Assembly: GCA_022843405.1 (NCBI GenBank)
Contig: JALHNQ010000014.1
Location: 1 to 64,000 of the forward strand
Reading direction: 5' to 3'
Origin: Methylocystis sp.
Lineage (GTDB): Bacteria; Pseudomonadota; Alphaproteobacteria; Rhizobiales; Beijerinckiaceae
DNA: 64,000 nt
Part shown: positions 1 through 64,000 of the stretch, one piece after another
How positions within the stretch are numbered: position 1 is the stretch's first letter
Layout: each line of letters begins with the position of its first letter
Program-made: the position numbers and the translations under genes
The notes under the pieces: model-generated
Told to the model about the DNA's origin: nothing
Database searches by the model: none
What the model saw: the letters and a program-made list of their open reading frames with translations, nothing else

Positions 1-282
1 GCTGTATCAATCATGCATGCTCTTCTTATTGAAGCCTGGTTGCGCCCCTCTCATTCAATCAGCGCACGTCCTCATTCACCCTCATTCTACCATTAAAGTT
101 TGCGCATTCTACTCAATTCGATTATCGTCCCGCGCGTGCGCATCTTGAACCTCAGCAGCGATCGCGGTAATAAGAAAGCGGGCGACGCTTCCTTGGCGAA
201 GGATGACTCGCGCCGAAATCAAAGGGGCTATTTACCGTTCGGCCTTAGACATTGTCCATCGGGCTGATGTCGGGACCACGCG
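1..282. other. Upstream region without a recognised gene
   Basis: No credible coding sequence is seen on either strand. The first 130 bases are less GC-rich than the neighbouring genes and hold three copies of CTCATTC at 50-56, 71-77 and 81-87. It presumably carries the promoter of the phosphatase gene that starts at 283, but no convincing -35/-10 pair was found. Confidence 0.5.
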
Positions 283-1182
283 ATGATCGATCTCCATTCC
301 CATATTCTGCCAGGAATTGACGACGGCGCCCCTGACCTCGGCGTCGCGCTCGAAATGGCGCGTATCGCGGTCGCTAATGGCGTGGTCGTCCAGGCCTGCA
401 CGCCGCATATCTTCCCGGGACTGTTCGACAATTCGGGACCTCAAATTCGACTTGCGGCGCAGGAGCTGCAGCGCCATCTGGACGAGCGGGGTATTCCGCT
501 GCGGCTCGTCACCGGCGCTGACGTTCATGTCGTTCCAAATATGGTCAAGGGATTGCAAGCGGGCGAAATCCTTTCGCTCGCCGACACAAGATATGTGCTG
601 GTCGAACCGCCGCATCACGTGGCGCCCCCGCGACTGGAGCATTTTTTCTTCGAATTGCTCGTCGCGGGCTATGTGCCCATTCTGACTCATCCCGAAAGGC
701 TGACCTGGATCGAGACGCGCTACGAGACAATCGTTCAATTGTTTCGCGCCGGCGTCTGGATGCAGGTCACGGCCGGCGCATTGACCGGCGCTTTTGGACG
801 AAGACCCAAATATTGGGCCGAACGCATGTTGAGCGAAGCGCTGGTGCATATATTGGCGTCGGACGCGCATGGCGCGCGTCGCCGGCCGCCCGACCTCGCG
901 GAGGGCCGCGCGGCAGCGGCGAAATGGCTTGGCGAGGAAGAGGCCGAGCAGCTTGTCTCTCTACGCCCACGCGCGATTTTGGAAAACGCCGCGCCATCCG
1001 CCGTGCGCGCCCCCGCCGGCGCTTCATCTATGAGCCCTGAATTCGGAAAACCCGGTCTCGAACCGGAAATTCGTTCCGCCGACTCAAGGTTCCCTTGGCT
1101 GGGCGCGCGAAATAGCGGCAAGCCGCAGGCAGGCCGCAACAATGAATCCAGCCTGTCCGCATGGTTTGGACGATTTTTCTGA
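283..1182 (+). CDS. CpsB/YwqE-type PHP-domain tyrosine-protein phosphatase
   Basis: This is a metal-dependent phosphatase of the polymerase/histidinol phosphatase (PHP) fold. The family removes phosphate from tyrosines of bacterial BY-kinases that control capsule or exopolysaccharide export. The protein is 299 residues. The N terminus has the HSHILPGIDDG metal-binding motif (His5, His7), followed by TPHIFPG, a THPERL motif near residue 150 and SDAHG near residue 205, which together form the metal centre. The family core is about 250 residues; the last 45 residues here are low-complexity and not conserved in my knowledge. A BY-kinase occurs at 57198-59519, far away. The nearer partner may lie outside the left edge of the window. 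Function is inferred from family. Confidence 0.88.
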   Translation: MIDLHSHILPGIDDGAPDLGVALEMARIAVANGVVVQACTPHIFPGLFDNSGPQIRLAAQELQRHLDERGIPLRLVTGADVHVVPNMVKGLQAGEILSLADTRYVLVEPPHHVAPPRLEHFFFELLVAGYVPILTHPERLTWIETRYETIVQLFRAGVWMQVTAGALTGAFGRRPKYWAERMLSEALVHILASDAHGARRRPPDLAEGRAAAAKWLGEEEAEQLVSLRPRAILENAAPSAVRAPAGASSMSPEFGKPGLEPEIRSADSRFPWLGARNSGKPQAGRNNESSLSAWFGRFF

Positions 1183-1239
1183 CGCAGGAACAAAGCGCGC
1201 TGCAACCGGCGTGCTCCGGCGTCCCGTTGCGCCGCGCGC

Positions 1240-2667
1240 CTATTCCTCCAGCGCGCCTTCTTCATTGACCGCATGCGCCAGGCCGGCCGTCGCCAATAGA
1301 CCGGCGACGCTGACGGCGACCATGACCGCGACGACGCCGACAAGCCCCCAGGCGTCCTGCAGTTGTGGCACGACGAAAGTGCCGAACGCCGCGCCGATCT
1401 TGGCGCAGGCTGCCGCAAAGCCGCTCGCCGAAGCGCGGATCGCGGTTGGAAACAGAGTCGGCGCGAGCGTGAAGGTCGTGGCGTTCGGTCCGGCGTTCAT
1501 CGCAAAATTGAACAGCATGAAGCCGCCGATGACGAAAGCGAGATGGGCCTTCGCGCCATCGTCGGTCATCGCCGCGAACAGCAGCAGCAGCATGCCGAGC
1601 GCCATGCCGCTGAAGCCCGCGACCTGCATGGTGATCCGGCCATAGCGCGGAACCGCGAAGAGGCTCGCCACAAAGCCGATGACGAGAAATGCGTCGACGA
1701 CAGCGCTGCCTTCCGCATCGGCGAAATCAGCCGCGATCGCTCCCGTCTTGACGTCGCCAAAATGCATCGCGCCGAGAATGACCGGCGTGAACAGGCCGAC
1801 GCCATAGGTTGCGACATCCATCAGCATCCAGGGCAGGGAGACGAGCATTGTGCGCGCGCGATTGGCTTGGGTGAACAGCGCCAGATAGCCGACGTCCCGC
1901 ACATGCGGCGTCACGCCCGGCCTCGGCGCCGGGACGGCGATCGATTCTGCGCCCAGATTTGCAGGTTTCTCGCCGAACTCGATCGACAAGGTCTTAAGCA
2001 GCGCCATCGCCTCGCCGATGCGTCCCTGCGCCGCCAGCCAGCGCACGCTTTCCGGCGCCCATAGGCGCGTCGCCAGGAACAACAGCGCGATCGCGCCGCC
2101 TGCGCCAAACAGCAGCCGCCAGTCGTCCGTCGACGGCCGCAGCTTCAAGATCGCGAGTCCGGCGAGCGCCGCCGCCGCCATGCCGACCGACTGCAAGGCG
2201 ATCGTTGCGACGGTCATTCTGTTGCGCGCCTTGCGGGGCATCAGCTCCGATACGTAAGAGCCGCTTGTCGGGAAATCCATGCCGACGCCGACGCCAAGAA
2301 GAAACTGCGAGAGTAGAATGAAGCGGACGTTCGCCGCCGCTGCGCCGATAAAGAATGCGAGGGCGATGATCGCCATGTCGGCGATGAATGTGCGCTTGCG
2401 GCCGAATCTGTCCGCGCTTAACCCGCCGATCGCCGCTCCCACAACCGCGCCGAGCACTAGAGCCGACCCGATGAGGCCGACGAAAAGCGGGCTGATCGCG
2501 AATTCGCTCTTGAGCAGCGGCAGCGCGACGCCGAGCCCCGATACCGAAAAACCGTCGAGGAACGCGCCGCCGCTCGCCGCGAACCAATAGGCGTAATGGC
2601 GCCACGTCATCGGCGCTTCGTCGAGCGCCGAAAAGACCGAAGCGGCGACCGCTGGCGAGGCCGTCAC
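1240..2667 (-). CDS. MFS transporter, sugar/aromatic acid porter type
   Basis: This is a 475-residue major facilitator with about 12 predicted membrane segments. The loop between segments 2 and 3 carries the signature ADRFGRKR (residues 85-92), and PESVRWL near residue 209 before the central loop is typical of the sugar-porter/aromatic acid:H+ symporter branch. The substrate cannot be told from sequence. The start is GTG, overlapping the stop of the upstream kinase gene as GTGA, with a GGAAGGGAG ribosome-binding site; this indicates translational coupling. It is the last gene of a cluster with a P-type H+-ATPase and PPK2, so a proton-coupled uptake role would fit the context, but that is inference. 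Confidence 0.88.
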   Translation of the reverse strand: MTASPAVAASVFSALDEAPMTWRHYAYWFAASGGAFLDGFSVSGLGVALPLLKSEFAISPLFVGLIGSALVLGAVVGAAIGGLSADRFGRKRTFIADMAIIALAFFIGAAAANVRFILLSQFLLGVGVGMDFPTSGSYVSELMPRKARNRMTVATIALQSVGMAAAALAGLAILKLRPSTDDWRLLFGAGGAIALLFLATRLWAPESVRWLAAQGRIGEAMALLKTLSIEFGEKPANLGAESIAVPAPRPGVTPHVRDVGYLALFTQANRARTMLVSLPWMLMDVATYGVGLFTPVILGAMHFGDVKTGAIAADFADAEGSAVVDAFLVIGFVASLFAVPRYGRITMQVAGFSGMALGMLLLLFAAMTDDGAKAHLAFVIGGFMLFNFAMNAGPNATTFTLAPTLFPTAIRASASGFAAACAKIGAAFGTFVVPQLQDAWGLVGVVAVMVAVSVAGLLATAGLAHAVNEEGALEE

Positions 2668-3518
2668 CGCGCCTTGCTCCCTTCCGCTTCGATTTTGGCT
2701 TGATGATAAAGTTTGCGAATCTCTTCGATGTCAACAGTCGGCTTCGGCAGCTTCAGATCGAGATTGTCGAGCGCATCGGCGATGATGCTCGACACCGCCA
2801 GATTGCGAAACCATTTGTGGTTCGACGGGATGACGAACCAGGGCGCATGTTCGGTCGAGCAGCGCGACAAGGCGGCCTCAAAGGCCTTGATGTAATCGTC
2901 CCATTTCTCGCGCTCGGAATAATCGCTCGCGCTGATCTTCCACTGATGCGCCGGATCGTCGAGCCGCTCCTTGAAGCGCTTGAGCTGCTCCTCCTTCGAG
3001 ATGTAGAGGAAAAATTTCAACACCGTCGTCTTGTTCTCGACAGCGAGCTGCTTCTCCCATTCATTGATGAAGTCGTAGCGCGGCTTCCAGACTTCCTTGG
3101 GCGCGAGTTTGTGCACGCGCACGACAAGCACGTCTTCGTAATGCGAGCGATTGAAGATCGACACGTAGCCGCGACGCGGCGCATGCGGGTGAACGCGCCA
3201 CAGGAAATCATGCTCTTGTTCTTCGGGAGTCGGCTGCTTGAACCCCGTCACCTGCACGCCCTGCGGGTCCATGGCGCTGATGACATGCCAGCATGTGCCG
3301 TCCTTGCCGGCGCTGTCGATGCCCTGCAAGACGATCAGCAAGGAATGCGTGCGGTCGGCGTAGAGTTTGCGTTGCAGTTCGGTGATGCGCGCCAGATTGC
3401 GCTGTAGCTCCTGCGCCGCTTCCGCGCCATTGCCGAAATCGCCATGGAACCCCGGATCGATCGATCCAAGATCGACATTCGATCCCGGATCGACTCGGAG
3501 CTTCTTGAGGAAATTCAT
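2664..3518 (-). CDS. Polyphosphate kinase 2 family protein (PPK2)
   Basis: PPK2 enzymes transfer phosphate between inorganic polyphosphate and nucleotides. The protein is 284 residues, the usual length of a single-domain PPK2. It shows the Walker A loop GIDSAGKDGT (residues 67-75), the motif HDFLWRVHPH (103-112) and FNRSHYEDV (122-130) of the lid and Walker B region. The combination GFK-PT-E-HDFLWR resembles class III PPK2 enzymes, which can act on AMP and ADP; that class assignment is tentative. An upstream TTG at 3554 would add 12 residues, but ATG at 3518 is preceded by a strong AAGGAGG and is preferred. The gene sits 33 bases after the H+-ATPase gene and overlaps the MFS gene. Confidence 0.93.
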   Translation of the reverse strand: MNFLKKLRVDPGSNVDLGSIDPGFHGDFGNGAEAAQELQRNLARITELQRKLYADRTHSLLIVLQGIDSAGKDGTCWHVISAMDPQGVQVTGFKQPTPEEQEHDFLWRVHPHAPRRGYVSIFNRSHYEDVLVVRVHKLAPKEVWKPRYDFINEWEKQLAVENKTTVLKFFLYISKEEQLKRFKERLDDPAHQWKISASDYSEREKWDDYIKAFEAALSRCSTEHAPWFVIPSNHKWFRNLAVSSIIADALDNLDLKLPKPTVDIEEIRKLYHQAKIEAEGSKAR

Positions 3519-3550
3519 GTGCGCCGCCTCCTTCGTCCCGTCGCTCTCCG

Positions 3551-6112
3551 TCAACCGGCGAGAGCGACGCCGCCGGCCTTCAGGTCTTTGTCGCGCTTGT
3601 CAGCCAGACGCCAATAAATGATCTTTACAATTTCCGCCGCGACGACCCAGAGCAGGCAGTAAAGCCACACGCCGACGATCGCCGCGCCGGGGACGGCGTC
3701 GACGCCGACGCCGTAGAGGCAGAGCAGCACCGCCGCGACCTGTGTCGCCGCAATCGCCCAGAACAGCCTTGCGCTCGGATAGGGCGGCGCAAAAATCGCC
3801 TTCTTCGTCCGCACGCTGAACAGCAGCAGATGGCCGCCGACGGCAAGCTGCAGGAACAGCAGAGTCTGAAGCTGGCCGGGATCGATCGGGATGATCGCCT
3901 GCAGCGAATCGTCGAGCGTCCAGCGCATGCCGATCAGCAGGAAACCGAAAGTCTCGGCCACTGCAAGCAGTCCCATCAGCGAAGAAAAAATGAAGATGCG
4001 ATGCATGTCCCATCTCACCGGCTGCGGCGCGACCGGGACATTATCATAGGCGATGGTCATGATCGGAATGTCGTCGAGGAGGGCGAGCGCGACGATCATG
4101 ATCGCGGTCAGCGGCTGAAAATCCAGGAAAACGATTGAGGCGACGACGACGATCATGATGTCGAGCGTCATGGCGATGCGGTAGTGGATGTAGCTTTCAA
4201 TGCGCTGGAAAATCTGGCGCGACACGCGGATCGCATTGACGATGGTCGAAAGTCCCGGCGCCGTGAGGATCAACGCCGCGGCGCTGCGCGCGGCGTCGGT
4301 CGCGCCGCTGACGGCGATGCCGCAATCCGCTTGTTTGAGCGCCGGCGCGTCATTGACGCCGTCGCCGGTCATCGCGACGATGTGGCCGACCGACTGCAGC
4401 GCTTTGACGATCTCATATTTATGCTCCGGGAACACTCTGCCGAATCCGTCGGCGCGCTCCACCGTTTCGACGACGCTGCGCGGCAAGGCGTCGGCCTTAG
4501 CGCCGCCTTTGAAGACGTCGCTGGCGACGAGCAGATGCGCGCCCATGCCGAGCTGGGCGGCGATCTCGTCGCCGATGGCGACGTCGTCGCCGGTCACCAT
4601 CTTGACGTTGAGGCCGAGCGCGCGCGCCCTCGCGATCGTCTCCTTGGCGTCGGCGCGCGGCGGATCCATGAGCGAGATCAGTCCGACGAGCGCCCATTTG
4701 GCGCCGTCTTCCGACATTGCGACGCCCAGCGCGCGCTGGCCCTTGGCGGCGAGCGCAGCGACGTCGTTGTGATAGCGCTGCAGCGTTTGCGAATCGGGTC
4801 TGACGAGCGCGGAGATCGCTTGCGGCGCCCCTTTCGCGTAATGACGGATGCTGCCAGCGGCGTCGGCGACGGTCGAAATCGTGCGTTTGCTGACGGGATC
4901 GAACGGCGTAAAGGCTTTCTGCTTGAAGCCGTCGAGCGCGTTATGCGCCGGCAGCGCGGCCATCACCGCGAGGTCGATGGCGTCTTCGCTGCTTCTTTGG
5001 GTCGCCAACACGGCGAAGAGCAGCACGTCGTCGCTCTTGAAGCCGCCGTAGGGAATGGCGTTTTGCACCGTGAGCCGGTTCATCGTCAGCGTGCCGGTCT
5101 TGTCGCTGCACAGCACATCGACTCCGGCAAGCTCCTCGATCGCGCTGAGGCGCGATACAATCGCCTTCTGCAAGGAGAGCGTGTAGGCGCCGATCGCCAT
5201 CGTCACGGACATGACCGCCGGCAGCGCGACCGGAATTGAAGCGATCAGCAGCACCAGCACATATTGGGCGATGGAGCCGACGCGATCCCAGCGCCAGATG
5301 TCCGGCGCGATGACTTCCCGATAAAGCTGCGCGCCGACGAGAACCAGCGCCAGCAAAAAGGCGAGCAGCAGCAGAAAATCGCCGACCTGCGTTACCGCGC
5401 GCTGCGAATGCGAAACCGCGCCGGCGGCGCCGACAAGCTTGGCGGTGCGGCCGAAGAAGGTGCGATCGCCGGTCGCCGTCACCACGCCGGTCATCGCGCC
5501 CTGCTTGGCGATTGCGCCGGAATAGGCGTCGTCGCCGATCTTCTTGGAGACCGGCAGCGATTCGCCGGTGAGCGCCGCCTGGTCGCAGCTCAAATAGTCG
5601 CCTTCAATGAGCAACAGATCGGCCGGGATGATCTGTCCCGCGGCGACGCTGACGATATCTCCCGGCGTCAGTTCGGCGGCGGCGATCGTCGTCCAAGCGC
5701 CGTCGCGCAAGACGCGCGCGCGGGGCGCAAGGTTTTTCTTCAACGCCGCGAGCGCGTTCGCGGCCTTGTTGTCCTGCCAGAAGCCGACGACGGCGTTATA
5801 GATAAGAAGGCCTGTGACGACGCCGAAATCCGGCCAGTCCTGGCGCAGGCCGGAAATCAGCGCAGCGGCTTCGATGAGGAACGGCAGCGGTCCCCAGAAA
5901 TATTTCAGGAGACGGCGCCATTTGCTTTCGGTTGTGTCCTCGATCGCGTTGCGGCCATATTCGGCGAGGCGCCGCGCCGCTTCGGCCGACGTGAGGCCTT
6001 TCTCGGTCGCCTTCAGCGCCTCGAGGCGCTGCGCGATTTTCACCTGCGTCGGGTCCAGGGAAAACGCTGGCGAAGCTTGGCCTGCCGACGAATTCGCGCT
6101 GGCGTCCGGCAT
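3551..6112 (-). CDS. Plasma-membrane proton-efflux P-type ATPase
   Basis: This is an 853-residue P-type ATPase of the P3A (H+-ATPase) group, related to fungal and plant plasma-membrane proton pumps. It uses ATP to expel protons across the inner membrane. Visible landmarks are TGES (182-185) in the actuator domain, IPVALPAV (293-300) in membrane segment 4, the phosphorylation motif DKTGT with Asp337, and GDGVNDAPA in the hinge near residue 590. About ten membrane helices are expected. The N-terminal 40 residues form the cation-ATPase N domain. The start ATG at 6112 has a GGGAGAGAG ribosome-binding site. PPK2 and an MFS transporter follow on the same strand, suggesting one transcript. Confidence 0.94.
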   Translation of the reverse strand: MPDASANSSAGQASPAFSLDPTQVKIAQRLEALKATEKGLTSAEAARRLAEYGRNAIEDTTESKWRRLLKYFWGPLPFLIEAAALISGLRQDWPDFGVVTGLLIYNAVVGFWQDNKAANALAALKKNLAPRARVLRDGAWTTIAAAELTPGDIVSVAAGQIIPADLLLIEGDYLSCDQAALTGESLPVSKKIGDDAYSGAIAKQGAMTGVVTATGDRTFFGRTAKLVGAAGAVSHSQRAVTQVGDFLLLLAFLLALVLVGAQLYREVIAPDIWRWDRVGSIAQYVLVLLIASIPVALPAVMSVTMAIGAYTLSLQKAIVSRLSAIEELAGVDVLCSDKTGTLTMNRLTVQNAIPYGGFKSDDVLLFAVLATQRSSEDAIDLAVMAALPAHNALDGFKQKAFTPFDPVSKRTISTVADAAGSIRHYAKGAPQAISALVRPDSQTLQRYHNDVAALAAKGQRALGVAMSEDGAKWALVGLISLMDPPRADAKETIARARALGLNVKMVTGDDVAIGDEIAAQLGMGAHLLVASDVFKGGAKADALPRSVVETVERADGFGRVFPEHKYEIVKALQSVGHIVAMTGDGVNDAPALKQADCGIAVSGATDAARSAAALILTAPGLSTIVNAIRVSRQIFQRIESYIHYRIAMTLDIMIVVVASIVFLDFQPLTAIMIVALALLDDIPIMTIAYDNVPVAPQPVRWDMHRIFIFSSLMGLLAVAETFGFLLIGMRWTLDDSLQAIIPIDPGQLQTLLFLQLAVGGHLLLFSVRTKKAIFAPPYPSARLFWAIAATQVAAVLLCLYGVGVDAVPGAAIVGVWLYCLLWVVAAEIVKIIYWRLADKRDKDLKAGGVALAG

Positions 6113-6232
6113 GCTCTCTCTCCCACAGCATCTGCGTCAAAATATCGGCGCCGATGTTACGGCGTGATCCGGCGCGCGCCAATAGCGCTGCAGAAAACGG
6201 CGCGCGCTGAGTCAAAACCGACCTTGCGCAAA

Positions 6233-7423
6233 CTATTCGACGGCTGCGCAGGCGACGCCGTCGTCCGACGCGCCGGCGACGTTATCCTTGACGATCTTCT
6301 CCGCATGCGCCTTCGCATCTGCGAGATCCTTGTCGTAGACATTGGTCAGATATTCGTTCGCCGTAGTCTTCACGATTGATTTGTTCGGCGATTGCCGCGG
6401 CCCCGAGACGTCGATCGAAGCGGTGGCGGACAGACCGGGACGCAAGGGCTGTTTCTCCAGTTCGTCCGGTTGCAAAGCGATTCGCACTGGAATGCGCTGA
6501 ACGATGCGAATGAAATTGCCGACCGCATTATCGGGAGCAAGAGTCGCGAAGACGGCGCCGGAGCCGGGAACAAGCCCAGCCACTTCGCCGTGATAGATCT
6601 GTTTCGATCCATAAAGGTCGACGGTGATGATCGCCGGCTGCCCGGGACGAACCCTGGCCATTCGGTTTTCCCACAGATTCGCTTCCACCCAGAGATGGTC
6701 CAGCGGCACGATGTTGAGAATCGGATCTCCGGGACGCATCCGATCGCCGACCTGGACGCGGCGTTTGGCGACATAGCCGCTCGCCGGCGCGCGAATGTTC
6801 TGGCGCGCGAATTCAATGTAGGCGTCGTAGTATTTGGCTTTGGCGGCCTCGACGTCGGGATGGTTCATGCGAGTCACGCCGCCGACGCGCGCCTCGACCG
6901 CCTGATACTCCGCTTGCGCTTCTCGCAGATCGGCTTCCAGCGCGGCGAGCTGGTCCTCGGTGTTCTGCAGCACCTGCCGCGACGACGCGCCGCTCGCCGC
7001 CGCCTGCCGGTATCTTGCAAGATCGTGTCGCGTCTTGTCGCGAATCGCCGCGCGCGCGATGATTTTTTGGCAGACTTGGCGGCGCAGGGCATAGAGGGCG
7101 CCGACGGCGCGGACGGCGCGGCCGAGATCGGCTTCCGCCTGCGCGAGCGTCGCTCTGGCGCGCTGTCCGTCCAGGCGCACGAGCACCTCGTCTTTCTTCA
7201 CAAACTGGGTTTCTTCCACGAGAACGGCCGCGACGACTCCGGTCGCGTCGGCCTGCACGGGAATAATATTGCCGGCGACATAGGCGTTGTCCGTCGTCAC
7301 CCAGTCGCGCTCATAAAAAAACCATCGCAACAACGCGATCGCCGCGCCGGCCACGACCGCCGCAATGACGATCTTGAGCAGAAACTCTCTGCGGATGCGG
7401 ATGGTTTTGCGGGACAGCGGCAT
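6233..7423 (-). CDS. EmrA/HlyD-type membrane fusion protein
   Basis: This is a periplasmic adaptor (membrane fusion protein) of a tripartite efflux system. The protein is 396 residues. One membrane segment at residues 15-36 anchors it in the inner membrane. It is followed by TDNAYVAGN (44-52), a hallmark of EmrA-like adaptors, then a lipoyl half-motif, a coiled coil (about 85-180) and a second lipoyl half with a beta-barrel. The motif IVQRIPVRI near residue 310 is also typical of EmrA. The gene lies 38 bases downstream of an outer-membrane factor gene and is probably co-transcribed with it. The matching inner-membrane pump EmrB, normally the next gene, is missing; the H+-ATPase follows instead. 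Confidence 0.92.
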   Translation of the reverse strand: MPLSRKTIRIRREFLLKIVIAAVVAGAAIALLRWFFYERDWVTTDNAYVAGNIIPVQADATGVVAAVLVEETQFVKKDEVLVRLDGQRARATLAQAEADLGRAVRAVGALYALRRQVCQKIIARAAIRDKTRHDLARYRQAAASGASSRQVLQNTEDQLAALEADLREAQAEYQAVEARVGGVTRMNHPDVEAAKAKYYDAYIEFARQNIRAPASGYVAKRRVQVGDRMRPGDPILNIVPLDHLWVEANLWENRMARVRPGQPAIITVDLYGSKQIYHGEVAGLVPGSGAVFATLAPDNAVGNFIRIVQRIPVRIALQPDELEKQPLRPGLSATASIDVSGPRQSPNKSIVKTTANEYLTNVYDKDLADAKAHAEKIVKDNVAGASDDGVACAAVE

Positions 7424-7461
7424 CGACCGGGTTCGCGTTCTTCTATTTTGGAGTGAGGCGC

Positions 7462-9102
7462 TCAGCCGCCGCCGAGCGACTGGATCGCCTCGACGGCAGG
7501 CGTCAACGGGTCGGTTTCGGGCGCCGGCTTCGGCGCGTCGGGAGGCGGACCGCCGGCATAGCCGCCGCCGAGCGCCTGATAAAGATCCACAGCGGCGATA
7601 AATCTGTCGCCTTCGAGCGCGCGCTGCACGAAACCGGATTCGAGGAGATCGGCGCGCTGCGCGACGATTTCGCGGCGGTCTTTCAGACCGTCGCGCAGAC
7701 GCGCTTGCGCAAGGTCATATTGCGCGCGCGTCGCGTGAAGGTTGCGGCTTTGCGCTTCATATTCGACACAGGCGCGTTTTAGATTGGCGCTGGCGTCGGC
7801 GACCTGCTGCGCGGCCTGCAACAGAGTCTCATTATAGGAATCGACGGCCTGATCATAATCGGCGTGCTGCGCCTGCAGATTTCCGCTGAGCCGGCCGCCC
7901 TGAAAAACCGGCAGACGCAAGGTCGGCGCGACCACATAGCCGATCGCCGAAGGCGTGAAGAGATAGCCTGCGAGTTTGCTGATTTTCGTCGATGTCACCG
8001 AGCCCTCAAAGCCGCCTGTGATTGCAAGGTCGATTGAGGGCAGAAAAAGCGTCTTGGCGATGTGAACGCGAGCCGCCGCCGCTTCCGCGCGGCGCAGCGC
8101 GGCGGCGAGATCCGGGCGGTGGACGAGCAATTCGATGGGCAGGCTTCGCGGCAGCGGCGGCAAAGCCGGCGCCGGCGCGCGGCGGCCAGCGTAAAGGTTG
8201 CGTGTCGCGTCGGGTCCTTCGCCGATGAGCCGGGCGAGCGCGTCCTTCTGGAGCGTTAGAAGCGCCTCCGCAGCCGCTTCGCGCCGGACGGCGATTTCAA
8301 ATTCGGCGCGGGCGGTCTGCACCCCGTCCAATGAGTCGAGACCCGCGCGATAACGGGTTTCGGCAAGCGAAACCAAGTCGCGCCGCATCTGCGTCAAGGC
8401 TCTCGCCGCTTCGAGTTGGCGCGCCGCAGCATAGCCGCGCAGATAGGCGCGCGCGACCGACGCGGTCAGCAGCAGCCGCGCCTGTTCGAATTCGGCCTCC
8501 TGCGCCGCCGCCTCGCCGATCGCCGCATCGAGCAGCGCCCGGTTCTTCCGCCAGAAGTCCAGCTCATAGGTCAGCTGCAGCGGATTGATGAAGGCCATGG
8601 TCTTCTCCAATCCGCCCTGAGCCGGATTATAGGAGGCCACGACGCCATGCAGAGGATTGCGCGACTGACGCATGCCGAAGGTCGCCTGGACTTCCGGCAG
8701 GAGCCTCGCGCCGGCGACCTGCACCATCGCGTCCGCGCCGCGCAGCGCATCTTCGGCCCTTCTCAGACTCTGATTGTCGCGCAACGCCTTGTCGACGACG
8801 CTGTCGAGCTCGGGGCTGCGGAACGCGCGCCACCATTCTTCGCGCGGCCAGGCGGTGTCGCCGGCGACTTTGACCCCCGACCTTGCGAGCGTGCGCTCCA
8901 TGGCGGGGGGGCCGAGAAACTGCGCGCGTTCGTCTTGTGTGATCGGCCCGCAGGCGGCGAGAAGGAGCGCGAACGGGATTCCGCAAAAGAAACGTCTACG
9001 CCGCGCGCCGAGCTGACTCGCGCCGATCCGTCGGGCGACGATCAACCCGCGGCCGGGGCGCAGGCGGCACGGCGCAGGATGGGCTGCGGGCTGTTGGCGC
9101 AC
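7462..9102 (-). CDS. RND/EmrAB-type outer-membrane efflux lipoprotein (NodT/OprM family)
   Basis: This is a TolC-like outer-membrane factor. From the GTG at 9102 the protein is 546 residues. It carries a long N-terminal region, a lipobox LLLAACG with the lipidation Cys near residue 51, and two outer-membrane efflux domains with the long helical repeats that form the periplasmic tunnel. The start is uncertain: TTG at 9126, GTG at 9102 and TTG at 9045 are possible. GTG at 9102 is chosen because AGGAGC lies six bases upstream of it; TTG at 9045 would give a more ordinary signal peptide. The C terminus is extended and rich in Pro and Ala. The downstream emrA-like gene is its likely partner. Confidence 0.9.
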   Translation of the reverse strand: MRQQPAAHPAPCRLRPGRGLIVARRIGASQLGARRRRFFCGIPFALLLAACGPITQDERAQFLGPPAMERTLARSGVKVAGDTAWPREEWWRAFRSPELDSVVDKALRDNQSLRRAEDALRGADAMVQVAGARLLPEVQATFGMRQSRNPLHGVVASYNPAQGGLEKTMAFINPLQLTYELDFWRKNRALLDAAIGEAAAQEAEFEQARLLLTASVARAYLRGYAAARQLEAARALTQMRRDLVSLAETRYRAGLDSLDGVQTARAEFEIAVRREAAAEALLTLQKDALARLIGEGPDATRNLYAGRRAPAPALPPLPRSLPIELLVHRPDLAAALRRAEAAAARVHIAKTLFLPSIDLAITGGFEGSVTSTKISKLAGYLFTPSAIGYVVAPTLRLPVFQGGRLSGNLQAQHADYDQAVDSYNETLLQAAQQVADASANLKRACVEYEAQSRNLHATRAQYDLAQARLRDGLKDRREIVAQRADLLESGFVQRALEGDRFIAAVDLYQALGGGYAGGPPPDAPKPAPETDPLTPAVEAIQSLGGG

Positions 9103-9203
9103 GAGGACGCTCCTACACTGCGCCAACGGTCGGTGGACGCGGCGACGAGTTCGTAGGAGTCATCAGCCTTTCGGCGGTTATCGGGGGAACCCCATCCCCA
9201 TCC

Positions 9204-9220
9204 GTTAAAACTTAGTTTAC
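9204..9220. promoter_or_regulatory. Possible operator upstream of the efflux genes
   Basis: An imperfect inverted repeat, read on the minus strand as GTAAAC-TAA-GTTTTAAC, lies about 100 bases upstream of the outer-membrane factor start in a locally AT-rich patch. On the minus strand TTGACC (9238-9233) is 12 bases before it. A TetR- or MarR-type operator would be expected in such a place, but no regulator gene lies nearby. Weak evidence. Confidence 0.2.
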
Positions 9221-9259
9221 CAAAGCTCCGCCGGTCAATAAGTCCAGATCGCGCTCGCG

Positions 9260-10243
9260 TTATCCCCACAGATTTGCGGCTGGAGGCATAAGAGTCGAGC
9301 CTTCGTAGGACAGTCCGGGAATGCGGTCGCGGGCGAGAAGCAGCGGCCCGTCGAGATCGACGAAGGACGCGAGCTGCCCGACGAGAACGGCCGGCGCCAT
9401 GGCGAGAGACGTCCCCACCATGCAGCCGGCCATGATCGAAAAGCCCATGTCTTGCGCCGCGCGCGCAAGAGCCAGGGCTTCGGTCAGGCCGCCGGTCTTG
9501 TCGAGTTTGATATTGATGGCGTCGTAGCGGCCCTTGAGCGGCGCGAGCGAGGCACGGTCATGGACGCTTTCGTCGGCGCAGATCGGCAGGGGACGCGCCA
9601 GACGCGCGAGCGCTTCGTCGCGGCCGGCCGGCAGAGGCTGCTCGACGAGCGCAACGCCGAAATCGGCGCAGACGGCGAGGCGGCGGGCAAGCGTCGCCTC
9701 GTCCCATGATTCATTGGCGTCGACAATGAGAGTGGAAACGGGCGCTCCCGCCCGAACGGCGGCCAGACGCGCTTCGTCGCCTTCCCCGGCGAGCTTGATC
9801 TTCAGCAACGGTCGGTCGGCGGCCTTCGCCGCCGCGGCCCGCATCTCGTCAGGCGCGCCGACCGAAATCGTATAGGCCGTCACGAGCGGCGAAAGCGCTT
9901 CGAAGCTGGCCGTCGCATAGGCCGGGACGCCGGACAGTTTGGCCTCGAGGTCCCAGAGCGCGCAGTCGAGCGCATTGCGCGGTGCGCCGGCGGGTAGGAG
10001 ACGCTGCAGGTCCGCCCGGCCGGCGCCGGCTTCAATCGAGTCGCGCACGCTCTCGATCGTCGCGACGACGCTTTCGACGCTTTCGCCATATCGGGCATAG
10101 GGCACGCATTCGCCTCGCCCCGCGCCCCGGCCTTCGATCAAAGTCGCGGTCACGACCACGGCTTCGGTCTTGGCGCCGCGTGAAATGATGAAACGGCCGG
10201 CGATCGGGTAAGTCTCTATGGCGATGGATAATTTTCTGGTCAA
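9260..10243 (-). CDS. L-Ala-D/L-Glu (dipeptide) epimerase, enolase superfamily
   Basis: Dipeptide epimerases of the muconate-lactonizing subgroup interconvert L-Ala-L-Glu and L-Ala-D-Glu, which arise during murein peptide recycling. The protein is 327 residues from the TTG at 10243, the family size. The catalytic pair appears as KIK (148-150) and the second lysine as NIKLDKTGG (Lys246). Metal ligands are Asp175 in VDANES, Glu201 in VEQPLP and Asp224 in CADES. The motif AGCMVGTSLAM near the C terminus is also family-typical. TTG at 10243 is preceded by GGAGAG at good spacing. A TTG at 10342 gives an N-terminal extension without homology that I recognise. Confidence 0.88.
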   Translation of the reverse strand: MTRKLSIAIETYPIAGRFIISRGAKTEAVVVTATLIEGRGAGRGECVPYARYGESVESVVATIESVRDSIEAGAGRADLQRLLPAGAPRNALDCALWDLEAKLSGVPAYATASFEALSPLVTAYTISVGAPDEMRAAAAKAADRPLLKIKLAGEGDEARLAAVRAGAPVSTLIVDANESWDEATLARRLAVCADFGVALVEQPLPAGRDEALARLARPLPICADESVHDRASLAPLKGRYDAINIKLDKTGGLTEALALARAAQDMGFSIMAGCMVGTSLAMAPAVLVGQLASFVDLDGPLLLARDRIPGLSYEGSTLMPPAANLWG

Positions 10244-10555
10244 TTCGCTCTCCGGCGCCGGCTTCTGCACGGCGCGTGGGCGCCGCCATGTGCGCAGACG
10301 CGCTTGCTGACGCCAATTCACGCGGTTATCACGTTTTTGCAAGCGGCCGCGCCTGCCGGCGGTCGGCGCCGCGCCACATTCGGCGGATAGGATGACGCCA
10401 CCGATGAGCCGATTGTTGACGATAGAGCGCGCTGCGAAAAAGTGGAATCCGGCTTTTCGCGTAAAGCGCGCTCTAAGCTTTTGGAATCGATCACGTTATC
10501 TGCATTTGGGCGATTTCGCCCAAATGCAGCGTGATCTAGCGCAGAGCGAATCCGG
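10244..10555. other. Divergent intergenic region between epimerase and mlaE
   Basis: This 312-base gap separates the leftward epimerase gene from the rightward mlaE gene, so it should hold both promoters. Its right part, 10423-10539, is filled by a dispersed double-hairpin repeat described separately. In 10244-10422 no gene or clear promoter is seen. Confidence 0.6.
10423..10539. repeat. Dispersed double-hairpin repeat, copy 1
   Basis: The element opens with TAGAGCGCGCT (10423-10433), which pairs perfectly with AGCGCGCTCTA (10465-10475). The second half is a long stem: TGCATTTGGGCG (10501-10512) and CGCCCAAATGCA (10517-10528) pair perfectly around the loop ATTT, and are flanked by GATCACG (10489-10495) and CGTGATC (10530-10536). 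A diverged second copy lies at 13446-13562. The two copies bracket mlaEFD. It is non-coding and lies just upstream of the mlaE start. Confidence 0.9.
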
Positions 10556-11704
10556 ATGACCGTCGCGGCGAAACAGAGTCCGCCCAAATTTTCGCGCCAG
10601 CGGTCGGCCGAGGGCGTGCGGCTGTCGCTTTCGGGCGACTGGACGCTCATCGCCTCTCATCGTCTGGAGGAGGAGGCGCATCGAATGGTCGAGGAGGCGC
10701 GGGGCGACCGGCTGATCGTCATCGATCTCGCGCAGGTTTCGCAACTCGACACCGCCGGCGCCTGGCTCATCAATCGCGCGCGGCACGAACTCGCGCGCCG
10801 CGACGTGGCCGTCGCGCTCGAACATGTGCGCCCGGAATACTCCACCCTGCTCGAAGAGGCGCATTATCGCATCTTCGAGGCGCCGGCGCGGCCGAATTTC
10901 AATCTGATCTTTATCCTGCTTTCGGACCTCGGCCAATCGATCGTTGACGCCCTTCACGAATTTTATCGCGGCGTCAGTTTTCTTGGCGAATTCGTTTCGT
11001 CGATGATCTATGTGGCGAGCCGTCCGCACCGGTTCAGACTGACCTCGCTTGTCGCGCAGATCGAGCTCATCGGTTTTCGCAGCGTTCCGATTATCGTTCT
11101 CATCAACGTGCTGGTGGGCGCCATCGTCGCCCAGCAGGGCATCTTCCAGCTGCTCAGGTTTGGCGCGTCGAGCTACACGGTCAGCCTGATCGGCATTCTG
11201 GTCTTGCGCGAACTCGGCGTTTTGCTCACGTCAATCATGATCGCTGGCCGCTCGGGCTCGGCGATCACCGCCGAACTCGGCTCGATGAAAATGCGAGAAG
11301 AGGTCGACGCGCTGCTGGTGATGGGACTATCTCCCATCGAAGTGCTGATCGCGCCGCGCGTGCTCGGCCTCATCATCTCCTTGCCGATTCTGACCTTCAT
11401 CGCGGACATGGCGGCGCTCTTTGGCGGCATGATCGTGTCCTGGTGGTACGGCGGCATCAGCCCGGTGGCTTTCGCGTCATTGCTCAAGGAAGCGATCGCG
11501 CTGCACACGTTTCTCGTCGGCATTATCAAGGCGCCTTTCATGGCGCTGGTGATCGGCCTTATCGCCTCGATGGACGGGCTCGCGACGAAGGGGTCCGCCG
11601 AATCGCTCGGCCGCCAGGTCACGTCCTCGGTGGTTAAATCCATCTTCATGGTTATCGTGATGGATGGCTTGTTCGCCATATTTTTCGCGTCGATCGACTA
11701 TTGA
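10556..11704 (+). CDS. mlaE: Phospholipid-transport ABC permease MlaE with N-terminal STAS-like domain
   Basis: MlaE is the inner-membrane permease of the Mla system, which moves phospholipids between the outer and inner membranes. The protein is 382 residues, longer than E. coli MlaE (about 260). The extra N-terminal part, residues 20-110, looks like a STAS domain: LSGDWTL, then VIDLAQVSQLDTAGAWLI. This fusion is common in Alphaproteobacteria. The C-terminal part is the MlaE/DUF140 domain with about five membrane segments and the conserved GSAITAELGSMKM stretch. The stop overlaps a potential TTG start of the ATPase gene, and the ATG at 11713 is 8 bases downstream, so the genes form an operon. 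Confidence 0.93.
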   Translation: MTVAAKQSPPKFSRQRSAEGVRLSLSGDWTLIASHRLEEEAHRMVEEARGDRLIVIDLAQVSQLDTAGAWLINRARHELARRDVAVALEHVRPEYSTLLEEAHYRIFEAPARPNFNLIFILLSDLGQSIVDALHEFYRGVSFLGEFVSSMIYVASRPHRFRLTSLVAQIELIGFRSVPIIVLINVLVGAIVAQQGIFQLLRFGASSYTVSLIGILVLRELGVLLTSIMIAGRSGSAITAELGSMKMREEVDALLVMGLSPIEVLIAPRVLGLIISLPILTFIADMAALFGGMIVSWWYGGISPVAFASLLKEAIALHTFLVGIIKAPFMALVIGLIASMDGLATKGSAESLGRQVTSSVVKSIFMVIVMDGLFAIFFASIDY

Positions 11705-11712
11705 GCGCCGGG

Positions 11713-12570
11713 ATGAGCAGTTTCTCGACCTATGCCGACGGCGCCGCGGAACAACGGCCAAATCGCGATGTCATCATCAGCGTGCGCGATCTTGTCGTCG
11801 GCTTCGGCGACCGGACCGTCGTCAAGGGGCTCGATCTCGACGTTTTCCGCGGCGAGGTGCTCGGTGTCGTCGGCGGGTCCGGTCAGGGCAAATCCGTGCT
11901 CACCCGCGCCATCCTCGGACTCGTGCCGGCGCGGGCCGGCGCCATTCGGATTTTCGGGCAGGACCGGGACGCCCTGGCGCCGACCGAACGCCGAATTCTT
12001 GAGCAGCGCTGGGGCGTGTTGTTTCAGAACGGGGCGCTTTTCTCGGGGCTTACGGTCAAGCAGAACATCCAGATGCCGATGCGCGAAACGCGCGAAATCT
12101 CGTACCATCTGATGGATGAACTGGCCATGCTCAAGCTCGAGCTGGTTGGCCTTCCTCCGGACGCCGCCGACAAATTTCCGTCAGAATTGTCGGGCGGCAT
12201 GGTGAAGCGCGCGGCCCTGGCGCGCGCCTTGGCGCTTGATCCCGAGCTTGTGTTCCTGGACGAGCCAACGTCGGGGCTCGATCCGATCGGCGCCGCTGAA
12301 TTCGACGAGCTGATTGGCACGCTGCAGCAGACCCTCGGACTGACCGTGTTCATGGTGACGCATGATCTCGATAGTCTCTATTCTATCTGCGACAGGGTGG
12401 CGGCGCTTGCTGAAGGTCGGGTGATCGCCGCAGGGCCTCTGGAAACCTTGCTTGAATCCGACCACCCGTGGCTGAAGGCCTATTTCCACGGCGTGCGCGG
12501 CGGCCGGCTGTCCGCGGCGCACATCGAGCACAAGGACGAAGAATGGAAACCCGCGCCAACTACGCGCTGA
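11713..12570 (+). CDS. mlaF: ABC transporter ATP-binding protein MlaF
   Basis: MlaF is the ATPase that drives MlaE. The protein is 285 residues. It shows Walker A GGSGQGKS near residue 55, the ABC signature LSGGM near residue 158, Walker B VFLDEPTSGLDP near residue 180 and the switch histidine in VTHD. Replacement of the usual Gln after LSGG by Met (LSGGM) is normal in this subfamily. ATG at 11713 is chosen over TTG at 11701, which overlaps the mlaE stop; both are in frame. The 3' end overlaps the start of mlaD by 28 bases, so translation of the two is probably coupled. Confidence 0.94.
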   Translation: MSSFSTYADGAAEQRPNRDVIISVRDLVVGFGDRTVVKGLDLDVFRGEVLGVVGGSGQGKSVLTRAILGLVPARAGAIRIFGQDRDALAPTERRILEQRWGVLFQNGALFSGLTVKQNIQMPMRETREISYHLMDELAMLKLELVGLPPDAADKFPSELSGGMVKRAALARALALDPELVFLDEPTSGLDPIGAAEFDELIGTLQQTLGLTVFMVTHDLDSLYSICDRVAALAEGRVIAAGPLETLLESDHPWLKAYFHGVRGGRLSAAHIEHKDEEWKPAPTTR

Positions 12571-13448
12571 TCGGCGCTTTCACGCTGGCGGTCGCCTTCG
12601 CCGCCTTCCTGTTCGTCTACTGGTTCTCGGGACCGAGCCAGCTTGGCCGGCAGGAAACCTATCAGATTGTCTTCACTGGCGCGGTCTCGGGGCTGACTCG
12701 CGGCTCCTCGGTGCTGTTCAATGGCGTGAAGGTCGGCGAGGTCACCCATCTTGGAATTTCCGAACAGGACCCGAGCAAGGTCGACGTGCTGGTCAGGATC
12801 GACAGCCGGACGCCGGTCAAGACCGATACCCGCGCGCGGCTTGAGACACGGGGCTTTACCGGCGTCTCCGACGTTCTGCTCGTTGGCGGCACGCATGGCG
12901 CGCCGCCTCTGACGGCGCAAAACGATCAGAAATATCCTCAAATTCAGGCCGAGCGCTCCGAATTCCAAAATTTGCTCGGCAATGTTCAGAACCTGTCGAC
13001 AAAGGCCGCCGAACTCCTCACCAAACTCGACAAGCTGATCGACGACAATGGTTCGGCGATCACGGCGACGCTCAAAAACGCCGAGAAAGTGAGCAAGACT
13101 CTCGCCGACAATTCCGCGTCGATCGCTAGTTTCATCCGCGACGCCTCCGACGTCGCGCAGTCGATGAAGCCCGTGGCGGCGCGGCTCGACAAAGTGTTGG
13201 CGACCGGCGAGAAATTGATCGCGGCGATCGACCCCAAGCAGATCAAGGCGATCACCGGCAATATCGCCGGGGCGTCGGAACGCATCAACCGCTTCGCCGC
13301 GACAGGGCTTCGCGAGTATGAACAGCTTGCGGTGGACGGACGCAAGGCGGTCGACACATTCGACCGCACGCTGCGTTCGGTCGAGAAAAACCCGTCACAA
13401 TTCATCTTTGGACCGTCCGAATCCGTGCCGGAATATCAGGGCCGCTAG
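12543..13448 (+). CDS. mlaD: MCE-family substrate-binding protein MlaD
   Basis: MlaD is the inner-membrane-anchored MCE protein that forms the lipid conduit of the Mla complex. The protein is 301 residues: a membrane anchor at about 8-28, an MCE domain at about 38-120 including GVKVGEVTHLGI and the TRGFTGVS motif, then a long helical C-terminal region with amphipathic repeats. E. coli MlaD is shorter (about 183), but long C-terminal helices are usual in alphaproteobacterial MCE proteins. ATG at 12543 lies inside the end of mlaF. The stop codon TAG at 13446-13448 is the first three bases of the downstream repeat element. Confidence 0.93.
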   Translation: METRANYALIGAFTLAVAFAAFLFVYWFSGPSQLGRQETYQIVFTGAVSGLTRGSSVLFNGVKVGEVTHLGISEQDPSKVDVLVRIDSRTPVKTDTRARLETRGFTGVSDVLLVGGTHGAPPLTAQNDQKYPQIQAERSEFQNLLGNVQNLSTKAAELLTKLDKLIDDNGSAITATLKNAEKVSKTLADNSASIASFIRDASDVAQSMKPVAARLDKVLATGEKLIAAIDPKQIKAITGNIAGASERINRFAATGLREYEQLAVDGRKAVDTFDRTLRSVEKNPSQFIFGPSESVPEYQGR

Positions 13449-13562
13449 AGCGCGGCTCGCGAAAAAGCGGCCGCCGGCGTCTGGCGTTAAGCGCGCTCTA
13501 AGTTTTTAAGATCGATCATGTCATGCGCATTTGAACGATGGCGTCTAAATGCAGCGTGATCC
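13446..13562. repeat. Dispersed double-hairpin repeat, copy 2
   Basis: This copy aligns with the element at 10423-10539 along its whole length. Shared parts are TAGAGCGCG at the left end, GCGCGCTCTAAG in the middle, the ATCGATCA segment, and AAATGCAGCGTGATC at the right end. Its second stem is imperfect: GCATTTGAACG pairs with CGTCTAAATGC with two mismatches. The first bases overlap the mlaD stop codon. Placed here it may act as a 3' hairpin for the mlaEFD transcript, although there is no T tract. Confidence 0.85.
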
Positions 13563-13655
13563 AGGACCGCAAGCGTGGCTTTGAGCCGATGCGCGGATCG
13601 GATAGAAGGACGTAGCCCGACGCGGCGCGCGGGCGGAATGAGGCGACGGGTCGGC

Positions 13656-14252
13656 ATGAATCTGAAGGCGTCTACGGCCACGCAGCGCAAGGCCGCGCGG
13701 ACGACGGCGCTTGCATTGCTCGCGCTGTTCGTCGCGGCCTGCGCCACTGCGCCGCGCGAGACGTTCGATCTGACCGCTGACACGGGCGCTTTGCGCAGCA
13801 TCGCCTTGCGCAGTGGCTCTGCGGTCTTCGTTCCGGAGCCTGCAGCGGTCGCGCCGACCTCCTCGGATCGAATCGTCGTTCGCGCTGCGGATGACAGCGT
13901 CGCCGTTCTTCCCGGCGTGCAATGGTCTGATCCATTGCCGCGGCTAGTTCAGCGCCGCCTGATCGAGGCGCTGCAGCGATGCGGTCTTTCGGCCTCATCC
14001 AACATCGGCGCGCCAAGCACGCTGCAGACCGACGTGCGGCGCTTCGAGATCGACATCGCCCGCGATCTCGCCATCGTTGAAGTTTCCGTTGAGCTGGTCG
14101 ATGGCGCCGGCGGCCGGGCGCGGGCGGCGCGAGTCTTCGTCGAGGAGAGTCCGGCCCCCTACCATGTCGGGTCGCAAGCGGCGCGCGCGCTCAGCGACGC
14201 CGCCGCGCGTGTCGCGCTGCGCATCGGCCAATGGACGCGGGCGCGGCTGTAG
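13656..14252 (+). CDS. ABC-type transport auxiliary lipoprotein (PqiC-like)
   Basis: Proteins of this family are outer-membrane lipoproteins that accompany MCE transporters, as PqiC does for PqiAB. From ATG at 13656 the protein is 198 residues. It has a basic N terminus, a hydrophobic stretch and the lipobox LFVAACA with Cys near residue 30. The mature part has the mixed alpha/beta pattern of the family, with SDRIVVRAADDSVAVLPGVQW and LQTDVRRFEID. An upstream ATG at 13638 is also possible. The gene follows mlaD after the 117-bp repeat, so it is functionally but perhaps not transcriptionally tied to mlaEFD. Confidence 0.85.
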   Translation: MNLKASTATQRKAARTTALALLALFVAACATAPRETFDLTADTGALRSIALRSGSAVFVPEPAAVAPTSSDRIVVRAADDSVAVLPGVQWSDPLPRLVQRRLIEALQRCGLSASSNIGAPSTLQTDVRRFEIDIARDLAIVEVSVELVDGAGGRARAARVFVEESPAPYHVGSQAARALSDAAARVALRIGQWTRARL

Positions 14253-14276
14253 CGCGCCGACGCCGATGCGCCCGGT

Positions 14277-15080
14277 TCAGGGGATCGAGCCGTCCCACAG
14301 CATGATAGTGAGGCAAGCGAGAAACGCGCCGCTTCGGCAGGCCGCCTCGGTCGCCAGGCGCCAGCCTTCCGCCTCATCTCGCGTCAGCACGCCTGCAGCG
14401 ACGCAGTTTTCCGTCACGCGTCCGAGGTCGAAGATAATTTCCGCCGCCTCGCCGCTCCTGACGACGAGCGCCTGCGCCCGGCAGTCGATGCTCGCGACGC
14501 CGCACTGCTGCAGGAGAATGCCGGCTTCTCTGCCGATATAGGGATTGGCGAAAGACTTTTCCCAGAATCCGGCGATCTTGGCGCCACTTGCGAGATCGCC
14601 GTTGTAGACGAAAAAAGTTCCCCAATCGGGCTCGGCGACGACGATTCTCCCGCCCTTGCGCGTCACCCGAACCATTTCGCGCAATGCCTCGATGGGGGCG
14701 CTGATGTGCTGCAACGAACGGTCGATCCGGACAGCGTCGAAGCAATTGTCGCTGAACGGCAGACGGCGCGAGTCGCCGCCGACGAAGCGCGCATTTGCAA
14801 GGCCCTGCGCTCGTCGCCGCGCGAGGTCGAGAAAGCCCAGCGACGGGTCGAGCCCGTAGACATTGGCGTCTGGGAAGCGCCGCGCCAGTTCGATGACGTC
14901 GAAGCCGATCCCGCAGGCCACGTCCAATATGCTGCTGTTTCCCGATATCAGGAGGGCGTCCCAGGACTCCTGCTTGTAGCGCCTGAAAAAGGGCGTCCCG
15001 TTCATGAAATCGAGACAGCGGGTCAGATCGGACCGCATCGCGCCGTCGGCATGGCGGAAGCTCAAAGCGATGTCCGTCAT
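14277..15080 (-). CDS. Class I SAM-dependent methyltransferase (Methyltransf_11 type)
   Basis: The protein is 267 residues with a Rossmann-type methyltransferase domain at about 40-150. Motif I is ILDVACGIGFDVIELARRF, motif II acid is Asp in YGLDPS, and motif III is GGDSRRLPFSDNCFDAV, followed by RVTRKGGRIVVAEPDWGTFF. The C-terminal part is an unassigned helical cap. This resembles the UbiE/arsenite methyltransferase branch in layout, but the substrate cannot be named from sequence. The gene converges on the lipoprotein gene and diverges from the ferredoxin gene, so it is probably its own transcription unit. Confidence 0.88.
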   Translation of the reverse strand: MTDIALSFRHADGAMRSDLTRCLDFMNGTPFFRRYKQESWDALLISGNSSILDVACGIGFDVIELARRFPDANVYGLDPSLGFLDLARRRAQGLANARFVGGDSRRLPFSDNCFDAVRIDRSLQHISAPIEALREMVRVTRKGGRIVVAEPDWGTFFVYNGDLASGAKIAGFWEKSFANPYIGREAGILLQQCGVASIDCRAQALVVRSGEAAEIIFDLGRVTENCVAAGVLTRDEAEGWRLATEAACRSGAFLACLTIMLWDGSIP

Positions 15081-15312
15081 CGGCGCCTCTCTCTTGCGAC
15101 TTTAATCCGATAAATCGTTGGACTGCGGCCCAGGGTCGCGCGCCAGGGAGGGGCTAGCGCCGCCAACGGGCGGGTGGTAACTGGACGGCGACGATTTAGG
15201 CGCCCGCCGGCGAACCGCGCGCGCCGCGAACGAACAAAGATCATGGCTTTCCGCCCTGCGGACATCGGAAGCGCCGGGAACTTTGAGCATGTACGAGGAA
15301 GAGACAGGCGTC

Positions 15313-15702
15313 ATGGCGAAAATGAGCTTTGAGGATGCGGCGACCCGCTATGGCGCCGAGCCCGGCGGCGGCGCGCCGACAAAGGTCAAGATCACCTTCA
15401 TCGATTCGCAGGGTCAAGCCCGCACCGTCGAGGGCGAGGTCGGCTCCACCGTCATGGAGACCGCGCGCCGCAATGACATTCCCGAAATCGCAGCCGAATG
15501 CGGCGGCGCCTGCGCCTGCGCCACCTGCCACGTCTATGTCGATGAAAACTGGACGGAAAAGGCGGGCAAAGCGTCGCAGATGGAAGAGGACATGCTCGAC
15601 TTCGCCTTTGACGTGAAGCCGAATTCGCGGCTGTGCTGCCAAATCACCGTCAGGCCGGAACTCGAAGGGCTCGTGGTGACGACGCCCGCCCAGCAGGGCT
15701 GA
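15313..15702 (+). CDS. 2Fe-2S ferredoxin, adrenodoxin type
   Basis: This is a small electron carrier with one 2Fe-2S cluster. From ATG at 15313 it has 129 residues. The cluster ligands follow the adrenodoxin/FdxB spacing C-x5-C-x2-C (CGGACACATC) and a final Cys in LCCQITV; two extra cysteines are next to ligand positions. The N-terminal 20 residues before KVKITFID are an extension beyond the usual ~106-residue core. Upstream in-frame starts at 15283 (TTG) and 15289 (ATG) exist; 15313 is chosen for the AGGAAGAGACAGG stretch before it. A ferredoxin-NADP reductase gene follows after 176 bases, its likely electron donor. Confidence 0.9.
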   Translation: MAKMSFEDAATRYGAEPGGGAPTKVKITFIDSQGQARTVEGEVGSTVMETARRNDIPEIAAECGGACACATCHVYVDENWTEKAGKASQMEEDMLDFAFDVKPNSRLCCQITVRPELEGLVVTTPAQQG

Positions 15703-15857
15703 CGCCCCGAACCGCGCGGGCTTGAATCTCTCGACAAATGCGATAGACGAACAAGGGCGGCGCCGCGTTTCCAAGTCGGCGCGCGCAGATGCGCCCCAGG
15801 CGGGTGGCGTCGGTCGCGACGCTGCGCCAACGGCGCCCCTCCTCATCAAGGGTTTGA

Positions 15858-16928
<1,071 letters not shown>

Positions 16929-16972
16929 CGTCGGCTAACGCTGCTTTCGAGACGTCCGCCGCCATCGTCGAT

Positions 16973-17659
16973 GTGTCGTTCATCGACCTCGCGGCGGTCG
17001 CCGACGATGAATGGCCGAAGCTCGCGGCGCTTCTCGATGAAACCGAAGCCGCGCGGGCGGCGCGTTTCGCTTTCGAATCCGACCGCCGCGCCTATGTCGC
17101 CGCCCATGCGCTGTTGCGCGCGCGCCTTTCCGAGCGCGCGACATCTGTAGCCCCGACCGAATGGCGTTTTGGCGCGACGCCGCACGGTAAGCCCTTTCTG
17201 CGCGCGGCGCGCGCCGGTCTCTGCGTCAGCCTCTCGCATACCCGCGGCATGGCCGCTGTGGCGATTGCGTCGGGAAGAGAGATCGGCGTCGACGTCGAAT
17301 CATTTCTGACGCCTCGCAACGCCGTCAATGTCGCCGAGCGCTATTTCGCGCCGGAAGAGGCGGCGCTGTTGCGCGCCGAATCCGATCCGCTTGTGCAGAC
17401 CGAACTTTTTTTTGCGATCTGGACTCTCAAGGAGGCCGTCTTGAAGGCCGACGGGCGCGGCCTGGCGCGCGGGCTCGACAGCTTTGTCGTCAACCTGTCG
17501 CCGCTCGCGATTAACAGCGGCTCCGGCGAGACCTATGGCGTCGCACAGTGGCGGCGCGGCGGTTTCTTCATCGCCGCGGCGGCCTGCGGCGACGGCGCCG
17601 ATTTCCGGCTCGAGGAAGCGCGAGCAGCCGCGCTGATTGACGCAGGCCGAGTGGTTTGA
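16973..17659 (+). CDS. 4'-phosphopantetheinyl transferase superfamily protein
   Basis: These enzymes move the phosphopantetheine arm from coenzyme A onto a serine of carrier proteins. The sequence shows the Sfp-type pattern: a HALLR stretch with RAYVAAHALLRARL, PHGKPFL, LSHTRG, the magnesium site GREIGVDVES, and the helix WTLKEAVLKADGRGL. The start is uncertain: the open frame runs back into the reductase gene, where no ATG precedes the domain closely. GTG at 16973 gives 228 residues and keeps the whole domain; CTG at 16925 overlapping the reductase stop is another option. No carrier-protein gene lies nearby, so the target is unknown. Confidence 0.85.
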   Translation: MSFIDLAAVADDEWPKLAALLDETEAARAARFAFESDRRAYVAAHALLRARLSERATSVAPTEWRFGATPHGKPFLRAARAGLCVSLSHTRGMAAVAIASGREIGVDVESFLTPRNAVNVAERYFAPEEAALLRAESDPLVQTELFFAIWTLKEAVLKADGRGLARGLDSFVVNLSPLAINSGSGETYGVAQWRRGGFFIAAAACGDGADFRLEEARAAALIDAGRVV

Positions 17660-17721
17660 AGCCCGTCCCTGCGCGCTAGTTCTGTCGCGGGCTCGCGTGG
17701 CGTAGGCATTGGAGGCGATTG

Positions 17722-18309
17722 ATGATCGGTTTGGCGTTTATCGTGATCTGCTACGCCGCCGCTTTGCTCGCATTGGCCGTTTACCTTCAGCCGAATCGAT
17801 TCGTCGTGCGGCGCGAGGCGGTGATCGATGCGCCGCCGCGCCTGGTTTTCGCCGCGATCAACGATCTGCGCAATTGGCCGTCTTGGTCGCCTTGGGCGAA
17901 GCTCGATCCAAATGCTGAAACCCATTACGAGGGTCCTGCCGCCGGTCCCGGCGCGGCCTTTGAATGGTCGGGCGACAAGACCGTCGGCGCCGGGCGCATG
18001 ACCATCATGGATAGTCAGCCGGGCGAGCGCGTCCAGCTCAAACTCGATATGCGAAAGCCCTTTGTCGCGACCAATGACGTGACCTTTTTTCTTGCTCCCG
18101 ACGGCGAAGTGACGCAAGGGCGATGGCTCGCGCGCGCTTTCGGCTTTGGCGGCGATTCCGCCGCCCGTAAGACTCATGTCATATGGAGCATGTCCGGCGA
18201 CGCCACCCTCTTGAGCCGGGCGATGAACATATTCGTCAGTCGCGACAGAATGATTGGCGAGCAGTTCGAGAAGGGCCTGAAAAATCTCAGCGCGCATTTT
18301 AGCAAATAG
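17722..18309 (+). CDS. SRPBCC family protein with N-terminal membrane segment
   Basis: The protein is 195 residues. Residues 2-22 form a hydrophobic segment, probably a membrane anchor. The rest is a START-like SRPBCC (polyketide cyclase/dehydrase) domain, recognised from IDAPPRLVFAAINDLRNWPSWSPW and the FLAPDGEVTQGRWL region. Such domains bind hydrophobic ligands; the ligand here is not known. ATG at 17722 is favoured over the adjacent TTG because GGAGG sits six bases before it. The gene stands 62 bases after the phosphopantetheinyl transferase gene and could share its transcript. Confidence 0.83.
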   Translation: MIGLAFIVICYAAALLALAVYLQPNRFVVRREAVIDAPPRLVFAAINDLRNWPSWSPWAKLDPNAETHYEGPAAGPGAAFEWSGDKTVGAGRMTIMDSQPGERVQLKLDMRKPFVATNDVTFFLAPDGEVTQGRWLARAFGFGGDSAARKTHVIWSMSGDATLLSRAMNIFVSRDRMIGEQFEKGLKNLSAHFSK

Positions 18310-18439
18310 CATCGGACTTCAGACCGAGCGTTGCTCTTGCGTCGCGCGATGCGAAGCGCCATCTGCATGGCGGTCGCGACGCGCCTGATGCGTCGCCAAG
18401 ATACGCTCGCCATGATCAACTCGCTAAGATCAACTCGCC

Positions 18440-19162
18440 ATGACCGAAATGTTTGAAGCCGCCTTGGCGGCGCTACGGCAAATCATGACGCCGCCGTTCC
18501 GCTCAGTGCTCCTAAAGAGTCTGGGCATGACGTTCTTGCTGCTGGCGTTGGCCTGGGTCGGTCTCGACAGGCTCGCTTTGTCCTTCGTGATGGTCGACCA
18601 TCCCTGGCTGCAGACGGCGCTGGCCTATGCGACGGGCGCTGGCCTGTTCTTTCTGATGGCCTTTCTTATCGCCCCCGTCTCGGTGCTGGTGTCGGGACTG
18701 TTCCTTGACGATCTCGCCGATCATGTCGAAGCGGATCTCTATCCGCCGGAACGACGCGGGCGCGCCATTCCAGCGACACAGGCGATTCTTATGGGGCTGC
18801 GCTTTGCCGTCGTTTCGGCGATCGTCAATTTCTTCGCGCTGCTGCTGCTATTCGTGCCGGGCATCAATGCCGCGGCCTTTCTCTTGGCCAACGCCTATCT
18901 GTTCGGTCGCGAATATTTTCTTTTCGCCGCGACGCGCTTTCGTTCGCTGCAGGAATCGGAAGAGCTGCGCCGCCGCCATTCGCTGTGGCTCTTCGTCGCC
19001 GGACTTTTCATTGCTGTCTTCGTCGCGACGCCCGGACTGAATGTGCTGACGCCGCTCTTCGCCGTCGCCTTCATGACGCGAATCCATCGGATGCTGTCGC
19101 CAATTCCGCGCGAGGAACCAGCGGAGCCCCCCGGCTATCCACGCCGGGACGATGCGCAATAG
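18440..19162 (+). CDS. EI24/CysZ-like membrane protein
   Basis: The protein is 240 residues with hydrophobic segments at about 25-48, 58-90, 115-155 and 180-212, matching the EI24 domain family. The motif LFGREYFLFAATRF near residue 155 is typical. CysZ of E. coli, a sulfate channel, belongs to this family, but many members have no known role and no sulfur-assimilation gene is next to this one. The C terminus is Pro-rich and soluble. The start is preceded by an 11-base direct repeat GATCAACTCGC (18414-18439 region) and lacks a clear ribosome-binding site. Confidence 0.83.
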   Translation: MTEMFEAALAALRQIMTPPFRSVLLKSLGMTFLLLALAWVGLDRLALSFVMVDHPWLQTALAYATGAGLFFLMAFLIAPVSVLVSGLFLDDLADHVEADLYPPERRGRAIPATQAILMGLRFAVVSAIVNFFALLLLFVPGINAAAFLLANAYLFGREYFLFAATRFRSLQESEELRRRHSLWLFVAGLFIAVFVATPGLNVLTPLFAVAFMTRIHRMLSPIPREEPAEPPGYPRRDDAQ

Positions 19163-19337
19163 GTGCAAGGCTTGCGGGGCACCGCCGTCTGGATGCTCGC
19201 GACAGGCGCGGGCATGATACGCGTTCCGCCTGATCCGTTCGCGTGGACGGTGTCATTCCCGGCAGGCCGTTCAAACGGATGTTGTTTGACGAGTGAGATT
19301 CGTATCGAAGTTTTTTTGAGCGCCTTCTCGCGACAGA

Positions 19338-20207
19338 CTATTCGCTAAGGAGACGGCAGATCGATTGAAGCTGATCGAGCGAGCGATATTTGATCCGCAC
19401 TTCGCCTTTCTCGCCGTTCGGCCGCAGCTCGACGTTCAAGCCGAGCGCATCGCTTAAACTCTTTTCGATCGCGCGCGTATCGGCGTCCTTGGCGACACGC
19501 GTGGAATGTTTCGATGGACGAGCCTTCTCGCTCTGCGCTTGAGCCAGTCGTTCGACGTCGCGAACCGTCAACCCCTGTTCGACGATGCGCCGCGCGATCG
19601 CAGCGGGATCGGCGACCGCAAGCAGCGCGCGCGCATGGCCGGCCGAGATCGCGCCTTCGCGCACGAGCTTTTTCGCCGCTTCCGGCAAATTCAGCAGACG
19701 TATCGTATTGGCGATATGCGACCGGCTCTTGCCGATGATTTTGGCGATGTCGCCATGCGCATAGCCGAACTCCGCGCCGAGCCGCTCGTAACCCTTCGCT
19801 TCCTCGATCGCATTGAGATCGGCGCGTTGCACATTTTCGATGATCGCAAGTTCGAGCGCTTCCTTGTCGTCGGCCTCATGGATGACGACCGGCACGTCGG
19901 AGAGGCCCGCCATCTGCGCGGCACGCCAACGCCGCTCACCGGCGATGATTTCATAAGCATCGGCGACGCCGGCGATGACGCGCACGACGATCGGCTGAAT
20001 CACGCCCTTTTCCCGGATCGACGCGGTCAGTTCGGCGAGATCCTCCTCGCGAAAGGAGGTGCGCGGATTGCGCGGATTGGCCCGCAGGAATTCGATCGGC
20101 GCCTTTCGCGGACCCCGCGGTCGCTCGACGGGAGCGGCGTCCGCCGCGGCGTCGCCGAGAAGCGCCGCCAATCCACGGCCGAGCCGGCGCCGCGAGTCCT
20201 CCGCCAT
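19338..20207 (-). CDS. parB: Chromosome-partitioning protein ParB
   Basis: ParB binds parS sites, spreads as a CTP-dependent clamp and loads the chromosome-segregation machinery. The protein is 289 residues. The N terminus RRRLGRGLAALLGD is the ParA-stimulating region. The CTP-binding core includes AYEIIAGERRWRAAQ near residue 95, and the helix-turn-helix lies at about 155-180 (YAHGDIAKIIGKSRSHIANTI). The C-terminal dimer domain follows. ATG at 20207 is preferred over GTG at 20216 because AGGAG is ten bases upstream of the ATG but touches the GTG. It follows parA by 22 bases. Two consensus parS sites lie within 4 kb. Confidence 0.96.
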   Translation of the reverse strand: MAEDSRRRLGRGLAALLGDAAADAAPVERPRGPRKAPIEFLRANPRNPRTSFREEDLAELTASIREKGVIQPIVVRVIAGVADAYEIIAGERRWRAAQMAGLSDVPVVIHEADDKEALELAIIENVQRADLNAIEEAKGYERLGAEFGYAHGDIAKIIGKSRSHIANTIRLLNLPEAAKKLVREGAISAGHARALLAVADPAAIARRIVEQGLTVRDVERLAQAQSEKARPSKHSTRVAKDADTRAIEKSLSDALGLNVELRPNGEKGEVRIKYRSLDQLQSICRLLSE

Positions 20208-20229
20208 CTTCGACACGCTCCTCTTTCCG

Positions 20230-21042
20230 TTAGGCTGCGCGCAGCCGCTTCTCGCGCTGGATCACTTCCGAGGCGAGTTTGAGATAGGCCTGACTGCCGG
20301 CGCATTTGAGGTCATAGAGCAGCACCGGCTTGCCATGCGACGGCGCTTCGGACACCCTGACGTTGCGCGGAATCATCGTGTCATAGACCTTCTCGCCCAT
20401 GAAGCGGCGCACGTCGGCGGCGACCTGATTGGCGAGATTGTTGCGCGGGTCGTACATGGTCAGAACGACGCCGTGGATCGACAACTTCTGGTTGAGCGTT
20501 TGCTTGACTTGCTCGACGGTTGAGAGCAGCTGCGACAGGCCTTCGAGCGCGAAAAATTCGCATTGCAGCGGCACAACGACGGCGTCGCTGCTAGCTAATG
20601 CATTGATAGTAAGGAGGTTTAGCGACGGCGGGCAGTCGATGAGAATATAGCTGTAGCGCCGTTCCGCGTCATGTTCGGCGGCAAGCTCGGCGAAGGCGCG
20701 TTTCAACCTGTAGGCGCGATCCTTATCATTGGCGATTTCGAGCTCGACGCCGAGGAGATCGAGGGTCGACGGCGCGATCGACAGTCGCGGCACCGCGGTG
20801 GCGATGATCGCGTCGGCGAGGCTCGATTCGCCGAGAAGGACGTCATAGGTCGAGATTGCGCGGTTGTGGCGGTCGACGCCGAGCCCTGTGGACGCATTGC
20901 CTTGCGGATCGAGGTCGATGACGAGAACGTCCTCGCCGACCGCCGCGAGCGCCGTGCCGAGATTGATGGCGGTGGTCGTCTTGCCCACGCCGCCCTTTTG
21001 ATTGGCCAGCACAAGGATGCGCGGCGACGTCGAAGCGGTCAC
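20230..21042 (-). CDS. parA: Chromosome-partitioning ATPase ParA
   Basis: ParA is the Walker-type ATPase that moves the parS-ParB complex. From GTG at 21042 it has 270 residues. It shows the deviant Walker A KGGVGKTTTAIN near residue 18, DLDPQGNASTGLG (Walker A' region) and DCPPSLNLLTINAL. The GTG overlaps the rsmG stop as GTGA. A longer reading from 21114 adds 24 residues with no resemblance to ParA and is rejected. The order mnmG-rsmG-parA-parB is the classic origin-proximal arrangement. Confidence 0.96.
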   Translation of the reverse strand: MTASTSPRILVLANQKGGVGKTTTAINLGTALAAVGEDVLVIDLDPQGNASTGLGVDRHNRAISTYDVLLGESSLADAIIATAVPRLSIAPSTLDLLGVELEIANDKDRAYRLKRAFAELAAEHDAERRYSYILIDCPPSLNLLTINALASSDAVVVPLQCEFFALEGLSQLLSTVEQVKQTLNQKLSIHGVVLTMYDPRNNLANQVAADVRRFMGEKVYDTMIPRNVRVSEAPSHGKPVLLYDLKCAGSQAYLKLASEVIQREKRLRAA

Positions 21043-21677
21043 GATGGGGAAGCCTTGCGCTTGATCACGACGATGCGCGCGCCCTCGCGGGTGCGGCTTT
21101 CCGCCGACTCGCAAGTGAAACTACCGGTCGCTTCGACGGCGGTCAATTCATCTCGCCATTCTTCCCCCTTTAAAAACACGCCAATGGCGCCTGCCGTCAG
21201 CGGCTTTTCGGCAAGTTGCAGAAGGCGCGGCAGCGGCGCGAGCGCGCGGGCGCTGACGCCGTCGATCTGGCCGGCCAATTTGGGTAGAACGGCTTCGATC
21301 CGTTCGGCATGGATGATCGCCGGCGCCGCTGTTTCACGTGAAACAGCGCGCAGGAAGCTCGCCTTGCGCTGATCGCTTTCAATCAAATGAACCACCGCGC
21401 CCGGCGTCGATTTCAGCAGCAACGCCGTCACCATTCCCGGAAAGCCGGCGCCCGAGCCCAAGTCCGCCCAGCGCGATATATGCGGCGCCGACGCCAGGAC
21501 CTGCGCCGAATCAGCGAAATGCCGCAGCCAAATATCGTCGAGCGTCGCTGTGGACACCAGATTGATCTTCGCCTGCCAGCGCTTCAGCAGAGCGGCGTAA
21601 AGCTCCAGCTCCGCCTCAATCGCCGCGAGCGCCGGAAAAAGCTTCAGGGCTTCGTTCCGGCCCGATTGGCCGGTCAC
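21039..21677 (-). CDS. rsmG: 16S rRNA (guanine527-N7)-methyltransferase RsmG
   Basis: RsmG (GidB) methylates G527 of 16S rRNA. The protein is 212 residues, the normal size. It has the N-terminal helix pair with [10 protein letters not shown]-like [11 protein letters not shown], the SAM-binding [16 protein letters not shown] near residue 93, and [13 protein letters not shown] near residue 145. The start is GTG at 21677, overlapping the mnmG stop as GTGA; the end overlaps the parA start in the same way. A 16-bp parS site lies inside the coding sequence at 21330-21345. Confidence 0.95.
21330..21345. other. parS: parS centromere site inside rsmG
   Basis: The perfect 16-bp palindrome TGTTTCACGTGAAACA is the consensus ParB-binding site. 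It lies in the rsmG coding sequence, about 1.1 kb from parB, and is read through as Val-Ser-Arg-Glu-Thr in RsmG. Confidence 0.95.
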
Positions 21678-23515
21678 GCGCGGCGCGCCCGCGCCGCCAG
21701 CAAGGTGAGCGCCGAAGGCGTCATGCCGTCGATACGCTGGGCCTGACCGATCGTGCGCGGCCGCAGAAAACTGAGCTTGCCGCGCAATTCCGCCGACAGC
21801 CCGGCGATCGCCGCATAGTCCAACCCCTCGGGCAAAGCCAGGCGTTCGTCGCGTCGATACGTGTCAATATCCGCCTGCTGGCGGTCAAGATAGACGGCGT
21901 AGCGCGCCTCCGTCTCCAGACGGTCCGCTGTGTTCTGATCGATCCCACCGAACTCTGGCCAGATCGACGCGAGCCGATCGAGCGTGATGTCAGGGAATGA
22001 CAGCAGCGCATAGGCGCTGCGACGCAGACCGTCCTGATTGACCGGCAGCCCATGGCGCTTCGCCGCCGCCGAGGTCAGTTCGCGCGACTGCAGCAGGGTT
22101 CGCGCGGCGGCCAGAGAGGCGGCGCTGGCCCGGTAATGGGCCGCACGGCGCGCGCCGACGCAGCCGATTTCGATCCCGCGCGGCGTCAGGCGCTCGTCGG
22201 CGTTATCGGCGCGCAGCGACAGGCGATATTCGGCGCGCGAGGTGAACATGCGATAGGGCTCGGCCACCCCGCGGGTGACGAGATCGTCGACCATCACGCC
22301 GAGATAGGCTTCGGCGCGATCGAAAACGATCGCCGCGCCGCCCGCCGCATGGCGCGCCGCATTGATTCCAGCCAGCAACCCCTGCGCCGCGGCCTCTTCA
22401 TAGCCGGTCGTGCCGTTGATCTGACCGGCGAAGAACAGCCCGCCAATCCGCTTGGTTTCGAGCGTCGCCGAAAGCTCGCGCGGATCGACATAATCATATT
22501 CGATCGCATAGCCGGGCCGCAGAATGCGCGTCTCTTCCAAGCCTGGGATGGCGTTGATGAAGGCTTGCTGGGTCGCTTCCGGCAACGAGGTCGAAATTCC
22601 ATTCGGATAGACCGTGTCGTCGTCCAGCCCCTCGGGTTCGAGGAAAATCTGATGCGCGTCGCGGTCGGCGAAGCGCGTCACCTTGTCCTCGATCGACGGG
22701 CAATAGCGCGGTCCTGGGCCGGAGATCGCCCCGGTGCGCATCGGCGAGCGATGCAGATCGTCAAGGATAATCCGGTGCGCAGCCGGCGTCGTGCGGGTGA
22801 CGCCGCAGGCGATCTGACGATTTTCGATCTTCATGGTCAGATAGGAAAAGGGCTCCGGCGTCGGATCGCCCCATTGTTCCTCCAGCGCCGCCCAGCGGAT
22901 GGTGCGGCCGTCGAGCCGCGGCGGCGTGCCGGTCTTGAGCCGCGCGACCGCAAACTCGGCCGCCCGCAACCGTCGACTCAATCCGTTGGATGGCGCATCG
23001 CCCATCCGACCCGCCGGCGTGCGCGCATCGCCGATATGGATCACCCCGCCAAGAAATGTGCCGGTGGCGACGACGACGGACGCGGCCCTGATCTCGCCCT
23101 CGGCGGTGACGACCCCGCGAACGGCTTCGCCCTCCATCACCAGATCTTCGACCGAAGCTTCGACGATGGCCAGATTTTCTGTTTCGGCCAGCGCCGCCTG
23201 CATCGCCGCGCGATAGAGCCTGCGGTCGGCCTGGGCGCGGGGACCGCGAACGGCGGGGCCCTTGGAGCGGTTGAGCACCCGAAACTGAATGCCGGCGGCG
23301 TCAGCGACGCGGCCCATCAGACCATCGAGCGCGTCGATCTCCCGAACCAGCTGACCCTTCCCCAGCCCGCCGATCGCCGGGTTGCAGGACATTTCGCCGA
23401 TCTTGGCGCGATTCTGCGTAACCAGCGCCGTGCGCGCGCCAAGGCGCGCCGCAGCGGCGGCAGCCTCGCAGCCAGCGTGGCCGCCGCCGATCACGATCAC
23501 GTCGAAATGCTTCAT
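21674..23515 (-). CDS. mnmG: tRNA uridine 5-carboxymethylaminomethyl modification protein MnmG (GidA)
   Basis: MnmG with MnmE makes the cmnm5 modification at the wobble uridine of certain tRNAs. The protein is 613 residues. The FAD-binding [18 protein letters not shown] is at the N terminus, then [39 protein letters not shown] and [18 protein letters not shown] in the C-terminal half, all family signatures. The ATG at 23515 follows the mnmE stop by 27 bases, a gap that holds a parS site. The stop overlaps rsmG as GTGA. Confidence 0.97.
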
Positions 23516-23524
23516 GGCTGAACC

Positions 23525-23540
23525 TGTTTCACGTGAAACA
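23525..23540. other. parS: parS centromere site between mnmE and mnmG
   Basis: This is a second perfect TGTTTCACGTGAAACA palindrome, filling most of the 27-base gap between the mnmE stop and the mnmG start. It is about 2.2 kb from the first site and about 6 kb from the hemE-maf gap. Confidence 0.95.
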
Positions 23541-23542
23541 TA

Positions 23543-24841
23543 TCATTTGCCGATACAGAATCGCGAGAAAACCGCGTCAAGCACGTCCTCGACGTCGACG
23601 GCGCCGACGATCCGCCCCAGCGCGCGCGCGGCGCGGCGCAGTTCCTCGACTTGAAGCTCCAGCGCCGCGTCCCGGCCGATCACGGCTTCGACGCCTTCTA
23701 CCGCCTGTTCCAACGCAAGGCGATGCCTTTCTCTCACGATCAGCGCCGACGCCCCGTCGCCCAGCCGCCTGCGGGCGCGGGCCTCGATCATGGCGGCGAG
23801 AGTTTCGAGACCTTCACCGCTCAACGCGCAAATTCCGATCGCGCCCTCGGGCGCCGGTCTCAGATCGGTCTTGGTGGCGACTCGGATCGTCTCGATGTCT
23901 CCGCGCGGCGGCGCCTCGCCCGAGTCCGACAGCCACAGCGCCAGATCGGCGCTCTCCAGACGCGCCAGCGTCCGATCGACGCCGATCCGTTCGATCTCAT
24001 CCGCCGTCTCGCGCAGGCCTGCCGTATCGATCAACGTGACCGGCAGGCCGCCGATGTCGAGATGGGCCTCGATCATGTCCCGAGTCGTGCCGGGGATTGA
24101 TGACACGATGGCAAGGTCACGATTGGTTAATACATTGATTAGCGTGGATTTTCCGACATTTGGCCGGCCGAGGATCATCACCGTGAAGCCCTCGCGCATC
24201 CGCTCGGACGCCGGTGCGAGACGCAGCGCCGCGCGCATGTCGTCAGCGAGCGGCGACAGTAGCGCGCCGAGCCGAGCCGGCGAGAACGCCCCCACATCGC
24301 CCTCGTCGCTGAAATCGAGTTCGGCTTCGAGAAGCGCCAGCGCCTCGACGAGCGCGGCCCGCCAGCCCTCGACTTTTCGCCGCAGCGCCCCGCCGGCGAT
24401 TCGCGACGCCTGCCGGCGCTGCGCCTCGGTCTGCGCGTCAATAAGATCGGCGAGCGCCTCCGCCTGGGAGAGATCGAGCTTGCCATTGGCGAAGCCGCGT
24501 CGGGCGAATTCGCCTGGCTCCGCCGGCCGCAGTCCCGGGAGCCGCTGCAACGCGGCGAGCGTCCCCTCGACCACCGCGCGCCCGCCATGGAGCTGCAGCT
24601 CGGCGTAATCCTCGCCGGTCGAGGACGCGGGGCCCGGAAAGAACAACGCAACGCCGCGGTCGAGGATTTCGCCGCTCGCTGGATCGCGCAGGATCGTAAA
24701 TATCGCCCGCCGCGGCGCGGGGACCCTGCCGGCGAGCGTCCTAAGCGCCTGCCCCGCCCCCGGCCCTGAGATCCGGATGATGGCGATGGCGGCCCGTCCG
24801 GCGCCTGTCCCAAGCGCGAAAATCGTGTCGCGCGAGATCAC
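23543..24841 (-). CDS. mnmE: tRNA modification GTPase MnmE (TrmE)
   Basis: MnmE is the GTPase partner of MnmG. The protein is 432 residues. The N-terminal tetrahydrofolate-binding domain includes TIFALGTGAGRAAIAIIRISG. The G domain has GRPNVGKSTLIN (about 225), the switch DTAGLRETADEIERIGVDR and a G4 motif TKTD where NKxD is usual. The C terminus FCIGK contains the catalytic cysteine. The start is GTG at 24841, overlapping the stop of the Rieske oxygenase gene as GTGA. Confidence 0.96.
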   Translation of the reverse strand: MISRDTIFALGTGAGRAAIAIIRISGPGAGQALRTLAGRVPAPRRAIFTILRDPASGEILDRGVALFFPGPASSTGEDYAELQLHGGRAVVEGTLAALQRLPGLRPAEPGEFARRGFANGKLDLSQAEALADLIDAQTEAQRRQASRIAGGALRRKVEGWRAALVEALALLEAELDFSDEGDVGAFSPARLGALLSPLADDMRAALRLAPASERMREGFTVMILGRPNVGKSTLINVLTNRDLAIVSSIPGTTRDMIEAHLDIGGLPVTLIDTAGLRETADEIERIGVDRTLARLESADLALWLSDSGEAPPRGDIETIRVATKTDLRPAPEGAIGICALSGEGLETLAAMIEARARRRLGDGASALIVRERHRLALEQAVEGVEAVIGRDAALELQVEELRRAARALGRIVGAVDVEDVLDAVFSRFCIGK

Positions 24842-25815
24842 GACGCCGCGTCCTCGCGGCGGCGCGGACGAGAGACAAAACTTCCCAGCAATCGCTCGTG
24901 ATAGATTTTGCGGAACGCCAGCGTCGGCGCGTCCGTGCGCACCGAGACTTCCTCGGCGGGCGGCGGAACCTCAGCCGGCAGAGAGGATTCAACAATCGCC
25001 TGGTCTTCCCGCGCGATGCGCCGGTTCATCCAGCGGAAGGCGAAATCGAACAGCGGCGCCCGCGCGAAACTGCGCATCGTCAAAAGCCATAGGCGCGTCG
25101 TTCTGTCGTCTTCCGGGATGCAGGCGACCATCAGCCGAAATTTTTTTCCCGGAGGGTCGATGAATAGCTCCATCACATTGGGGAAGCGATAATCCAGATT
25201 GCCGTCGCGTGGGCTCCCATCGACGCTCGCGCGAATGTGTCCGCCATTCGCCGTGGCCTCGAAGGTCATTTCCAGCCTGCCCGCGCCAAGATGTTTGGAG
25301 AGGTCCCGCCCGATCGTGTTGCGGTGCACAAAAGGTAGATGCGGACTGTCGAGCATGTTTTCCATGACCCGCGTCCAATGCGCCTTCCAAATCACCGATT
25401 GCGCGCATAGCGCCAGGCGATGCGACGCCATAAGCGTTTGAGTGGGCTCAGGTTCTTCTTTGGGATCAAAGCCCGTGTAGAGCCACAGCAGTCCGGCGGA
25501 CTCTCGGCAGGGCAACGCGACGGCGCTTAAGTTGTCACGCTTGGCGTCGGGGTTCCAGGGGACATGGCAATTGCGGCCGGCGCCATCGAAGCGCCAGCCG
25601 TGGAAGGGGCATTCGATGACGCCGTTCTCCACCCGGCCGAGCGACAGCGCGACGCCGCGATGCGGGCACTGGTCGAGCAGCGCGCAGGCCTTGCCGGCCG
25701 CGTCGCGAAAGAAGACGATTCGCTCGCCAGCGACGCGCATGGCGAGCGGCGCGTCGCGCTTCAGATCCTGCGCAAGGCCGACGATCGTCCACAGATTGGC
25801 GAAATCCTTGAACAT
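24838..25815 (-). CDS. Rieske 2Fe-2S oxygenase, alpha-subunit type
   Basis: The protein is 325 residues and has the layout of a Rieske non-heme iron oxygenase. The Rieske domain lies at about 8-105, with ligands CPHRG and CPFHGW spaced as expected. The catalytic iron site is seen in ENMLDSPHLPFVH near residue 160, giving the two histidines and nearby Asp. It resembles the vanillate O-demethylase/pheophorbide a oxygenase branch; the substrate is unknown. Its stop overlaps the mnmE start, so an enzyme of small-molecule metabolism is translationally linked to a tRNA-modification gene. A dedicated reductase is not adjacent; the ferredoxin at 15313 is a possible electron source, by inference only. 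Confidence 0.87.
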   Translation of the reverse strand: MFKDFANLWTIVGLAQDLKRDAPLAMRVAGERIVFFRDAAGKACALLDQCPHRGVALSLGRVENGVIECPFHGWRFDGAGRNCHVPWNPDAKRDNLSAVALPCRESAGLLWLYTGFDPKEEPEPTQTLMASHRLALCAQSVIWKAHWTRVMENMLDSPHLPFVHRNTIGRDLSKHLGAGRLEMTFEATANGGHIRASVDGSPRDGNLDYRFPNVMELFIDPPGKKFRLMVACIPEDDRTTRLWLLTMRSFARAPLFDFAFRWMNRRIAREDQAIVESSLPAEVPPPAEEVSVRTDAPTLAFRKIYHERLLGSFVSRPRRREDAAS

Positions 25816-25874
25816 GCGCGCCGCTTATTCCTTTCGCCGCTGGAATTCGCAAGGCCGGTCCGGCACAAAGAGAT

Positions 25875-26387
25875 ATGCGAATGCGAGCGATATGTCGCCG
25901 GCTCAATGGCTCGGACGCGGAAGTCTTTCAGGCGCTGCGGCTCGAGAGCTTTCGATTGGAGCCTCGCGCCTTTCGCTTCGCGCCTGCAGATGAGGCGCAT
26001 ATTGCGCCGGACGCCGTCGCCGCCCGCCTCACGCGCGACTTCGTCATCGGCGCCTTCAATGCAGATGACTCACAATTGATCGGCGTCGGCGGACTCGCAT
26101 GGGGCGACGGCGCCAAGACGCGCCACAAGGCGCTGCTCTATGGCATGTATGTGAAGGCGGCTCATCGCGGATCGGGCGCCGCGGATGAAATCATGGAAAA
26201 ACTAATCGACGAGGCGAGCGCGAAGGTCGAAATCGTGACGCTCACTGTCGTCTCAACAAATCTCCGCGCGCTGCGCTTTTATGAGCGATGGGGATTTCGC
26301 GCCTATGGCGTCGAAGAGCGCTCCGCGAAGAATGGCGATGGCGATTATCTCGACGAAACGCTTATGGCGCTTCGTTTGAAAAGTTAG
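25875..26387 (+). CDS. GNAT family N-acetyltransferase
   Basis: The protein is 170 residues with the GNAT fold. The acetyl-CoA pyrophosphate loop appears as VKAAHRGSGAADEIMEKL near residue 98, and TNLRALRFYERWGFRAYGVE near residue 130 is the conserved C-terminal strand-helix. The acceptor is not predictable. The gene diverges from the Rieske oxygenase gene with a 59-base gap and converges on rho with 26 bases between stops, so it is probably a single-gene unit. Confidence 0.86.
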   Translation: MRMRAICRRLNGSDAEVFQALRLESFRLEPRAFRFAPADEAHIAPDAVAARLTRDFVIGAFNADDSQLIGVGGLAWGDGAKTRHKALLYGMYVKAAHRGSGAADEIMEKLIDEASAKVEIVTLTVVSTNLRALRFYERWGFRAYGVEERSAKNGDGDYLDETLMALRLKS

Positions 26388-26413
26388 AGCAGCCGGCCGC
26401 GATAGTTTCGCGC

Positions 26414-27679
<1,266 letters not shown>

Positions 27680-27961
27680 TCAGGGTGAACCTTGGGGTTT
27701 TGCGCGCAGGTGGAGAGGAGCCGGGGGGATAAGCGGTAGGGGCGGGGGAGATGGCCTTCCCGAGCGCCGGGGGAAATTCCGGCGAGCCGCTATAAGCAGA
27801 CACGGGCCTCAGAGGGATAAAGCTCCCTTAGACAATTTCCCGACCCGAATCAAGAGCGCGTATTGGCGGTTGCGTAAAGCGTCCGTCCGGGGCGACGCCT
27901 CTCCCCCGCCGTCGCGGTGATCGCCGGGCCTTCTCCAGCTCACGCTGGTTGGGCGCGCGCG
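27680..27961 (-). promoter_or_regulatory. Leader and promoter region of rho
   Basis: The plus strand from about 27700 to 27800 is strongly G-rich (for example GCCGGGGGGATAAG and GGTAGGGGCGGGGG), so the rho mRNA leader is C-rich and G-poor. That is the composition of a rut site, and rho is autoregulated by termination in its own leader in several bacteria. No hairpin-T-run terminator or open reading frame is convincing here. Regulation is inferred from composition. Confidence 0.4.
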
Positions 27962-28381
27962 TCAGAACGGCTTGACGATGACCAGAATGACGCCGCCGAT
28001 CATTAGCAGGGTCGGGAGTTCATTGAGGATACGATAGTAGCGCGGCGAATGAACATTGGCGTCTTGCGCGAAACGGCGCATCAGCGCGCCGTCATGCAGA
28101 TGCGCCGCGGTGAGCAGCACGACCAGCGTCGCTTTGGCGTGAAACCATCCCGACGACAGCGCTCCGCCCTCAATCGCGAGATAAATTCCCGTGATCCAGG
28201 CGACGAACATCGCCGGCGTCATAATGAAGCGATAGAGCCGCCGCTCCATGATCTTGAAGGTGTCGGAGAGCGCACCCTCGCCGGCGCTTGCGTGATAGAC
28301 GAAGAGTCGCGGCAAATACAGGAGCCCCGCCATCCAGGAGATGATGGCGATGACATGCAGCGCCTTGATCCAGACGAACAT
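27962..28381 (-). CDS. hemJ: Protoporphyrinogen oxidase HemJ
   Basis: HemJ is the membrane protoporphyrinogen IX oxidase of most heme-making Alphaproteobacteria. The protein is 139 residues with four hydrophobic segments. The N-terminal KALHVIAIISWMAGLLYLPRL holds the conserved histidine and the GLLYLPRLF motif, and HAKATLVVLLTAAHL holds further family residues including a Lys and His. The gene begins 2 bases after the hemE stop, so hemE and hemJ form one unit of the heme pathway. Confidence 0.93.
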   Translation of the reverse strand: MFVWIKALHVIAIISWMAGLLYLPRLFVYHASAGEGALSDTFKIMERRLYRFIMTPAMFVAWITGIYLAIEGGALSSGWFHAKATLVVLLTAAHLHDGALMRRFAQDANVHSPRYYRILNELPTLLMIGGVILVIVKPF

Positions 28382-28383
28382 GC

Positions 28384-29418
28384 TCAGGCCCCTGTCCGTC
28401 GCACGCGCGCGACAAGTCGTTCGACGTTTTCGATCGGCGTTTGCTGCAATATGCCGTGGCCGAGATTGAAAATATGCGGCCGGCCTTTGAACGCGGCGAG
28501 AATATAATCGACTTCGCGGTCCAGCGCGTCGCCCCCAGCGACAAGCGCCAGCGGATCGAGATTGCCTTGCAGTACAACGTCGGCCGCCGTTTGCGCGACG
28601 GCCCAGGCAGGGTCGAGCGCCGTATCGATCCCGTAAGCCTCGGCCCCGATCGTCTGCGTCAGCATTGGCAGATGCGCGTCGGCGCCGCGCACGAAGGCAA
28701 TCACCGGCGTTCGCGGATGGCGCGCCTTGACGCCCTCGACAATGCGGCGAACCGGCGCCGCCGACCAGCGCCGAAATTTCTCTGCCGGCAAGACGCCAGC
28801 CCAGCTGTCGAAAATCTGGACGACCTCGACTCCCGCCTCGATCTGGCGCGCGAGATAATCGATCGACGCCTCGACCACGCGATCGATGAGCTGCGCAAAG
28901 GCGTCAGGATAACGATAGCCAAAGAGACGCGCCGGCGCCTGATCGGGCGTGCCCTGCCCGGCGATCATGTAGCTTGCGACCGTGAACGGCGCGCCGCAAA
29001 AGCCGATGAAGGCGACATCGCAAGGCAGCGCCGTTTTCACGAGTTCAATCGTCTCGAACACCGGCGCCAGATGTTCGATCTTGAAATCGCCGAGCCGCTC
29101 CGCCTGCTCCGGCGTTTCGATCGGCTCCAACCGTGGCCCTGCGCCGCTTTCGAATGAGACCCGCTGGCCCATTGCATCCGGCACAACGAGAATGTCGGAA
29201 AAGAGTATCGCCGCGTCGAAGTGAAAGCGGCGGATCGGCTGCAGCGTCGCTTCCGCCGCCTTTTTCGGCGAATAACAGAAATCGAGAAAGCTTGTCGTCG
29301 TCGCCCGCAGGTCGCGATATTCGGGAAGGTAGCGGCCGGCCTGACGCATCAGCCACAAGGGCGGAACGCTTCGCGCTTCTCCGCCCAGGACCGAGAGAAG
29401 CGCCTTTTCTTCCGCCAT
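28384..29418 (-). CDS. hemE: Uroporphyrinogen decarboxylase HemE
   Basis: HemE decarboxylates uroporphyrinogen III to coproporphyrinogen III. From ATG at 29418 the protein has 344 residues, the family length. Signatures are PLWLMRQAGRYLPEYR at the N terminus, the catalytic Asp in FSDILVVPDAMGQ, and CGAPFTVASYMI. ATG at 29436 would add six residues; a longer frame back to 29613 adds an unrelated segment and is rejected. The gene faces away from the AT-rich gap that is the likely replication origin, as hemE does in Caulobacter and several Rhizobiales. Confidence 0.96.
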   Translation of the reverse strand: MAEEKALLSVLGGEARSVPPLWLMRQAGRYLPEYRDLRATTTSFLDFCYSPKKAAEATLQPIRRFHFDAAILFSDILVVPDAMGQRVSFESGAGPRLEPIETPEQAERLGDFKIEHLAPVFETIELVKTALPCDVAFIGFCGAPFTVASYMIAGQGTPDQAPARLFGYRYPDAFAQLIDRVVEASIDYLARQIEAGVEVVQIFDSWAGVLPAEKFRRWSAAPVRRIVEGVKARHPRTPVIAFVRGADAHLPMLTQTIGAEAYGIDTALDPAWAVAQTAADVVLQGNLDPLALVAGGDALDREVDYILAAFKGRPHIFNLGHGILQQTPIENVERLVARVRRTGA

Positions 29419-29436
29419 TGCGTTCGATCCGTCCAT

Positions 29437-29821
29437 GTCATGCGTCGAAGATCGGCGTAGCGCGAAACCCATTAAAACAAAATTCATTTTATTAAGAATT
29501 GATTCTTCAATTATGACTTGGAAGACACGAAGGTTAATTTTCATTAACCAGTCGCCCACAGGCGAGCGCCCAAAGGCTCGGGCCTGCGTCGCCTGCGGTA
29601 GAAACCAAGACAAGGAATGGAATCATCACTATATCGGATTTTCTCGGCGCAATGGTCTGTGGATGAGCTGTGAATCCCGCTTGTACCGGACTCTTTGAGA
29701 ATCCGTTCGACAGGGTTTCGCCTGTTGAGCGTTCGGCCCGTCTATGCCCGATGACAAAAACGGAGCGTGTTTTGACGGCGTGTTATCCCCGCTCTTCGGC
29801 TTACGCGGAAGGGCTGTGGAC
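29437..29821. other. oriC: Candidate chromosomal replication origin (hemE-maf gap)
   Basis: This 385-base gap lies between divergent hemE and maf. The segment 29470-29560 is very AT-rich compared with the window. It contains the perfect hairpin GGTTAAT-TTTC-ATTAACC (29532-29549), which resembles paired CtrA half-sites (TTAA...TTAA), and AAGAAT-TG-ATTCTT (29494-29507). A DnaA-box-like TCATCCACA is on the minus strand at 29658-29666, one mismatch from TTATCCACA. Four GANTC methylation sites lie at 29501, 29620, 29672 and 29699. Genes on both sides run away from the gap, and parS sites lie 6-8 kb to the left. No coding sequence is credible. Confidence 0.65.
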
Positions 29822-30442
29822 GTGACCATTGGTTCGACGTCGCCCTTCTGGCGCGAATCGGCGCCGCTGATTCTCGCTTCGAAAAGCGCCGGTCGCCGGC
29901 AGGCGTTGGCGCATTCGGGCGTCCCTTTCGAATCGCTTGCGGCGGATATCGATGAGCGGGCTATTCAAGCGCAGCTCGCAACGGTTGAGGCCGACGCGAT
30001 CGCCTCGACGCTCGCGCGGGCAAAGGCGCTGGCGATTTCCGCCAAGGGCCGGCTTGTGCTCGGCGCGGATCAGGTGGCCAGCTGTGAAGGCCGGATTTTC
30101 GGCAAGCCAGCGGATCGGCGCGAAGCCGAGGTGCTGTTGCGGTTCCTTTCTGGAAGGCGGCACCGTCTGCATTCTGCGATCGCGCTGGTACGGGATGGCG
30201 CCGTGATTTTTGAGACCGTCGGCGTCGCCGATCTGACGATGCGCGGGTTAAGCGACGACTTTATTGCCGCTTATCTGACGGCGGTTGGCGACAACGCCCT
30301 GACGTCGGCCGGCGCCTATCAGATCGAAGGCCTGGGCGCGCAACTCTTTTCCAAAGTCGAAGGCGATCATTGGACGATCATGGGCCTTCCACTGCTTGAG
30401 CTTCTTGAGGCGCTCCGTCGCGAGGGAGCGCTCCTCTCGTGA
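29822..30442 (+). CDS. maf: Maf family nucleotide pyrophosphatase
   Basis: Maf proteins hydrolyse non-canonical or canonical nucleoside triphosphates and are tied to cell division arrest in some bacteria. From GTG at 29822 the protein has 206 residues. It shows LILASKSAGRRQAL at the N terminus, the catalytic GADQVASCEGRIFGKP stretch near residue 78, and YQIEGLGAQLFSKVEGDHWTIMG-type end signature near residue 165. An ATG at 29744 would add 26 residues without homology. The stop overlaps the coaE GTG start. Confidence 0.92.
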   Translation: MTIGSTSPFWRESAPLILASKSAGRRQALAHSGVPFESLAADIDERAIQAQLATVEADAIASTLARAKALAISAKGRLVLGADQVASCEGRIFGKPADRREAEVLLRFLSGRRHRLHSAIALVRDGAVIFETVGVADLTMRGLSDDFIAAYLTAVGDNALTSAGAYQIEGLGAQLFSKVEGDHWTIMGLPLLELLEALRREGALLS

Positions 30443-31044
30443 GCGAACATAAGATGCTGCGCGTCGGGCTTACCGGTTCGATCGGCATGGGCAAGTCGAC
30501 CACGGCCGAGATGTTTCGCGCCGAAGGCGTCGCCGTGCTCGACTCCGATCAGATCGTCCATGATCTTTACAAGGGGCCGGCGGCGGCGGAGATCGAGAGC
30601 GCCTTTCCAGGCGTCGTCATCAACGGCGTGGTTGACCGTCCGCGTCTCGCCGCCCGCGTCCTCAACGATCCGGCGGCGCTCAAACGTCTCGAAGAGATCG
30701 TGCATCCAATGATCTGGGCGGCGCGCGATGCGCTGGTTGAAGAGCGCAGGCAGAAAGGCGATCGTATCGTCGTCTTCGATATTCCGCTGCTGTTCGAAAC
30801 CGGCGCTGAAAAGGATTTTGACGCCATTGTCGTCGTCACCGCGCCCGAAGATGTGCAAAAGACCCGCGTGCTGGCGCGCGAGGGCATGACGGCGGAGAGA
30901 TTTGCGTCCATTCTGGCAAAGCAGACGCCTGATCGAGAAAAGCGCGCCCGCGCCGATTTCGTGGTCCATACCGACAAGGGCCTGGACGCGGCCCGCGAAG
31001 AGGTGCGTAAGATCATCAAGGCGCTCGAAGCTCGGCTTGGATGA
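30439..31044 (+). CDS. coaE: Dephospho-CoA kinase CoaE
   Basis: CoaE carries out the last step of coenzyme A synthesis, phosphorylating dephospho-CoA. The protein is 201 residues. Walker A is GLTGSIGMGKSTTAEMF near residue 10, followed by DSDQIVHDLY, and the lid region VFDIPLLFETGAEKDFD. The start GTG at 30439 overlaps the maf stop as GTGA; an internal ATG at 30454 is possible. dnaQ follows after 3 bases, giving a maf-coaE-dnaQ operon. Confidence 0.95.
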   Translation: MSEHKMLRVGLTGSIGMGKSTTAEMFRAEGVAVLDSDQIVHDLYKGPAAAEIESAFPGVVINGVVDRPRLAARVLNDPAALKRLEEIVHPMIWAARDALVEERRQKGDRIVVFDIPLLFETGAEKDFDAIVVVTAPEDVQKTRVLAREGMTAERFASILAKQTPDREKRARADFVVHTDKGLDAAREEVRKIIKALEARLG

Positions 31045-31047
31045 AGA

Positions 31048-31764
31048 ATGCGCGAGATCGTTCTCGATACTGAAACGACGGGACTCGATCCCTCAAGCGG
31101 CCATCGCGTCGTCGAGATCGGCGCCGTCGAAATCTCCAATCTCATCCCGACCGGCCGCTATTTCCATCGCTATCTCAATCCAGAGCGCGACATGCCGGAA
31201 GAGGCGTTCCGCGTGCATGGGCTCTCTTACGAATTTCTTTCGCAGCACAAGGTCTTTAGGGAGATCGCCGCCGAACTCCTCGACTTTATCGAGGACGTTC
31301 CGCTCGTCATTCACAACGCCGAATTCGACACGCGCTTTCTCAACGCCGAATTCGCTTTGGTGAACATGCCGCCACTGGCGGGCGCGCGCATCGTCGACAC
31401 GCTGGCGATGGCGCGTCGGCGCCACCCTGGCGGCCCCAATTCTCTCGACGCTCTGTGCCAGCGATACGCGATTGATCTCTCGCGGCGCGACAAGCATGGC
31501 GCGCTGCTCGACGCCAATCTTCTCGCGGAAGTCTATGCCGAGCTGTGCGGCGGGAGGCAGGCGGCGCTGTCGCTTCAAACCGTCCACGCCGTGCGCGTCG
31601 CCGCCGCAAGCGGCCTGCTGCGCCGCCGGCCGGAGCCTCTCGCGCCGCGACTGAGCGCCGAAGAGGAACAGGCCCATTTCGCCTTTGTCGCGACGATCAA
31701 GTCGCCGATCTGGGATCGCTATTTCGCGGGCGACGAAGCGGCGCCGACGCCGATATCCGGCTAA
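31048..31764 (+). CDS. dnaQ: DNA polymerase III epsilon subunit DnaQ
   Basis: DnaQ is the 3'-5' proofreading exonuclease of the replicative polymerase. The protein is 238 residues. ExoI is [23 protein letters not shown] at residues 5-27 (Asp6, Glu8), ExoII is [14 protein letters not shown] near residue 90, and ExoIII-epsilon is [14 protein letters not shown] near residue 150. The C-terminal part binds the polymerase in the family. The stop overlaps the convergent secB stop by 4 bases, so there is no room for a separate terminator. Confidence 0.95.
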
Positions 31765-32249
31765 TTCGCCGAAGCCGAAGCCTGACCCGAGGCTTCGGCG
31801 GCCTTTTGCTGATAGAGCGCGACGAAGTCGATCGGGTCGATATAGAGCGGCGGATAGCCGCCCTTGCTCGTGGCGTCGGCCACGATCTGGCGCACGAAGG
31901 GGAACAGCATGCGCGGGCATTCGATCATCACGATTGGATGCACCTGGTCCTCGGGAATGTTCAGCAGGCGGAACACGCCGCCATATTCGAGGTCGAGCTT
32001 GAAGAGCAGCGTCTCTCCCTCGCCGGCTTTGCAGTCGAGCGTCAGACTCACTTCAAAGTCGGTCGGCGCCAACTGCTTGGCGTTGACGTTGACCTGGATC
32101 GCGATGTTTGGCGCATTTTCCTGCGGACCGAGCGAACGCGGCGCATTGGGATTTTCGAAGGAGAAATCCTTCATATATTGCGCGAGAGAATTGAGGGCCG
32201 GAGCGCCGCCCGGCGCTCCTTGCGCGCCGTTGCCATTCGTATCGGTCAT
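31761..32249 (-). CDS. secB: Protein-export chaperone SecB
   Basis: SecB is the cytosolic tetrameric chaperone that delivers unfolded precursors to SecA. The protein is 162 residues from ATG at 32249, which has GGAGG eight bases upstream. A TTG-type start 18 bases further upstream is unlikely. Family features include the N-terminal [13 protein letters not shown], the FEVSLTL strand and [25 protein letters not shown]-type C-terminal region. The N-terminal 20 residues are low-complexity (Asn, Gly, Ala). The C-terminal helix ends with QASASAN. Confidence 0.95.
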
Positions 32250-32332
32250 GTAAGGGCCTCCAGCCAAACCGTTGCGACGAGAATTCGCGCCCGCCTAACA
32301 CGTCTGCCAGATGCGAACAAGGCGCGTCCTTC

Positions 32333-32782
32333 TCAGACATCCTTCGCCGCGCTTCGCCTCGGGCGGCGCGCTTCGCGCCGCCATTCGCGAGGGTCGAGGT
32401 CGATGAGCCGCGGATCAGCCGCATTGGCGCGAGTGCGCCAGCGCCGCGCCAGACTTTCCCTGACCGAAGGAGATTTGAGCGCCAGTCCGACAAAATCCGA
32501 GGCGAAGCCGGGAAGAATGAGAAGAATCGAGGCGAGCGCCTGCATCGCGCCGTCGAGCATCGCGCCATCGGCGGCGACGGCGGTTTCGCCTCGCGCCCTG
32601 GCGGCGACTCCCTTACGAAAGAACTCGAGGACGCGTTTGACGTCGGCAAGGCCCAGCAGCGACGCGCCGAGGGCGAGCACGATCGCGGCGAGAAGCCCGA
32701 CGGCCCGCACGACGAGCGCGAAAGCGAGTATTTCCAGCACGATCCAGGCGGCGAGGCCTGCGCCGACAAGCTTTGGATTCAC
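32333..32782 (-). CDS. FxsA family membrane protein
   Basis: FxsA (suppressor of F exclusion of phage T7) is a small cytoplasmic-membrane protein. The protein is 149 residues with hydrophobic segments at about 8-26 and 30-46 and a third at about 85-103. The motif GMFDGAxRLxAGxLLLxPGFxTD is seen in degenerate form as LDGAMQALASILLILPGFASD, which identifies the family. GTG at 32782 is chosen; TTG at 32785 directly before it is equally possible. It diverges from the Tim44-like gene. Confidence 0.85.
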   Translation of the reverse strand: MNPKLVGAGLAAWIVLEILAFALVVRAVGLLAAIVLALGASLLGLADVKRVLEFFRKGVAARARGETAVAADGAMLDGAMQALASILLILPGFASDFVGLALKSPSVRESLARRWRTRANAADPRLIDLDPREWRREARRPRRSAAKDV

Positions 32783-32898
32783 CAATTCATCCGCATTTTG
32801 CTTTCTGCGCGTTCCCAGTCCGCGGCAACGCGCCCCTTGATTCGTGACATATACGGAGCGACATGATAGCCGAGCACGGAATTCTTCGGGAGTAGCTA

Positions 32899-33600
32899 AT
32901 GCCGGCGACCGGCGACTTGTTTGATCCGACCTTCATCGTCTTCGCGGCGCTCGCGGTTTTCGTCATCTGGAAGCTGCGCTCGGTGCTTGGGATGCGGGTG
33001 GATCGCGACACGCCGCCGCAGTCGCGTTTCGCGCCGCGTCCAGCGGCGCCCGCCGCAGTCGCTCCTGTGCAGAGCGCTGCGCCCGTCGCGGTGTCGGCGG
33101 CGCGCCCCAGCGGCGCTGAGCGCTGGGAGGGCGTCGCCGAGAAGGGCGTCGCTTCCGCTTGGAGCGGGCTCGACGCCGTCGCGGCTTCCGATCCCAGTTT
33201 CGACGGCAAAGCTTTCCTTAGCGGCGCGCGCCGGGCCTATGAGATGATCGTTACCGCCTTCGCTAAGGGCGACAGCGAGACGCTCAAACCACTCCTGTCG
33301 CAGGACGTCTTCGACGGCTTCTCGTCGGAAATCGCGCGGCGCGAGCAGCAGGGCGAGACCATGGAGACCGCGGTCGTCGCGATCGATTCGGCGACGGTCG
33401 ACGCCGCCCGCGCCATCGCCGCCCGCATCGAAGTGACGGTGCGTTTCGTCGCCCGGCTGATGAGCGAGCGCCGAGACCGCGCGGGCGAAATCATCGACGG
33501 CGGTCAGACCCGCAAGGTCATCGAGCGTTGGACCTTCGCGCGCGATCCGAAGGTAAGCGATCCCACCTGGAAGCTCGTCGCGACCCAAGCCGAAGACTGA
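32899..33600 (+). CDS. Tim44-like domain protein
   Basis: The protein is 233 residues with a membrane segment at about 8-27, an Ala/Pro-rich linker and a C-terminal Tim44 domain (about 85-230). The domain includes FLSGARRAYEMIVTAFAKGDSE-type sequence and the final strand RWTFARDPKVSDPTWKLVA. In mitochondria Tim44 anchors Hsp70 at the import pore; bacterial homologues (TimA) are of uncertain role. The ATG has GGGAG seven bases upstream. It is followed 2 bases later by mltA, as in many Rhizobiales. Confidence 0.9.
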   Translation: MPATGDLFDPTFIVFAALAVFVIWKLRSVLGMRVDRDTPPQSRFAPRPAAPAAVAPVQSAAPVAVSAARPSGAERWEGVAEKGVASAWSGLDAVAASDPSFDGKAFLSGARRAYEMIVTAFAKGDSETLKPLLSQDVFDGFSSEIARREQQGETMETAVVAIDSATVDAARAIAARIEVTVRFVARLMSERRDRAGEIIDGGQTRKVIERWTFARDPKVSDPTWKLVATQAED

Positions 33601-33602
33601 GC

Positions 33603-34721
33603 ATGGCGCGCGATGATGCGCCGCATTTTCTAGCTTCCGATCTGCTGCAAAGCATCGGCTTTGACGAGATCGACGGCTTTTCCGCCGATGATTTCGCCGC
33701 GGCGTTCGCCGCCTTCCGCCGCTCGGCGACGATCGTCGCCGCCGCCGCGCAAGAGCAGCGCAGCGCCGTCCCGCCGCCTCAATCCCTGATCGCGGCCGCG
33801 CGCGCCGCGCTCGATGGCGTCGACGATCCGGCCGCCTTTTTTCGAAACTGGTTTTGTCCTCGCCGGATCAAGACGCCGGGCTTCGTCACCGCCTATTATG
33901 AGGTCGAGGTCGAGGCCAGACTGTCGCCGGAGCCCGGCTTCACAACGGCGGTCCTGTCGCGACCGCTCGATCTCGTCACGCTGAACGAGGCGCCGCTCCA
34001 GCTTCCTTCCGGAGAAAAGCTGACAAGCGCGCGCCGTCAGGCCGATGGCGCGCTTGTGCCCTATCCCGACCGGCGCGCGATCGAAGAGGAAGGCGCGGCC
34101 CCTAGCGCCCATCCGCTCGCCTATGTCCGCGATCCGGTCGAATTGTTCCTCATTCAGGTGCAGGGCTCGGCGCGGTTGCGGCTGCCGGGCGGCGGCGTCA
34201 TGGCGCTGACCTATGCCGGGCGCAACGGCTGGCCGTACACCTCCGTCGGCCGTCTGCTGATCGAGCGAGGGCTCGCGACGAAAACGGAAATGTCGCTTGA
34301 TCTGATGAAGGCGACGCTGCGACGCCTTGGAGCCGGGCCAAGCGAAGCCGGCCGCCGCCTGATGCAGGAAAATCGTTCCTATGTATTCTTTGAGATCGAC
34401 GGATCGGAACAACGCAGGATTGGCCCGATCGGCGGACAGGGCGCGCCGCTGACGCCGTTTCGATCGATCGCCGTCGACCGCTCGATCTGGTGTTACGGCC
34501 TGCCGTTCTGGGTCGCCGCGCGCATTCCCTGGCAAAGCGAGGCCGAAACGCAATTTCGCCGTCTAATGATCGCGCAAGACACCGGATCCGCCATAATAGG
34601 GCCTGCGCGCGCAGATCTTTTTTTTGGCGCGGGCGAAGCGGCGGGCCGGCGGGCTGGCGATATTCGGCACGCCGCCGAAATGATCGTGCTGCTGCCGAAG
34701 GACGTTGGAGACGATCGGTGA
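33603..34721 (+). CDS. mltA: Membrane-bound lytic murein transglycosylase A (MltA)
   Basis: MltA cleaves the glycan strands of peptidoglycan with formation of 1,6-anhydro ends. The protein is 372 residues. The MltA barrel includes GFVTAYYEVEVEARLS near residue 95 and FLIQVQGSARLRLPGG near 180. The 3D domain follows with DTGSAIIGPARADLFFG near residue 327, which holds the catalytic Asp region. No lipobox or clear signal peptide is seen at this start, so export is not explained by sequence. Earlier in-frame starts at 33528 fall in the Tim44-like gene and add no signal peptide. Confidence 0.92.
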   Translation: MARDDAPHFLASDLLQSIGFDEIDGFSADDFAAAFAAFRRSATIVAAAAQEQRSAVPPPQSLIAAARAALDGVDDPAAFFRNWFCPRRIKTPGFVTAYYEVEVEARLSPEPGFTTAVLSRPLDLVTLNEAPLQLPSGEKLTSARRQADGALVPYPDRRAIEEEGAAPSAHPLAYVRDPVELFLIQVQGSARLRLPGGGVMALTYAGRNGWPYTSVGRLLIERGLATKTEMSLDLMKATLRRLGAGPSEAGRRLMQENRSYVFFEIDGSEQRRIGPIGGQGAPLTPFRSIAVDRSIWCYGLPFWVAARIPWQSEAETQFRRLMIAQDTGSAIIGPARADLFFGAGEAAGRRAGDIRHAAEMIVLLPKDVGDDR

Positions 34722-35257
34722 GCGAGGAGAATTCTTGCCGATACGCCCGCCGGCTGTCGCAGGCCGAAGCGGAGCTCTGGACGACGGTGACCGCCGACGT
34801 CCGGCCGTCCCGCGCGTGTGCGAAAAAACCGGTGCCGCCGCCTGCCGTCGAGGCGCGCAGTCCGCCGGCCTCTTCCGTCGTCATCGACCGTCCGCCGGCG
34901 CCGAAATCTCCGCCACGGCCGATCGACATCGATCCGCGCACCTTCACGAAGATCAAGCGCGGTAGGCTTGAGGTCGACGCCAAGCTCGATCTTCATGGCA
35001 TGCGGCAGGCCGAGGCGCAGCGCTCGCTGACGGCCTTTCTGCGCAGATGTCAGGCCAATGGCGCGCGTATCGCGATTATCGTGACCGGCAAGGGGCTGAC
35101 CCGGGATGAAGGCGGCGTGCTGCGGCGCGTCGTGCCGATGTGGCTCGAAGCGCCGAATCTGCGCGACGTGGTGGTGGGCTTTGGCGAAGCGGCGCGCCAT
35201 CATGGCGGCGAAGGCGCGCTCTATGTGCGCATTCGGCGGGCCGACCGCGTGCGATAG
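34718..35257 (+). CDS. Smr/MutS2-type endonuclease domain protein
   Basis: The protein is 179 residues. A Pro-rich linker (about 30-75) leads to a Smr domain at about 85-175 with the characteristic LDLHGMRQAEAQ, VTGKGL and HHGGEGALYVRIRR motifs. Smr domains are nucleases acting on DNA or mRNA, and SmrB-like proteins rescue collided ribosomes; the role here is open. The GTG start overlaps the mltA stop as GTGA. The Tim44-mltA-smr run is a conserved alphaproteobacterial unit. Confidence 0.92.
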   Translation: MSEENSCRYARRLSQAEAELWTTVTADVRPSRACAKKPVPPPAVEARSPPASSVVIDRPPAPKSPPRPIDIDPRTFTKIKRGRLEVDAKLDLHGMRQAEAQRSLTAFLRRCQANGARIAIIVTGKGLTRDEGGVLRRVVPMWLEAPNLRDVVVGFGEAARHHGGEGALYVRIRRADRVR

Positions 35258-35276
35258 GCGGCGTCGCCAGCGGCCG

Positions 35277-36680
35277 CTATTGTTCGGCGGATGCTTCCTG
35301 CGAGACATCGGCGGCCGGCAGCGCGACAGGTTCGGCAGGGCGCGTCAAAAAGGCGGCCGGAATATTGGGCTTGCCCTCTTCGGTCAGATGTTGCGCTGAG
35401 TCCGGCGGCGGCTTCCATTCGAAGGCGTCGAGCCTTCCGGTGACCGGCGACATCGGCAGCCAATTCTTCGAGACGACGCCGTCGGCGATCCACACCGGAT
35501 CGCGTGGCGCCCGCGAACCGCGGGCCAGCCATTCGCGCACCGGCCCCGAAGGCCCATGCGCGCCGTCTTCGATTTCGGCCATCAGCAGGCAGGTATGGGC
35601 GGTCGGATGACGGCCGCTGGCGATGAGCGGCGCGAGCGCGTCGCGGGCCTTGGCGAAATTGCGGTTCGAAAGCGCGACCTCGGCGACGAGATGCCGGCTC
35701 TCGGGCGCATGGGGCGCGGCGCGCGCCAGCTTCTCCACCCGCGCGAGCTTCGCGGCGTTCGATTCGCCCGAAAGCGCTTCAAGATAGGCGGCGCCTAGAT
35801 CGGGATGGGGCTTTGTCGCCCACACCGTCTCAATGAGCTTTAGCGCCTGCTTCCGGTCGCCGTGGCGCACGAGCACGCGGGCGGCGGCGACGGCGGCGGG
35901 GGCGAAACCCGGCCGGCGCTTCAGCGCCTGGCGCGCGAGATGCAGCGCGTCATGGGGATGATCGCGCTCCTTCTCCATCGCCATCGCGGTTTCGACGACG
36001 GCGCGCAGATTCTGGGCCGTCTGCGGGTCGAGCGCCTTGGCGGTCAGGCTGGCTTCGATCGCCTCGCGCGCCTTCTCCCAGTCGCCCTGCGCGGCGAGAT
36101 GTTCGAGCATGGCGGACCCCGCCCAAGGAACCGGCGCGATGGCGTGCGCCTCCTTGGCGAAATGATGCGCGGCGTCAGCGTCCTCACGACGGCGCGCCTC
36201 GATATGCAATCCGCGCAGGCCGAGTAGCTTGGTTTCCGGCTTGAGCGTCATTTTATGAAAAGTCTCTTCGGCGAGCCGCCGGTCGCCGGCGAGCTGCGCC
36301 GCCTGGGCCTTTAGAAATTGCGTCAGCGGCTCGTTCGGCAGCAGCCGTTCGGCGACATGCGCCGCTTTTTTGGCTCGGGCGGCGTCGCCGGTCCCGACCG
36401 CGATCAGTCCCTGCGACAGAGCGTCAAAGCCCTGGTCGCGGCGCTTCAGCCGCGAGCCGCCAGTCCAGCGGCCGGGCATGCGCAGCAGCGCCATGACGAT
36501 CGCCCAGAGCACGATCGTCGCCGCGACGATCAGCAGCAGCCCCCCGACCGCCACCGGTATCGAGGCCTCGAACTGATAGCCGGCGAAGTCGAGCGTGAGC
36601 GAACCGGGCTGTTCGATCAGCAATTCGAGGCCGTAAGCCACCGCCGCGAGCGCAATGATGAAAAAGAGGAGAAACAGCAT
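35277..36680 (-). CDS. HemY-like TPR membrane protein
   Basis: The protein is 467 residues. Two membrane segments at about 1-20 and 40-63 are followed by tetratricopeptide-type helices over about 90-400, matching the HemY N-terminal domain family. The C-terminal 60 residues are Pro/Ala-rich. HemY_N proteins sit beside heme genes in gammaproteobacteria and beside a mitofilin-like gene in Alphaproteobacteria, as here. They are not the HemY protoporphyrinogen oxidase of Bacillus. Function is unproven; a scaffold in the membrane is likely. It is separated from the upstream mitofilin gene by 15 bases. Confidence 0.87.
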   Translation of the reverse strand: MLFLLFFIIALAAVAYGLELLIEQPGSLTLDFAGYQFEASIPVAVGGLLLIVAATIVLWAIVMALLRMPGRWTGGSRLKRRDQGFDALSQGLIAVGTGDAARAKKAAHVAERLLPNEPLTQFLKAQAAQLAGDRRLAEETFHKMTLKPETKLLGLRGLHIEARRREDADAAHHFAKEAHAIAPVPWAGSAMLEHLAAQGDWEKAREAIEASLTAKALDPQTAQNLRAVVETAMAMEKERDHPHDALHLARQALKRRPGFAPAAVAAARVLVRHGDRKQALKLIETVWATKPHPDLGAAYLEALSGESNAAKLARVEKLARAAPHAPESRHLVAEVALSNRNFAKARDALAPLIASGRHPTAHTCLLMAEIEDGAHGPSGPVREWLARGSRAPRDPVWIADGVVSKNWLPMSPVTGRLDAFEWKPPPDSAQHLTEEGKPNIPAAFLTRPAEPVALPAADVSQEASAEQ

Positions 36681-36695
36681 GGCGATTGATCCCGC

Positions 36696-38063
36696 TCATT
36701 CCTTCGTTGCGACGAGCGCGGCGATCGCGCCATGCAAAAGACCTTCAGCCGCCCGCGCCGCGTCGATGCGCGCCCGCAGCGCGGCGCCGAAGTCCTTGGC
36801 CTCGTTCTGCGCCGCTTCGGGAAGCGCCGCGAACAGCGCGGCGGCGTGAGCAAGATCGCCATGCGCCAGCGCGGCGTCGATATGAACGACTTTGTCTTCG
36901 ACTGACTGAGCCTCTCCGGTCGGCGCGCCAGATGGACGAACGCGCACGAGCTTGCTCGCGCCCTTCATCAAATGCTGCGCGATATCCCCGGAGTCTCCAG
37001 CCTCGAGCGCGTGAATGCGCTTGGCGGCTGGCGCGAAGTCGGCTTTCAATTGCGCCGCGGTCGGCGCGCCCTTTTCGGCAAAGGGCGAAAGCGCCGCCAG
37101 CGCAGCGGGATCGGCGCCGAGCCGCGCCAGCGCCTTCGCCTCCACGGCATAGGGCCGACCCGCCTCGAGCTCGCGCTGTAGCGCATAGGCGATGACGACA
37201 AGGGCGGCAGGTCCGTCGGGCGTCTTGGCCGCGGAAGCTTCCGGCGCCGCGCGCGTTTCGTTTTTGGGCGACTCGAGCCGCCCGCGCAGCGCTTTCATTT
37301 CATCGCCGAGTTCGTCGATGCGGCCTTCGAGCGCTGTCAGTTGATCGCTGGCGGTGAGCGCGCCTCCCGGGCTGCTTCCGGCAGGCTCGGTCGCCGGGCG
37401 CGCTTTCGCCGCCGCTTCCGCGGCCGCCTGAGCGGCGTTGGCGGCCACCCCGGCCGCTTCAGCCGCGCGCAAGGCCCGCTGCGCCAATTCCTCGGCGACA
37501 TCGACGCGACTCTGCAAAGCCGCGACGGCCGCCTTCTGCGTTTCGACGGCGGCGTTCGCCACGGAATCTGGGCGCGGCTCGTTCGGCTTGGCCGCCGTTT
37601 CGACAGGTTTCGGCGGCGCGATTTGAGCAGGCTCAGGCGGCGCGGCAGGCGGAGCCTCAGGCGCGACCGCGGTCGTCTGCTCCGCTTCGGTGGGCTTTGC
37701 CGGCGCGGTTTGAGCGGGCTCGGGCGCAACCGCAGTCGTTTGCGATGGCGTTTTTTCGCTAAGTAGCGCGCCGAACTGGTTCTTCAGCTCGTCGAAGGCG
37801 CCGCTCGCCTGATCGACATAAGGCTCCGCATAATCGGCGACGGCCCTCAAACGCTCGTCCTTGTCCTTGAAGGCGATCGCCGCATAGAGAGCGGCGCCTG
37901 CGAGGACGGCGACAAGCAGCAGCGTCGACAACAGCGAGCCGAAAAAGGAGCGGCGCTTGCGTTGGACGGGCGGCGGCGGCGGTTCAGGCAGGAATTCCAC
38001 CGGCTCGACCGGCGCTTCCGAGAGTTCGATGCGGTTCGGTTCTTCGTCGTCCGGCGAGACCAT
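36696..38063 (-). CDS. Mitofilin (Mic60)-like inner-membrane protein
   Basis: The protein is 455 residues. One membrane segment lies at about 45-66 (LLSTLLLVAVLAGAALYAAIA), followed by a long low-complexity Ala/Pro/Glu/Thr region, a coiled coil (about 160-260) and a C-terminal mitofilin signature region (about 280-450) including SDNAxxxH-like KLVRVRPSG and EDKVVHIDAALAHGDLAHA. Alphaproteobacterial Mic60 homologues are known to bend membranes and shape intracytoplasmic membranes. The repeated PEPAQTAPAKPTEAEQTT-type segments in the linker look internally duplicated. Confidence 0.87.
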   Translation of the reverse strand: MVSPDDEEPNRIELSEAPVEPVEFLPEPPPPPVQRKRRSFFGSLLSTLLLVAVLAGAALYAAIAFKDKDERLRAVADYAEPYVDQASGAFDELKNQFGALLSEKTPSQTTAVAPEPAQTAPAKPTEAEQTTAVAPEAPPAAPPEPAQIAPPKPVETAAKPNEPRPDSVANAAVETQKAAVAALQSRVDVAEELAQRALRAAEAAGVAANAAQAAAEAAAKARPATEPAGSSPGGALTASDQLTALEGRIDELGDEMKALRGRLESPKNETRAAPEASAAKTPDGPAALVVIAYALQRELEAGRPYAVEAKALARLGADPAALAALSPFAEKGAPTAAQLKADFAPAAKRIHALEAGDSGDIAQHLMKGASKLVRVRPSGAPTGEAQSVEDKVVHIDAALAHGDLAHAAALFAALPEAAQNEAKDFGAALRARIDAARAAEGLLHGAIAALVATKE

Positions 38064-38131
38064 TGGCTAATCCTTGACTTCCCGGCCTCTTATAGTTGAT
38101 GCATCCGGCGCCCGCAAAACAGGCGACCGCG

Positions 38132-39001
38132 TCAGCCCGCCGCTTCGACAAGCTGCAATGTGCGCCGGGCGATGTCGAGATGCAGACGCTCGATCATTTT
38201 CCCGTCGATCTGCACGACGCCCTTATCGGCGTTGTCAGGCTCGTCGAATATGGCGATGATCCTTCGGGCGAAATCAACCTCTTCGGCGCTCGGCGCAAAA
38301 ATCTCGTTCACCGGCGCGATCTGACTTGGATGGATGAGCATCTTCCCGTCAAAGCCGAAGTCGCGGCCCTGCTCCGCCTCGCGCCGCAGACCATCAAGGT
38401 CATTGAAGTCATTGTAGATGCCGTCGATGATCTCGATGTTGTGGACCCGCGCCGCGAGCACGCCGGCCGAAAGCCACGAAAGCAGCGCCTGCCGGCCCCG
38501 CGTCAGTCGCGCGCGCGTCGATTTGGCGATGTCGTTGGGGCCAAGGATCAGAACTTCCAGGCGCGAGGCCGGATCGTCGGCGGCGCTGGCGATTTTTTCA
38601 ATGTCGAGCACCGCGCGCGGGGTCTCGATCATCGCCCATAGACGCGTCTTGCGCGGCGCGCCCGCGGCGACGATATCTGCGGCCGCCTTCAGGATCTCGT
38701 CGCGCGAATTGACCTTGGGAATGACGATGGCGTCCGGCCCGAACGGCGCGATCGCGGCGAGGTCTGGCCGATACCACTCTGAGCCGCGGGCGTTGACGCG
38801 CACGACAAGTTGGCGCGCGCCGTAGCCGCCCGCCGCCACCGCCGCCGAGACTTGCTCGCGGGCGGTCGCCTTGGCAGATTCCGCCACCCCGTCTTCGAGT
38901 TCGAACATCAGGACGTCGGCGGAAAGCGTCTTGCCTTTCTCCAGCGCTCGGGCGTTCGAGCCCGGCATGGCCAACACGCTGCGCTTCAGTCGCGAAAGCA
39001 T
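38132..39001 (-). CDS. HpcH/HpaI aldolase family CoA-ester lyase (CitE/Mcl-like)
   Basis: The protein is 289 residues, the size of CitE-like CoA-ester lyases. Motifs are the N-terminal RSVLAMPGSNARALEKG (CoA binding), ELEDGV (metal-binding Glu/Asp region), MIETPRAVLDIEKIA and the GPNDIAKSTR stretch. Relatives include malyl-CoA lyase, beta-methylmalyl-CoA lyase and malyl-CoA thioesterase; the substrate cannot be fixed from these motifs alone. In a methylotroph a serine-cycle or ethylmalonyl-CoA role would be attractive, but no neighbouring gene of those pathways is present. It diverges from the carbonic anhydrase gene. Confidence 0.87.
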   Translation of the reverse strand: MLSRLKRSVLAMPGSNARALEKGKTLSADVLMFELEDGVAESAKATAREQVSAAVAAGGYGARQLVVRVNARGSEWYRPDLAAIAPFGPDAIVIPKVNSRDEILKAAADIVAAGAPRKTRLWAMIETPRAVLDIEKIASAADDPASRLEVLILGPNDIAKSTRARLTRGRQALLSWLSAGVLAARVHNIEIIDGIYNDFNDLDGLRREAEQGRDFGFDGKMLIHPSQIAPVNEIFAPSAEEVDFARRIIAIFDEPDNADKGVVQIDGKMIERLHLDIARRTLQLVEAAG

Positions 39002-39115
39002 TCAAAACTCCAAAATAGAAACCGTTCGGCCTTCTCTTGACCCCGCCGCGTGATCTACACAATAACCGCGGGGTCCGCCATCCGCTCCGGGCAATGCGCA
39101 GGAAGGAAATGCTAT

Positions 39116-39832
39116 ATGGCCGATCACGAGCCGTCGCTCGGCGCGACCGGTCTGCCGGAAGCGCTCATAAAGGGGTACGAGTCCTTCATCAGCGGGCGTT
39201 TTCTCGCCGACCACGACCGATTTGAGGAACTGGCGATCAAGGGGCAGACGCCCCAAACGATGATCATCAGCTGCTGCGACTCGCGCGTCGCGCCCGAGGC
39301 GATTTTCAACGCTGGCCCCGGCGAGCTTTTCGTGCTGCGAAACGTCGCCGCGCTGGTGCCGCCCTATGAGCCGGACGATCATTATCACGGGGCGTCAGCG
39401 GCGCTCGAATACGCCGTCATGGCGTTGAAAGTTTCCGACATCGTCGTGCTCGGGCATGGCCAGTGCGGCGGCGTTAAAGCCTATGCGGAAATCGCCGCGA
39501 ACCCCGAGACACCGCGGCTGAGTCACAGCGACTTCATCGGCGATTGGATCAAAATGCTTGGCCCGGCGGCTGATCGCCTGGGCGTTCGGTCCAATCCCAA
39601 AGACCTGGCCTATGTGGAGCGCCTGGAGTTCGAGTCGGTGAAGCAGACGCTGTGCAACCTGCGCTCATTTCCCATGATCCAGGTGCTCGAACATCACCGA
39701 CATCTGCAGCTGCACGGCGCCTTGTTTCGAATCATGGACGGGCGATTGTTTTGGCTGGACGAATCGACCGGAGTCTTCAATCCCGTCTGCGAAGAGGCGC
39801 ACGCGGCCGCGTTCGCCGAGGCGCGCTTTTGA
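39116..39832 (+). CDS. Beta-class carbonic anhydrase
   Basis: The enzyme interconverts carbon dioxide and bicarbonate. From ATG at 39116 the protein has 238 residues. Zinc ligands and the catalytic dyad are seen in ISCCDSRVAPE (near residue 57) and LGHGQCGGVKAY (near residue 118), the standard CxD...HxxC pattern. GGAAGGAA lies before the start. An upstream in-frame start at 39050 is rejected for lack of homology. The stop overlaps the TTG start of the HAD gene by 4 bases. Confidence 0.94.
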   Translation: MADHEPSLGATGLPEALIKGYESFISGRFLADHDRFEELAIKGQTPQTMIISCCDSRVAPEAIFNAGPGELFVLRNVAALVPPYEPDDHYHGASAALEYAVMALKVSDIVVLGHGQCGGVKAYAEIAANPETPRLSHSDFIGDWIKMLGPAADRLGVRSNPKDLAYVERLEFESVKQTLCNLRSFPMIQVLEHHRHLQLHGALFRIMDGRLFWLDESTGVFNPVCEEAHAAAFAEARF

Positions 39833-40731
39833 CGCAGAGCCCATTCGACGAGAGCCGCGTTCCCTTCATTGCCGGTCTCCATGAGCTCGCCGACGGCTAT
39901 GACGCGATCCTGTGCGACGGCTGGGGCGTTCTGATCGACGGTCGGCGTCACTTCCCGGAAGCTGCGGAGGCCTTGCGGCGCTTCCGCGCTACGGGCGGGA
40001 CGGTCGTGCTGATCACCAACGCCTCGCGCCCCGACGACGAGGTCCGCCGCCAGCTCCTGGGCCTCGGTGTTCCGCAGGACTGTTTCGACGATCTGGCGTC
40101 GGCGGGGGAGCTCGCGCTGCGCGAAATCGTCGCGCGCGACGGGCAGGCGGTCTATCACCTGGGACCGGCGCGTGACGACGGTCTGTTCCGCGAGGCGGCG
40201 CGTCGCCTTGGCGCGCCGGTCATGCGCGTCGGACCGGAAGCCGCCGATTACGTCGTCTGCACCGGCCTCCTCAACGAGCGCAATGAAACGCCCGCGGATT
40301 ACGACGAACAGCTCGCGATTCTGAAGGCGCGCGACCTGACCATGCTATGCGCCAATCCCGATATCGTCGTCGCGATCGGCAATGATCTCATTTATTGCGC
40401 CGGCGCCCTGGCGGAGCGTTACGCGGCGATCGGCGGTCGCGTCCTGACCTTCGGCAAACCCCATGCGCCAATCTACGCCGCGGCCAGGGAACGGCTGCAA
40501 AAACTGCGCGGCGACATCGACAAATCGCGGATTTTGGCGATCGGCGACGGTGCCTTCACCGATCTCGCCGGCGCCGGCCGCGCCGGGGTCGACTGCCTCT
40601 TCATCATCCATGGGGTGCATCGCGAGGAGCTGCACGCGGAAGGCGGCGCGCTCGACGAAGCGGCGCTCGAATCGCTGTTCGCCCGCGCCGGCGCGCGTCC
40701 CAAGGCTTTGGCTCGCGAGCTTTTCTGGTAA
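39829..40731 (+). CDS. HAD-superfamily IIA phosphatase (TIGR01459 type)
   Basis: The protein is 300 residues. The nucleophile motif is ILCDGWGVLIDG near residue 27, followed by VLITNASRP (motif II), FGKPHAPIYAAA (motif III lysine) and ILAIGDGAFTDLAGA (motif IV acids). The CDGWGVL variant is the mark of a subfamily restricted mainly to Alphaproteobacteria; its substrate is unknown. The TTG start overlaps the carbonic anhydrase stop as TTGA and has GAGG seven bases upstream. Confidence 0.88.
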   Translation: MTQSPFDESRVPFIAGLHELADGYDAILCDGWGVLIDGRRHFPEAAEALRRFRATGGTVVLITNASRPDDEVRRQLLGLGVPQDCFDDLASAGELALREIVARDGQAVYHLGPARDDGLFREAARRLGAPVMRVGPEAADYVVCTGLLNERNETPADYDEQLAILKARDLTMLCANPDIVVAIGNDLIYCAGALAERYAAIGGRVLTFGKPHAPIYAAARERLQKLRGDIDKSRILAIGDGAFTDLAGAGRAGVDCLFIIHGVHREELHAEGGALDEAALESLFARAGARPKALARELFW

Positions 40732-40793
40732 AAGGGGCTGCGCGGGCCTCGTTCCTGCGGTTACGATCAGCCACGCAACTTTCCGGTGCTTCC

Positions 40794-41279
40794 ATGTCGA
40801 CGCCGTTCAAAATCTATTATTTCGAAGATCTGAGCGTCGGCATGCGCGAGACGCTGATGAAGGCGGTGATGGACGACGATGTGATCGCCTTCGCCGATCT
40901 TTCCGGCGACCGCAATCCGATTCATCTCTCCGATCACTTCGCGTCGAAGACGCGCTTCGGCGAGCGCATCGTGCACGGCCTCTATACGGCGTCTCTGATT
41001 TCGACGGTCATCGGCATGTATCTGCCCGGCCCCGGCGCCGTCTATCTGTCGCAGACCTTGAATTTTCGCGCCCCGGTGAAGATCGGCGACGTCATCACCG
41101 TCATCGTCGAGGTCGTCGAACTGATCGAGAAGGGCCGGCGCGCGAAGCTCAAATGCGAATGTCTCGTCGACGGCAAGGTCGTGCTCGACGGCGAGGCCTT
41201 CGTCATGGTGCCGAGCCGCGAACAGGTCATCCGCGCCGCAGCCCCAGCGCCCTTGGAGGAAAAGCCCGCCTCGGCTTGA
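40794..41279 (+). CDS. MaoC-like (R)-specific enoyl-CoA hydratase
   Basis: The protein is 161 residues with a single hot-dog fold. The catalytic pair is in FADLSGDRNPIHLSDHFA near residue 36 (Asp and His of the D-x5-H motif), followed by FGERIVHGLYTASLIS. Such hydratases form (R)-3-hydroxyacyl-CoA and often feed polyhydroxyalkanoate synthesis. No PHA gene lies next to it; the pathway is inference. The gene is 62 bases downstream of the HAD gene and 16 bases upstream of ribF, so the run 39116-42279 could be one transcript. Confidence 0.9.
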   Translation: MSTPFKIYYFEDLSVGMRETLMKAVMDDDVIAFADLSGDRNPIHLSDHFASKTRFGERIVHGLYTASLISTVIGMYLPGPGAVYLSQTLNFRAPVKIGDVITVIVEVVELIEKGRRAKLKCECLVDGKVVLDGEAFVMVPSREQVIRAAAPAPLEEKPASA

Positions 41280-41295
41280 ATTTCAGGCCCGCGCC

Positions 41296-42279
41296 TTGTC
41301 CGCACCCTTCATCGTCGCGCGCGACCCTCGGTCGCCCCCGCCTGGCCTGGAAGGCGCCGTCGCGGCGATCGGCAATTTCGACGGGTTGCACAGGGGCCAT
41401 CGCGGCGTCATCGCCCGCGCCCAGGCGCTCGCCGCACGACTCTCGCGGCCCTGCATTCTCCTGACCTTTGAGCCGCATCCGGCGGATGTCTTCGCCGGGC
41501 AAACCGTGATTTTCCGGCTCACGCCGCCCGACGCCAAAGCGGCGCAAGCGGCGCGGCTGGGGCTTGACGGCATGATCGTGCTCACCTTCGACAAGGCGTT
41601 CGCGCAAAGCCCGGCGCGAATCTTCACCGAGAAAATCCTGCACGAGCGCCTACGGCTGTCGGCCGTGGTCGCCGGCTATGATTTCCGTTTCGGCGCCGGC
41701 CGCGAGGGCGGACCGGAATTTTTGCGCGCGGAAGGCGAGCGTCTTGGCATGATCGTCGAAATCGTCGACCGCATCACCCAGGACGAAGAGGGCAGCCTCG
41801 AGGCCGTTTCCTCGACGGCGACGCGAGAAGCGCTCGAACGGGGCGATGCGGCGTTGGCCCGCCGCCTTCTCGGCCATCCCTATTTCATTCGCGGCGTGGT
41901 GCGGCACGGCGACAGGCGCGGGCGCGCGCTCGGCTTTCCCACCGCCAATATTGCGCTCGATCCCGCCAATCGGCTCAAGCACGGCATCTATGCCGTGACG
42001 ATTGAAATCGACGGAAGGATTCATCAGGGCGTCGCGAGCTTCGGCCGGCGGCCGACCTTTGACAATGGCGCGCCGCTCCTTGAAGTCTTCGTCTTCGATT
42101 TCGACGGCGATCTGTATGGCAGGGAGGTCGAGGTCGCCTTCTACGGCTTCATCCGGTCGGAAGCGAAATTCGACAGCGTCGAGGCGCTCGTCGAAAGAAT
42201 GCGCGTCGACGTGGACGAGGCGCGAAGACTATTGGCGGAGAGCGGCGCTCCGGGCCGAACCCCTGAACAGTTGCCATAA
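41296..42279 (+). CDS. ribF: Bifunctional riboflavin kinase/FAD synthetase RibF
   Basis: RibF turns riboflavin into FMN and then FAD. The protein is 327 residues. The adenylyltransferase half has GNFDGLHRGHRGVIARA near residue 27 and LTFEPHPADVF near 57. The kinase half has HPYFIRGVVRHGDRRGRALGFPTANI-type sequence near residue 197 and SFGRRPTFDNG near 250. The start is TTG at 41296, with weak spacing evidence; it gives the expected N terminus. No FMN riboswitch is seen upstream. Confidence 0.95.
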   Translation: MSAPFIVARDPRSPPPGLEGAVAAIGNFDGLHRGHRGVIARAQALAARLSRPCILLTFEPHPADVFAGQTVIFRLTPPDAKAAQAARLGLDGMIVLTFDKAFAQSPARIFTEKILHERLRLSAVVAGYDFRFGAGREGGPEFLRAEGERLGMIVEIVDRITQDEEGSLEAVSSTATREALERGDAALARRLLGHPYFIRGVVRHGDRRGRALGFPTANIALDPANRLKHGIYAVTIEIDGRIHQGVASFGRRPTFDNGAPLLEVFVFDFDGDLYGREVEVAFYGFIRSEAKFDSVEALVERMRVDVDEARRLLAESGAPGRTPEQLP

Positions 42280-42330
42280 TTTGCGCGCGATCTAGCTTGG
42301 AGACATCATCCTCGAAGGAGGGAAGGCGCC

Positions 42331-42603
42331 ATGATCGAAGAGCCCAAGGGACGGGTCGAAATCATCTTGCCGGGCGAGGAAACGGACGCCTCGCGGATTT
42401 GGGTCGCGACCGGCGCCGGCCGGGTCAAGGTCGTCAAGCTGTCGCCATGGCAGAGCCTGATCGTAACGGCGGCGTTGCTGCTGTTTCTGTTCATCGGCTT
42501 TACCCTACTTTCCGGGGCGTTTCTGGTGTTGCTGGTGATCGCCGTCGTGGCGGCCGGCTTCGCTTATCTGGCTGGCTTGCTGGGACTGAGACGCCCCCGT
42601 TGA
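42331..42603 (+). CDS. Small two-helix membrane protein, function unknown
   Basis: I do not recognise this 90-residue protein. Residues 1-40 are polar with the start MIEEPKGRVEIILPGEE. Two hydrophobic segments follow, about 44-63 and 65-84, ending in RRPR. It has an excellent GGAGGGAAGG ribosome-binding site and stands alone between ribF and ileS, so it is very likely expressed. The layout (short acidic tail, two helices, basic end) suggests a small inner-membrane protein. A longer frame at 42297-42701 on the same strand is a shadow. Confidence 0.75.
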   Translation: MIEEPKGRVEIILPGEETDASRIWVATGAGRVKVVKLSPWQSLIVTAALLLFLFIGFTLLSGAFLVLLVIAVVAAGFAYLAGLLGLRRPR

Positions 42604-42818
42604 TTCGCCTCTTTTCCGGTCAGGTTAGCGCTGCTAATGAGGAGCGGATGCGTTTCCTGACCGCCCGTCGAATTACCGGCCCGGCTCGCGCTTGGAGCTA
42701 AAGGCTCGCGCGAGGACCGGGTGCGGCGCGATTGGCGCTCTTCCTAGAAATCCTCTAATCAGCGCGGCGGCGGCTGAGGTTATGGCGCGCGGCGTCGCTT
42801 GAGGCGGTTTTCACGACA
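42604..42818. other. Gap upstream of ileS
   Basis: These 215 bases hold no convincing gene. No T-box-like leader or terminator hairpin was recognised, in keeping with an alphaproteobacterial ileS. The ileS promoter is presumably here. Confidence 0.5.
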
Positions 42819-45800
42819 ATGAACGACGACAGCCCAAAGGGGCCGGATTATTCGAAGAGCCTCTATCTGCCGGTCACGGATTTTCCCATGCGCGCCGGCC
42901 TGCCGCAGCGCGAGCCGGAATTCCTCAAGCGCTGGGAGACGATCGGCCTGGAGAAGAAAATGCGCGAGGCCGCCGCCGGCCGGCCGAAATTCACGCTGCA
43001 TGACGGGCCGCCCTACGCCAACGGCAATATTCATATCGGCCATGCGCTCAACAAGACCCTCAAAGACCTCGTGACGCGCAGCCAGCGGATGATGGGCAAG
43101 GATTGCGTCTATGTGCCGGGCTGGGACTGCCACGGCCTGCCGATCGAATGGAAGATCGAGGAAGAGAATTATCGGGCCAAAGGCAAGCAAAAGCCGGATT
43201 TCGCCCATCCCGAAGCGATGATCGCCTTCCGGCGCGAATGCCGCGCCTATGCCGAACATTGGCTTGACGTTCAGCGCGAGGAGTTCAAGCGTTTGGGCGT
43301 TGCCGGCGCATGGGACCATCCCTATTCGACCATGGCCTATCCCGCGGAAGCGACGATCGCCCGCGAAATCATGAAATTCGCGGCCAATGGCCTGCTCTAT
43401 CGCGGCTCGAAGCCGGTGATGTGGAGCGTCGTCGAGAAGACCGCGCTCGCGGAAGCCGAAGTCGAATATGAGGATTATACCAGCGACCAGGTATGGGTGG
43501 CGTTTCCGATTCCGCGCGGCGCAGAGGGCGAGCTAAGCGACGCGCGAGTCGTCATCTGGACGACGACGCCCTGGACGCTTCCCGGCAATCGCGCGATCTC
43601 CTTCTCGTCGAAGATCGACTACGGACTCTATCGCGTCACCCATGCGCCGGAGAGGAACTGGGCGCTGCCCGGCGCAACCTTCGTCATCGCCGACAAGCTC
43701 GCGAGCGACGCGTTCAAGTCGGCGAAGGTCGATGGTTATGAGCGGCTTCACGACGTGCCCGCCGCAATGCTTAGCGAATTGATCTGCGCGCATCCGCTTG
43801 CGCATCTTGGCTACGACTTCGACGTGCCGCTCTTCGACGGCGAGCATGTCACCGACGACACGGGCACCGGCTTTGTGCATACGGCCCCGGGACACGGCCG
43901 CGAGGACTTCGACATCTGGATGGCGCATGCGCGCGTGTTGCAGGCGCGCAGCATCGATTCGCGCATTCCCTATACGGTCGACGAGGACGGCTTCTATACG
44001 AAGGACGCGCCGGGCTTCGAAAGCAAGCGCGTCATCACCGACAAGGGCGAGAAGGGCGACGCCAATGAGGCGGTCATCGCCGCGCTCGTTCAGGCCGGCA
44101 ATCTGATCGCGCGCGGAAAATTGAAGCATCAATATCCGCATTCATGGCGCTCGAAGAAGCCGGTAATTTTCCGCAACACGCCGCAATGGTTCATCGCGAT
44201 GGATAAGCCTTTCGGCGCGCCCTACCTCCCCCTCGCGGGGAGGTCGGCCGCCGAAGGCGGCCGGGTGGGGGGGCAAGCTGCCTCACCCCACCCCGCATCG
44301 CTTCGCGATGCGACCCTCCCCATCAAGGGGAGGGATAGCGCATCCTTCGAGACGCGTGCTTCACACGCTCCTCAGGATGAGGTTCGTGGAAATCAATCGA
44401 CTCTCCGCGACATTGCGCTTGAAGAGATCGCGCGCACGACATGGACGCCCGCTGCGGGAGAGAACCGCATCCGCGGGATGATTCAAAATCGTCCCGACTG
44501 GGTGGTGTCGCGCCAGCGCGCCTGGGGCGTGCCGATCGCGGTATTCGTCAAGAAGGGCACGCATGAGCCGCTTGTCGACGCGCGCGTCAACGCCCGCATT
44601 ATCGAGGCGTTCGAGAAGGAGGGCGCAGACGCCTGGTATGAAGCGAACGCCGCCGAGCGCTTTCTGTCGCCCGATTACAATGCGGAGGATTACGAGAAAA
44701 TCGCCGACGTTCTCGACGTATGGTTCGATTCAGGCTCGACCCACGCCTTCACGCTCGAAGACCCCGTTCATTTCCCGATGCTCGCCGGCATCCGCCGCAA
44801 GCGCGACGGCGGCGAAGACGAGATCATGTATCTCGAAGGCTCCGATCAGCATCGCGGCTGGTTCCATTCCTCGCTGCTCGAAAGCTGCGGCACGCGTGGC
44901 CGCGCGCCCTACGACGCCGTGCTGACCCATGGCTTCGTGCTCGACGAGCGGGGACGCAAAATGTCGAAGTCGCTCGGCAATGTCGTCGCGCCGCAAAAAA
45001 TCATCGCCGATTCCGGCGCCGACATCATGCGGCTGTGGGTCGCGGCGTCGGATTACGCCGACGATCTGCGCGTCGGGCCGGAAATCCTGAAAACCTTCGT
45101 CGAGCTTTATCGCAAGTTGCGCAACACGCTGCGCTGGATGATCGGCGCGCTCGCGCATTATCAGCCAAATGACGATTCGGCGATGCGCGAAGCCGGAGAG
45201 CTCGAACGCCTCATGCTGCATCGTCTGCATCAGCTCGACGAGTCGATCCGCACGTGCTATGCGGCATACGACTATAAGCGCGTCGTCGCGCTGCTTACGC
45301 ATTTCATGACGAGCGAGCTTTCAGCCTTCTATTTCGACGTCCGCAAGGACGCGCTCTATTGCGATCCGCCGTCGAGCGTCAAACGCAAGGCGGCGCTTGC
45401 GACCATTGACCGGATCTTCCGCAGCGTCACGGCGTGGCTCGCGCCGATTCTCGTCTTCACCGCGGAGGAGGCGTGGCTCGCGCGCTATCCGGACGCGCTC
45501 TCCGTGCATCTGGAGCATTTTCCCGCCATTCCCGACGCCTGGCGCGATGATGCGCTCGCGGCGAAATGGGAGAAGATTCGTAAAATCCGCACGGTCGTCA
45601 CCGGCGCGCTTGAAATCGAGCGCGCGCAAAAGCGCATCGGCTCTTCGTTGGAGGCGGCGCCGATCGTTTACGTCGCCGACGACTCGTTGCGCGCAGCTTT
45701 GGAGGGCGTCGATTTCGCCGAAATCTGCATCGCGTCCGACATTCATATTGCGTCGGGAGAAGGCCCGTCGGACGCCTTTCGCCTGCCGGAAGCGCCAGGC

Positions 45801-45965
45801 GTCGCGGTGGTTCCGCAACGCGCGCCGGGCGTCAAATGCGCGCGCTCGTGGAAATATTTCGATCCTGCGACGGCGGATTCGGATTATCCCGACGTGACGC
45901 CGCGCGACGCGCTGGCGTTGCGTGAACTTGTCGCGCTGGGGCGCTGGAGCGGGGCAGGTTCTTAA
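42819..45965 (+). CDS. ileS: Isoleucyl-tRNA synthetase with an in-frame repeat insertion
   Basis: IleRS charges tRNA-Ile. The protein is 1048 residues, about 60 longer than alphaproteobacterial relatives. Landmarks are [11 protein letters not shown] (class I HIGH) near residue 70, the CP1 editing domain with [17 protein letters not shown], the return to the core at TPQWFIAMD near 460, [18 protein letters not shown]-type sequence near 550, and KMSKSLGN near 716. Residues 467-526, encoded by 44217-44396, are foreign: they translate two palindromic repeat elements and interrupt the loop between [13 protein letters not shown] and [11 protein letters not shown]. The insert is exactly in frame and has no stop. 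The C-terminal zinc site is degenerate (only KCARSWKYF remains), as in other Alphaproteobacteria. Confidence 0.96.
44224..44334. repeat. GC-rich multi-palindromic repeat inside ileS
   Basis: Four stems follow each other: CCTCCCC/GGGGAGG (44225-44243), CGGCCGCC-GAA-GGCGGCCG (44245-44263), GCATCGC-TTC-GCGATGC (44295-44311) and CCCTCCCC-ATCAA-GGGGAGGG (44314-44334). All arms pair perfectly. The layout, with CCTCCCC at one end and GGGGAGGG at the other, is typical of a dispersed intergenic repeat, yet here it is translated as part of IleRS. Confidence 0.85.
44341..44382. repeat. Dispersed palindromic repeat (family B) inside ileS
   Basis: This 42-base element begins CATCCTTCGAGAC and ends TCCTCAGGATGAGG, with an inner stem GCGTG (44354-44358) and CACGC (44364-44368). 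It is the same family as the two elements at 53311-53354 and 53379-53423, with a different inner stem. It is translated within the ileS insertion. Confidence 0.85.
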
Positions 45966-47393
45966 GTGAACGTCCTTCTCGCCTTTCTCGCCAATACGAT
46001 CGTCAATTTCGTTATCGGGCTGACGGTCGCGAAATTTCTTGGCCCCGAAGAATTCGGCCGTTTCGCGCTCGCCTTCTCCATCGCGGTCGTCGTGCAGACC
46101 GCGCTCTATGACTGGCTGCGCCTGTCGGCGACGCGCTTTTATTCGAAGCGCACGCGCGACAAGGAGCCGGTCGTGCGCTCGACTCTTGATGCGTCCTTCA
46201 TCGCCGTCACGCTGTTCCTTGGAACGGCGACAGGAATTTACGCGCTCGTCGGCCCGCCGCTCGATTTCGAAACCAACCTTATTCTGCTCGCCTTGCTGAC
46301 CGCGGTCGCCAACGGATTGTTTGACTATTGCACCGCGCTGGTGCGCGCGCGCTTTCACGACCGCGCCTATGTGCGGCTGATGCTCGCAAAAAATGCGCTG
46401 GCGTTGGTGTTTATCGGCGGCGGCGCCTTCATCTTTCAGTCCGCCGCCGTCGCCCTTGCCGGCGGCGTTGCAAGCCTGTTCGGCACGGTCGTTCTCGGGC
46501 GTGGCGCGCTGCTTGATCCGGGCGCCGACATCCGCGCCGCCTCAAGTCAGAATGCGCGCGCGCTTGCGGCCTATAGCGCGCCGATCGTCGGCGCGCATCT
46601 TCTCTATCAGGCGATGCCGCTTGCGGCGCGCTCCATCGTCGCCAGCGTGTTCGGTTTCGCCGAGACCGGCCAGTTCGCGCTTGCCTATGATCTCGGCGTG
46701 CGCGCGGTGCAGGCGCTCGGCTCAGCGTTAGACGTGCTGTTGTTTCAGATCGCCGTCGCCGCGCATGAGCGACATGGCGCCGACCGCGCGAAGGAGCAGG
46801 TCGCGCGCAATCTCGGGATCGTCGTCGCCTTTCTGCTGCCGGCCTGCGCCGGACTCTGGTTCGTCATGCCCTCGATCGAAGCGCTGATCGTGCCCGCGCA
46901 ATATCGCGGTCCGTTCGGCCATTATCTCGGCCTGCTGCTGCCCGGACTGTTCGCGATGGGCGTCATTCTCTTCGGCGTCAATCCGGTGTTTCAGATCGAA
47001 AAGAAGACGACGCCGCTCATCGTCGCGGCGCTTGCCGCTGTCGCCTTCGGCCTCGCGCTGCTCTTCATCCTGCCGTGGGGCGAGGACGCCTCCAATCTCG
47101 CCATCGCGCAAGCCGGCGCCTATGTCGCGGCGCTTGTCGCGACGGTCTATTTCGCGCTGCGCACGCAGCCGGTCTGGCCGTCGTTCTGGGACATGTTCGC
47201 CGCGCTTGTGGCGACGGGCGCGATGTCGCTCGCGCTGACGCCTCTGCGCGAAATGACGCCCGGCGTTCTCACGCTGATCGCGCAAATCCTGGTCGGCGCT
47301 TCCGTCTACGGGCTGTTGACCGTGGCCTTCGACATCGCCGGATTGGGCGATCTCGTCGCGACTTGGTTCGGGCGCCGGTTCGTCCGCCCGTGA
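45966..47393 (+). CDS. Polysaccharide flippase family membrane protein (Wzx/MOP type)
   Basis: The protein is 475 residues with about 12-14 hydrophobic segments and belongs to the MOP exporter superfamily. The N-terminal NTIVNFVIGLTVAKFLGPEEFGRFALAF is the typical start of O-antigen/teichoic-acid flippases. It would move lipid-linked sugar units across the inner membrane. The GTG start directly follows the ileS stop codon (TAA then GTG), so it may be read from the same mRNA. The exopolysaccharide export genes begin 9 kb further right; a shared pathway is only inference. Confidence 0.88.
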   Translation: MNVLLAFLANTIVNFVIGLTVAKFLGPEEFGRFALAFSIAVVVQTALYDWLRLSATRFYSKRTRDKEPVVRSTLDASFIAVTLFLGTATGIYALVGPPLDFETNLILLALLTAVANGLFDYCTALVRARFHDRAYVRLMLAKNALALVFIGGGAFIFQSAAVALAGGVASLFGTVVLGRGALLDPGADIRAASSQNARALAAYSAPIVGAHLLYQAMPLAARSIVASVFGFAETGQFALAYDLGVRAVQALGSALDVLLFQIAVAAHERHGADRAKEQVARNLGIVVAFLLPACAGLWFVMPSIEALIVPAQYRGPFGHYLGLLLPGLFAMGVILFGVNPVFQIEKKTTPLIVAALAAVAFGLALLFILPWGEDASNLAIAQAGAYVAALVATVYFALRTQPVWPSFWDMFAALVATGAMSLALTPLREMTPGVLTLIAQILVGASVYGLLTVAFDIAGLGDLVATWFGRRFVRP

Positions 47394-47449
47394 CGTCGCG
47401 TCTGGGCGTCGCCATATGTTAGGCTTGCGGTCGACAAGGAGCTTAGCCG

Positions 47450-48268
47450 ATGGTGATGCCGATCTATGACGACGCGCCGCTGCGCTATTTGCGTCGGCCG
47501 ATCGTGAATTGGACGCTGATCGCGCTCAACGTCATCGTCTTCCTTCTCGTGCGGAGCGAATTATTCGGCGATCCGCTGACCGTCGTCCGCGGCTTCGCGA
47601 TCATCCCGCGCGTGCTCTTTGGCGAAGCCGAACTCGCCGACTGGATCGTCGGACCGCCTGCGGCGGCTACGCTCGTCACCGCGCTGTTCTTTCACTCGTC
47701 GGTAGTGCACCTCGGCTCGAACATGCTGTTCCTCTATGTCTTCGGCGACAATGTCGAAGACGCGATGGGGTCGCTCCATTATCTGCTGTTTTATCTGTCC
47801 TGCGGCGTCGCCTCCGGCGTGTTCTATATCTACGCCACGCCGCATTCGATCACGCCGCTGATTGGCGCGTCGGGCGCGATCTCCGGCGTGTGCGCCGCCT
47901 TTCTGCTTCTGCATCCGCGTGCGACGGTCGCCGGAATCTTTCCGCCGCTCTCCTTGGCGCTCGCGCCGATTTGGCTCGGCGCCTGGCTCTCGGGCACGCG
48001 CCTGAAGTCGATCCTGGGGCTGCGGGCGCCGCTGTTCTCCTTCGTCGCCTCCGGCTGGCTGTTCGTCGGCGCTTGGATTTTGATGCAGCTCATCAACGCC
48101 TCTATGGGCGAGGGCGGCGCCGTCGCCTGGATGGCGCATGTCGGCGGCATCGCCGCGGGCCTCGTGCTGACGCCGCTGTTCAAGCGCCGCCGGCACAGGC
48201 TCTTCGACCGCGGCGGACCGCTCGCCTCGGCGCCGGGACCGCGAGACGCGGGCGAGGACGCGCCATGA
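47450..48268 (+). CDS. Rhomboid family intramembrane serine protease
   Basis: The protein is 272 residues with six or seven membrane segments. The catalytic serine is in GASGAISGVCAAF near residue 140, the catalytic histidine in MAHVGGIAAGLVL near residue 223, and the oxyanion asparagine region in HLGSNMLFLYVFGDN near residue 88. These enzymes cut transmembrane segments of other proteins. The soluble C terminus is basic. AAGGAG lies nine bases before the ATG. The substrate is unknown. Confidence 0.92.
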   Translation: MVMPIYDDAPLRYLRRPIVNWTLIALNVIVFLLVRSELFGDPLTVVRGFAIIPRVLFGEAELADWIVGPPAAATLVTALFFHSSVVHLGSNMLFLYVFGDNVEDAMGSLHYLLFYLSCGVASGVFYIYATPHSITPLIGASGAISGVCAAFLLLHPRATVAGIFPPLSLALAPIWLGAWLSGTRLKSILGLRAPLFSFVASGWLFVGAWILMQLINASMGEGGAVAWMAHVGGIAAGLVLTPLFKRRRHRLFDRGGPLASAPGPRDAGEDAP

Positions 48269-48293
48269 TCGCTTGCGTCGCCCTGAGCTTGGT

Positions 48294-48322
48294 TTGACTC
48301 GCGCGCGCGCCCCCGCTACCAG
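48294..48322 (+). promoter_or_regulatory. Possible promoter of etfBA
   Basis: TTGACT (48294-48299) and TACCAG (48317-48322) are separated by 17 bases, about 95 bases before the etfB start. The -35 is good and the -10 is poor, as is common for housekeeping promoters in high-GC Alphaproteobacteria. Low confidence. Confidence 0.3.
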
Positions 48323-48415
48323 ACCGCGCAACGGCTTTAGCCGAAGTGGAGCGCGTCCAGGCGGCGCTCCCACACCGTCTCGCCAAAGGGTCAAGGGAGA
48401 CCAAGGGGTCGCGCG

Positions 48416-49162
48416 ATGAAGATTCTCGTGCCCGTCAAACGGGTCGTCGATTACAACGTCAAGATCAGGGTGAAGGCGGACGGTTCCGGCGTCGATCTCG
48501 CCAATGTCAAAATGTCGATGAATCCCTTCGACGAAATCGCCGTCGAAGAAGCGCTGCGCCTCAAAGAAGCCGGCAAGGCGACGGAAGTGGTCGTGGTCAC
48601 GATCGGGCCGGCCAAGGCGGACGAGACCTTGCGCACCGGCCTCGCCATGGGCGCCGACCGCGGCATTCTGGTTAAGACCGACGAGACCGTCGAGCCGCTT
48701 GCGGTCGCTAAAATCCTCGCCAAGGTCGTCGCGGAGGAACAGCCGCAGCTCGTCATCATGGGCAAGCAGGCGATCGACGACGACTGCAATCAGACCGGCC
48801 AGATGCTTGCGGCGTTGCTCGGCTGGGGCCAGGGCACTTTCGCGTCAAAAGTTGAGATGGCGGACGGCGCCGTCGACGTGACGCGCGAGATCGACGGCGG
48901 GCTGCAGACCGTCGCCCTGAAACTGCCGGCGGTCGTCACGACGGATTTGCGCTTGAACGAGCCGCGCTACGCCTCGCTGCCCAATATCATCAAGGCGAAA
49001 AAGAAAGAGGTCGCCGTGAAGTCGCCCGCCGATTATGGCGTCGACATTTCGCCGCGCCTTGAAGTCTTGAAGACCGCCGAGCCCGCGAAGCGCAAGGCCG
49101 GCGTCAAGGTCGGCTCGGTGGTTGAACTCGTCGGCAAGCTCAAGGAAGCGGGAGTGATTTGA
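48416..49162 (+). CDS. etfB: Electron transfer flavoprotein beta subunit EtfB
   Basis: EtfB with EtfA takes electrons from acyl-CoA and related dehydrogenases and passes them to ETF-ubiquinone oxidoreductase. The protein is 248 residues, the usual length. The start [19 protein letters not shown] and the family signature [21 protein letters not shown] near residue 33 identify it, with AMP-binding [17 protein letters not shown] near 122. The stop overlaps a possible etfA TTG start, so the two are coupled. Confidence 0.96.
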
Positions 49163-49164
49163 CG

Positions 49165-50109
49165 ATGACGATTCTGCTTCTCGCCGAAACCGCCGGCGGC
49201 GCGCTTGCGCCGGCCACCGCCAAGGCGCTCACCGCCGCCAAGGAGATCGGCGGCCCGATTCACATTCTCGTCGCCGGGCCTGGGTTGGCGAGCGCCGCCG
49301 AGCAGGCGGCCAAGCTCGCGGGCGTCGAGAAGGTGCTCTACGCCGAAGACGCTTCGCTCGATCATGTTCTCGCCGAGACGGTCGCGGCGCTGATCGTCTC
49401 GCTCGCCGGCTCCTATGACGTGATTATCGCGCCGTCGACCTCGGCGACGAAAAACGTGCTGCCGCGGGTCGCGGCGCTGCTCGACGTCATGCAGGTCTCG
49501 GACATAATCAAAGTCGTGTCCGCCGACACCTTCGAGCGGCCGATCTATGCGGGCAACGCCATTCAGACGGTTCGAGCCAAGGACGCCAAGAAAGTCATCA
49601 CCGTGCGCACCACGGCCTTCGCGGCGGCGCCTGAGGGCGGGTCGGCGCCGGTCGAGGCGATCGCCGCCGCGGCCGACCCCGGCGTTGCCGCCTTCAAGCG
49701 CGAAGAGCTGGCGAAGTCGGAGCGTCCCGAACTCACCTCGGCGCGCGTCATTCTCTCCGGCGGCCGTGCGCTCGGCTCGGCGGAGAATTTTCAAAAAGTG
49801 CTCGATCCTGTCGCGACGCTCCTCAACGCCGCGATCGGCGCCTCCCGCGCCGCCGTCGACGCCGGCTATGCGCCAAACGATCTGCAGGTCGGCCAGACCG
49901 GAAAAGCAGTCGCGCCCGATCTCTATATCGCCGCCGGGATTTCCGGCGCGATCCAGCATCTTGCGGGCATGAAGGATTCGAAGGTCATCGTCGCGATCAA
50001 CAAGGACGAGGAGGCGCCAATCTTCCAGGTCGCCGACTACGGCCTTGTCGCCGACCTCTTCACCGCTCTGCCTGAGCTCGAGGCGGAGCTGGCGAAAATC
50101 GGCCGCTGA
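49165..50109 (+). CDS. etfA: Electron transfer flavoprotein alpha subunit EtfA
   Basis: EtfA carries the FAD of the heterodimer. From ATG at 49165 it has 314 residues; TTG at 49159 adds two. The FAD-binding C-terminal half shows [19 protein letters not shown] near residue 250 and the signature [22 protein letters not shown] near 275. GGGAG is ten bases before the ATG. The gene lies 2 bases after etfB. A strong GC hairpin follows the stop, and a 3-hydroxyacyl-CoA dehydrogenase gene is next, consistent with fatty-acid or butyryl-CoA oxidation. Confidence 0.96.
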
Positions 50110-50123
50110 TAGGAAAACGGAGC

Positions 50124-50156
50124 CCGCCGCGCCGGCTTCGATGGCCGGCGTGGCGG
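50124..50156 (+). terminator. GC-rich hairpin after etfA
   Basis: The arms CCGCCGCGCCGGC (50124-50136) and GCCGGCGTGGCGG (50144-50156) pair over 13 bases with one G-T position around a 7-base loop. It begins 14 bases after the etfA stop. There is no T run directly after it, so it may be a processing or Rho-assisted end rather than a classical terminator. Confidence 0.5.
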
Positions 50157-50312
50157 CTGCGAAATTGGCGGAGCGCTCGGTCGCAGGGGCGCCGCAGTTG
50201 CTTTTTCTTTGTTTTCCTTGCAGAGGAACGCAAGTTATATTGCACTGCGGCACGCCCCAGCGCGGCGCGTCGCTTGCTGTCCGGCGCTGGCTTGGCTGAC
50301 GGTGGTCACAAC

Positions 50313-51194
50313 ATGGGCTTCGAGATTCGCAAGATCGGCGTCATCGGCGCGGGCCAGATGGGGAAGGGGATCGCGCATGTCTGCGCGCTCGCCGGCTTCG
50401 ACGTGGCGCTCAATGATGTGTCGCAAGAGCGGATTGACGCCGGCATCGCCGATGTCGGCGCGCAAATGCGCCGCAGCGTCGAGCGTGGCCTGGTCGCCAG
50501 CGAGGCGGTAGAACCCGCTCTGGCGCGCATTTCCGCCGCGCCGAAAATGGGCGATTTCGCCGACGCCGACATCGTCATCGAAGCAGCGACTGAGGTCGAG
50601 GACGTAAAGCGCAAAATTCTGACCGATCTTGCGCAAGTGACGAAGCCCGGGACGATCATCAGCTCCAACACCTCGTCGATTTCGATCACGCGCCTGGCGT
50701 CGGTCACCGGCCGACCCGAACGCTTCATCGGCATTCATTTCATGAATCCGGTGCCGCGCATGCAGCTCGTCGAACTCATTCGCGGCATCGCCACCGACGA
50801 CGTCACTTTCGAGGAGACGAAGGCGTTCATCGCCAAGCTCGGCAAGACGATCAGCGTTTCGGAGGACTTTCCCGCCTTCATCGTCAACCGCATTTTGCTG
50901 CCGATGATCAATGAGGCGATCTATACGCTTTACGAAGGCGTGGGCTCGGTCGAGGCGATCGACACGGCGATGAAGCTCGGCGCCAACCATCCGATGGGAC
51001 CGCTGCAGCTCGCCGATTTCATCGGTCTCGACACCTGTCTGTCGGTCATGCAGGTGCTTCATGAAGGCCTGGCGGATTCGAAATACCGCCCCTGCCCGCT
51101 GCTGGTGAAATATGTCGAAGCCGGCTGGCTCGGCAAAAAGACCCAGCGCGGCTTCTACGATTATCGCAGCGGCACGCCGGTGCCGACGCGTTAA
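50313..51194 (+). CDS. 3-hydroxybutyryl-CoA / 3-hydroxyacyl-CoA dehydrogenase
   Basis: The enzyme oxidises or reduces 3-hydroxyacyl-CoA with NAD(P). The protein is 293 residues, like stand-alone Hbd/PaaH proteins. The Rossmann motif GVIGAGQMGKGIAHVCALAG is at residue 9, followed by SSNTSSISITRLAS near 117 and the family signature FIGIHFMNPVPRMQLVELI near 137 that includes the catalytic His. ATG at 50313 is chosen; an upstream start at 50274 has no homology. It follows etfBA after 203 bases. Confidence 0.94.
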   Translation: MGFEIRKIGVIGAGQMGKGIAHVCALAGFDVALNDVSQERIDAGIADVGAQMRRSVERGLVASEAVEPALARISAAPKMGDFADADIVIEAATEVEDVKRKILTDLAQVTKPGTIISSNTSSISITRLASVTGRPERFIGIHFMNPVPRMQLVELIRGIATDDVTFEETKAFIAKLGKTISVSEDFPAFIVNRILLPMINEAIYTLYEGVGSVEAIDTAMKLGANHPMGPLQLADFIGLDTCLSVMQVLHEGLADSKYRPCPLLVKYVEAGWLGKKTQRGFYDYRSGTPVPTR

Positions 51195-51218
51195 GGTCGA
51201 GCGGGAAGCGGACTCCGC

Positions 51219-51761
51219 TCAATGGCCGCCGGGGCCGGCGCCGCGCGCCGCCGCGAACAGGAACCAGGTCCGCTTTTCGGTCTCGTCGAGGAAAGTTTCG
51301 AGAAGGCTCGCGGTCGCGATGTCTTCATTGTCGTCGCAGACCTTATGCGCGTCGCGTAGCGCCTCGGCCATCGCCTTATTGTCTTCCAGCAATTCGCTCA
51401 GCATGTCGTAAGGCGAGACAAATTCCTCATCATTGTCCTTGATGCGCGAGAGCTTGGCGATGTGGCCGATCGAACGCAGGGTCGGCTGGCCGAGTTTGCG
51501 CACCCGTTCCGCCAGCGGGTCGACGGCGGCGTAGATCTGGCTCGCCTGTTCGTCGAGCAGTAGATGATAATCGCGGAAATGCGGGCCGCTCATATGCCAG
51601 TGGAAATTCTTCGTCTTGAGATAGAGCGTCAAGGCGTCGGCGACGAGCTTGTTGATTTCAGCCGCGACCTTCATCGTCGACTGTTTTTCGAGATCCGTCG
51701 GCGTATCGAGCGCCGAACGTTCAGTGTCCGGTTTCATCGGCGTCTTTGCTTTTTGCTGCAT
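51219..51761 (-). CDS. dps: Dps/ferritin-like DNA-protection protein
   Basis: Dps dodecamers oxidise and store iron and shield DNA in starvation or oxidative stress. The protein is 180 residues. The ferroxidase site between subunits is formed by FHWHMSGPHFRDYHLLLDEQASQIYAAVD-type sequence near residue 55 (His, His, Asp and Glu). The N-terminal 20 residues are Lys-containing and may touch DNA. AAGGAGG lies seven bases before the ATG at 51761. The gene converges on the dehydrogenase gene with 24 bases between them and follows trmD on the same strand. Confidence 0.93.
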   Translation of the reverse strand: MQQKAKTPMKPDTERSALDTPTDLEKQSTMKVAAEINKLVADALTLYLKTKNFHWHMSGPHFRDYHLLLDEQASQIYAAVDPLAERVRKLGQPTLRSIGHIAKLSRIKDNDEEFVSPYDMLSELLEDNKAMAEALRDAHKVCDDNEDIATASLLETFLDETEKRTWFLFAAARGAGPGGH

Positions 51762-51871
51762 GTGCGGGCCTCCTTGCGCCCTGGCTCCAGGCTGAAGCTC
51801 GGGGGAACTGCACATTAGCTAGATCGCACGCGTTGGCGGACCAGATGAAAAATAGGGCAGGGCGGAGGGAA

Positions 51872-52579
51872 TCAGCGACGGCGGGAAGGTTCGCCCGGCT
51901 GTGGCGCAAGGAGGTCCGGGCGCCGCGCGCGGGTGAGGGCTAAGGCCTGCTCATGGCGCCATTTGGCGATTTTCGCGTGATCGCCGGAGAGCAGCACGTC
52001 GGGGATGTCACAACCCTCGAAGTCGCGCGGACGCGTGTAATGCGGATATTCGAGCATTCCGGATTCGAAACTTTCCTCGACGCCTGACGCTTCTTCGCCC
52101 ATCACGCCGGGAATCAGCCGCACGCAGGCGTCGATCAGCGCCAGCGCCGCGATTTCGCCGCCCGAAAGAACGAAATCGCCGATCGAGATTTCTTCGAGCG
52201 CGCGGGCGTCGATAATGCGCTCGTCGACGCCCTCAAATCGCGCGCACAGAATGATCGCGCCGGGGCCTTGGGCGAGTTCGCGGGCGCGCGTCTGGGTCAA
52301 CGGCTTGCCGCGTGGGCTCATCAGCAGGCGGGGACGCGGATCGTCTTTGGGCGCCGCCGCGTCGATCGCCGCCGCCAGCACGTCGGCGCGCATCACCATG
52401 CCGGGGCCGCCGCCGGCGGGCGTATCGTCGACGGCGCGATGACGTCCGATCCCGCGGTCGCGAATCTGCTTGGTCTCCAGCGCCCAGACGCCCCGCGCCA
52501 GCGCGTCGCCGGCGAGCGACAGGCCCAAGGGGCCCGGAAACATTTCGGGAAAAAGGGTCAGGACCGTCGCGCGGAACAT
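51872..52579 (-). CDS. trmD: tRNA (guanine37-N1)-methyltransferase TrmD
   Basis: TrmD methylates G37 next to the anticodon and prevents frameshifting. The protein is 235 residues. Family motifs are [15 protein letters not shown] at the N terminus, the knot region [10 protein letters not shown] and [30 protein letters not shown]-type sequence near residue 130. The C-terminal part [12 protein letters not shown] is also typical. Downstream one expects rplS in the rpsP-rimM-trmD-rplS operon, but dps is found instead. Confidence 0.96.
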
Positions 52580-52654
52580 GGGGCGGTTATGGCACGGGGC
52601 GTCAATAATCGAAAAGCGCGCGCTTCGCGGCGACGACAGGCTCGGGAGCGTGAA

Positions 52655-52861
52655 ATGGACGAAGAGCGCCAGTTCGAAGACGACATTCTCGCATCATTCG
52701 AACGCGATGAATGGCGCCAGGTCGCGGATGTAGCTTCAGAGATTGATCGTCACGTGGCCTATGCGAAGGAAGCGCTCAAGAATCTTGCTCGACGTCAGCA
52801 GGCGGCGCCAGGACGACGCGCCCGGCGGAAAGGTCCACGGCCGGAACGACCGCTTTCGTGA
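52655..52861 (+). pseudogene. Remnant of an antitoxin-like (CopG/BrnA-type) gene
   Basis: A plus-strand frame of 68 codons starts at ATG 52655 with GGGAG seven bases upstream. Its first 45 residues, with [17 protein letters not shown] and then EIDRHVAYAKEALKN, match the layout I know from small CopG-type antitoxins (acidic start, E-x-GEW-SV, then Y-x-x-YA-x-x-TL-x-K). The expected DNA-binding ribbon-helix-helix part is missing: the frame instead runs into the antisense of rimM and ends in Arg/Pro-rich sequence. No toxin gene is beside it. It is read as a truncated remnant; the family link is from memory and needs a profile search. Confidence 0.4.
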
Positions 52862-53303
52862 AGGGAAACATCAGCGTCTCGCCGTCCGCCACCGGCGCAA
52901 TCTCGAGAATGTCGCCGGCGCCGAAATTACGCACGGCGACGATCACGCCGATTTCCGCGCCCTCGCGCGTTTCGGCGCGAAGGCCGATGAGATCGGCGAC
53001 ATAGAACTCGTCCTCATCGGGCGCAGGAAGCAGCTCGCGCGGAAGATAAAGTTCGACGCCGTTCAGCGCTTCGGCGCCGGCGCGATCGTCGACGCCTTCG
53101 ACCTTGGCGACCAGCATGTCCTTGCCCTGCGGTCGCACGGAGCGCAGCCTGAAATGGCGCGCCCCGCTTTTGTCGGTGAGGCCGTCATACGTGGCGATCG
53201 CCAGCGGATCGCTTGTGAAGCTCTGCAGGCGGATTTCGCCGCGCACCCCGTGCGGCGCCCCGAAGCGCCCGAGGAGGACGCGTCCTTTGGCGGGCCCTTT
53301 CAT
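52776..53303 (-). CDS. rimM: Ribosome maturation factor RimM
   Basis: RimM helps mature the 30S head and binds ribosomal protein S19. The protein is 175 residues. The N-terminal domain has LGRFGAPHGVRGEIRLQSFTSDP near residue 10, followed by a PRC barrel domain with EFYVADLIGLRAET near residue 98 and the end LMFPFTKAVVPAVDL. The start ATG at 53303 lies 8 bases from the first of two inverted repeats that separate it from rpsP. Confidence 0.95.
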   Translation of the reverse strand: MKGPAKGRVLLGRFGAPHGVRGEIRLQSFTSDPLAIATYDGLTDKSGARHFRLRSVRPQGKDMLVAKVEGVDDRAGAEALNGVELYLPRELLPAPDEDEFYVADLIGLRAETREGAEIGVIVAVRNFGAGDILEIAPVADGETLMFPFTKAVVPAVDLSAGRVVLAPPADVEQDS

Positions 53304-53310
53304 TCGATTT

Positions 53311-53354
53311 CCTCATCCTGAGGAGCGAGCGCAGCTCGCGTCTCGAAGGACGAG
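53311..53354. repeat. Dispersed palindromic repeat (family B), copy between rpsP and rimM
   Basis: The element runs from CCTCATCCTGAGGAG to GTCTCGAAGGACGAGG, with an inner stem GCGAGC-GCA-GCTCGC. It is the reverse complement of the ileS element in its outer parts. It forms an inverted pair with the element at 53379-53423. Confidence 0.85.
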
Positions 53355-53378
53355 GAAATCGCCGCGCGTGCTGTCCGC

Positions 53379-53423
53379 CCTCGTGCTTCGAGACGGCTCC
53401 TGCGGAGCCTCCTCAGCATGAGG
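53379..53423. repeat. Dispersed palindromic repeat (family B), inverted partner
   Basis: The element runs from CCTCGTGCTTCGAGAC to CCTCCTCAGCATGAGG, with an inner stem GGCTCC-TGC-GGAGCC. Its outer parts match the ileS copy in the same orientation. The inner stem differs in sequence from the other two copies but is fully paired. Confidence 0.85.
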
Positions 53424-53490
53424 GCGAATGAAGCATCTGGCATGGAGTTGCGCCAACCTCCCCTCGAAGGCGCGGCAAATTCGCGCCCCT

Positions 53491-53856
53491 CTACGCGGCC
53501 GGCGCTTCCGCAGCGGCCTTGCCAGCGGTTTCGGCCGCGGCGGCGGCGCGCTCCTGCGCCTTCTTCTTGGGCTGCGCCTTCTGCGGGTTGCTGCGCGCCT
53601 CGCGCGTCATCAGGCCGAGGCCGTCGAGCAGCCGCGCGACGCGATCGGTCGGCTGGGCGCCCTTGGAGAGCCAGGCTTTCGCCTTTTCCGCGTCGAGCAC
53701 CAGACGGTCGGCCGAATCCTTTTCCTTCAGCGGATCGAAATAGCCGATCTTCTCGATGTAGCGGCCGTCGCGCGGCGAGCGCGCATCGGCGACGACGACG
53801 CGATAGAAGGGACGTTTCTTGGCGCCGCCGCGGGCGAGACGAATTTTGAGCGACAT
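53491..53856 (-). CDS. rpsP: 30S ribosomal protein bS16
   Basis: bS16 is a small-subunit assembly protein. The protein is 121 residues. The conserved core is residues 1-80, with [41 protein letters not shown]-type sequence at the start and [11 protein letters not shown] near residue 78. The C-terminal tail of about 35 residues is rich in Lys and Ala, an extension frequent in Alphaproteobacteria. The gene is separated from rimM by 187 bases holding an inverted repeat pair. Confidence 0.96.
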
Positions 53857-53899
53857 GTGTTCTTTCCTGTTTCGTTGGTTGGACGAGGCGGTCGGATTT

Positions 53900-53953
53900 C
53901 GGCAGTCGGCAGTCGGATGAGTCCTACTGCCGATCGCCGAAGCCCGACTGCCG
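53900..53953. repeat. Short direct and inverted repeats between ffh and rpsP
   Basis: CGGCAGTCGG occurs twice, overlapping, at 53900-53909 and 53907-53916. Its exact complement CCGACTGCCG is at 53944-53953, directly next to the ffh stop codon, and a partial inverse ACTGCCG is at 53926-53932. A hairpin with alternative registers can form in the ffh-rpsP mRNA. No T run follows on the minus strand, so this is not a plain terminator. Confidence 0.6.
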
Positions 53954-55489
53954 CTACTTCTTCTTTCCGAACGGGTTGAGCCCGCTCAGCAGTCCGCCGC
54001 CGAGCCCCGGCAGGCTCGGCTTATTGAAAAGATCGGGAGGCGGCGCCGCCGGAATGCCGCCGGGAGCGCCCTTCGGCTGTTGGACGCCAAGCTTTGCCTG
54101 CAACTGCTGCAGCTCTTCCTGGGACGGCATCTGCATGCCGGGGCCAAGCCCCATCATTTGCGCGGCCTTGCCCATCATCCCGCCGCGTTTTCCCGCGCCG
54201 AAGGATTTCATCAGATCGGCCATCTGCCGATGCTGCTTTAGGAGCTTGTTGATCTCCTCGACCTTGACGCCGGAGCCCGCCGCGATGCGCTTCTTGCGGG
54301 AGGCCTTCAACAGATCGGGATTGCGCCGTTCCTTGGGCGTCATCGAAAGAATGATGGCGCGCTGGCGCCTCACCATTTTGTCGTCGAAGCCGGACGCGGC
54401 GATCTGGTCCTTCATCTTGGCGACGCCGGGCAGGAGGCCCATGATCCCCCCTAAGCCGCCGATCTTTTCGACCTGGGCGAGTTGATCGCAAAGGTCCTGC
54501 AGATCGAATTTGCCCTTGGCCATCCGCTCGGCGGCCTTGCGGGCCTGTTCGGCGTCAATCGCCTGGGCGGCTTTTTCGACCAGCGCGACGATGTCGCCCA
54601 TGCCGAGAATTCGGTTGGCGATGCGCGTCGGCGAGAATTCGTCGAGCGCGTCCATCTTTTCGCCGACGCCGATGAGCTTGATCGGCTTGCCGGTGACATA
54701 GCGCATGGAGAGCGCCGCGCCACCGCGGCCATCGCCGTCCATACGCGTCAATACAATGCCGGTCAGCCCGACCCGCTCGTCGAAATTCTGGGCGAGATTG
54801 ACGGCGTCCTGTCCGGTCAGCGCATCGGCGACAAGCAGGATTTCATGCGGCTTGGCGGAGGTCTTGATCTCCGCCATCTCGGCCATCAACGGCTCGTCGA
54901 TATGGGTGCGACCGGCGGTGTCGAGCAGCACCACGTCGAACCCTTGCAGCCGCGCGGCGTCCATCGCGCGCTTGGCGATCTGAACGGGCGTTTGGCCGGG
55001 CACGATCGGCAGCGTGTCGACCTCGACCTGCCGGCCGAGCACGGCGAGCTGCTCCTGCGCCGCCGGGCGCTTCACATCGAGCGACGCCATGAGGACGCGC
55101 TTGCCGTGGCGCTCCTTCAAGCGCTTGGCGATCTTGGCGGCGGTCGTGGTTTTGCCGGCGCCCTGCAGGCCGACCATCATGATGGCGACCGGCGGCGAGG
55201 CGGCGAGATCGATCGGCTCCGCGTCCTGGCCAAGCGTCTCGATCAGCACGTCATTGACGATTTTGACGACCATCTGGCCAGGCGTCACCGATTTGATGAC
55301 GCCGGCGCCGACCGCCCGGTCGCGGACCTTGTCGGTAAAAGAGCGCACGACGTCGAGCGCGACGTCGGCCTCGAGCAGCGCGCGGCGGATTTCGCGCAGC
55401 GCTTCGTTGACGTCGGCTTCGGAAAGCGCGCCGCGCCGCGTGAGCTTGTCGAAAATGCCGGAGAGCTTGTCGGAAAGGCTCTCGAACAT
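53954..55489 (-). CDS. ffh: Signal recognition particle protein Ffh
   Basis: Ffh binds signal sequences and SRP RNA and targets nascent membrane proteins to FtsY. From ATG at 55489 the protein has 511 residues. The N domain starts [16 protein letters not shown]. The G domain has [18 protein letters not shown] near residue 107, [13 protein letters not shown] near 190 and [15 protein letters not shown] near 250. The Met-rich M domain fills the last 180 residues. AGGAGA lies seven bases before the ATG; a frame back to 55519 is rejected. Confidence 0.97.
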
Positions 55490-56402
55490 GATTGTCTCCT
55501 GGAGGAGAGTGAGTAGCAAGAGGGCGAGTAGCGCGTGGACCGCTATTCACTATCTCACTAAGCAAATTCCAAAACATATCGCGCCCGGGGGCGCATCGCG
55601 CTGCCGGGCGTTGGCCTGCCGCCTCTCGGGCGGCTCGGCTAGGATCGGTTTCTCTTTCGAGATGTGACTCGGCTTTTAAATTCCCAGCTGGCGCAAGTCA
55701 ACCGAATCTCCCGGCTGCGGATTCGCGCGCCTGGCGCATTGAAAGGCAAGGTCCGAACGGACCTTCGCCAGGCTCGGTCGCTGCGGTCGCCTCCAAAGGA
55801 GTTCGAAGCGACATTCTCCAGCGCCGTCGCATGGCTCCTCGTCGCGCGCATCCGACCCTTACGCCGTGCATCGCAAGACCTTGACACAAAATAGGATTAT
55901 TTCGAGTCAGACGGTTAATCCGAAAGTTATGCGGTGAGCGTGCGGCGTTGTTCAAAGAAAAACGAAAGTCGCCGCATGATTGCGAAGAATTCCGCCTTCG
56001 GCGGGACTATGATGAAATTACACGGAGTTATGAAGCATCCATTCTTTCGTTCCAGCTTGTTGTGATTATATTCACGCAGTTCGTTCCAAAGAGTCGGACG
56101 GTCTTTCACTTGAGGCTCAGGCGAGTTATTATACTATGAGTGGCCGACGAATGGAGGCTCGACCCCTGGGGAACGATAGATGGATGGATCGCGCGCGCCT
56201 GCGCCGTGGAAAGGCCGATCGCGGATTTTCGCATCGAAAGTGCTTTAAATTATTGAAATCTAATATCTTATTCGCCTTCTGCGGCATTCCGCCTCTAGGC
56301 GGTGTGATCTTAGGGGAAAGGCCATCAAGCCGCGAAAAGTCCGGCGTACGAGCGATCGTTAAGTTGAAGTTTTCCAAATACTTGGAAGCGGTGTAAGGAG
56401 AG
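55490..56402. other. Long gene-poor region upstream of the exopolysaccharide genes
   Basis: These 913 bases hold no open frame that resembles a protein on either strand. GC content falls clearly between about 55880 and 56400. Seen features are TTGACA at 55881-55886, TATACT at 56130-56135, and the small palindrome CCGCCT-CT-AGGCGG at 56289-56302. The part nearest 56403 should be the leader of the export operon, which begins after a TAAGGAG ribosome-binding site. A regulatory RNA or decayed gene is possible, but nothing definite can be named. Confidence 0.5.
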
Positions 56403-57155
56403 ATGCGCGCAACTGAGCACGCAAGGGTGGGATACGCGCGAGCGTTTGCCGCCGCAGCCGTTGGGTTAGGCCTTAATGTTCTTTTAGCCGCCTGCACGGG
56501 AGTGCCGAGCGAGCGAGGCGTCGCGTCAGGACCGATCAGCGACCGGGCGGAAATCGAGCGGGCGGCGAGCGAATATATCGGGGTCTCGACGCCGGGCGCC
56601 AAAGGCTATTTGATTGGCCCACAGGACGTTTTGGAGGTTACGGTCTTCAAGGCGCCGGACCTGTCCAAGAGTTTGCAGGTCGCAGAGGACGGAACCATCA
56701 ATTTCCCGTTGATCGGGCAAATTACGGCCGCAGGAAAGAGCCCGTCCCAACTGGAGCGCGAGATCGCGTTGCGGCTCGACGCGCGCTACATAAAATCGCC
56801 GCAGGTCTCCGTTTTCGTCAAGGAATATAACAGCCAGCGGGTCACTGTCTCAGGCGCGGTGAAAACCCCTGGCGTTTTTCCCTTGCGCGGGAGCGAAACG
56901 CTCATGCAGGTGATCGCCAAAGGCGGAGGACTCGATCGAGACGTGTCATCGAGCGACATCGTGATCTTTCGTACGGTCGACGGCGCGCGCGCCGTCGCGC
57001 GCTACGATTTTGACGCGATTCGCAGCGGCGCGGCGGCGGACCCGCAGGTGCTTCCGGGAGACATTGTCGTCGTCGCGGATTCCGCGACGAAGCAAGGATT
57101 GTCTTTCCTGCTGAAACTCACGCCGCTTGCAACGCCCGCCTACTACTTCTTCTGA
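56403..57155 (+). CDS. Wza-like polysaccharide export lipoprotein
   Basis: This is an outer-membrane polysaccharide export protein. It has 250 residues. A signal peptide ends in the lipobox LLAACTG with Cys near residue 31. The poly-export domain lies at about 66-145, with GYLIGPQDVLEVTVFKAPDLSKS and FPLIGQITAAGKSPSQLE, followed by one SLBB-type domain (about 148-235) with VTVSGAVKTPGVFPL. It is shorter than E. coli Wza (about 380 residues) and lacks the C-terminal outer-membrane helix in recognisable form. The Wzc-like kinase gene follows after 42 bases. Confidence 0.92.
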   Translation: MRATEHARVGYARAFAAAAVGLGLNVLLAACTGVPSERGVASGPISDRAEIERAASEYIGVSTPGAKGYLIGPQDVLEVTVFKAPDLSKSLQVAEDGTINFPLIGQITAAGKSPSQLEREIALRLDARYIKSPQVSVFVKEYNSQRVTVSGAVKTPGVFPLRGSETLMQVIAKGGGLDRDVSSSDIVIFRTVDGARAVARYDFDAIRSGAAADPQVLPGDIVVVADSATKQGLSFLLKLTPLATPAYYFF

Positions 57156-57197
57156 TCGCTCCGTGACTCGCGTTCGTTCCGCATCCAATAGGCACAC

Positions 57198-59519
57198 ATG
57201 ACCGACGGCCGCCAAAACGAAATGCCATCCGAGGACACTACGCAAGCGCGCGGCGCGATCATGGAACGCAGCGCAGACTCAAAGAGTCAAATCGCTCCGT
57301 CCCGCGACGCCGACGGAAATTATTACTATGGCGAGCCATTTGTCGACACAAGCGTCGACCTGCGCGATTCTTTGCGCGTTCTCTATAAACACAAATGGCT
57401 CATCGGCGCGGTGGCGGCCGCATGCGTGACGCTGGGTTTTTTGCATGTCCTGATGGCCAACAAGCTCTATACGGCGACGCTTCGACTGCAGATCGACCGT
57501 GGCGTCACCCATATCGTCGAAAGCGGCAACGTCATGCCGCTCGAAGGCGTTTTCGACATCGAATTCTATCAGACTCAATACCAGCTCTTACAGAGCAGAA
57601 GTCTTGCCGAGCGCGTGGCGGTGCTCAGCCGCTATTCGCCCGATCTTGATCCGAGCGCGAAATCGACCGCCTCGGGCGCCGATCTTCCTTCCGGTCGCGT
57701 CGAACCGGAGCAAGCCGCGCGCCTGAGCGCATCGGTGGGCGCCATACTTGCCGGACGTGCGGTCAAACCCGTAACCGGATCGCGACTGGTGGATGTGACC
57801 TTCACCGACACCGATCCTGATCGCGCCCAAAGGGTCGCCAACGCCTTTGGCGAAGCCTTTGTCGCCGCCAACCTTGAGAAGCGCTTTCAAGCCAATGCCT
57901 ACGCCAAGTTGTTTCTCGAGGATCAGCTGCAGCATTTGAAGCTCCGCTTGGAGGAAACCGAAAAAGCGCAACTCGCTTTCGCCGAGAAGGAGCAGATTGT
58001 CGCGACCACCGACAAGACATCCATCGCCGAAAGCAATCTCGCCGCCGCCCATACGGCGTTGGGCGGCATCGTGGCGGAGCGGATCAAGACCGAACAATTG
58101 TGGCGACAGGCGCAAGACGCCTCGGGTTTCGATCTTCCCCAGATATTGAGCAATCGAGGCATTGAGGAATTGCGCGGCCGGCGCAATGAATTGACGACTG
58201 CGTATCAGGAGAAGGCGGAGACCTTTGGACCCGACTATCCCGATATGGTGAAGCTAAAAAACAAGATCAAAGAAATAGATCGTCAGCTCGGCGCTGAGAT
58301 CAAGACGATCAAAAACTCGCTCAAATCCGCTTTCGAGGCGTCGCTCAACCAAGAAAATGAAATGAAGCAAAGGGTTGAGACTCTGCGTCAAGAGACGCTC
58401 GATCTGCAAAAGCGAAGCATCCAGTACAATTTGCTAAAGCGAGAAGTCGATACGACGCGCACGCTTTATGAGAATTTGTTGCAGCGTTACAAGGAAGTGG
58501 ACGTCGCTGGCGGCGTTGGCTCGAACAACGTGTTTGTCGTCGACGCCGCTGAACGACCCGGCGCTCCGAGCGCGCCTAACATGTCCAGGTCCTTGATGCT
58601 GGCCTTGGCGCTTGGTCTCGCATGCGGCGTGGGCGCCGCTTTCGCGCGGGAGTATTTCGACGACAGGATATACTCGCCGTCCGACGCCGAGCAGGCGACG
58701 GGGCTGCCGCTGCTTGGCGTAGTCCCTTTGATCAAGAACCCGAAAGAGCTCCCGGCGCAAATGTCGGATCAGCGTTCGGCGCTCTCGGAGGCCTACCGCT
58801 CCGCCTGCACGTCGCTGCAATTTTCGACCCCGGCCGGTCTGCCAAAGTCGCTGCTGATCACAAGCGCGGGACCCTCGGAAGGAAAATCGAGCACGGCCTT
58901 CGCCGTCGCGCGTCAGTTCGCCGCCATCGGCCTCAAAGTGTTGCTCATTGACGCCGATCTGCGACGGCCTTCGTTACACAAGCAATTCAGTCTCGATAAC
59001 AGCAAGGGCCTTTCGAGCTTCCTCACCCGCAACTGCGAGATGCGCGACGCCATTCGGCGGCAAGACGGCGCGGATGACAGAATTTATGTTATGACCGCGG
59101 GGCCGGTCCCTCCCAATCCGGTCGAATTGCTCAATGGCTCTCGCTTCGCGTCGCTGCTGACGGTCAGCGGCGAGGCGTTCGATTTGGTCGTCATCGACGG
59201 TCCGCCGGTCGGCGCGATGGCGGACGCTCTCGTGCTGGCGAATACCGCGAACGCCGCGCTGTTCGTGATCGCGGGCGGAGAGGGACGGAAAAGCGGCGTT
59301 CGAAACGCGCTCAAACGGTTGGCCCAGGCGCGCTCGAAGCCGGTGGGCATCATCCTCAGCAAGTTCGACTCTCGCATGGCGAGCTATGGATACGGATATG
59401 GATATGGATATGATAATATTTACGAATATGGCTATGGCTTAGAGGACAAGCGCGACTCTGGCGCGCAGCGCGGCAAAGATGGGCCGAAGAAGTTGAACAA
59501 TGGCGCGGTCGTCGGTTGA
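57198..59519 (+). CDS. Wzc-like polysaccharide co-polymerase and tyrosine autokinase
   Basis: This is a BY-kinase that controls chain length and export. It has 773 residues. A Wzz domain with a membrane segment near residue 70 (LIGAVAAACVTLGFLHVL) leads into long periplasmic coiled coils (about 225-420), then a second membrane segment near 460 (MLALALGLACGVGAAF). The cytoplasmic kinase has Walker A TSAGPSEGKSSTAFAV near 552, Walker A' LLIDADLRRPSLHKQF near 577 and Walker B LVVIDGPPVGAMADA near 670. The C-terminal tail has eight tyrosines in about 20 residues, the autophosphorylation cluster, encoded partly by a hexamer repeat. The next gene starts within its last 20 bases. Confidence 0.94.
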   Translation: MTDGRQNEMPSEDTTQARGAIMERSADSKSQIAPSRDADGNYYYGEPFVDTSVDLRDSLRVLYKHKWLIGAVAAACVTLGFLHVLMANKLYTATLRLQIDRGVTHIVESGNVMPLEGVFDIEFYQTQYQLLQSRSLAERVAVLSRYSPDLDPSAKSTASGADLPSGRVEPEQAARLSASVGAILAGRAVKPVTGSRLVDVTFTDTDPDRAQRVANAFGEAFVAANLEKRFQANAYAKLFLEDQLQHLKLRLEETEKAQLAFAEKEQIVATTDKTSIAESNLAAAHTALGGIVAERIKTEQLWRQAQDASGFDLPQILSNRGIEELRGRRNELTTAYQEKAETFGPDYPDMVKLKNKIKEIDRQLGAEIKTIKNSLKSAFEASLNQENEMKQRVETLRQETLDLQKRSIQYNLLKREVDTTRTLYENLLQRYKEVDVAGGVGSNNVFVVDAAERPGAPSAPNMSRSLMLALALGLACGVGAAFAREYFDDRIYSPSDAEQATGLPLLGVVPLIKNPKELPAQMSDQRSALSEAYRSACTSLQFSTPAGLPKSLLITSAGPSEGKSSTAFAVARQFAAIGLKVLLIDADLRRPSLHKQFSLDNSKGLSSFLTRNCEMRDAIRRQDGADDRIYVMTAGPVPPNPVELLNGSRFASLLTVSGEAFDLVVIDGPPVGAMADALVLANTANAALFVIAGGEGRKSGVRNALKRLAQARSKPVGIILSKFDSRMASYGYGYGYGYDNIYEYGYGLEDKRDSGAQRGKDGPKKLNNGAVVG
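59385..59414 (+). repeat. Hexanucleotide repeat encoding the kinase Tyr tail
   Basis: Four TAYGGA hexamers (59385-59408) followed by TATGAT encode alternating Tyr-Gly in the Wzc-like kinase. Because each unit is six bases, gain or loss of units would change the number of tyrosines without a frameshift. Confidence 0.8.
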
Positions 59520-60156
59520 CGAAGAGCTCGCGGCGTTGCGAGCCGCATTGTACGTGACCGCGATTCCATCGGGTTGCGCGCAGTTACGAAATGAGCCCTT
59601 GTCCGCCGGCGTCGGACTGTTGCTACGCATCGTCGCGAATGAGGGCGGCGCGATTGAGTTCTACGCGGCGCGGATCGAAAAGCCGCCTGAAGAGCTACGG
59701 CTAGCAGCGGCGTTCTATCTGGAACAGGCGATGTTTGCGCCCCAAGCCGACAGTTACCGCGTCTTGGGCGCGTCGAGACAGGCGTCGGCGGCGGAGCTGC
59801 GCCGAAATCTCGTGCTGCTGTGTCGATGGCTGCATTCCGATTTGTGCGAGGAATTGCAGCGGTCGGTATTCTTCCTGCGAGTCACCCAAGCCTGGAACAA
59901 TCTCAAGACGCCGGAACGGCGCGCCGCCTATGACGCCGTCTTGAACGCCGAGGCCGCACCTGCTTCCGTCTCGCGCACTCCTGGAGCGACCGGCGGCGGA
60001 CGAAGCAAAACCGGGGCAGGCGCCAACGAGGCTGCTTTCCGGGGAAGAAGGCTCGCCAAGAGAATCCAAAAGGAGCGCATGAGCGATCCGCGAAGCCGTC
60101 GCCCGAGCGGCATATGGCGGCTTCTTTCTTTCGGGTGGCGCTGGCGCGCCCGCTGA
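59500..60156 (+). CDS. J-domain-like protein of the exopolysaccharide locus
   Basis: The protein is 218 residues. Residues about 85-150 look like a J domain: YRVLGASRQASAAELRRNL, then LCRWLHSDLCEEL, then AWNNLKTPERRAAYDAVL. The HPD motif that activates Hsp70 reads HSD here, so the domain is degenerate. The first 80 residues are not recognised, and the C-terminal 60 are strongly basic (Arg/Lys). There is no membrane segment. The ATG lies inside the end of the kinase gene (20-base overlap), so the two are translationally linked. A role in regulating the export complex is possible but unproven. Confidence 0.8.
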   Translation: MARSSVDEELAALRAALYVTAIPSGCAQLRNEPLSAGVGLLLRIVANEGGAIEFYAARIEKPPEELRLAAAFYLEQAMFAPQADSYRVLGASRQASAAELRRNLVLLCRWLHSDLCEELQRSVFFLRVTQAWNNLKTPERRAAYDAVLNAEAAPASVSRTPGATGGGRSKTGAGANEAAFRGRRLAKRIQKERMSDPRSRRPSGIWRLLSFGWRWRAR

Positions 60157-60177
60157 ATGGCGTCGGGGTAGTCAGTC

Positions 60178-61506
60178 GTGCTCTCATTCAAGCCGTTCGA
60201 CGGCGCTATCACTTTTCGCCGTCCGCGGCTAAGCCGAGCGCGCGTCGCGATTTTCGGCATTTTAGGATTGGCGCTTGGCTGGTTGGTTATTTCGCATAGC
60301 TACGTCGCCTATCTTTCAACAGCTTCGCCCGTCGCCGCGCTCGAAATCCGCCAAGATGATTCGCAATCGATATTGCGTTTGGCGGCTGACGCGCTGCCTC
60401 CGGCGAGCGACGACCAAAGCGCTGCGGCAGGGTCCTCGCGCCGCTCGTCGCGCGCCCCGACAGAAGGGTTACGCGCGCAGGTCGAAGCGGCTCTTATCAA
60501 GAGCCCGCTTTCGGCGCGCGCTTGTCGCCTGTTGGGTCAGATCGCGGAAGTCGACGGATCCGCCGACAAAGCCGAGCAATTCATGTATGCGGCGGCGCGG
60601 CGCTCGCTCACTGAAATTATCGCCGTCGACTGGATGATGCGCAAAGGATTGGAGCGGAAAAGCTATCGGTCATCCGCATATTATGCGGATGCGTTGCTGC
60701 GATCGACGCCGGTGATTGCCGGCTATGTCACGCCGATCTTGGCGAGGATGGCGGAGAATCCCGACGCCAAGCCGGAAATCATCAGGCTTCTCGCCGCCAA
60801 TCCGAGTTGGCGGCGCACCTTTTTTTACGAACTCGGCGCCTCGCTCACCGATGCGCGCACGCCGCTCGACTTATTGTTGAGTCTTAACGATTCGCCGGCG
60901 CCGCCCACGGCGGACGAACTGAATTTTTACGAAACTTTCCTTTTCGAGCACAAGCTCTATGAGCTTGCCTATTACGTTTGGCTGCAATTTCTGCCGCCCG
61001 CGAAATTGGAGTCCGCAGGTCATATTTTTAACGGGGACTTTGAGCGAACGCCTTCTGGGTCGCGATTCGACTGGCGGTCGCCTTCGGGCGGAAATGTCGT
61101 GGTGGATTTCGCGTCGCGGCCGGAAAAGGCGACGGATCACGCGCTGGTCGTCCAATTTGGGCCGGGGCGAGTCGAGTTTCCCGGAGTGTCGCAAGCCACC
61201 GTGCTGGCGCCCGGCGCCTATGCGCTCAAAGGTTCGTTCATGGGCGAAATCCGCGGACCGCGGGGCGTCCAATGGCGCGTAAAATGTGTGGAGGGGGCGC
61301 TTCTTGGCCAGAGCCAGATGATGCTCGGATCATTTTCCGTCTGGCGGCCTTTTGAACTCTCACTGGTCGTGCCACAGACCGGCTGCGCCGCCCAAACCAT
61401 CGAACTGCAGCTCGCCGCCCGCTCGCCTTCCGAGAAGCTCCTTTCCGGCGTCATCTGGTTCGACGATTTTTCGATCGAGCGAAACGACGAGGGACGTTTG
61501 AAATAA
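60178..61506 (+). CDS. Membrane-anchored protein with helical-repeat and beta-sandwich parts, function unknown
   Basis: I do not recognise a named family for this 442-residue protein. A single membrane segment lies at about 24-45, so most of it is probably periplasmic. Residues 95-215 are helical and resemble tetratricopeptide-type repeats (SPLSARACRLLGQIAEVDGSADKAEQF in outline). The C-terminal part, about 285-435, looks like a carbohydrate-binding beta-sandwich: FNGDFERTPSGSRFDWRS near 285, LKGSFMGEIRGPRGVQWRV near 365 and GVIWFDDFSIER at the end. It is the fourth gene of the export operon, 21 bases after the J-domain gene, with a GTG start. Confidence 0.78.
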   Translation: MLSFKPFDGAITFRRPRLSRARVAIFGILGLALGWLVISHSYVAYLSTASPVAALEIRQDDSQSILRLAADALPPASDDQSAAAGSSRRSSRAPTEGLRAQVEAALIKSPLSARACRLLGQIAEVDGSADKAEQFMYAAARRSLTEIIAVDWMMRKGLERKSYRSSAYYADALLRSTPVIAGYVTPILARMAENPDAKPEIIRLLAANPSWRRTFFYELGASLTDARTPLDLLLSLNDSPAPPTADELNFYETFLFEHKLYELAYYVWLQFLPPAKLESAGHIFNGDFERTPSGSRFDWRSPSGGNVVVDFASRPEKATDHALVVQFGPGRVEFPGVSQATVLAPGAYALKGSFMGEIRGPRGVQWRVKCVEGALLGQSQMMLGSFSVWRPFELSLVVPQTGCAAQTIELQLAARSPSEKLLSGVIWFDDFSIERNDEGRLK

Positions 61507-61534
61507 CAGCCTGGCGGACTTTTCGCCGCGCGCT

Positions 61535-61651
61535 CTACGGCAAATGCGCGACGAGCGTCCAGGCGCCGAGAAAAACGATCATGACGACGCACAGCGCCGA
61601 AAGGACGATGAGGATCGCCTTATTGGCGGCGCGCCGACCGTTTTCTCTCAT
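61535..61651 (-). CDS. 38-residue single-helix membrane peptide of the cox operon
   Basis: This short frame encodes MRENGRRAANKAILIVL followed by a hydrophobic helix (SALCVVMIVFLGAWTLVA) and ends HLP. The basic N terminus and single helix are typical of small oxidase-associated subunits. GGAG lies nine bases before the ATG. It is 54 bases after the subunit IV stop, and a strong hairpin lies between them. It may be an accessory subunit of the oxidase; this is inferred from position and shape only. Confidence 0.6.
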   Translation of the reverse strand: MRENGRRAANKAILIVLSALCVVMIVFLGAWTLVAHLP

Positions 61652-61679
61652 TCGCACTGCGCTCCGGCAACCGCGGCAT

Positions 61680-61713
61680 GCGCGTGACGGAGCCGCACGG
61701 CTCCGTCACGCGC
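61680..61713 (-). terminator. Perfect 15-bp hairpin over the subunit IV stop codon
   Basis: GCGCGTGACGGAGCC (61680-61694) and GGCTCCGTCACGCGC (61699-61713) are exact complements around the loop GCAC. The right arm contains the stop codon and last codons of subunit IV. No T run follows in either direction, so it may be a transcript-stabilising hairpin or Rho-related end rather than an intrinsic terminator. Confidence 0.6.
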
Positions 61714-62092
61714 CGAAGAAAAACACGCGGAGATAGTTCGTATATTCGCCTTCCCAGGCCATCATCGCCATCAGCACGAGCACCGCCAATGGCGGCGTCA
61801 GAATCGCGACGACGAGCGCGAGCCGCTCCCACGCCATATGCATGAAGACCGCGACGATCAATCCCGCCTTCAACATCATGAACACGATGATCAGAGTCCA
61901 GCGCAACAGGCCGTGAAAATCGAAATAATCGACGAGATAAGAGCAGGCGCTGAGCACGAAGAGCAGCGTCCATACGAGAAGATAGAGCTTTATCGGATGC
62001 TGCTGGCCATGCGCCTGCGCCGCGGGCTGCGCCGCGTGAGCGAGAGGGGCATGGGCATGGGCATGCGTCGTATCATCCGTCATCGCCGTCAT
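61706..62092 (-). CDS. Cytochrome c oxidase subunit IV (caa3/Cyo type)
   Basis: The protein is 128 residues with a His/Ala-rich N-terminal tail (about 1-33) and three membrane segments at about 36-56, 66-88 and 93-115. The pattern HPIKLYLLVWTLLFVLSACSYLVDYF then KAGLIVAVFMHMAWE is typical of prokaryotic oxidase subunit IV, where KA..V..FMH is conserved. It is a small structural subunit of a heme-copper oxidase. GGGAG lies eight bases before the ATG. It follows the subunit III gene by 22 bases. Confidence 0.9.
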   Translation of the reverse strand: MTAMTDDTTHAHAHAPLAHAAQPAAQAHGQQHPIKLYLLVWTLLFVLSACSYLVDYFDFHGLLRWTLIIVFMMLKAGLIVAVFMHMAWERLALVVAILTPPLAVLVLMAMMAWEGEYTNYLRVFFFGA

Positions 62093-62114
62093 TCTTTTCT
62101 CCCTGTCGGAAGCG

Positions 62115-62843
62115 TTACCACAGATAGAAGAAAGCAAAGATGAAGACCCAGACGAGATCGACGAAATGCCAATACAGGCCCATGATCTCGACGATCTCGT
62201 ACCGGCCCTTGCGGCTCGTGAAAAAGCCGGGGCGCCCCACGTCATAATCGCCGCGCCAGACGGCGCGCGCAATGATGAGCAGGAAAAGCACACCGACCGA
62301 CACGTGGAACCCGTGAAAGCCGGTGATCATGAAGAAGCTCGACCCGAACTGCGCCGCGCCGAAGGGATTGCCCCAGGGCCGCACGCCCTCATGAATGAGC
62401 TTGGTCCATTCGAACGCCTGCATGCCGACGAAGGCGGCGCCGAAGAAGGCGGTCACCAGCATCAGGATCGCGGCCTTTTTGCGCTCGCGCGCATAGGCGA
62501 AGTTCACCGCCATCGCCATCGTTCCCGAACTCGTAATCAGGTCGAAGGTCATGATCGCGATGAGGATGAGCGGAATCTTCTTGCCGCCGATGTCGAGGGC
62601 GAAGATTTCGCTTGGATGCGGCCATTCCACCGTCGTGGACATGCGCACCGTCATGTAGGAGATGAGAAAGCAGCTGAAGACGAAGGTGTCGCTGACGAGG
62701 AATATCCACATCATCGCCTTGCCCCAGGACGCGCTCTTGAACGAACGCTGATCCGAGGACCAGTCGGCGACCACCCCGAGCACGCGGCTCCGCAGGGTTT
62801 CTTCGGACATTGCAGGCTCGGTCGTTACATGTTCCGCCGTCAT
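62115..62843 (-). CDS. Cytochrome c oxidase subunit III
   Basis: The protein is 242 residues from ATG at 62843, with about five to seven membrane segments. Subunit III features are MWIFLVSDTFVFSCFLISY near residue 45, MQAFEWTKLIHEG near 145, FFMITGFHGFHVSVGVLFLL near 170 with the conserved His-Gly-x-His, and the end GLYWHFVDLVWVFIFAFFYLW. Subunit III stabilises proton uptake and the lifetime of the oxidase. A second subunit III-family gene lies 13 bases upstream. Confidence 0.93.
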   Translation of the reverse strand: MTAEHVTTEPAMSEETLRSRVLGVVADWSSDQRSFKSASWGKAMMWIFLVSDTFVFSCFLISYMTVRMSTTVEWPHPSEIFALDIGGKKIPLILIAIMTFDLITSSGTMAMAVNFAYARERKKAAILMLVTAFFGAAFVGMQAFEWTKLIHEGVRPWGNPFGAAQFGSSFFMITGFHGFHVSVGVLFLLIIARAVWRGDYDVGRPGFFTSRKGRYEIVEIMGLYWHFVDLVWVFIFAFFYLW

Positions 62844-62856
62844 GGCGCATTCCCTT

Positions 62857-63567
62857 TTACGAAAGCAGACGTCTGCAGATGACGCCAAAGCCATCGGTCC
62901 AGCCGATCAGCATGGCGAACATCAGCAGCCAGACGAACAGCAGAAAATGCCAGTAGATGGCGCAAAGCTCGACGCTTGTCGTCAGCGCCCTGGTGACGCG
63001 GCCGGCGCCGCGAACCTTGTCGGTCGTTCGCGCCAGCGCCACGAGTCCGCCGACAAGATGCAGCGCATGCGCACCGGTCAGCAGATAGAAGAAGGCGTTG
63101 GCGGCGTTGCTCGAGGCGAAGAACCGCAATTCGATAAGCTCGCGCCACGCCCAGATCTGGCCAATGATGAACAGGCCCGCCGTCGCGGCCCCGATCAGCA
63201 GGGCTGTCTTGACCCGCTCGAACTCGGCGCGACGGGCGGCGACGACCGCGAGCTGCAGTGCGATGCTGCTCGCGGCAAGAACGGCGGTGTTGAACCAGAG
63301 AACGCCTGGGATCGGCGGCATCTGCCAATCGGGCGCGTCGCCGCGCATGAAGAAGGCGGCGGCGAGCAGCGAGAACAGGCAGCCGGCGACGGCGAGAAAG
63401 ATCGCGAGTCCGACTTTCCCGGCCGGCGGCGGCTCTGTCGCGGCGGCGCGGCCATGATGCGCGACCTCGCCTTCCTCAAGCCAGTGCGACGCGAACACGC
63501 CCTGGCGCGCCAGCCACAGCATCGCAAAGGAGAAGATGAAGATGAAGAACAGCCCCATCACGCTCAT
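62857..63567 (-). CDS. Second subunit III-family protein of the oxidase operon
   Basis: The protein is 236 residues. A short N-terminal membrane segment (2-18) is followed by a linker and about five further segments that match the subunit III family, with YLLTGAHALHLVGGLVAL near residue 165 and CAIYWHFLLFVWLLMFAML near 203. The His-Ala-x-His variant replaces the usual His-Gly-x-His. Its ATG overlaps the subunit I stop as ATGA. Operons with two subunit III-like genes are known for alternative oxidases such as rhizobial coxMNOP; the resemblance in order is noted from memory. Confidence 0.88.
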   Translation of the reverse strand: MSVMGLFFIFIFSFAMLWLARQGVFASHWLEEGEVAHHGRAAATEPPPAGKVGLAIFLAVAGCLFSLLAAAFFMRGDAPDWQMPPIPGVLWFNTAVLAASSIALQLAVVAARRAEFERVKTALLIGAATAGLFIIGQIWAWRELIELRFFASSNAANAFFYLLTGAHALHLVGGLVALARTTDKVRGAGRVTRALTTSVELCAIYWHFLLFVWLLMFAMLIGWTDGFGVICRRLLS

Positions 63568-64000
63568 GGCGAATGTTCTCCACTCATCGGCGGGGCGTTT
63601 TGCGGCAGGAAATCTTCCGGAGCGCCGGGAACGCTATAGGCGTAGGGCCAGCGATAAACCACCGGCAGATGCTTGCCCCAATTGCCGTGACCGGGCGGCG
63701 TTTCGGGAGTCTGCCATTCGAGCGAAGCCGCGCGCCACGGATTACCGCCGGCCGGCGCGCCATGTTTCAGGCTCTTGAACAGATTGTAGAAGAAGATCGA
63801 CTGCGCGAAGCCGACCGCCAACGCGATGACCGTGATCACAATGTTGAGCGTGGCGGCCGACGCAGGAACGAAGGCGGTTTCGCCCATCTCGTAGAAGCGC
63901 CGCGGCATCCCGAGCACGCCGAGATAGTGCATCGGAAAGAAGATCGCATAGGCGCCGAGGAAAGTGATCCAGAAGTGAATCTTGCCGAGTCGCTCATCCA
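63564..64000 (-). CDS. Cytochrome c oxidase subunit I, C-terminal fragment
   Basis: Only the last 145 codons are in the window; the gene continues past the right edge. The visible part starts at DERLGKIHFWITFLGAYAIF and includes FFPMHYLGVLGMPRRFYEMG, which is highly conserved in subunit I, and one more membrane helix (TLNIVITVIALAVGFAQSIFFYNLF). The tail has SLEWQTPETPPGHGNWG, the standard end of caa3- and aa3-type subunit I. The stop overlaps the next start as ATGA. The order I-III-III-IV suggests that subunit II lies beyond the edge. Confidence 0.94.
   Translation of the reverse strand, partial: DERLGKIHFWITFLGAYAIFFPMHYLGVLGMPRRFYEMGETAFVPASAATLNIVITVIALAVGFAQSIFFYNLFKSLKHGAPAGGNPWRAASLEWQTPETPPGHGNWGKHLPVVYRWPYAYSVPGAPEDFLPQNAPPMSGEHSP

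Follow-up and report, generated by a model that had tools for sequence, protein, structure and literature searches.

A loop of isoleucyl-tRNA synthetase that looks like a recurrent landing place for dispersed palindromic repeats in Methylocystis

Palindromic repeats read as part of a protein are established in Rickettsia and Wolbachia, where RPE-1 to RPE-7 and the Wolbachia palindromic elements are dispersed palindromes of ~100-150 bp lying in frame in conserved genes (PMC3767692, PMC2229807), and Rickettsia IleRS is itself listed with RPE-7 (PMC3767692). The residues encoded by Rickettsia eRPE-4 lie in solvent-exposed areas, and a given locus may carry different RPE groups in different orthologues (PMC3767692, PMC2229807). 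A common origin is favoured for RPE-4, -6 and -7, and the same survey leaves the choice between hotspot and common origin undecided for Rickettsia (PMC3767692). According to a review, an RPE-bearing guanylate kinase is active, with a changed substrate affinity (PMC2229807). REP dimers are reported inside ORFs, including those of tRNA synthetases, in X. oryzae, E. litoralis and S. alaskensis, and two Xanthomonas carry different REPs at about the same site of recB (Di Nocera 2013, PMC3733652). Br-REP2 of Bradyrhizobium is described from intergenic regions and 3'-UTRs (PMC5082802), the Methylocystis SC2 genome paper mentions palindromes at oriC and CRISPRs (PMC3794950), and mitochondrial genes of Nematomorpha have long inverted repeats inside protein-coding sequence (PMC6649704).

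We analysed a window of 64,000 nt from a Methylocystis-like draft genome (G000; 98 contigs, 3.34 Mb), in which ileS carries an insert with the features of a protein-coding palindromic element: it is dispersed and multicopy, lies in frame and stop-free in a conserved gene, and may be lacking in relatives. The likeness to RPEs extends to the holding of different element types at one locus. Unlike RPEs, the elements described here occur in free-living Hyphomicrobiales, visibly different families occupy one loop, types change among close congeners, and the use of three reading phases speaks against one ancestral insertion. The two families found in the window (I and II) are longer two-stem units than the GTAG/CGTC REPs and have no evident tag of that kind (PMC3733652). 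Inserts of Rhodoplanes (L082, L103) resemble by eye the printed Br-REP2 consensus, but sit inside ileS (PMC5082802); in Nematomorpha both arms encode conserved protein regions, whereas the ileS palindrome is an extra insert derived from a dispersed repeat (PMC6649704). In the open-access literature, the terms used brought up no study of this loop of IleRS in Hyphomicrobiales. Within the literature searched, the phenomenon is of a known kind, and what seems new is a multi-family, multi-phase and rapidly exchanged site in free-living bacteria.

The presumably essential gene ileS occupies positions 42819..45965 of the + strand (all coordinates are window positions). Its product of 1048 aa matches Pfam tRNA-synt_1 (E 1.8e-123) and Anticodon_1, and its best sequence matches in the PDB are IleRS such as 8c9e and 1ffy. 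Codons 467-526 (44217..44396, + strand, 180 bp, in frame and stop-free) have no counterpart in solved 8c9e, whose residues 415 and 418 align to residues 461 and 529 of the query. Without these 60 repeat-derived residues the protein has 988 aa, to be compared with stop-to-stop segments of 968-1028 aa in short-loop relatives with complete frames. The first-pass annotation had proposed an in-frame insert of 180 bases in a synthetase of otherwise normal length, comparable to Rickettsia palindromic elements within genes; position, frame and parallel are borne out. The open frame suggests that the insert is retained and translated in IleRS, and its RNA folds at -110.3 kcal/mol (z -7.24 relative to 200 dinucleotide-shuffled sequences). 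In an AlphaFold2 model from 59 rows (mean pLDDT 77.9; a first run with 26 sequences was poor, at 68.6), pLDDT is below 50 across residues 468-524, between helices 455-461 and 529-539, and 8c9e has hardly any residues at this position. The loop, which we take to follow the CP1 editing domain, is predicted to be disordered and may be solvent-exposed.

Two adjacent dispersed palindromic elements lie in the insert, as first proposed with slightly different limits (44224-44334 and 44341-44382). The first (44225..44334) consists of two two-stem units joined head to head in a complete dimer, running from CCTCCCC at 44225 to GGGGAGGG at 44334; we call this family I, and intergenic copies L124, L131 and L127 share the architecture. 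By eye, unit 1 (44225..44273) comprises an outer stem CCTCCCC/GGGGAGG, an inner stem with a CGAAG loop and a GGGTGGGGG tail, and unit 2 (44284..44334) is inverted, with TCACCCCACCCC, an inner stem with a CTTCG loop, and CCCTCCCC/GGGGAGGG. The second element (44343..44382) is a single unit of family II, equal to half a dimer; in full, a unit of this family has the sequence CCTCATCCTGAGGAG...GTCTCGAAGGACGAGG. The element is up to 98% identical over 40 nt to other copies in G000 and 90% complementary to positions 53311-53350, within a family II dimer at 53311..53424 that a simple gene call places between genes. Full dimers of both families are present elsewhere in G000, and partial matches to the family I element occur across it. 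As judged by eye, family II starts with CCTC, a CGTC variant allowed in PMC3733652, and family I is without a clear terminal tag.

The dispersed nature of the elements is confirmed by 57 matches of the stretch 44217-44396 in G000, itself included, among the 40 of 88 first-look candidates that were scored, some of these matches being halves or opposite strands of one place. From 40 G000 stretches around matches, plus the window, BLAST with loop queries delimited 59 element intervals, among which some are halves of one dimer, L155 repeats window positions 53311-53424, and L122 overlaps L150. By a simple gene call on codon scores, 47 of the 59 are intergenic, 7 lie within ORFs and 5 span an ORF end. 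Against Rfam, nothing scored above the gathering threshold, the top score being LOOT with 20.2 bits versus 46.4. The GANTC motif of the Caulobacter/Brucella CIR is absent from the window loop (L009) and present in the loops of 9 of the 26 listed alleles. The RAYT transposase (Y1_Tnp, PF01797) was not found in G000 (0/1, with 5/14 control genomes positive), and mobilisation by RAYT was dropped as a candidate there. We also rejected the notion that the elements are pre-adapted as coding sequence: 64 of 168 frames in 28 copies are open (0.38), compared with 0.36 in shuffled sequence and 0.48 in random genomic pieces.

The first-pass reading of the insert stands, but is incomplete where it implies a one-off event, since the loop is a recurrent site whose types are exchanged across the genus. 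Among 37 congeneric genomes including G000 (same genus by genome search; G006 is M. rosea SV97, whose loop, L012 = L040, is of type A), the ileS loop was obtained from 36, with none from G027, and 26 of the 36 hold repeat-derived sequence or fragments of six types: A in 9, C in 5, D in 2, E in 1, F in 2 and II in 7, all of these except II being subfamilies of family I. Typing was manual and used the DNA, or peptide plus junction DNA in the case of L030, L035 and L163. The window and its nearest relative G036 combine A with half of II (both are counted among the nine of type A); the arrangement in G036 is the same, though diverged (L010), and other congeners have different repeats or none. The relatives thus do not all share the same residues, and the residues do match repeats elsewhere: further copies in the own genome were found for 11 of 12 representative loops among the matches listed, with none listed for Nitrobacter L087.

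The other 10 of the 36 loops (21-37 residues) carry none of the six types, and 'none' is meant in this sense only. The loops of L033 and L036, so labelled, and that of Methylosinus L063 contain a further palindrome of ~50 nt (GACCGCGC...GCGGTCC), with fold z of -7.0, -2.3 and -7.7 respectively, which is perhaps one more family. In L024, two short palindromes lie in a stretch that breaks up the family II unit of ileS, with the frame kept. The loop of Methylosinus L048 is counted as II, though its units are in reverse order.

All 36 congeneric loops are stop-free in frame. The ileS frame is open from the N-terminal to the C-terminal motif in 33 of the 36, including L027, L028, L030, L033, L034 and L163, which were first flagged with one internal stop; the remaining three are L024 and L031, cut by contig ends, and L164, which has a short loop and breaks further on. 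Although the extraction procedure seeks in-frame loops, one was obtained from each of the 110 loci L009-L118, and among 108 further loci L188 alone was left without a resolved loop. Excision of the insert or its bypass by the ribosome was rejected: neither would need the frame, yet the frame is kept in every congeneric loop. Repeats can mis-assemble in a draft of 98 contigs, but an assembly or binning artefact is hardly credible here, given that the separate assembly G036 has the same family I + II arrangement (L010), that genomes in 1 to 3 contigs (G022, G006, G019) carry inserts, and that no congeneric loop contains a stop.

Carriage is rare class-wide and common in Methylocystis. An ileS match was found in 89 of 106 genomes of a class sample, G000 included, and in the best 78 of the 88 matching genomes besides it, the loop is short in 76 (61 measured, at 20-32 residues; 15 by eye). 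The two long loops hold a CGTC-like REP dimer (G079, 77 own-genome matches) and another dispersed palindrome (G077, 42 own-genome matches), both counts covering both strands and the site itself. With one genome sampled from each of 24 other families of the order, 23 loops were resolved, of which 22 are short and one (L187) is long and repeat-like. Palindromes appear again in the loop of the best database relatives (e.g. L057, L058, L073, L082, L103 and L113), those of Rhodoplanes (L082, L103) being Br-REP2-like by eye. The visibly different families number at least three or four if the two that start with CGTC (Rhodoplanes and G079) are kin.

Concerning turnover, we mapped types on an ileS tree built without the loop (40 rows: the 36 congeners plus L048, L049, L063 and L051). 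At least 20 type changes are required, compared with a mean of 24.3 for shuffled labels, which were as low in 4 of 200 shuffles; 20 is a count on one tree, because ileS recombines and 8 of the tree's 37 inner branches are weak. Sister rows L018 (II) and L021 (D), 0.038 apart over 2400 nt, carry different families. Counted from its own CGAAG-like loop, the reading phase of family I is 2 in A, C, L057 and L087, 1 in D, L073 and L081, and 0 in E, L051, L076 and L113. A single insertion that then accumulated substitutions would hardly yield three phases, although compensated indels might in theory do so. One old insertion of a single element that subsequently diverged or underwent conversion by copies elsewhere in the genome would fit the phase 2 common to A and C within Methylocystis and the junctions common to different clades; we regard it as improbable, since family I stands in three phases at this loop, by eye no relationship is apparent between family I, family II and the G077 palindrome, and rows without any type fall between carriers on the tree. 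The three phases, the visibly different families and the differences between close congeners favour repeated use of one site.

Part of this diversity is reshuffling, as indicated by junctions that cross clades: FSQSNPHP is common to L014, L016, L018, L024 and L035. Just upstream of the element, a 33-nt (11-codon) tandem duplication encoding SIASGFIAMDK is found in 11 of the 36 loops (L013, L014, L015, L017, L018, L020-L022, L024, L031 and L032), duplicated once more in L024 and diverged in L014; these loops continue into A, C, D or II, so the element changes and the neighbouring sequence stays. The window joins an A-like left part to the right junction of II alleles, and may have arisen by recombination between alleles of families I and II. 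Its downstream flank is nearest to L016 (II, 0.080), then to L019 (C, 0.087) and L024 (II, 0.090), which lends such an origin modest backing. Together with the cross-clade junctions, the window junction suggests that allelic recombination is probably part of the process. Similar exchange is seen outside coding sequence, at the intergenic site L127 / L301-L304, L308, whose neighbours we take to be glyA and nrdR: there G000, G032 and G001 have one type, and G019 and G006 another. Intergenic sites swap both the type and the presence of elements.

The insert also allows coding and non-coding copies of one element to be compared cleanly. Among eight type A ileS alleles, paired columns differ at 80/2296 positions (3.5%) and unpaired columns at 141/896 (15.7%), while 4-fold sites differ at 42/711 (5.9%) inside the element and at 1292/6594 (19.6%) in the flanks; L025 is excluded from these counts, and with it paired columns reach 5.7% and 4-fold sites 22.4%. 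Stem columns were taken from an RNAalifold structure, whose details differ from the two-unit drawing. Orthologous intergenic copies (10 copies from 3 sites, grouped in 4 sets; L153, as a further site, yielded no comparable pair) differ at 28/814 paired (3.4%) and 40/232 unpaired positions (17.2%). Indels are absent among nine type A ileS elements and are of 1-2 nt in 2 of 4 intergenic sets. That stems diverge equally in coding and non-coding copies points to a process at the nucleic-acid level. On the simplest reading, a stem-keeping process, for which hairpin selection, arm-templated repair and biased conversion are candidates, would act on the element and not on IleRS.

At the protein level, pN/pS is 0.54 (A), 0.34 (C) and 0.55 (II) in the loop, and 0.20, 0.09 and 0.18 in the upstream flank, where L031, its flank cut by the contig, contributes nothing to type C. 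Protein constraint on the loop appears relaxed, with the element's own constraint making these ratios hard to read. A hairpin with a function in ileS, such as a mid-gene mRNA structure that slows ribosomes for domain folding or protects the mRNA, could account for the strong fold (z -7.24) and for stems far more conserved than flanking 4-fold sites, if their low divergence reflected selection inside the gene, and four pairs show double changes that keep pairing, all in the single sequence L025. We consider it unlikely nonetheless: intergenic copies are equal in stem conservation, types turn over rapidly, 10 of 36 congeneric loops lack the six types, and the loop is short in 76 of 78 cases from the class sample and in 22 of the 23 resolved for the order.

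These data lead us to propose, with good confidence, that a permissive IleRS loop, predicted to be disordered, takes up and exchanges dispersed selfish palindromes, with the insert as a tolerated passenger whose stems are maintained at the level of the element. The alphaproteobacterial loop before TLR.IALEEI would be a permissive linker, on which palindromic elements, mostly intergenic, would land from time to time; we infer insertion as such, as a RAYT-type transposase was not found in G000. Only in-frame, stop-free outcomes would survive, because ileS is presumably essential, and the element, to judge from its open frame, would then be translated as a floppy loop. Fast turnover would follow from fresh insertion or loss and from homologous recombination between ileS alleles of related species, with conversion by other genomic copies also possible; the window allele may have received family I from one allele and half of family II from another. 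The stems would be held constant by the same process as in intergenic copies, not by any need of the enzyme. The loop thus looks like a safe landing place for palindromic repeats. More tentatively, and with somewhat less than even confidence, this might hold for the class as a whole, palindromes settling, recombining and replacing one another in the loop, so that hairpin maintenance at the level of the element, through repair of one arm from the other or through selection at the nucleic-acid level, and not protein selection, would set the sequence of the enzyme here. If so, such loops would be natural recorders of the traffic of REP-like elements; in practice, repeat-filled loops make a conserved protein vary spuriously in length.

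IleRS seems to be one of at least two acceptor loops, with CobN as the second. Across the genus, the CobN linker (30 loci, L267-L296, of which L283 and L296 were not usable) holds different repeat-like peptides or none, and a second acceptor linker favours permissiveness over targeting. Site-specific targeting, by which elements would recognise the loop DNA as insertion target, would explain why several families recur in one loop, a recurrence that permissiveness also explains; it is very improbable in view of left and right junctions that differ between types, of 47 intergenic calls among the 59 G000 intervals, and of the use of CobN and CobB linkers. Among the internal G000 copies, the clear cases flanked on both sides by Pfam domains are those of IleRS and of CobB, where the element lies between CbiA and GATase_3; the CobN element sits inside its single CobN-Mg_chel family. 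CobB (L120:1870-3321) and CobN (L144:376-3846) are encoded less than 10 kb apart on contig C1 of the own genome, and their linkers hold family I-like in-frame elements with a common tail peptide, PKSAVADFGHSKSANREHPVCGG. A small ORF of G000 (L135:2399-2977), which we take to be TatB-like and which has no Pfam hit, contains family II units in its C-terminal part.
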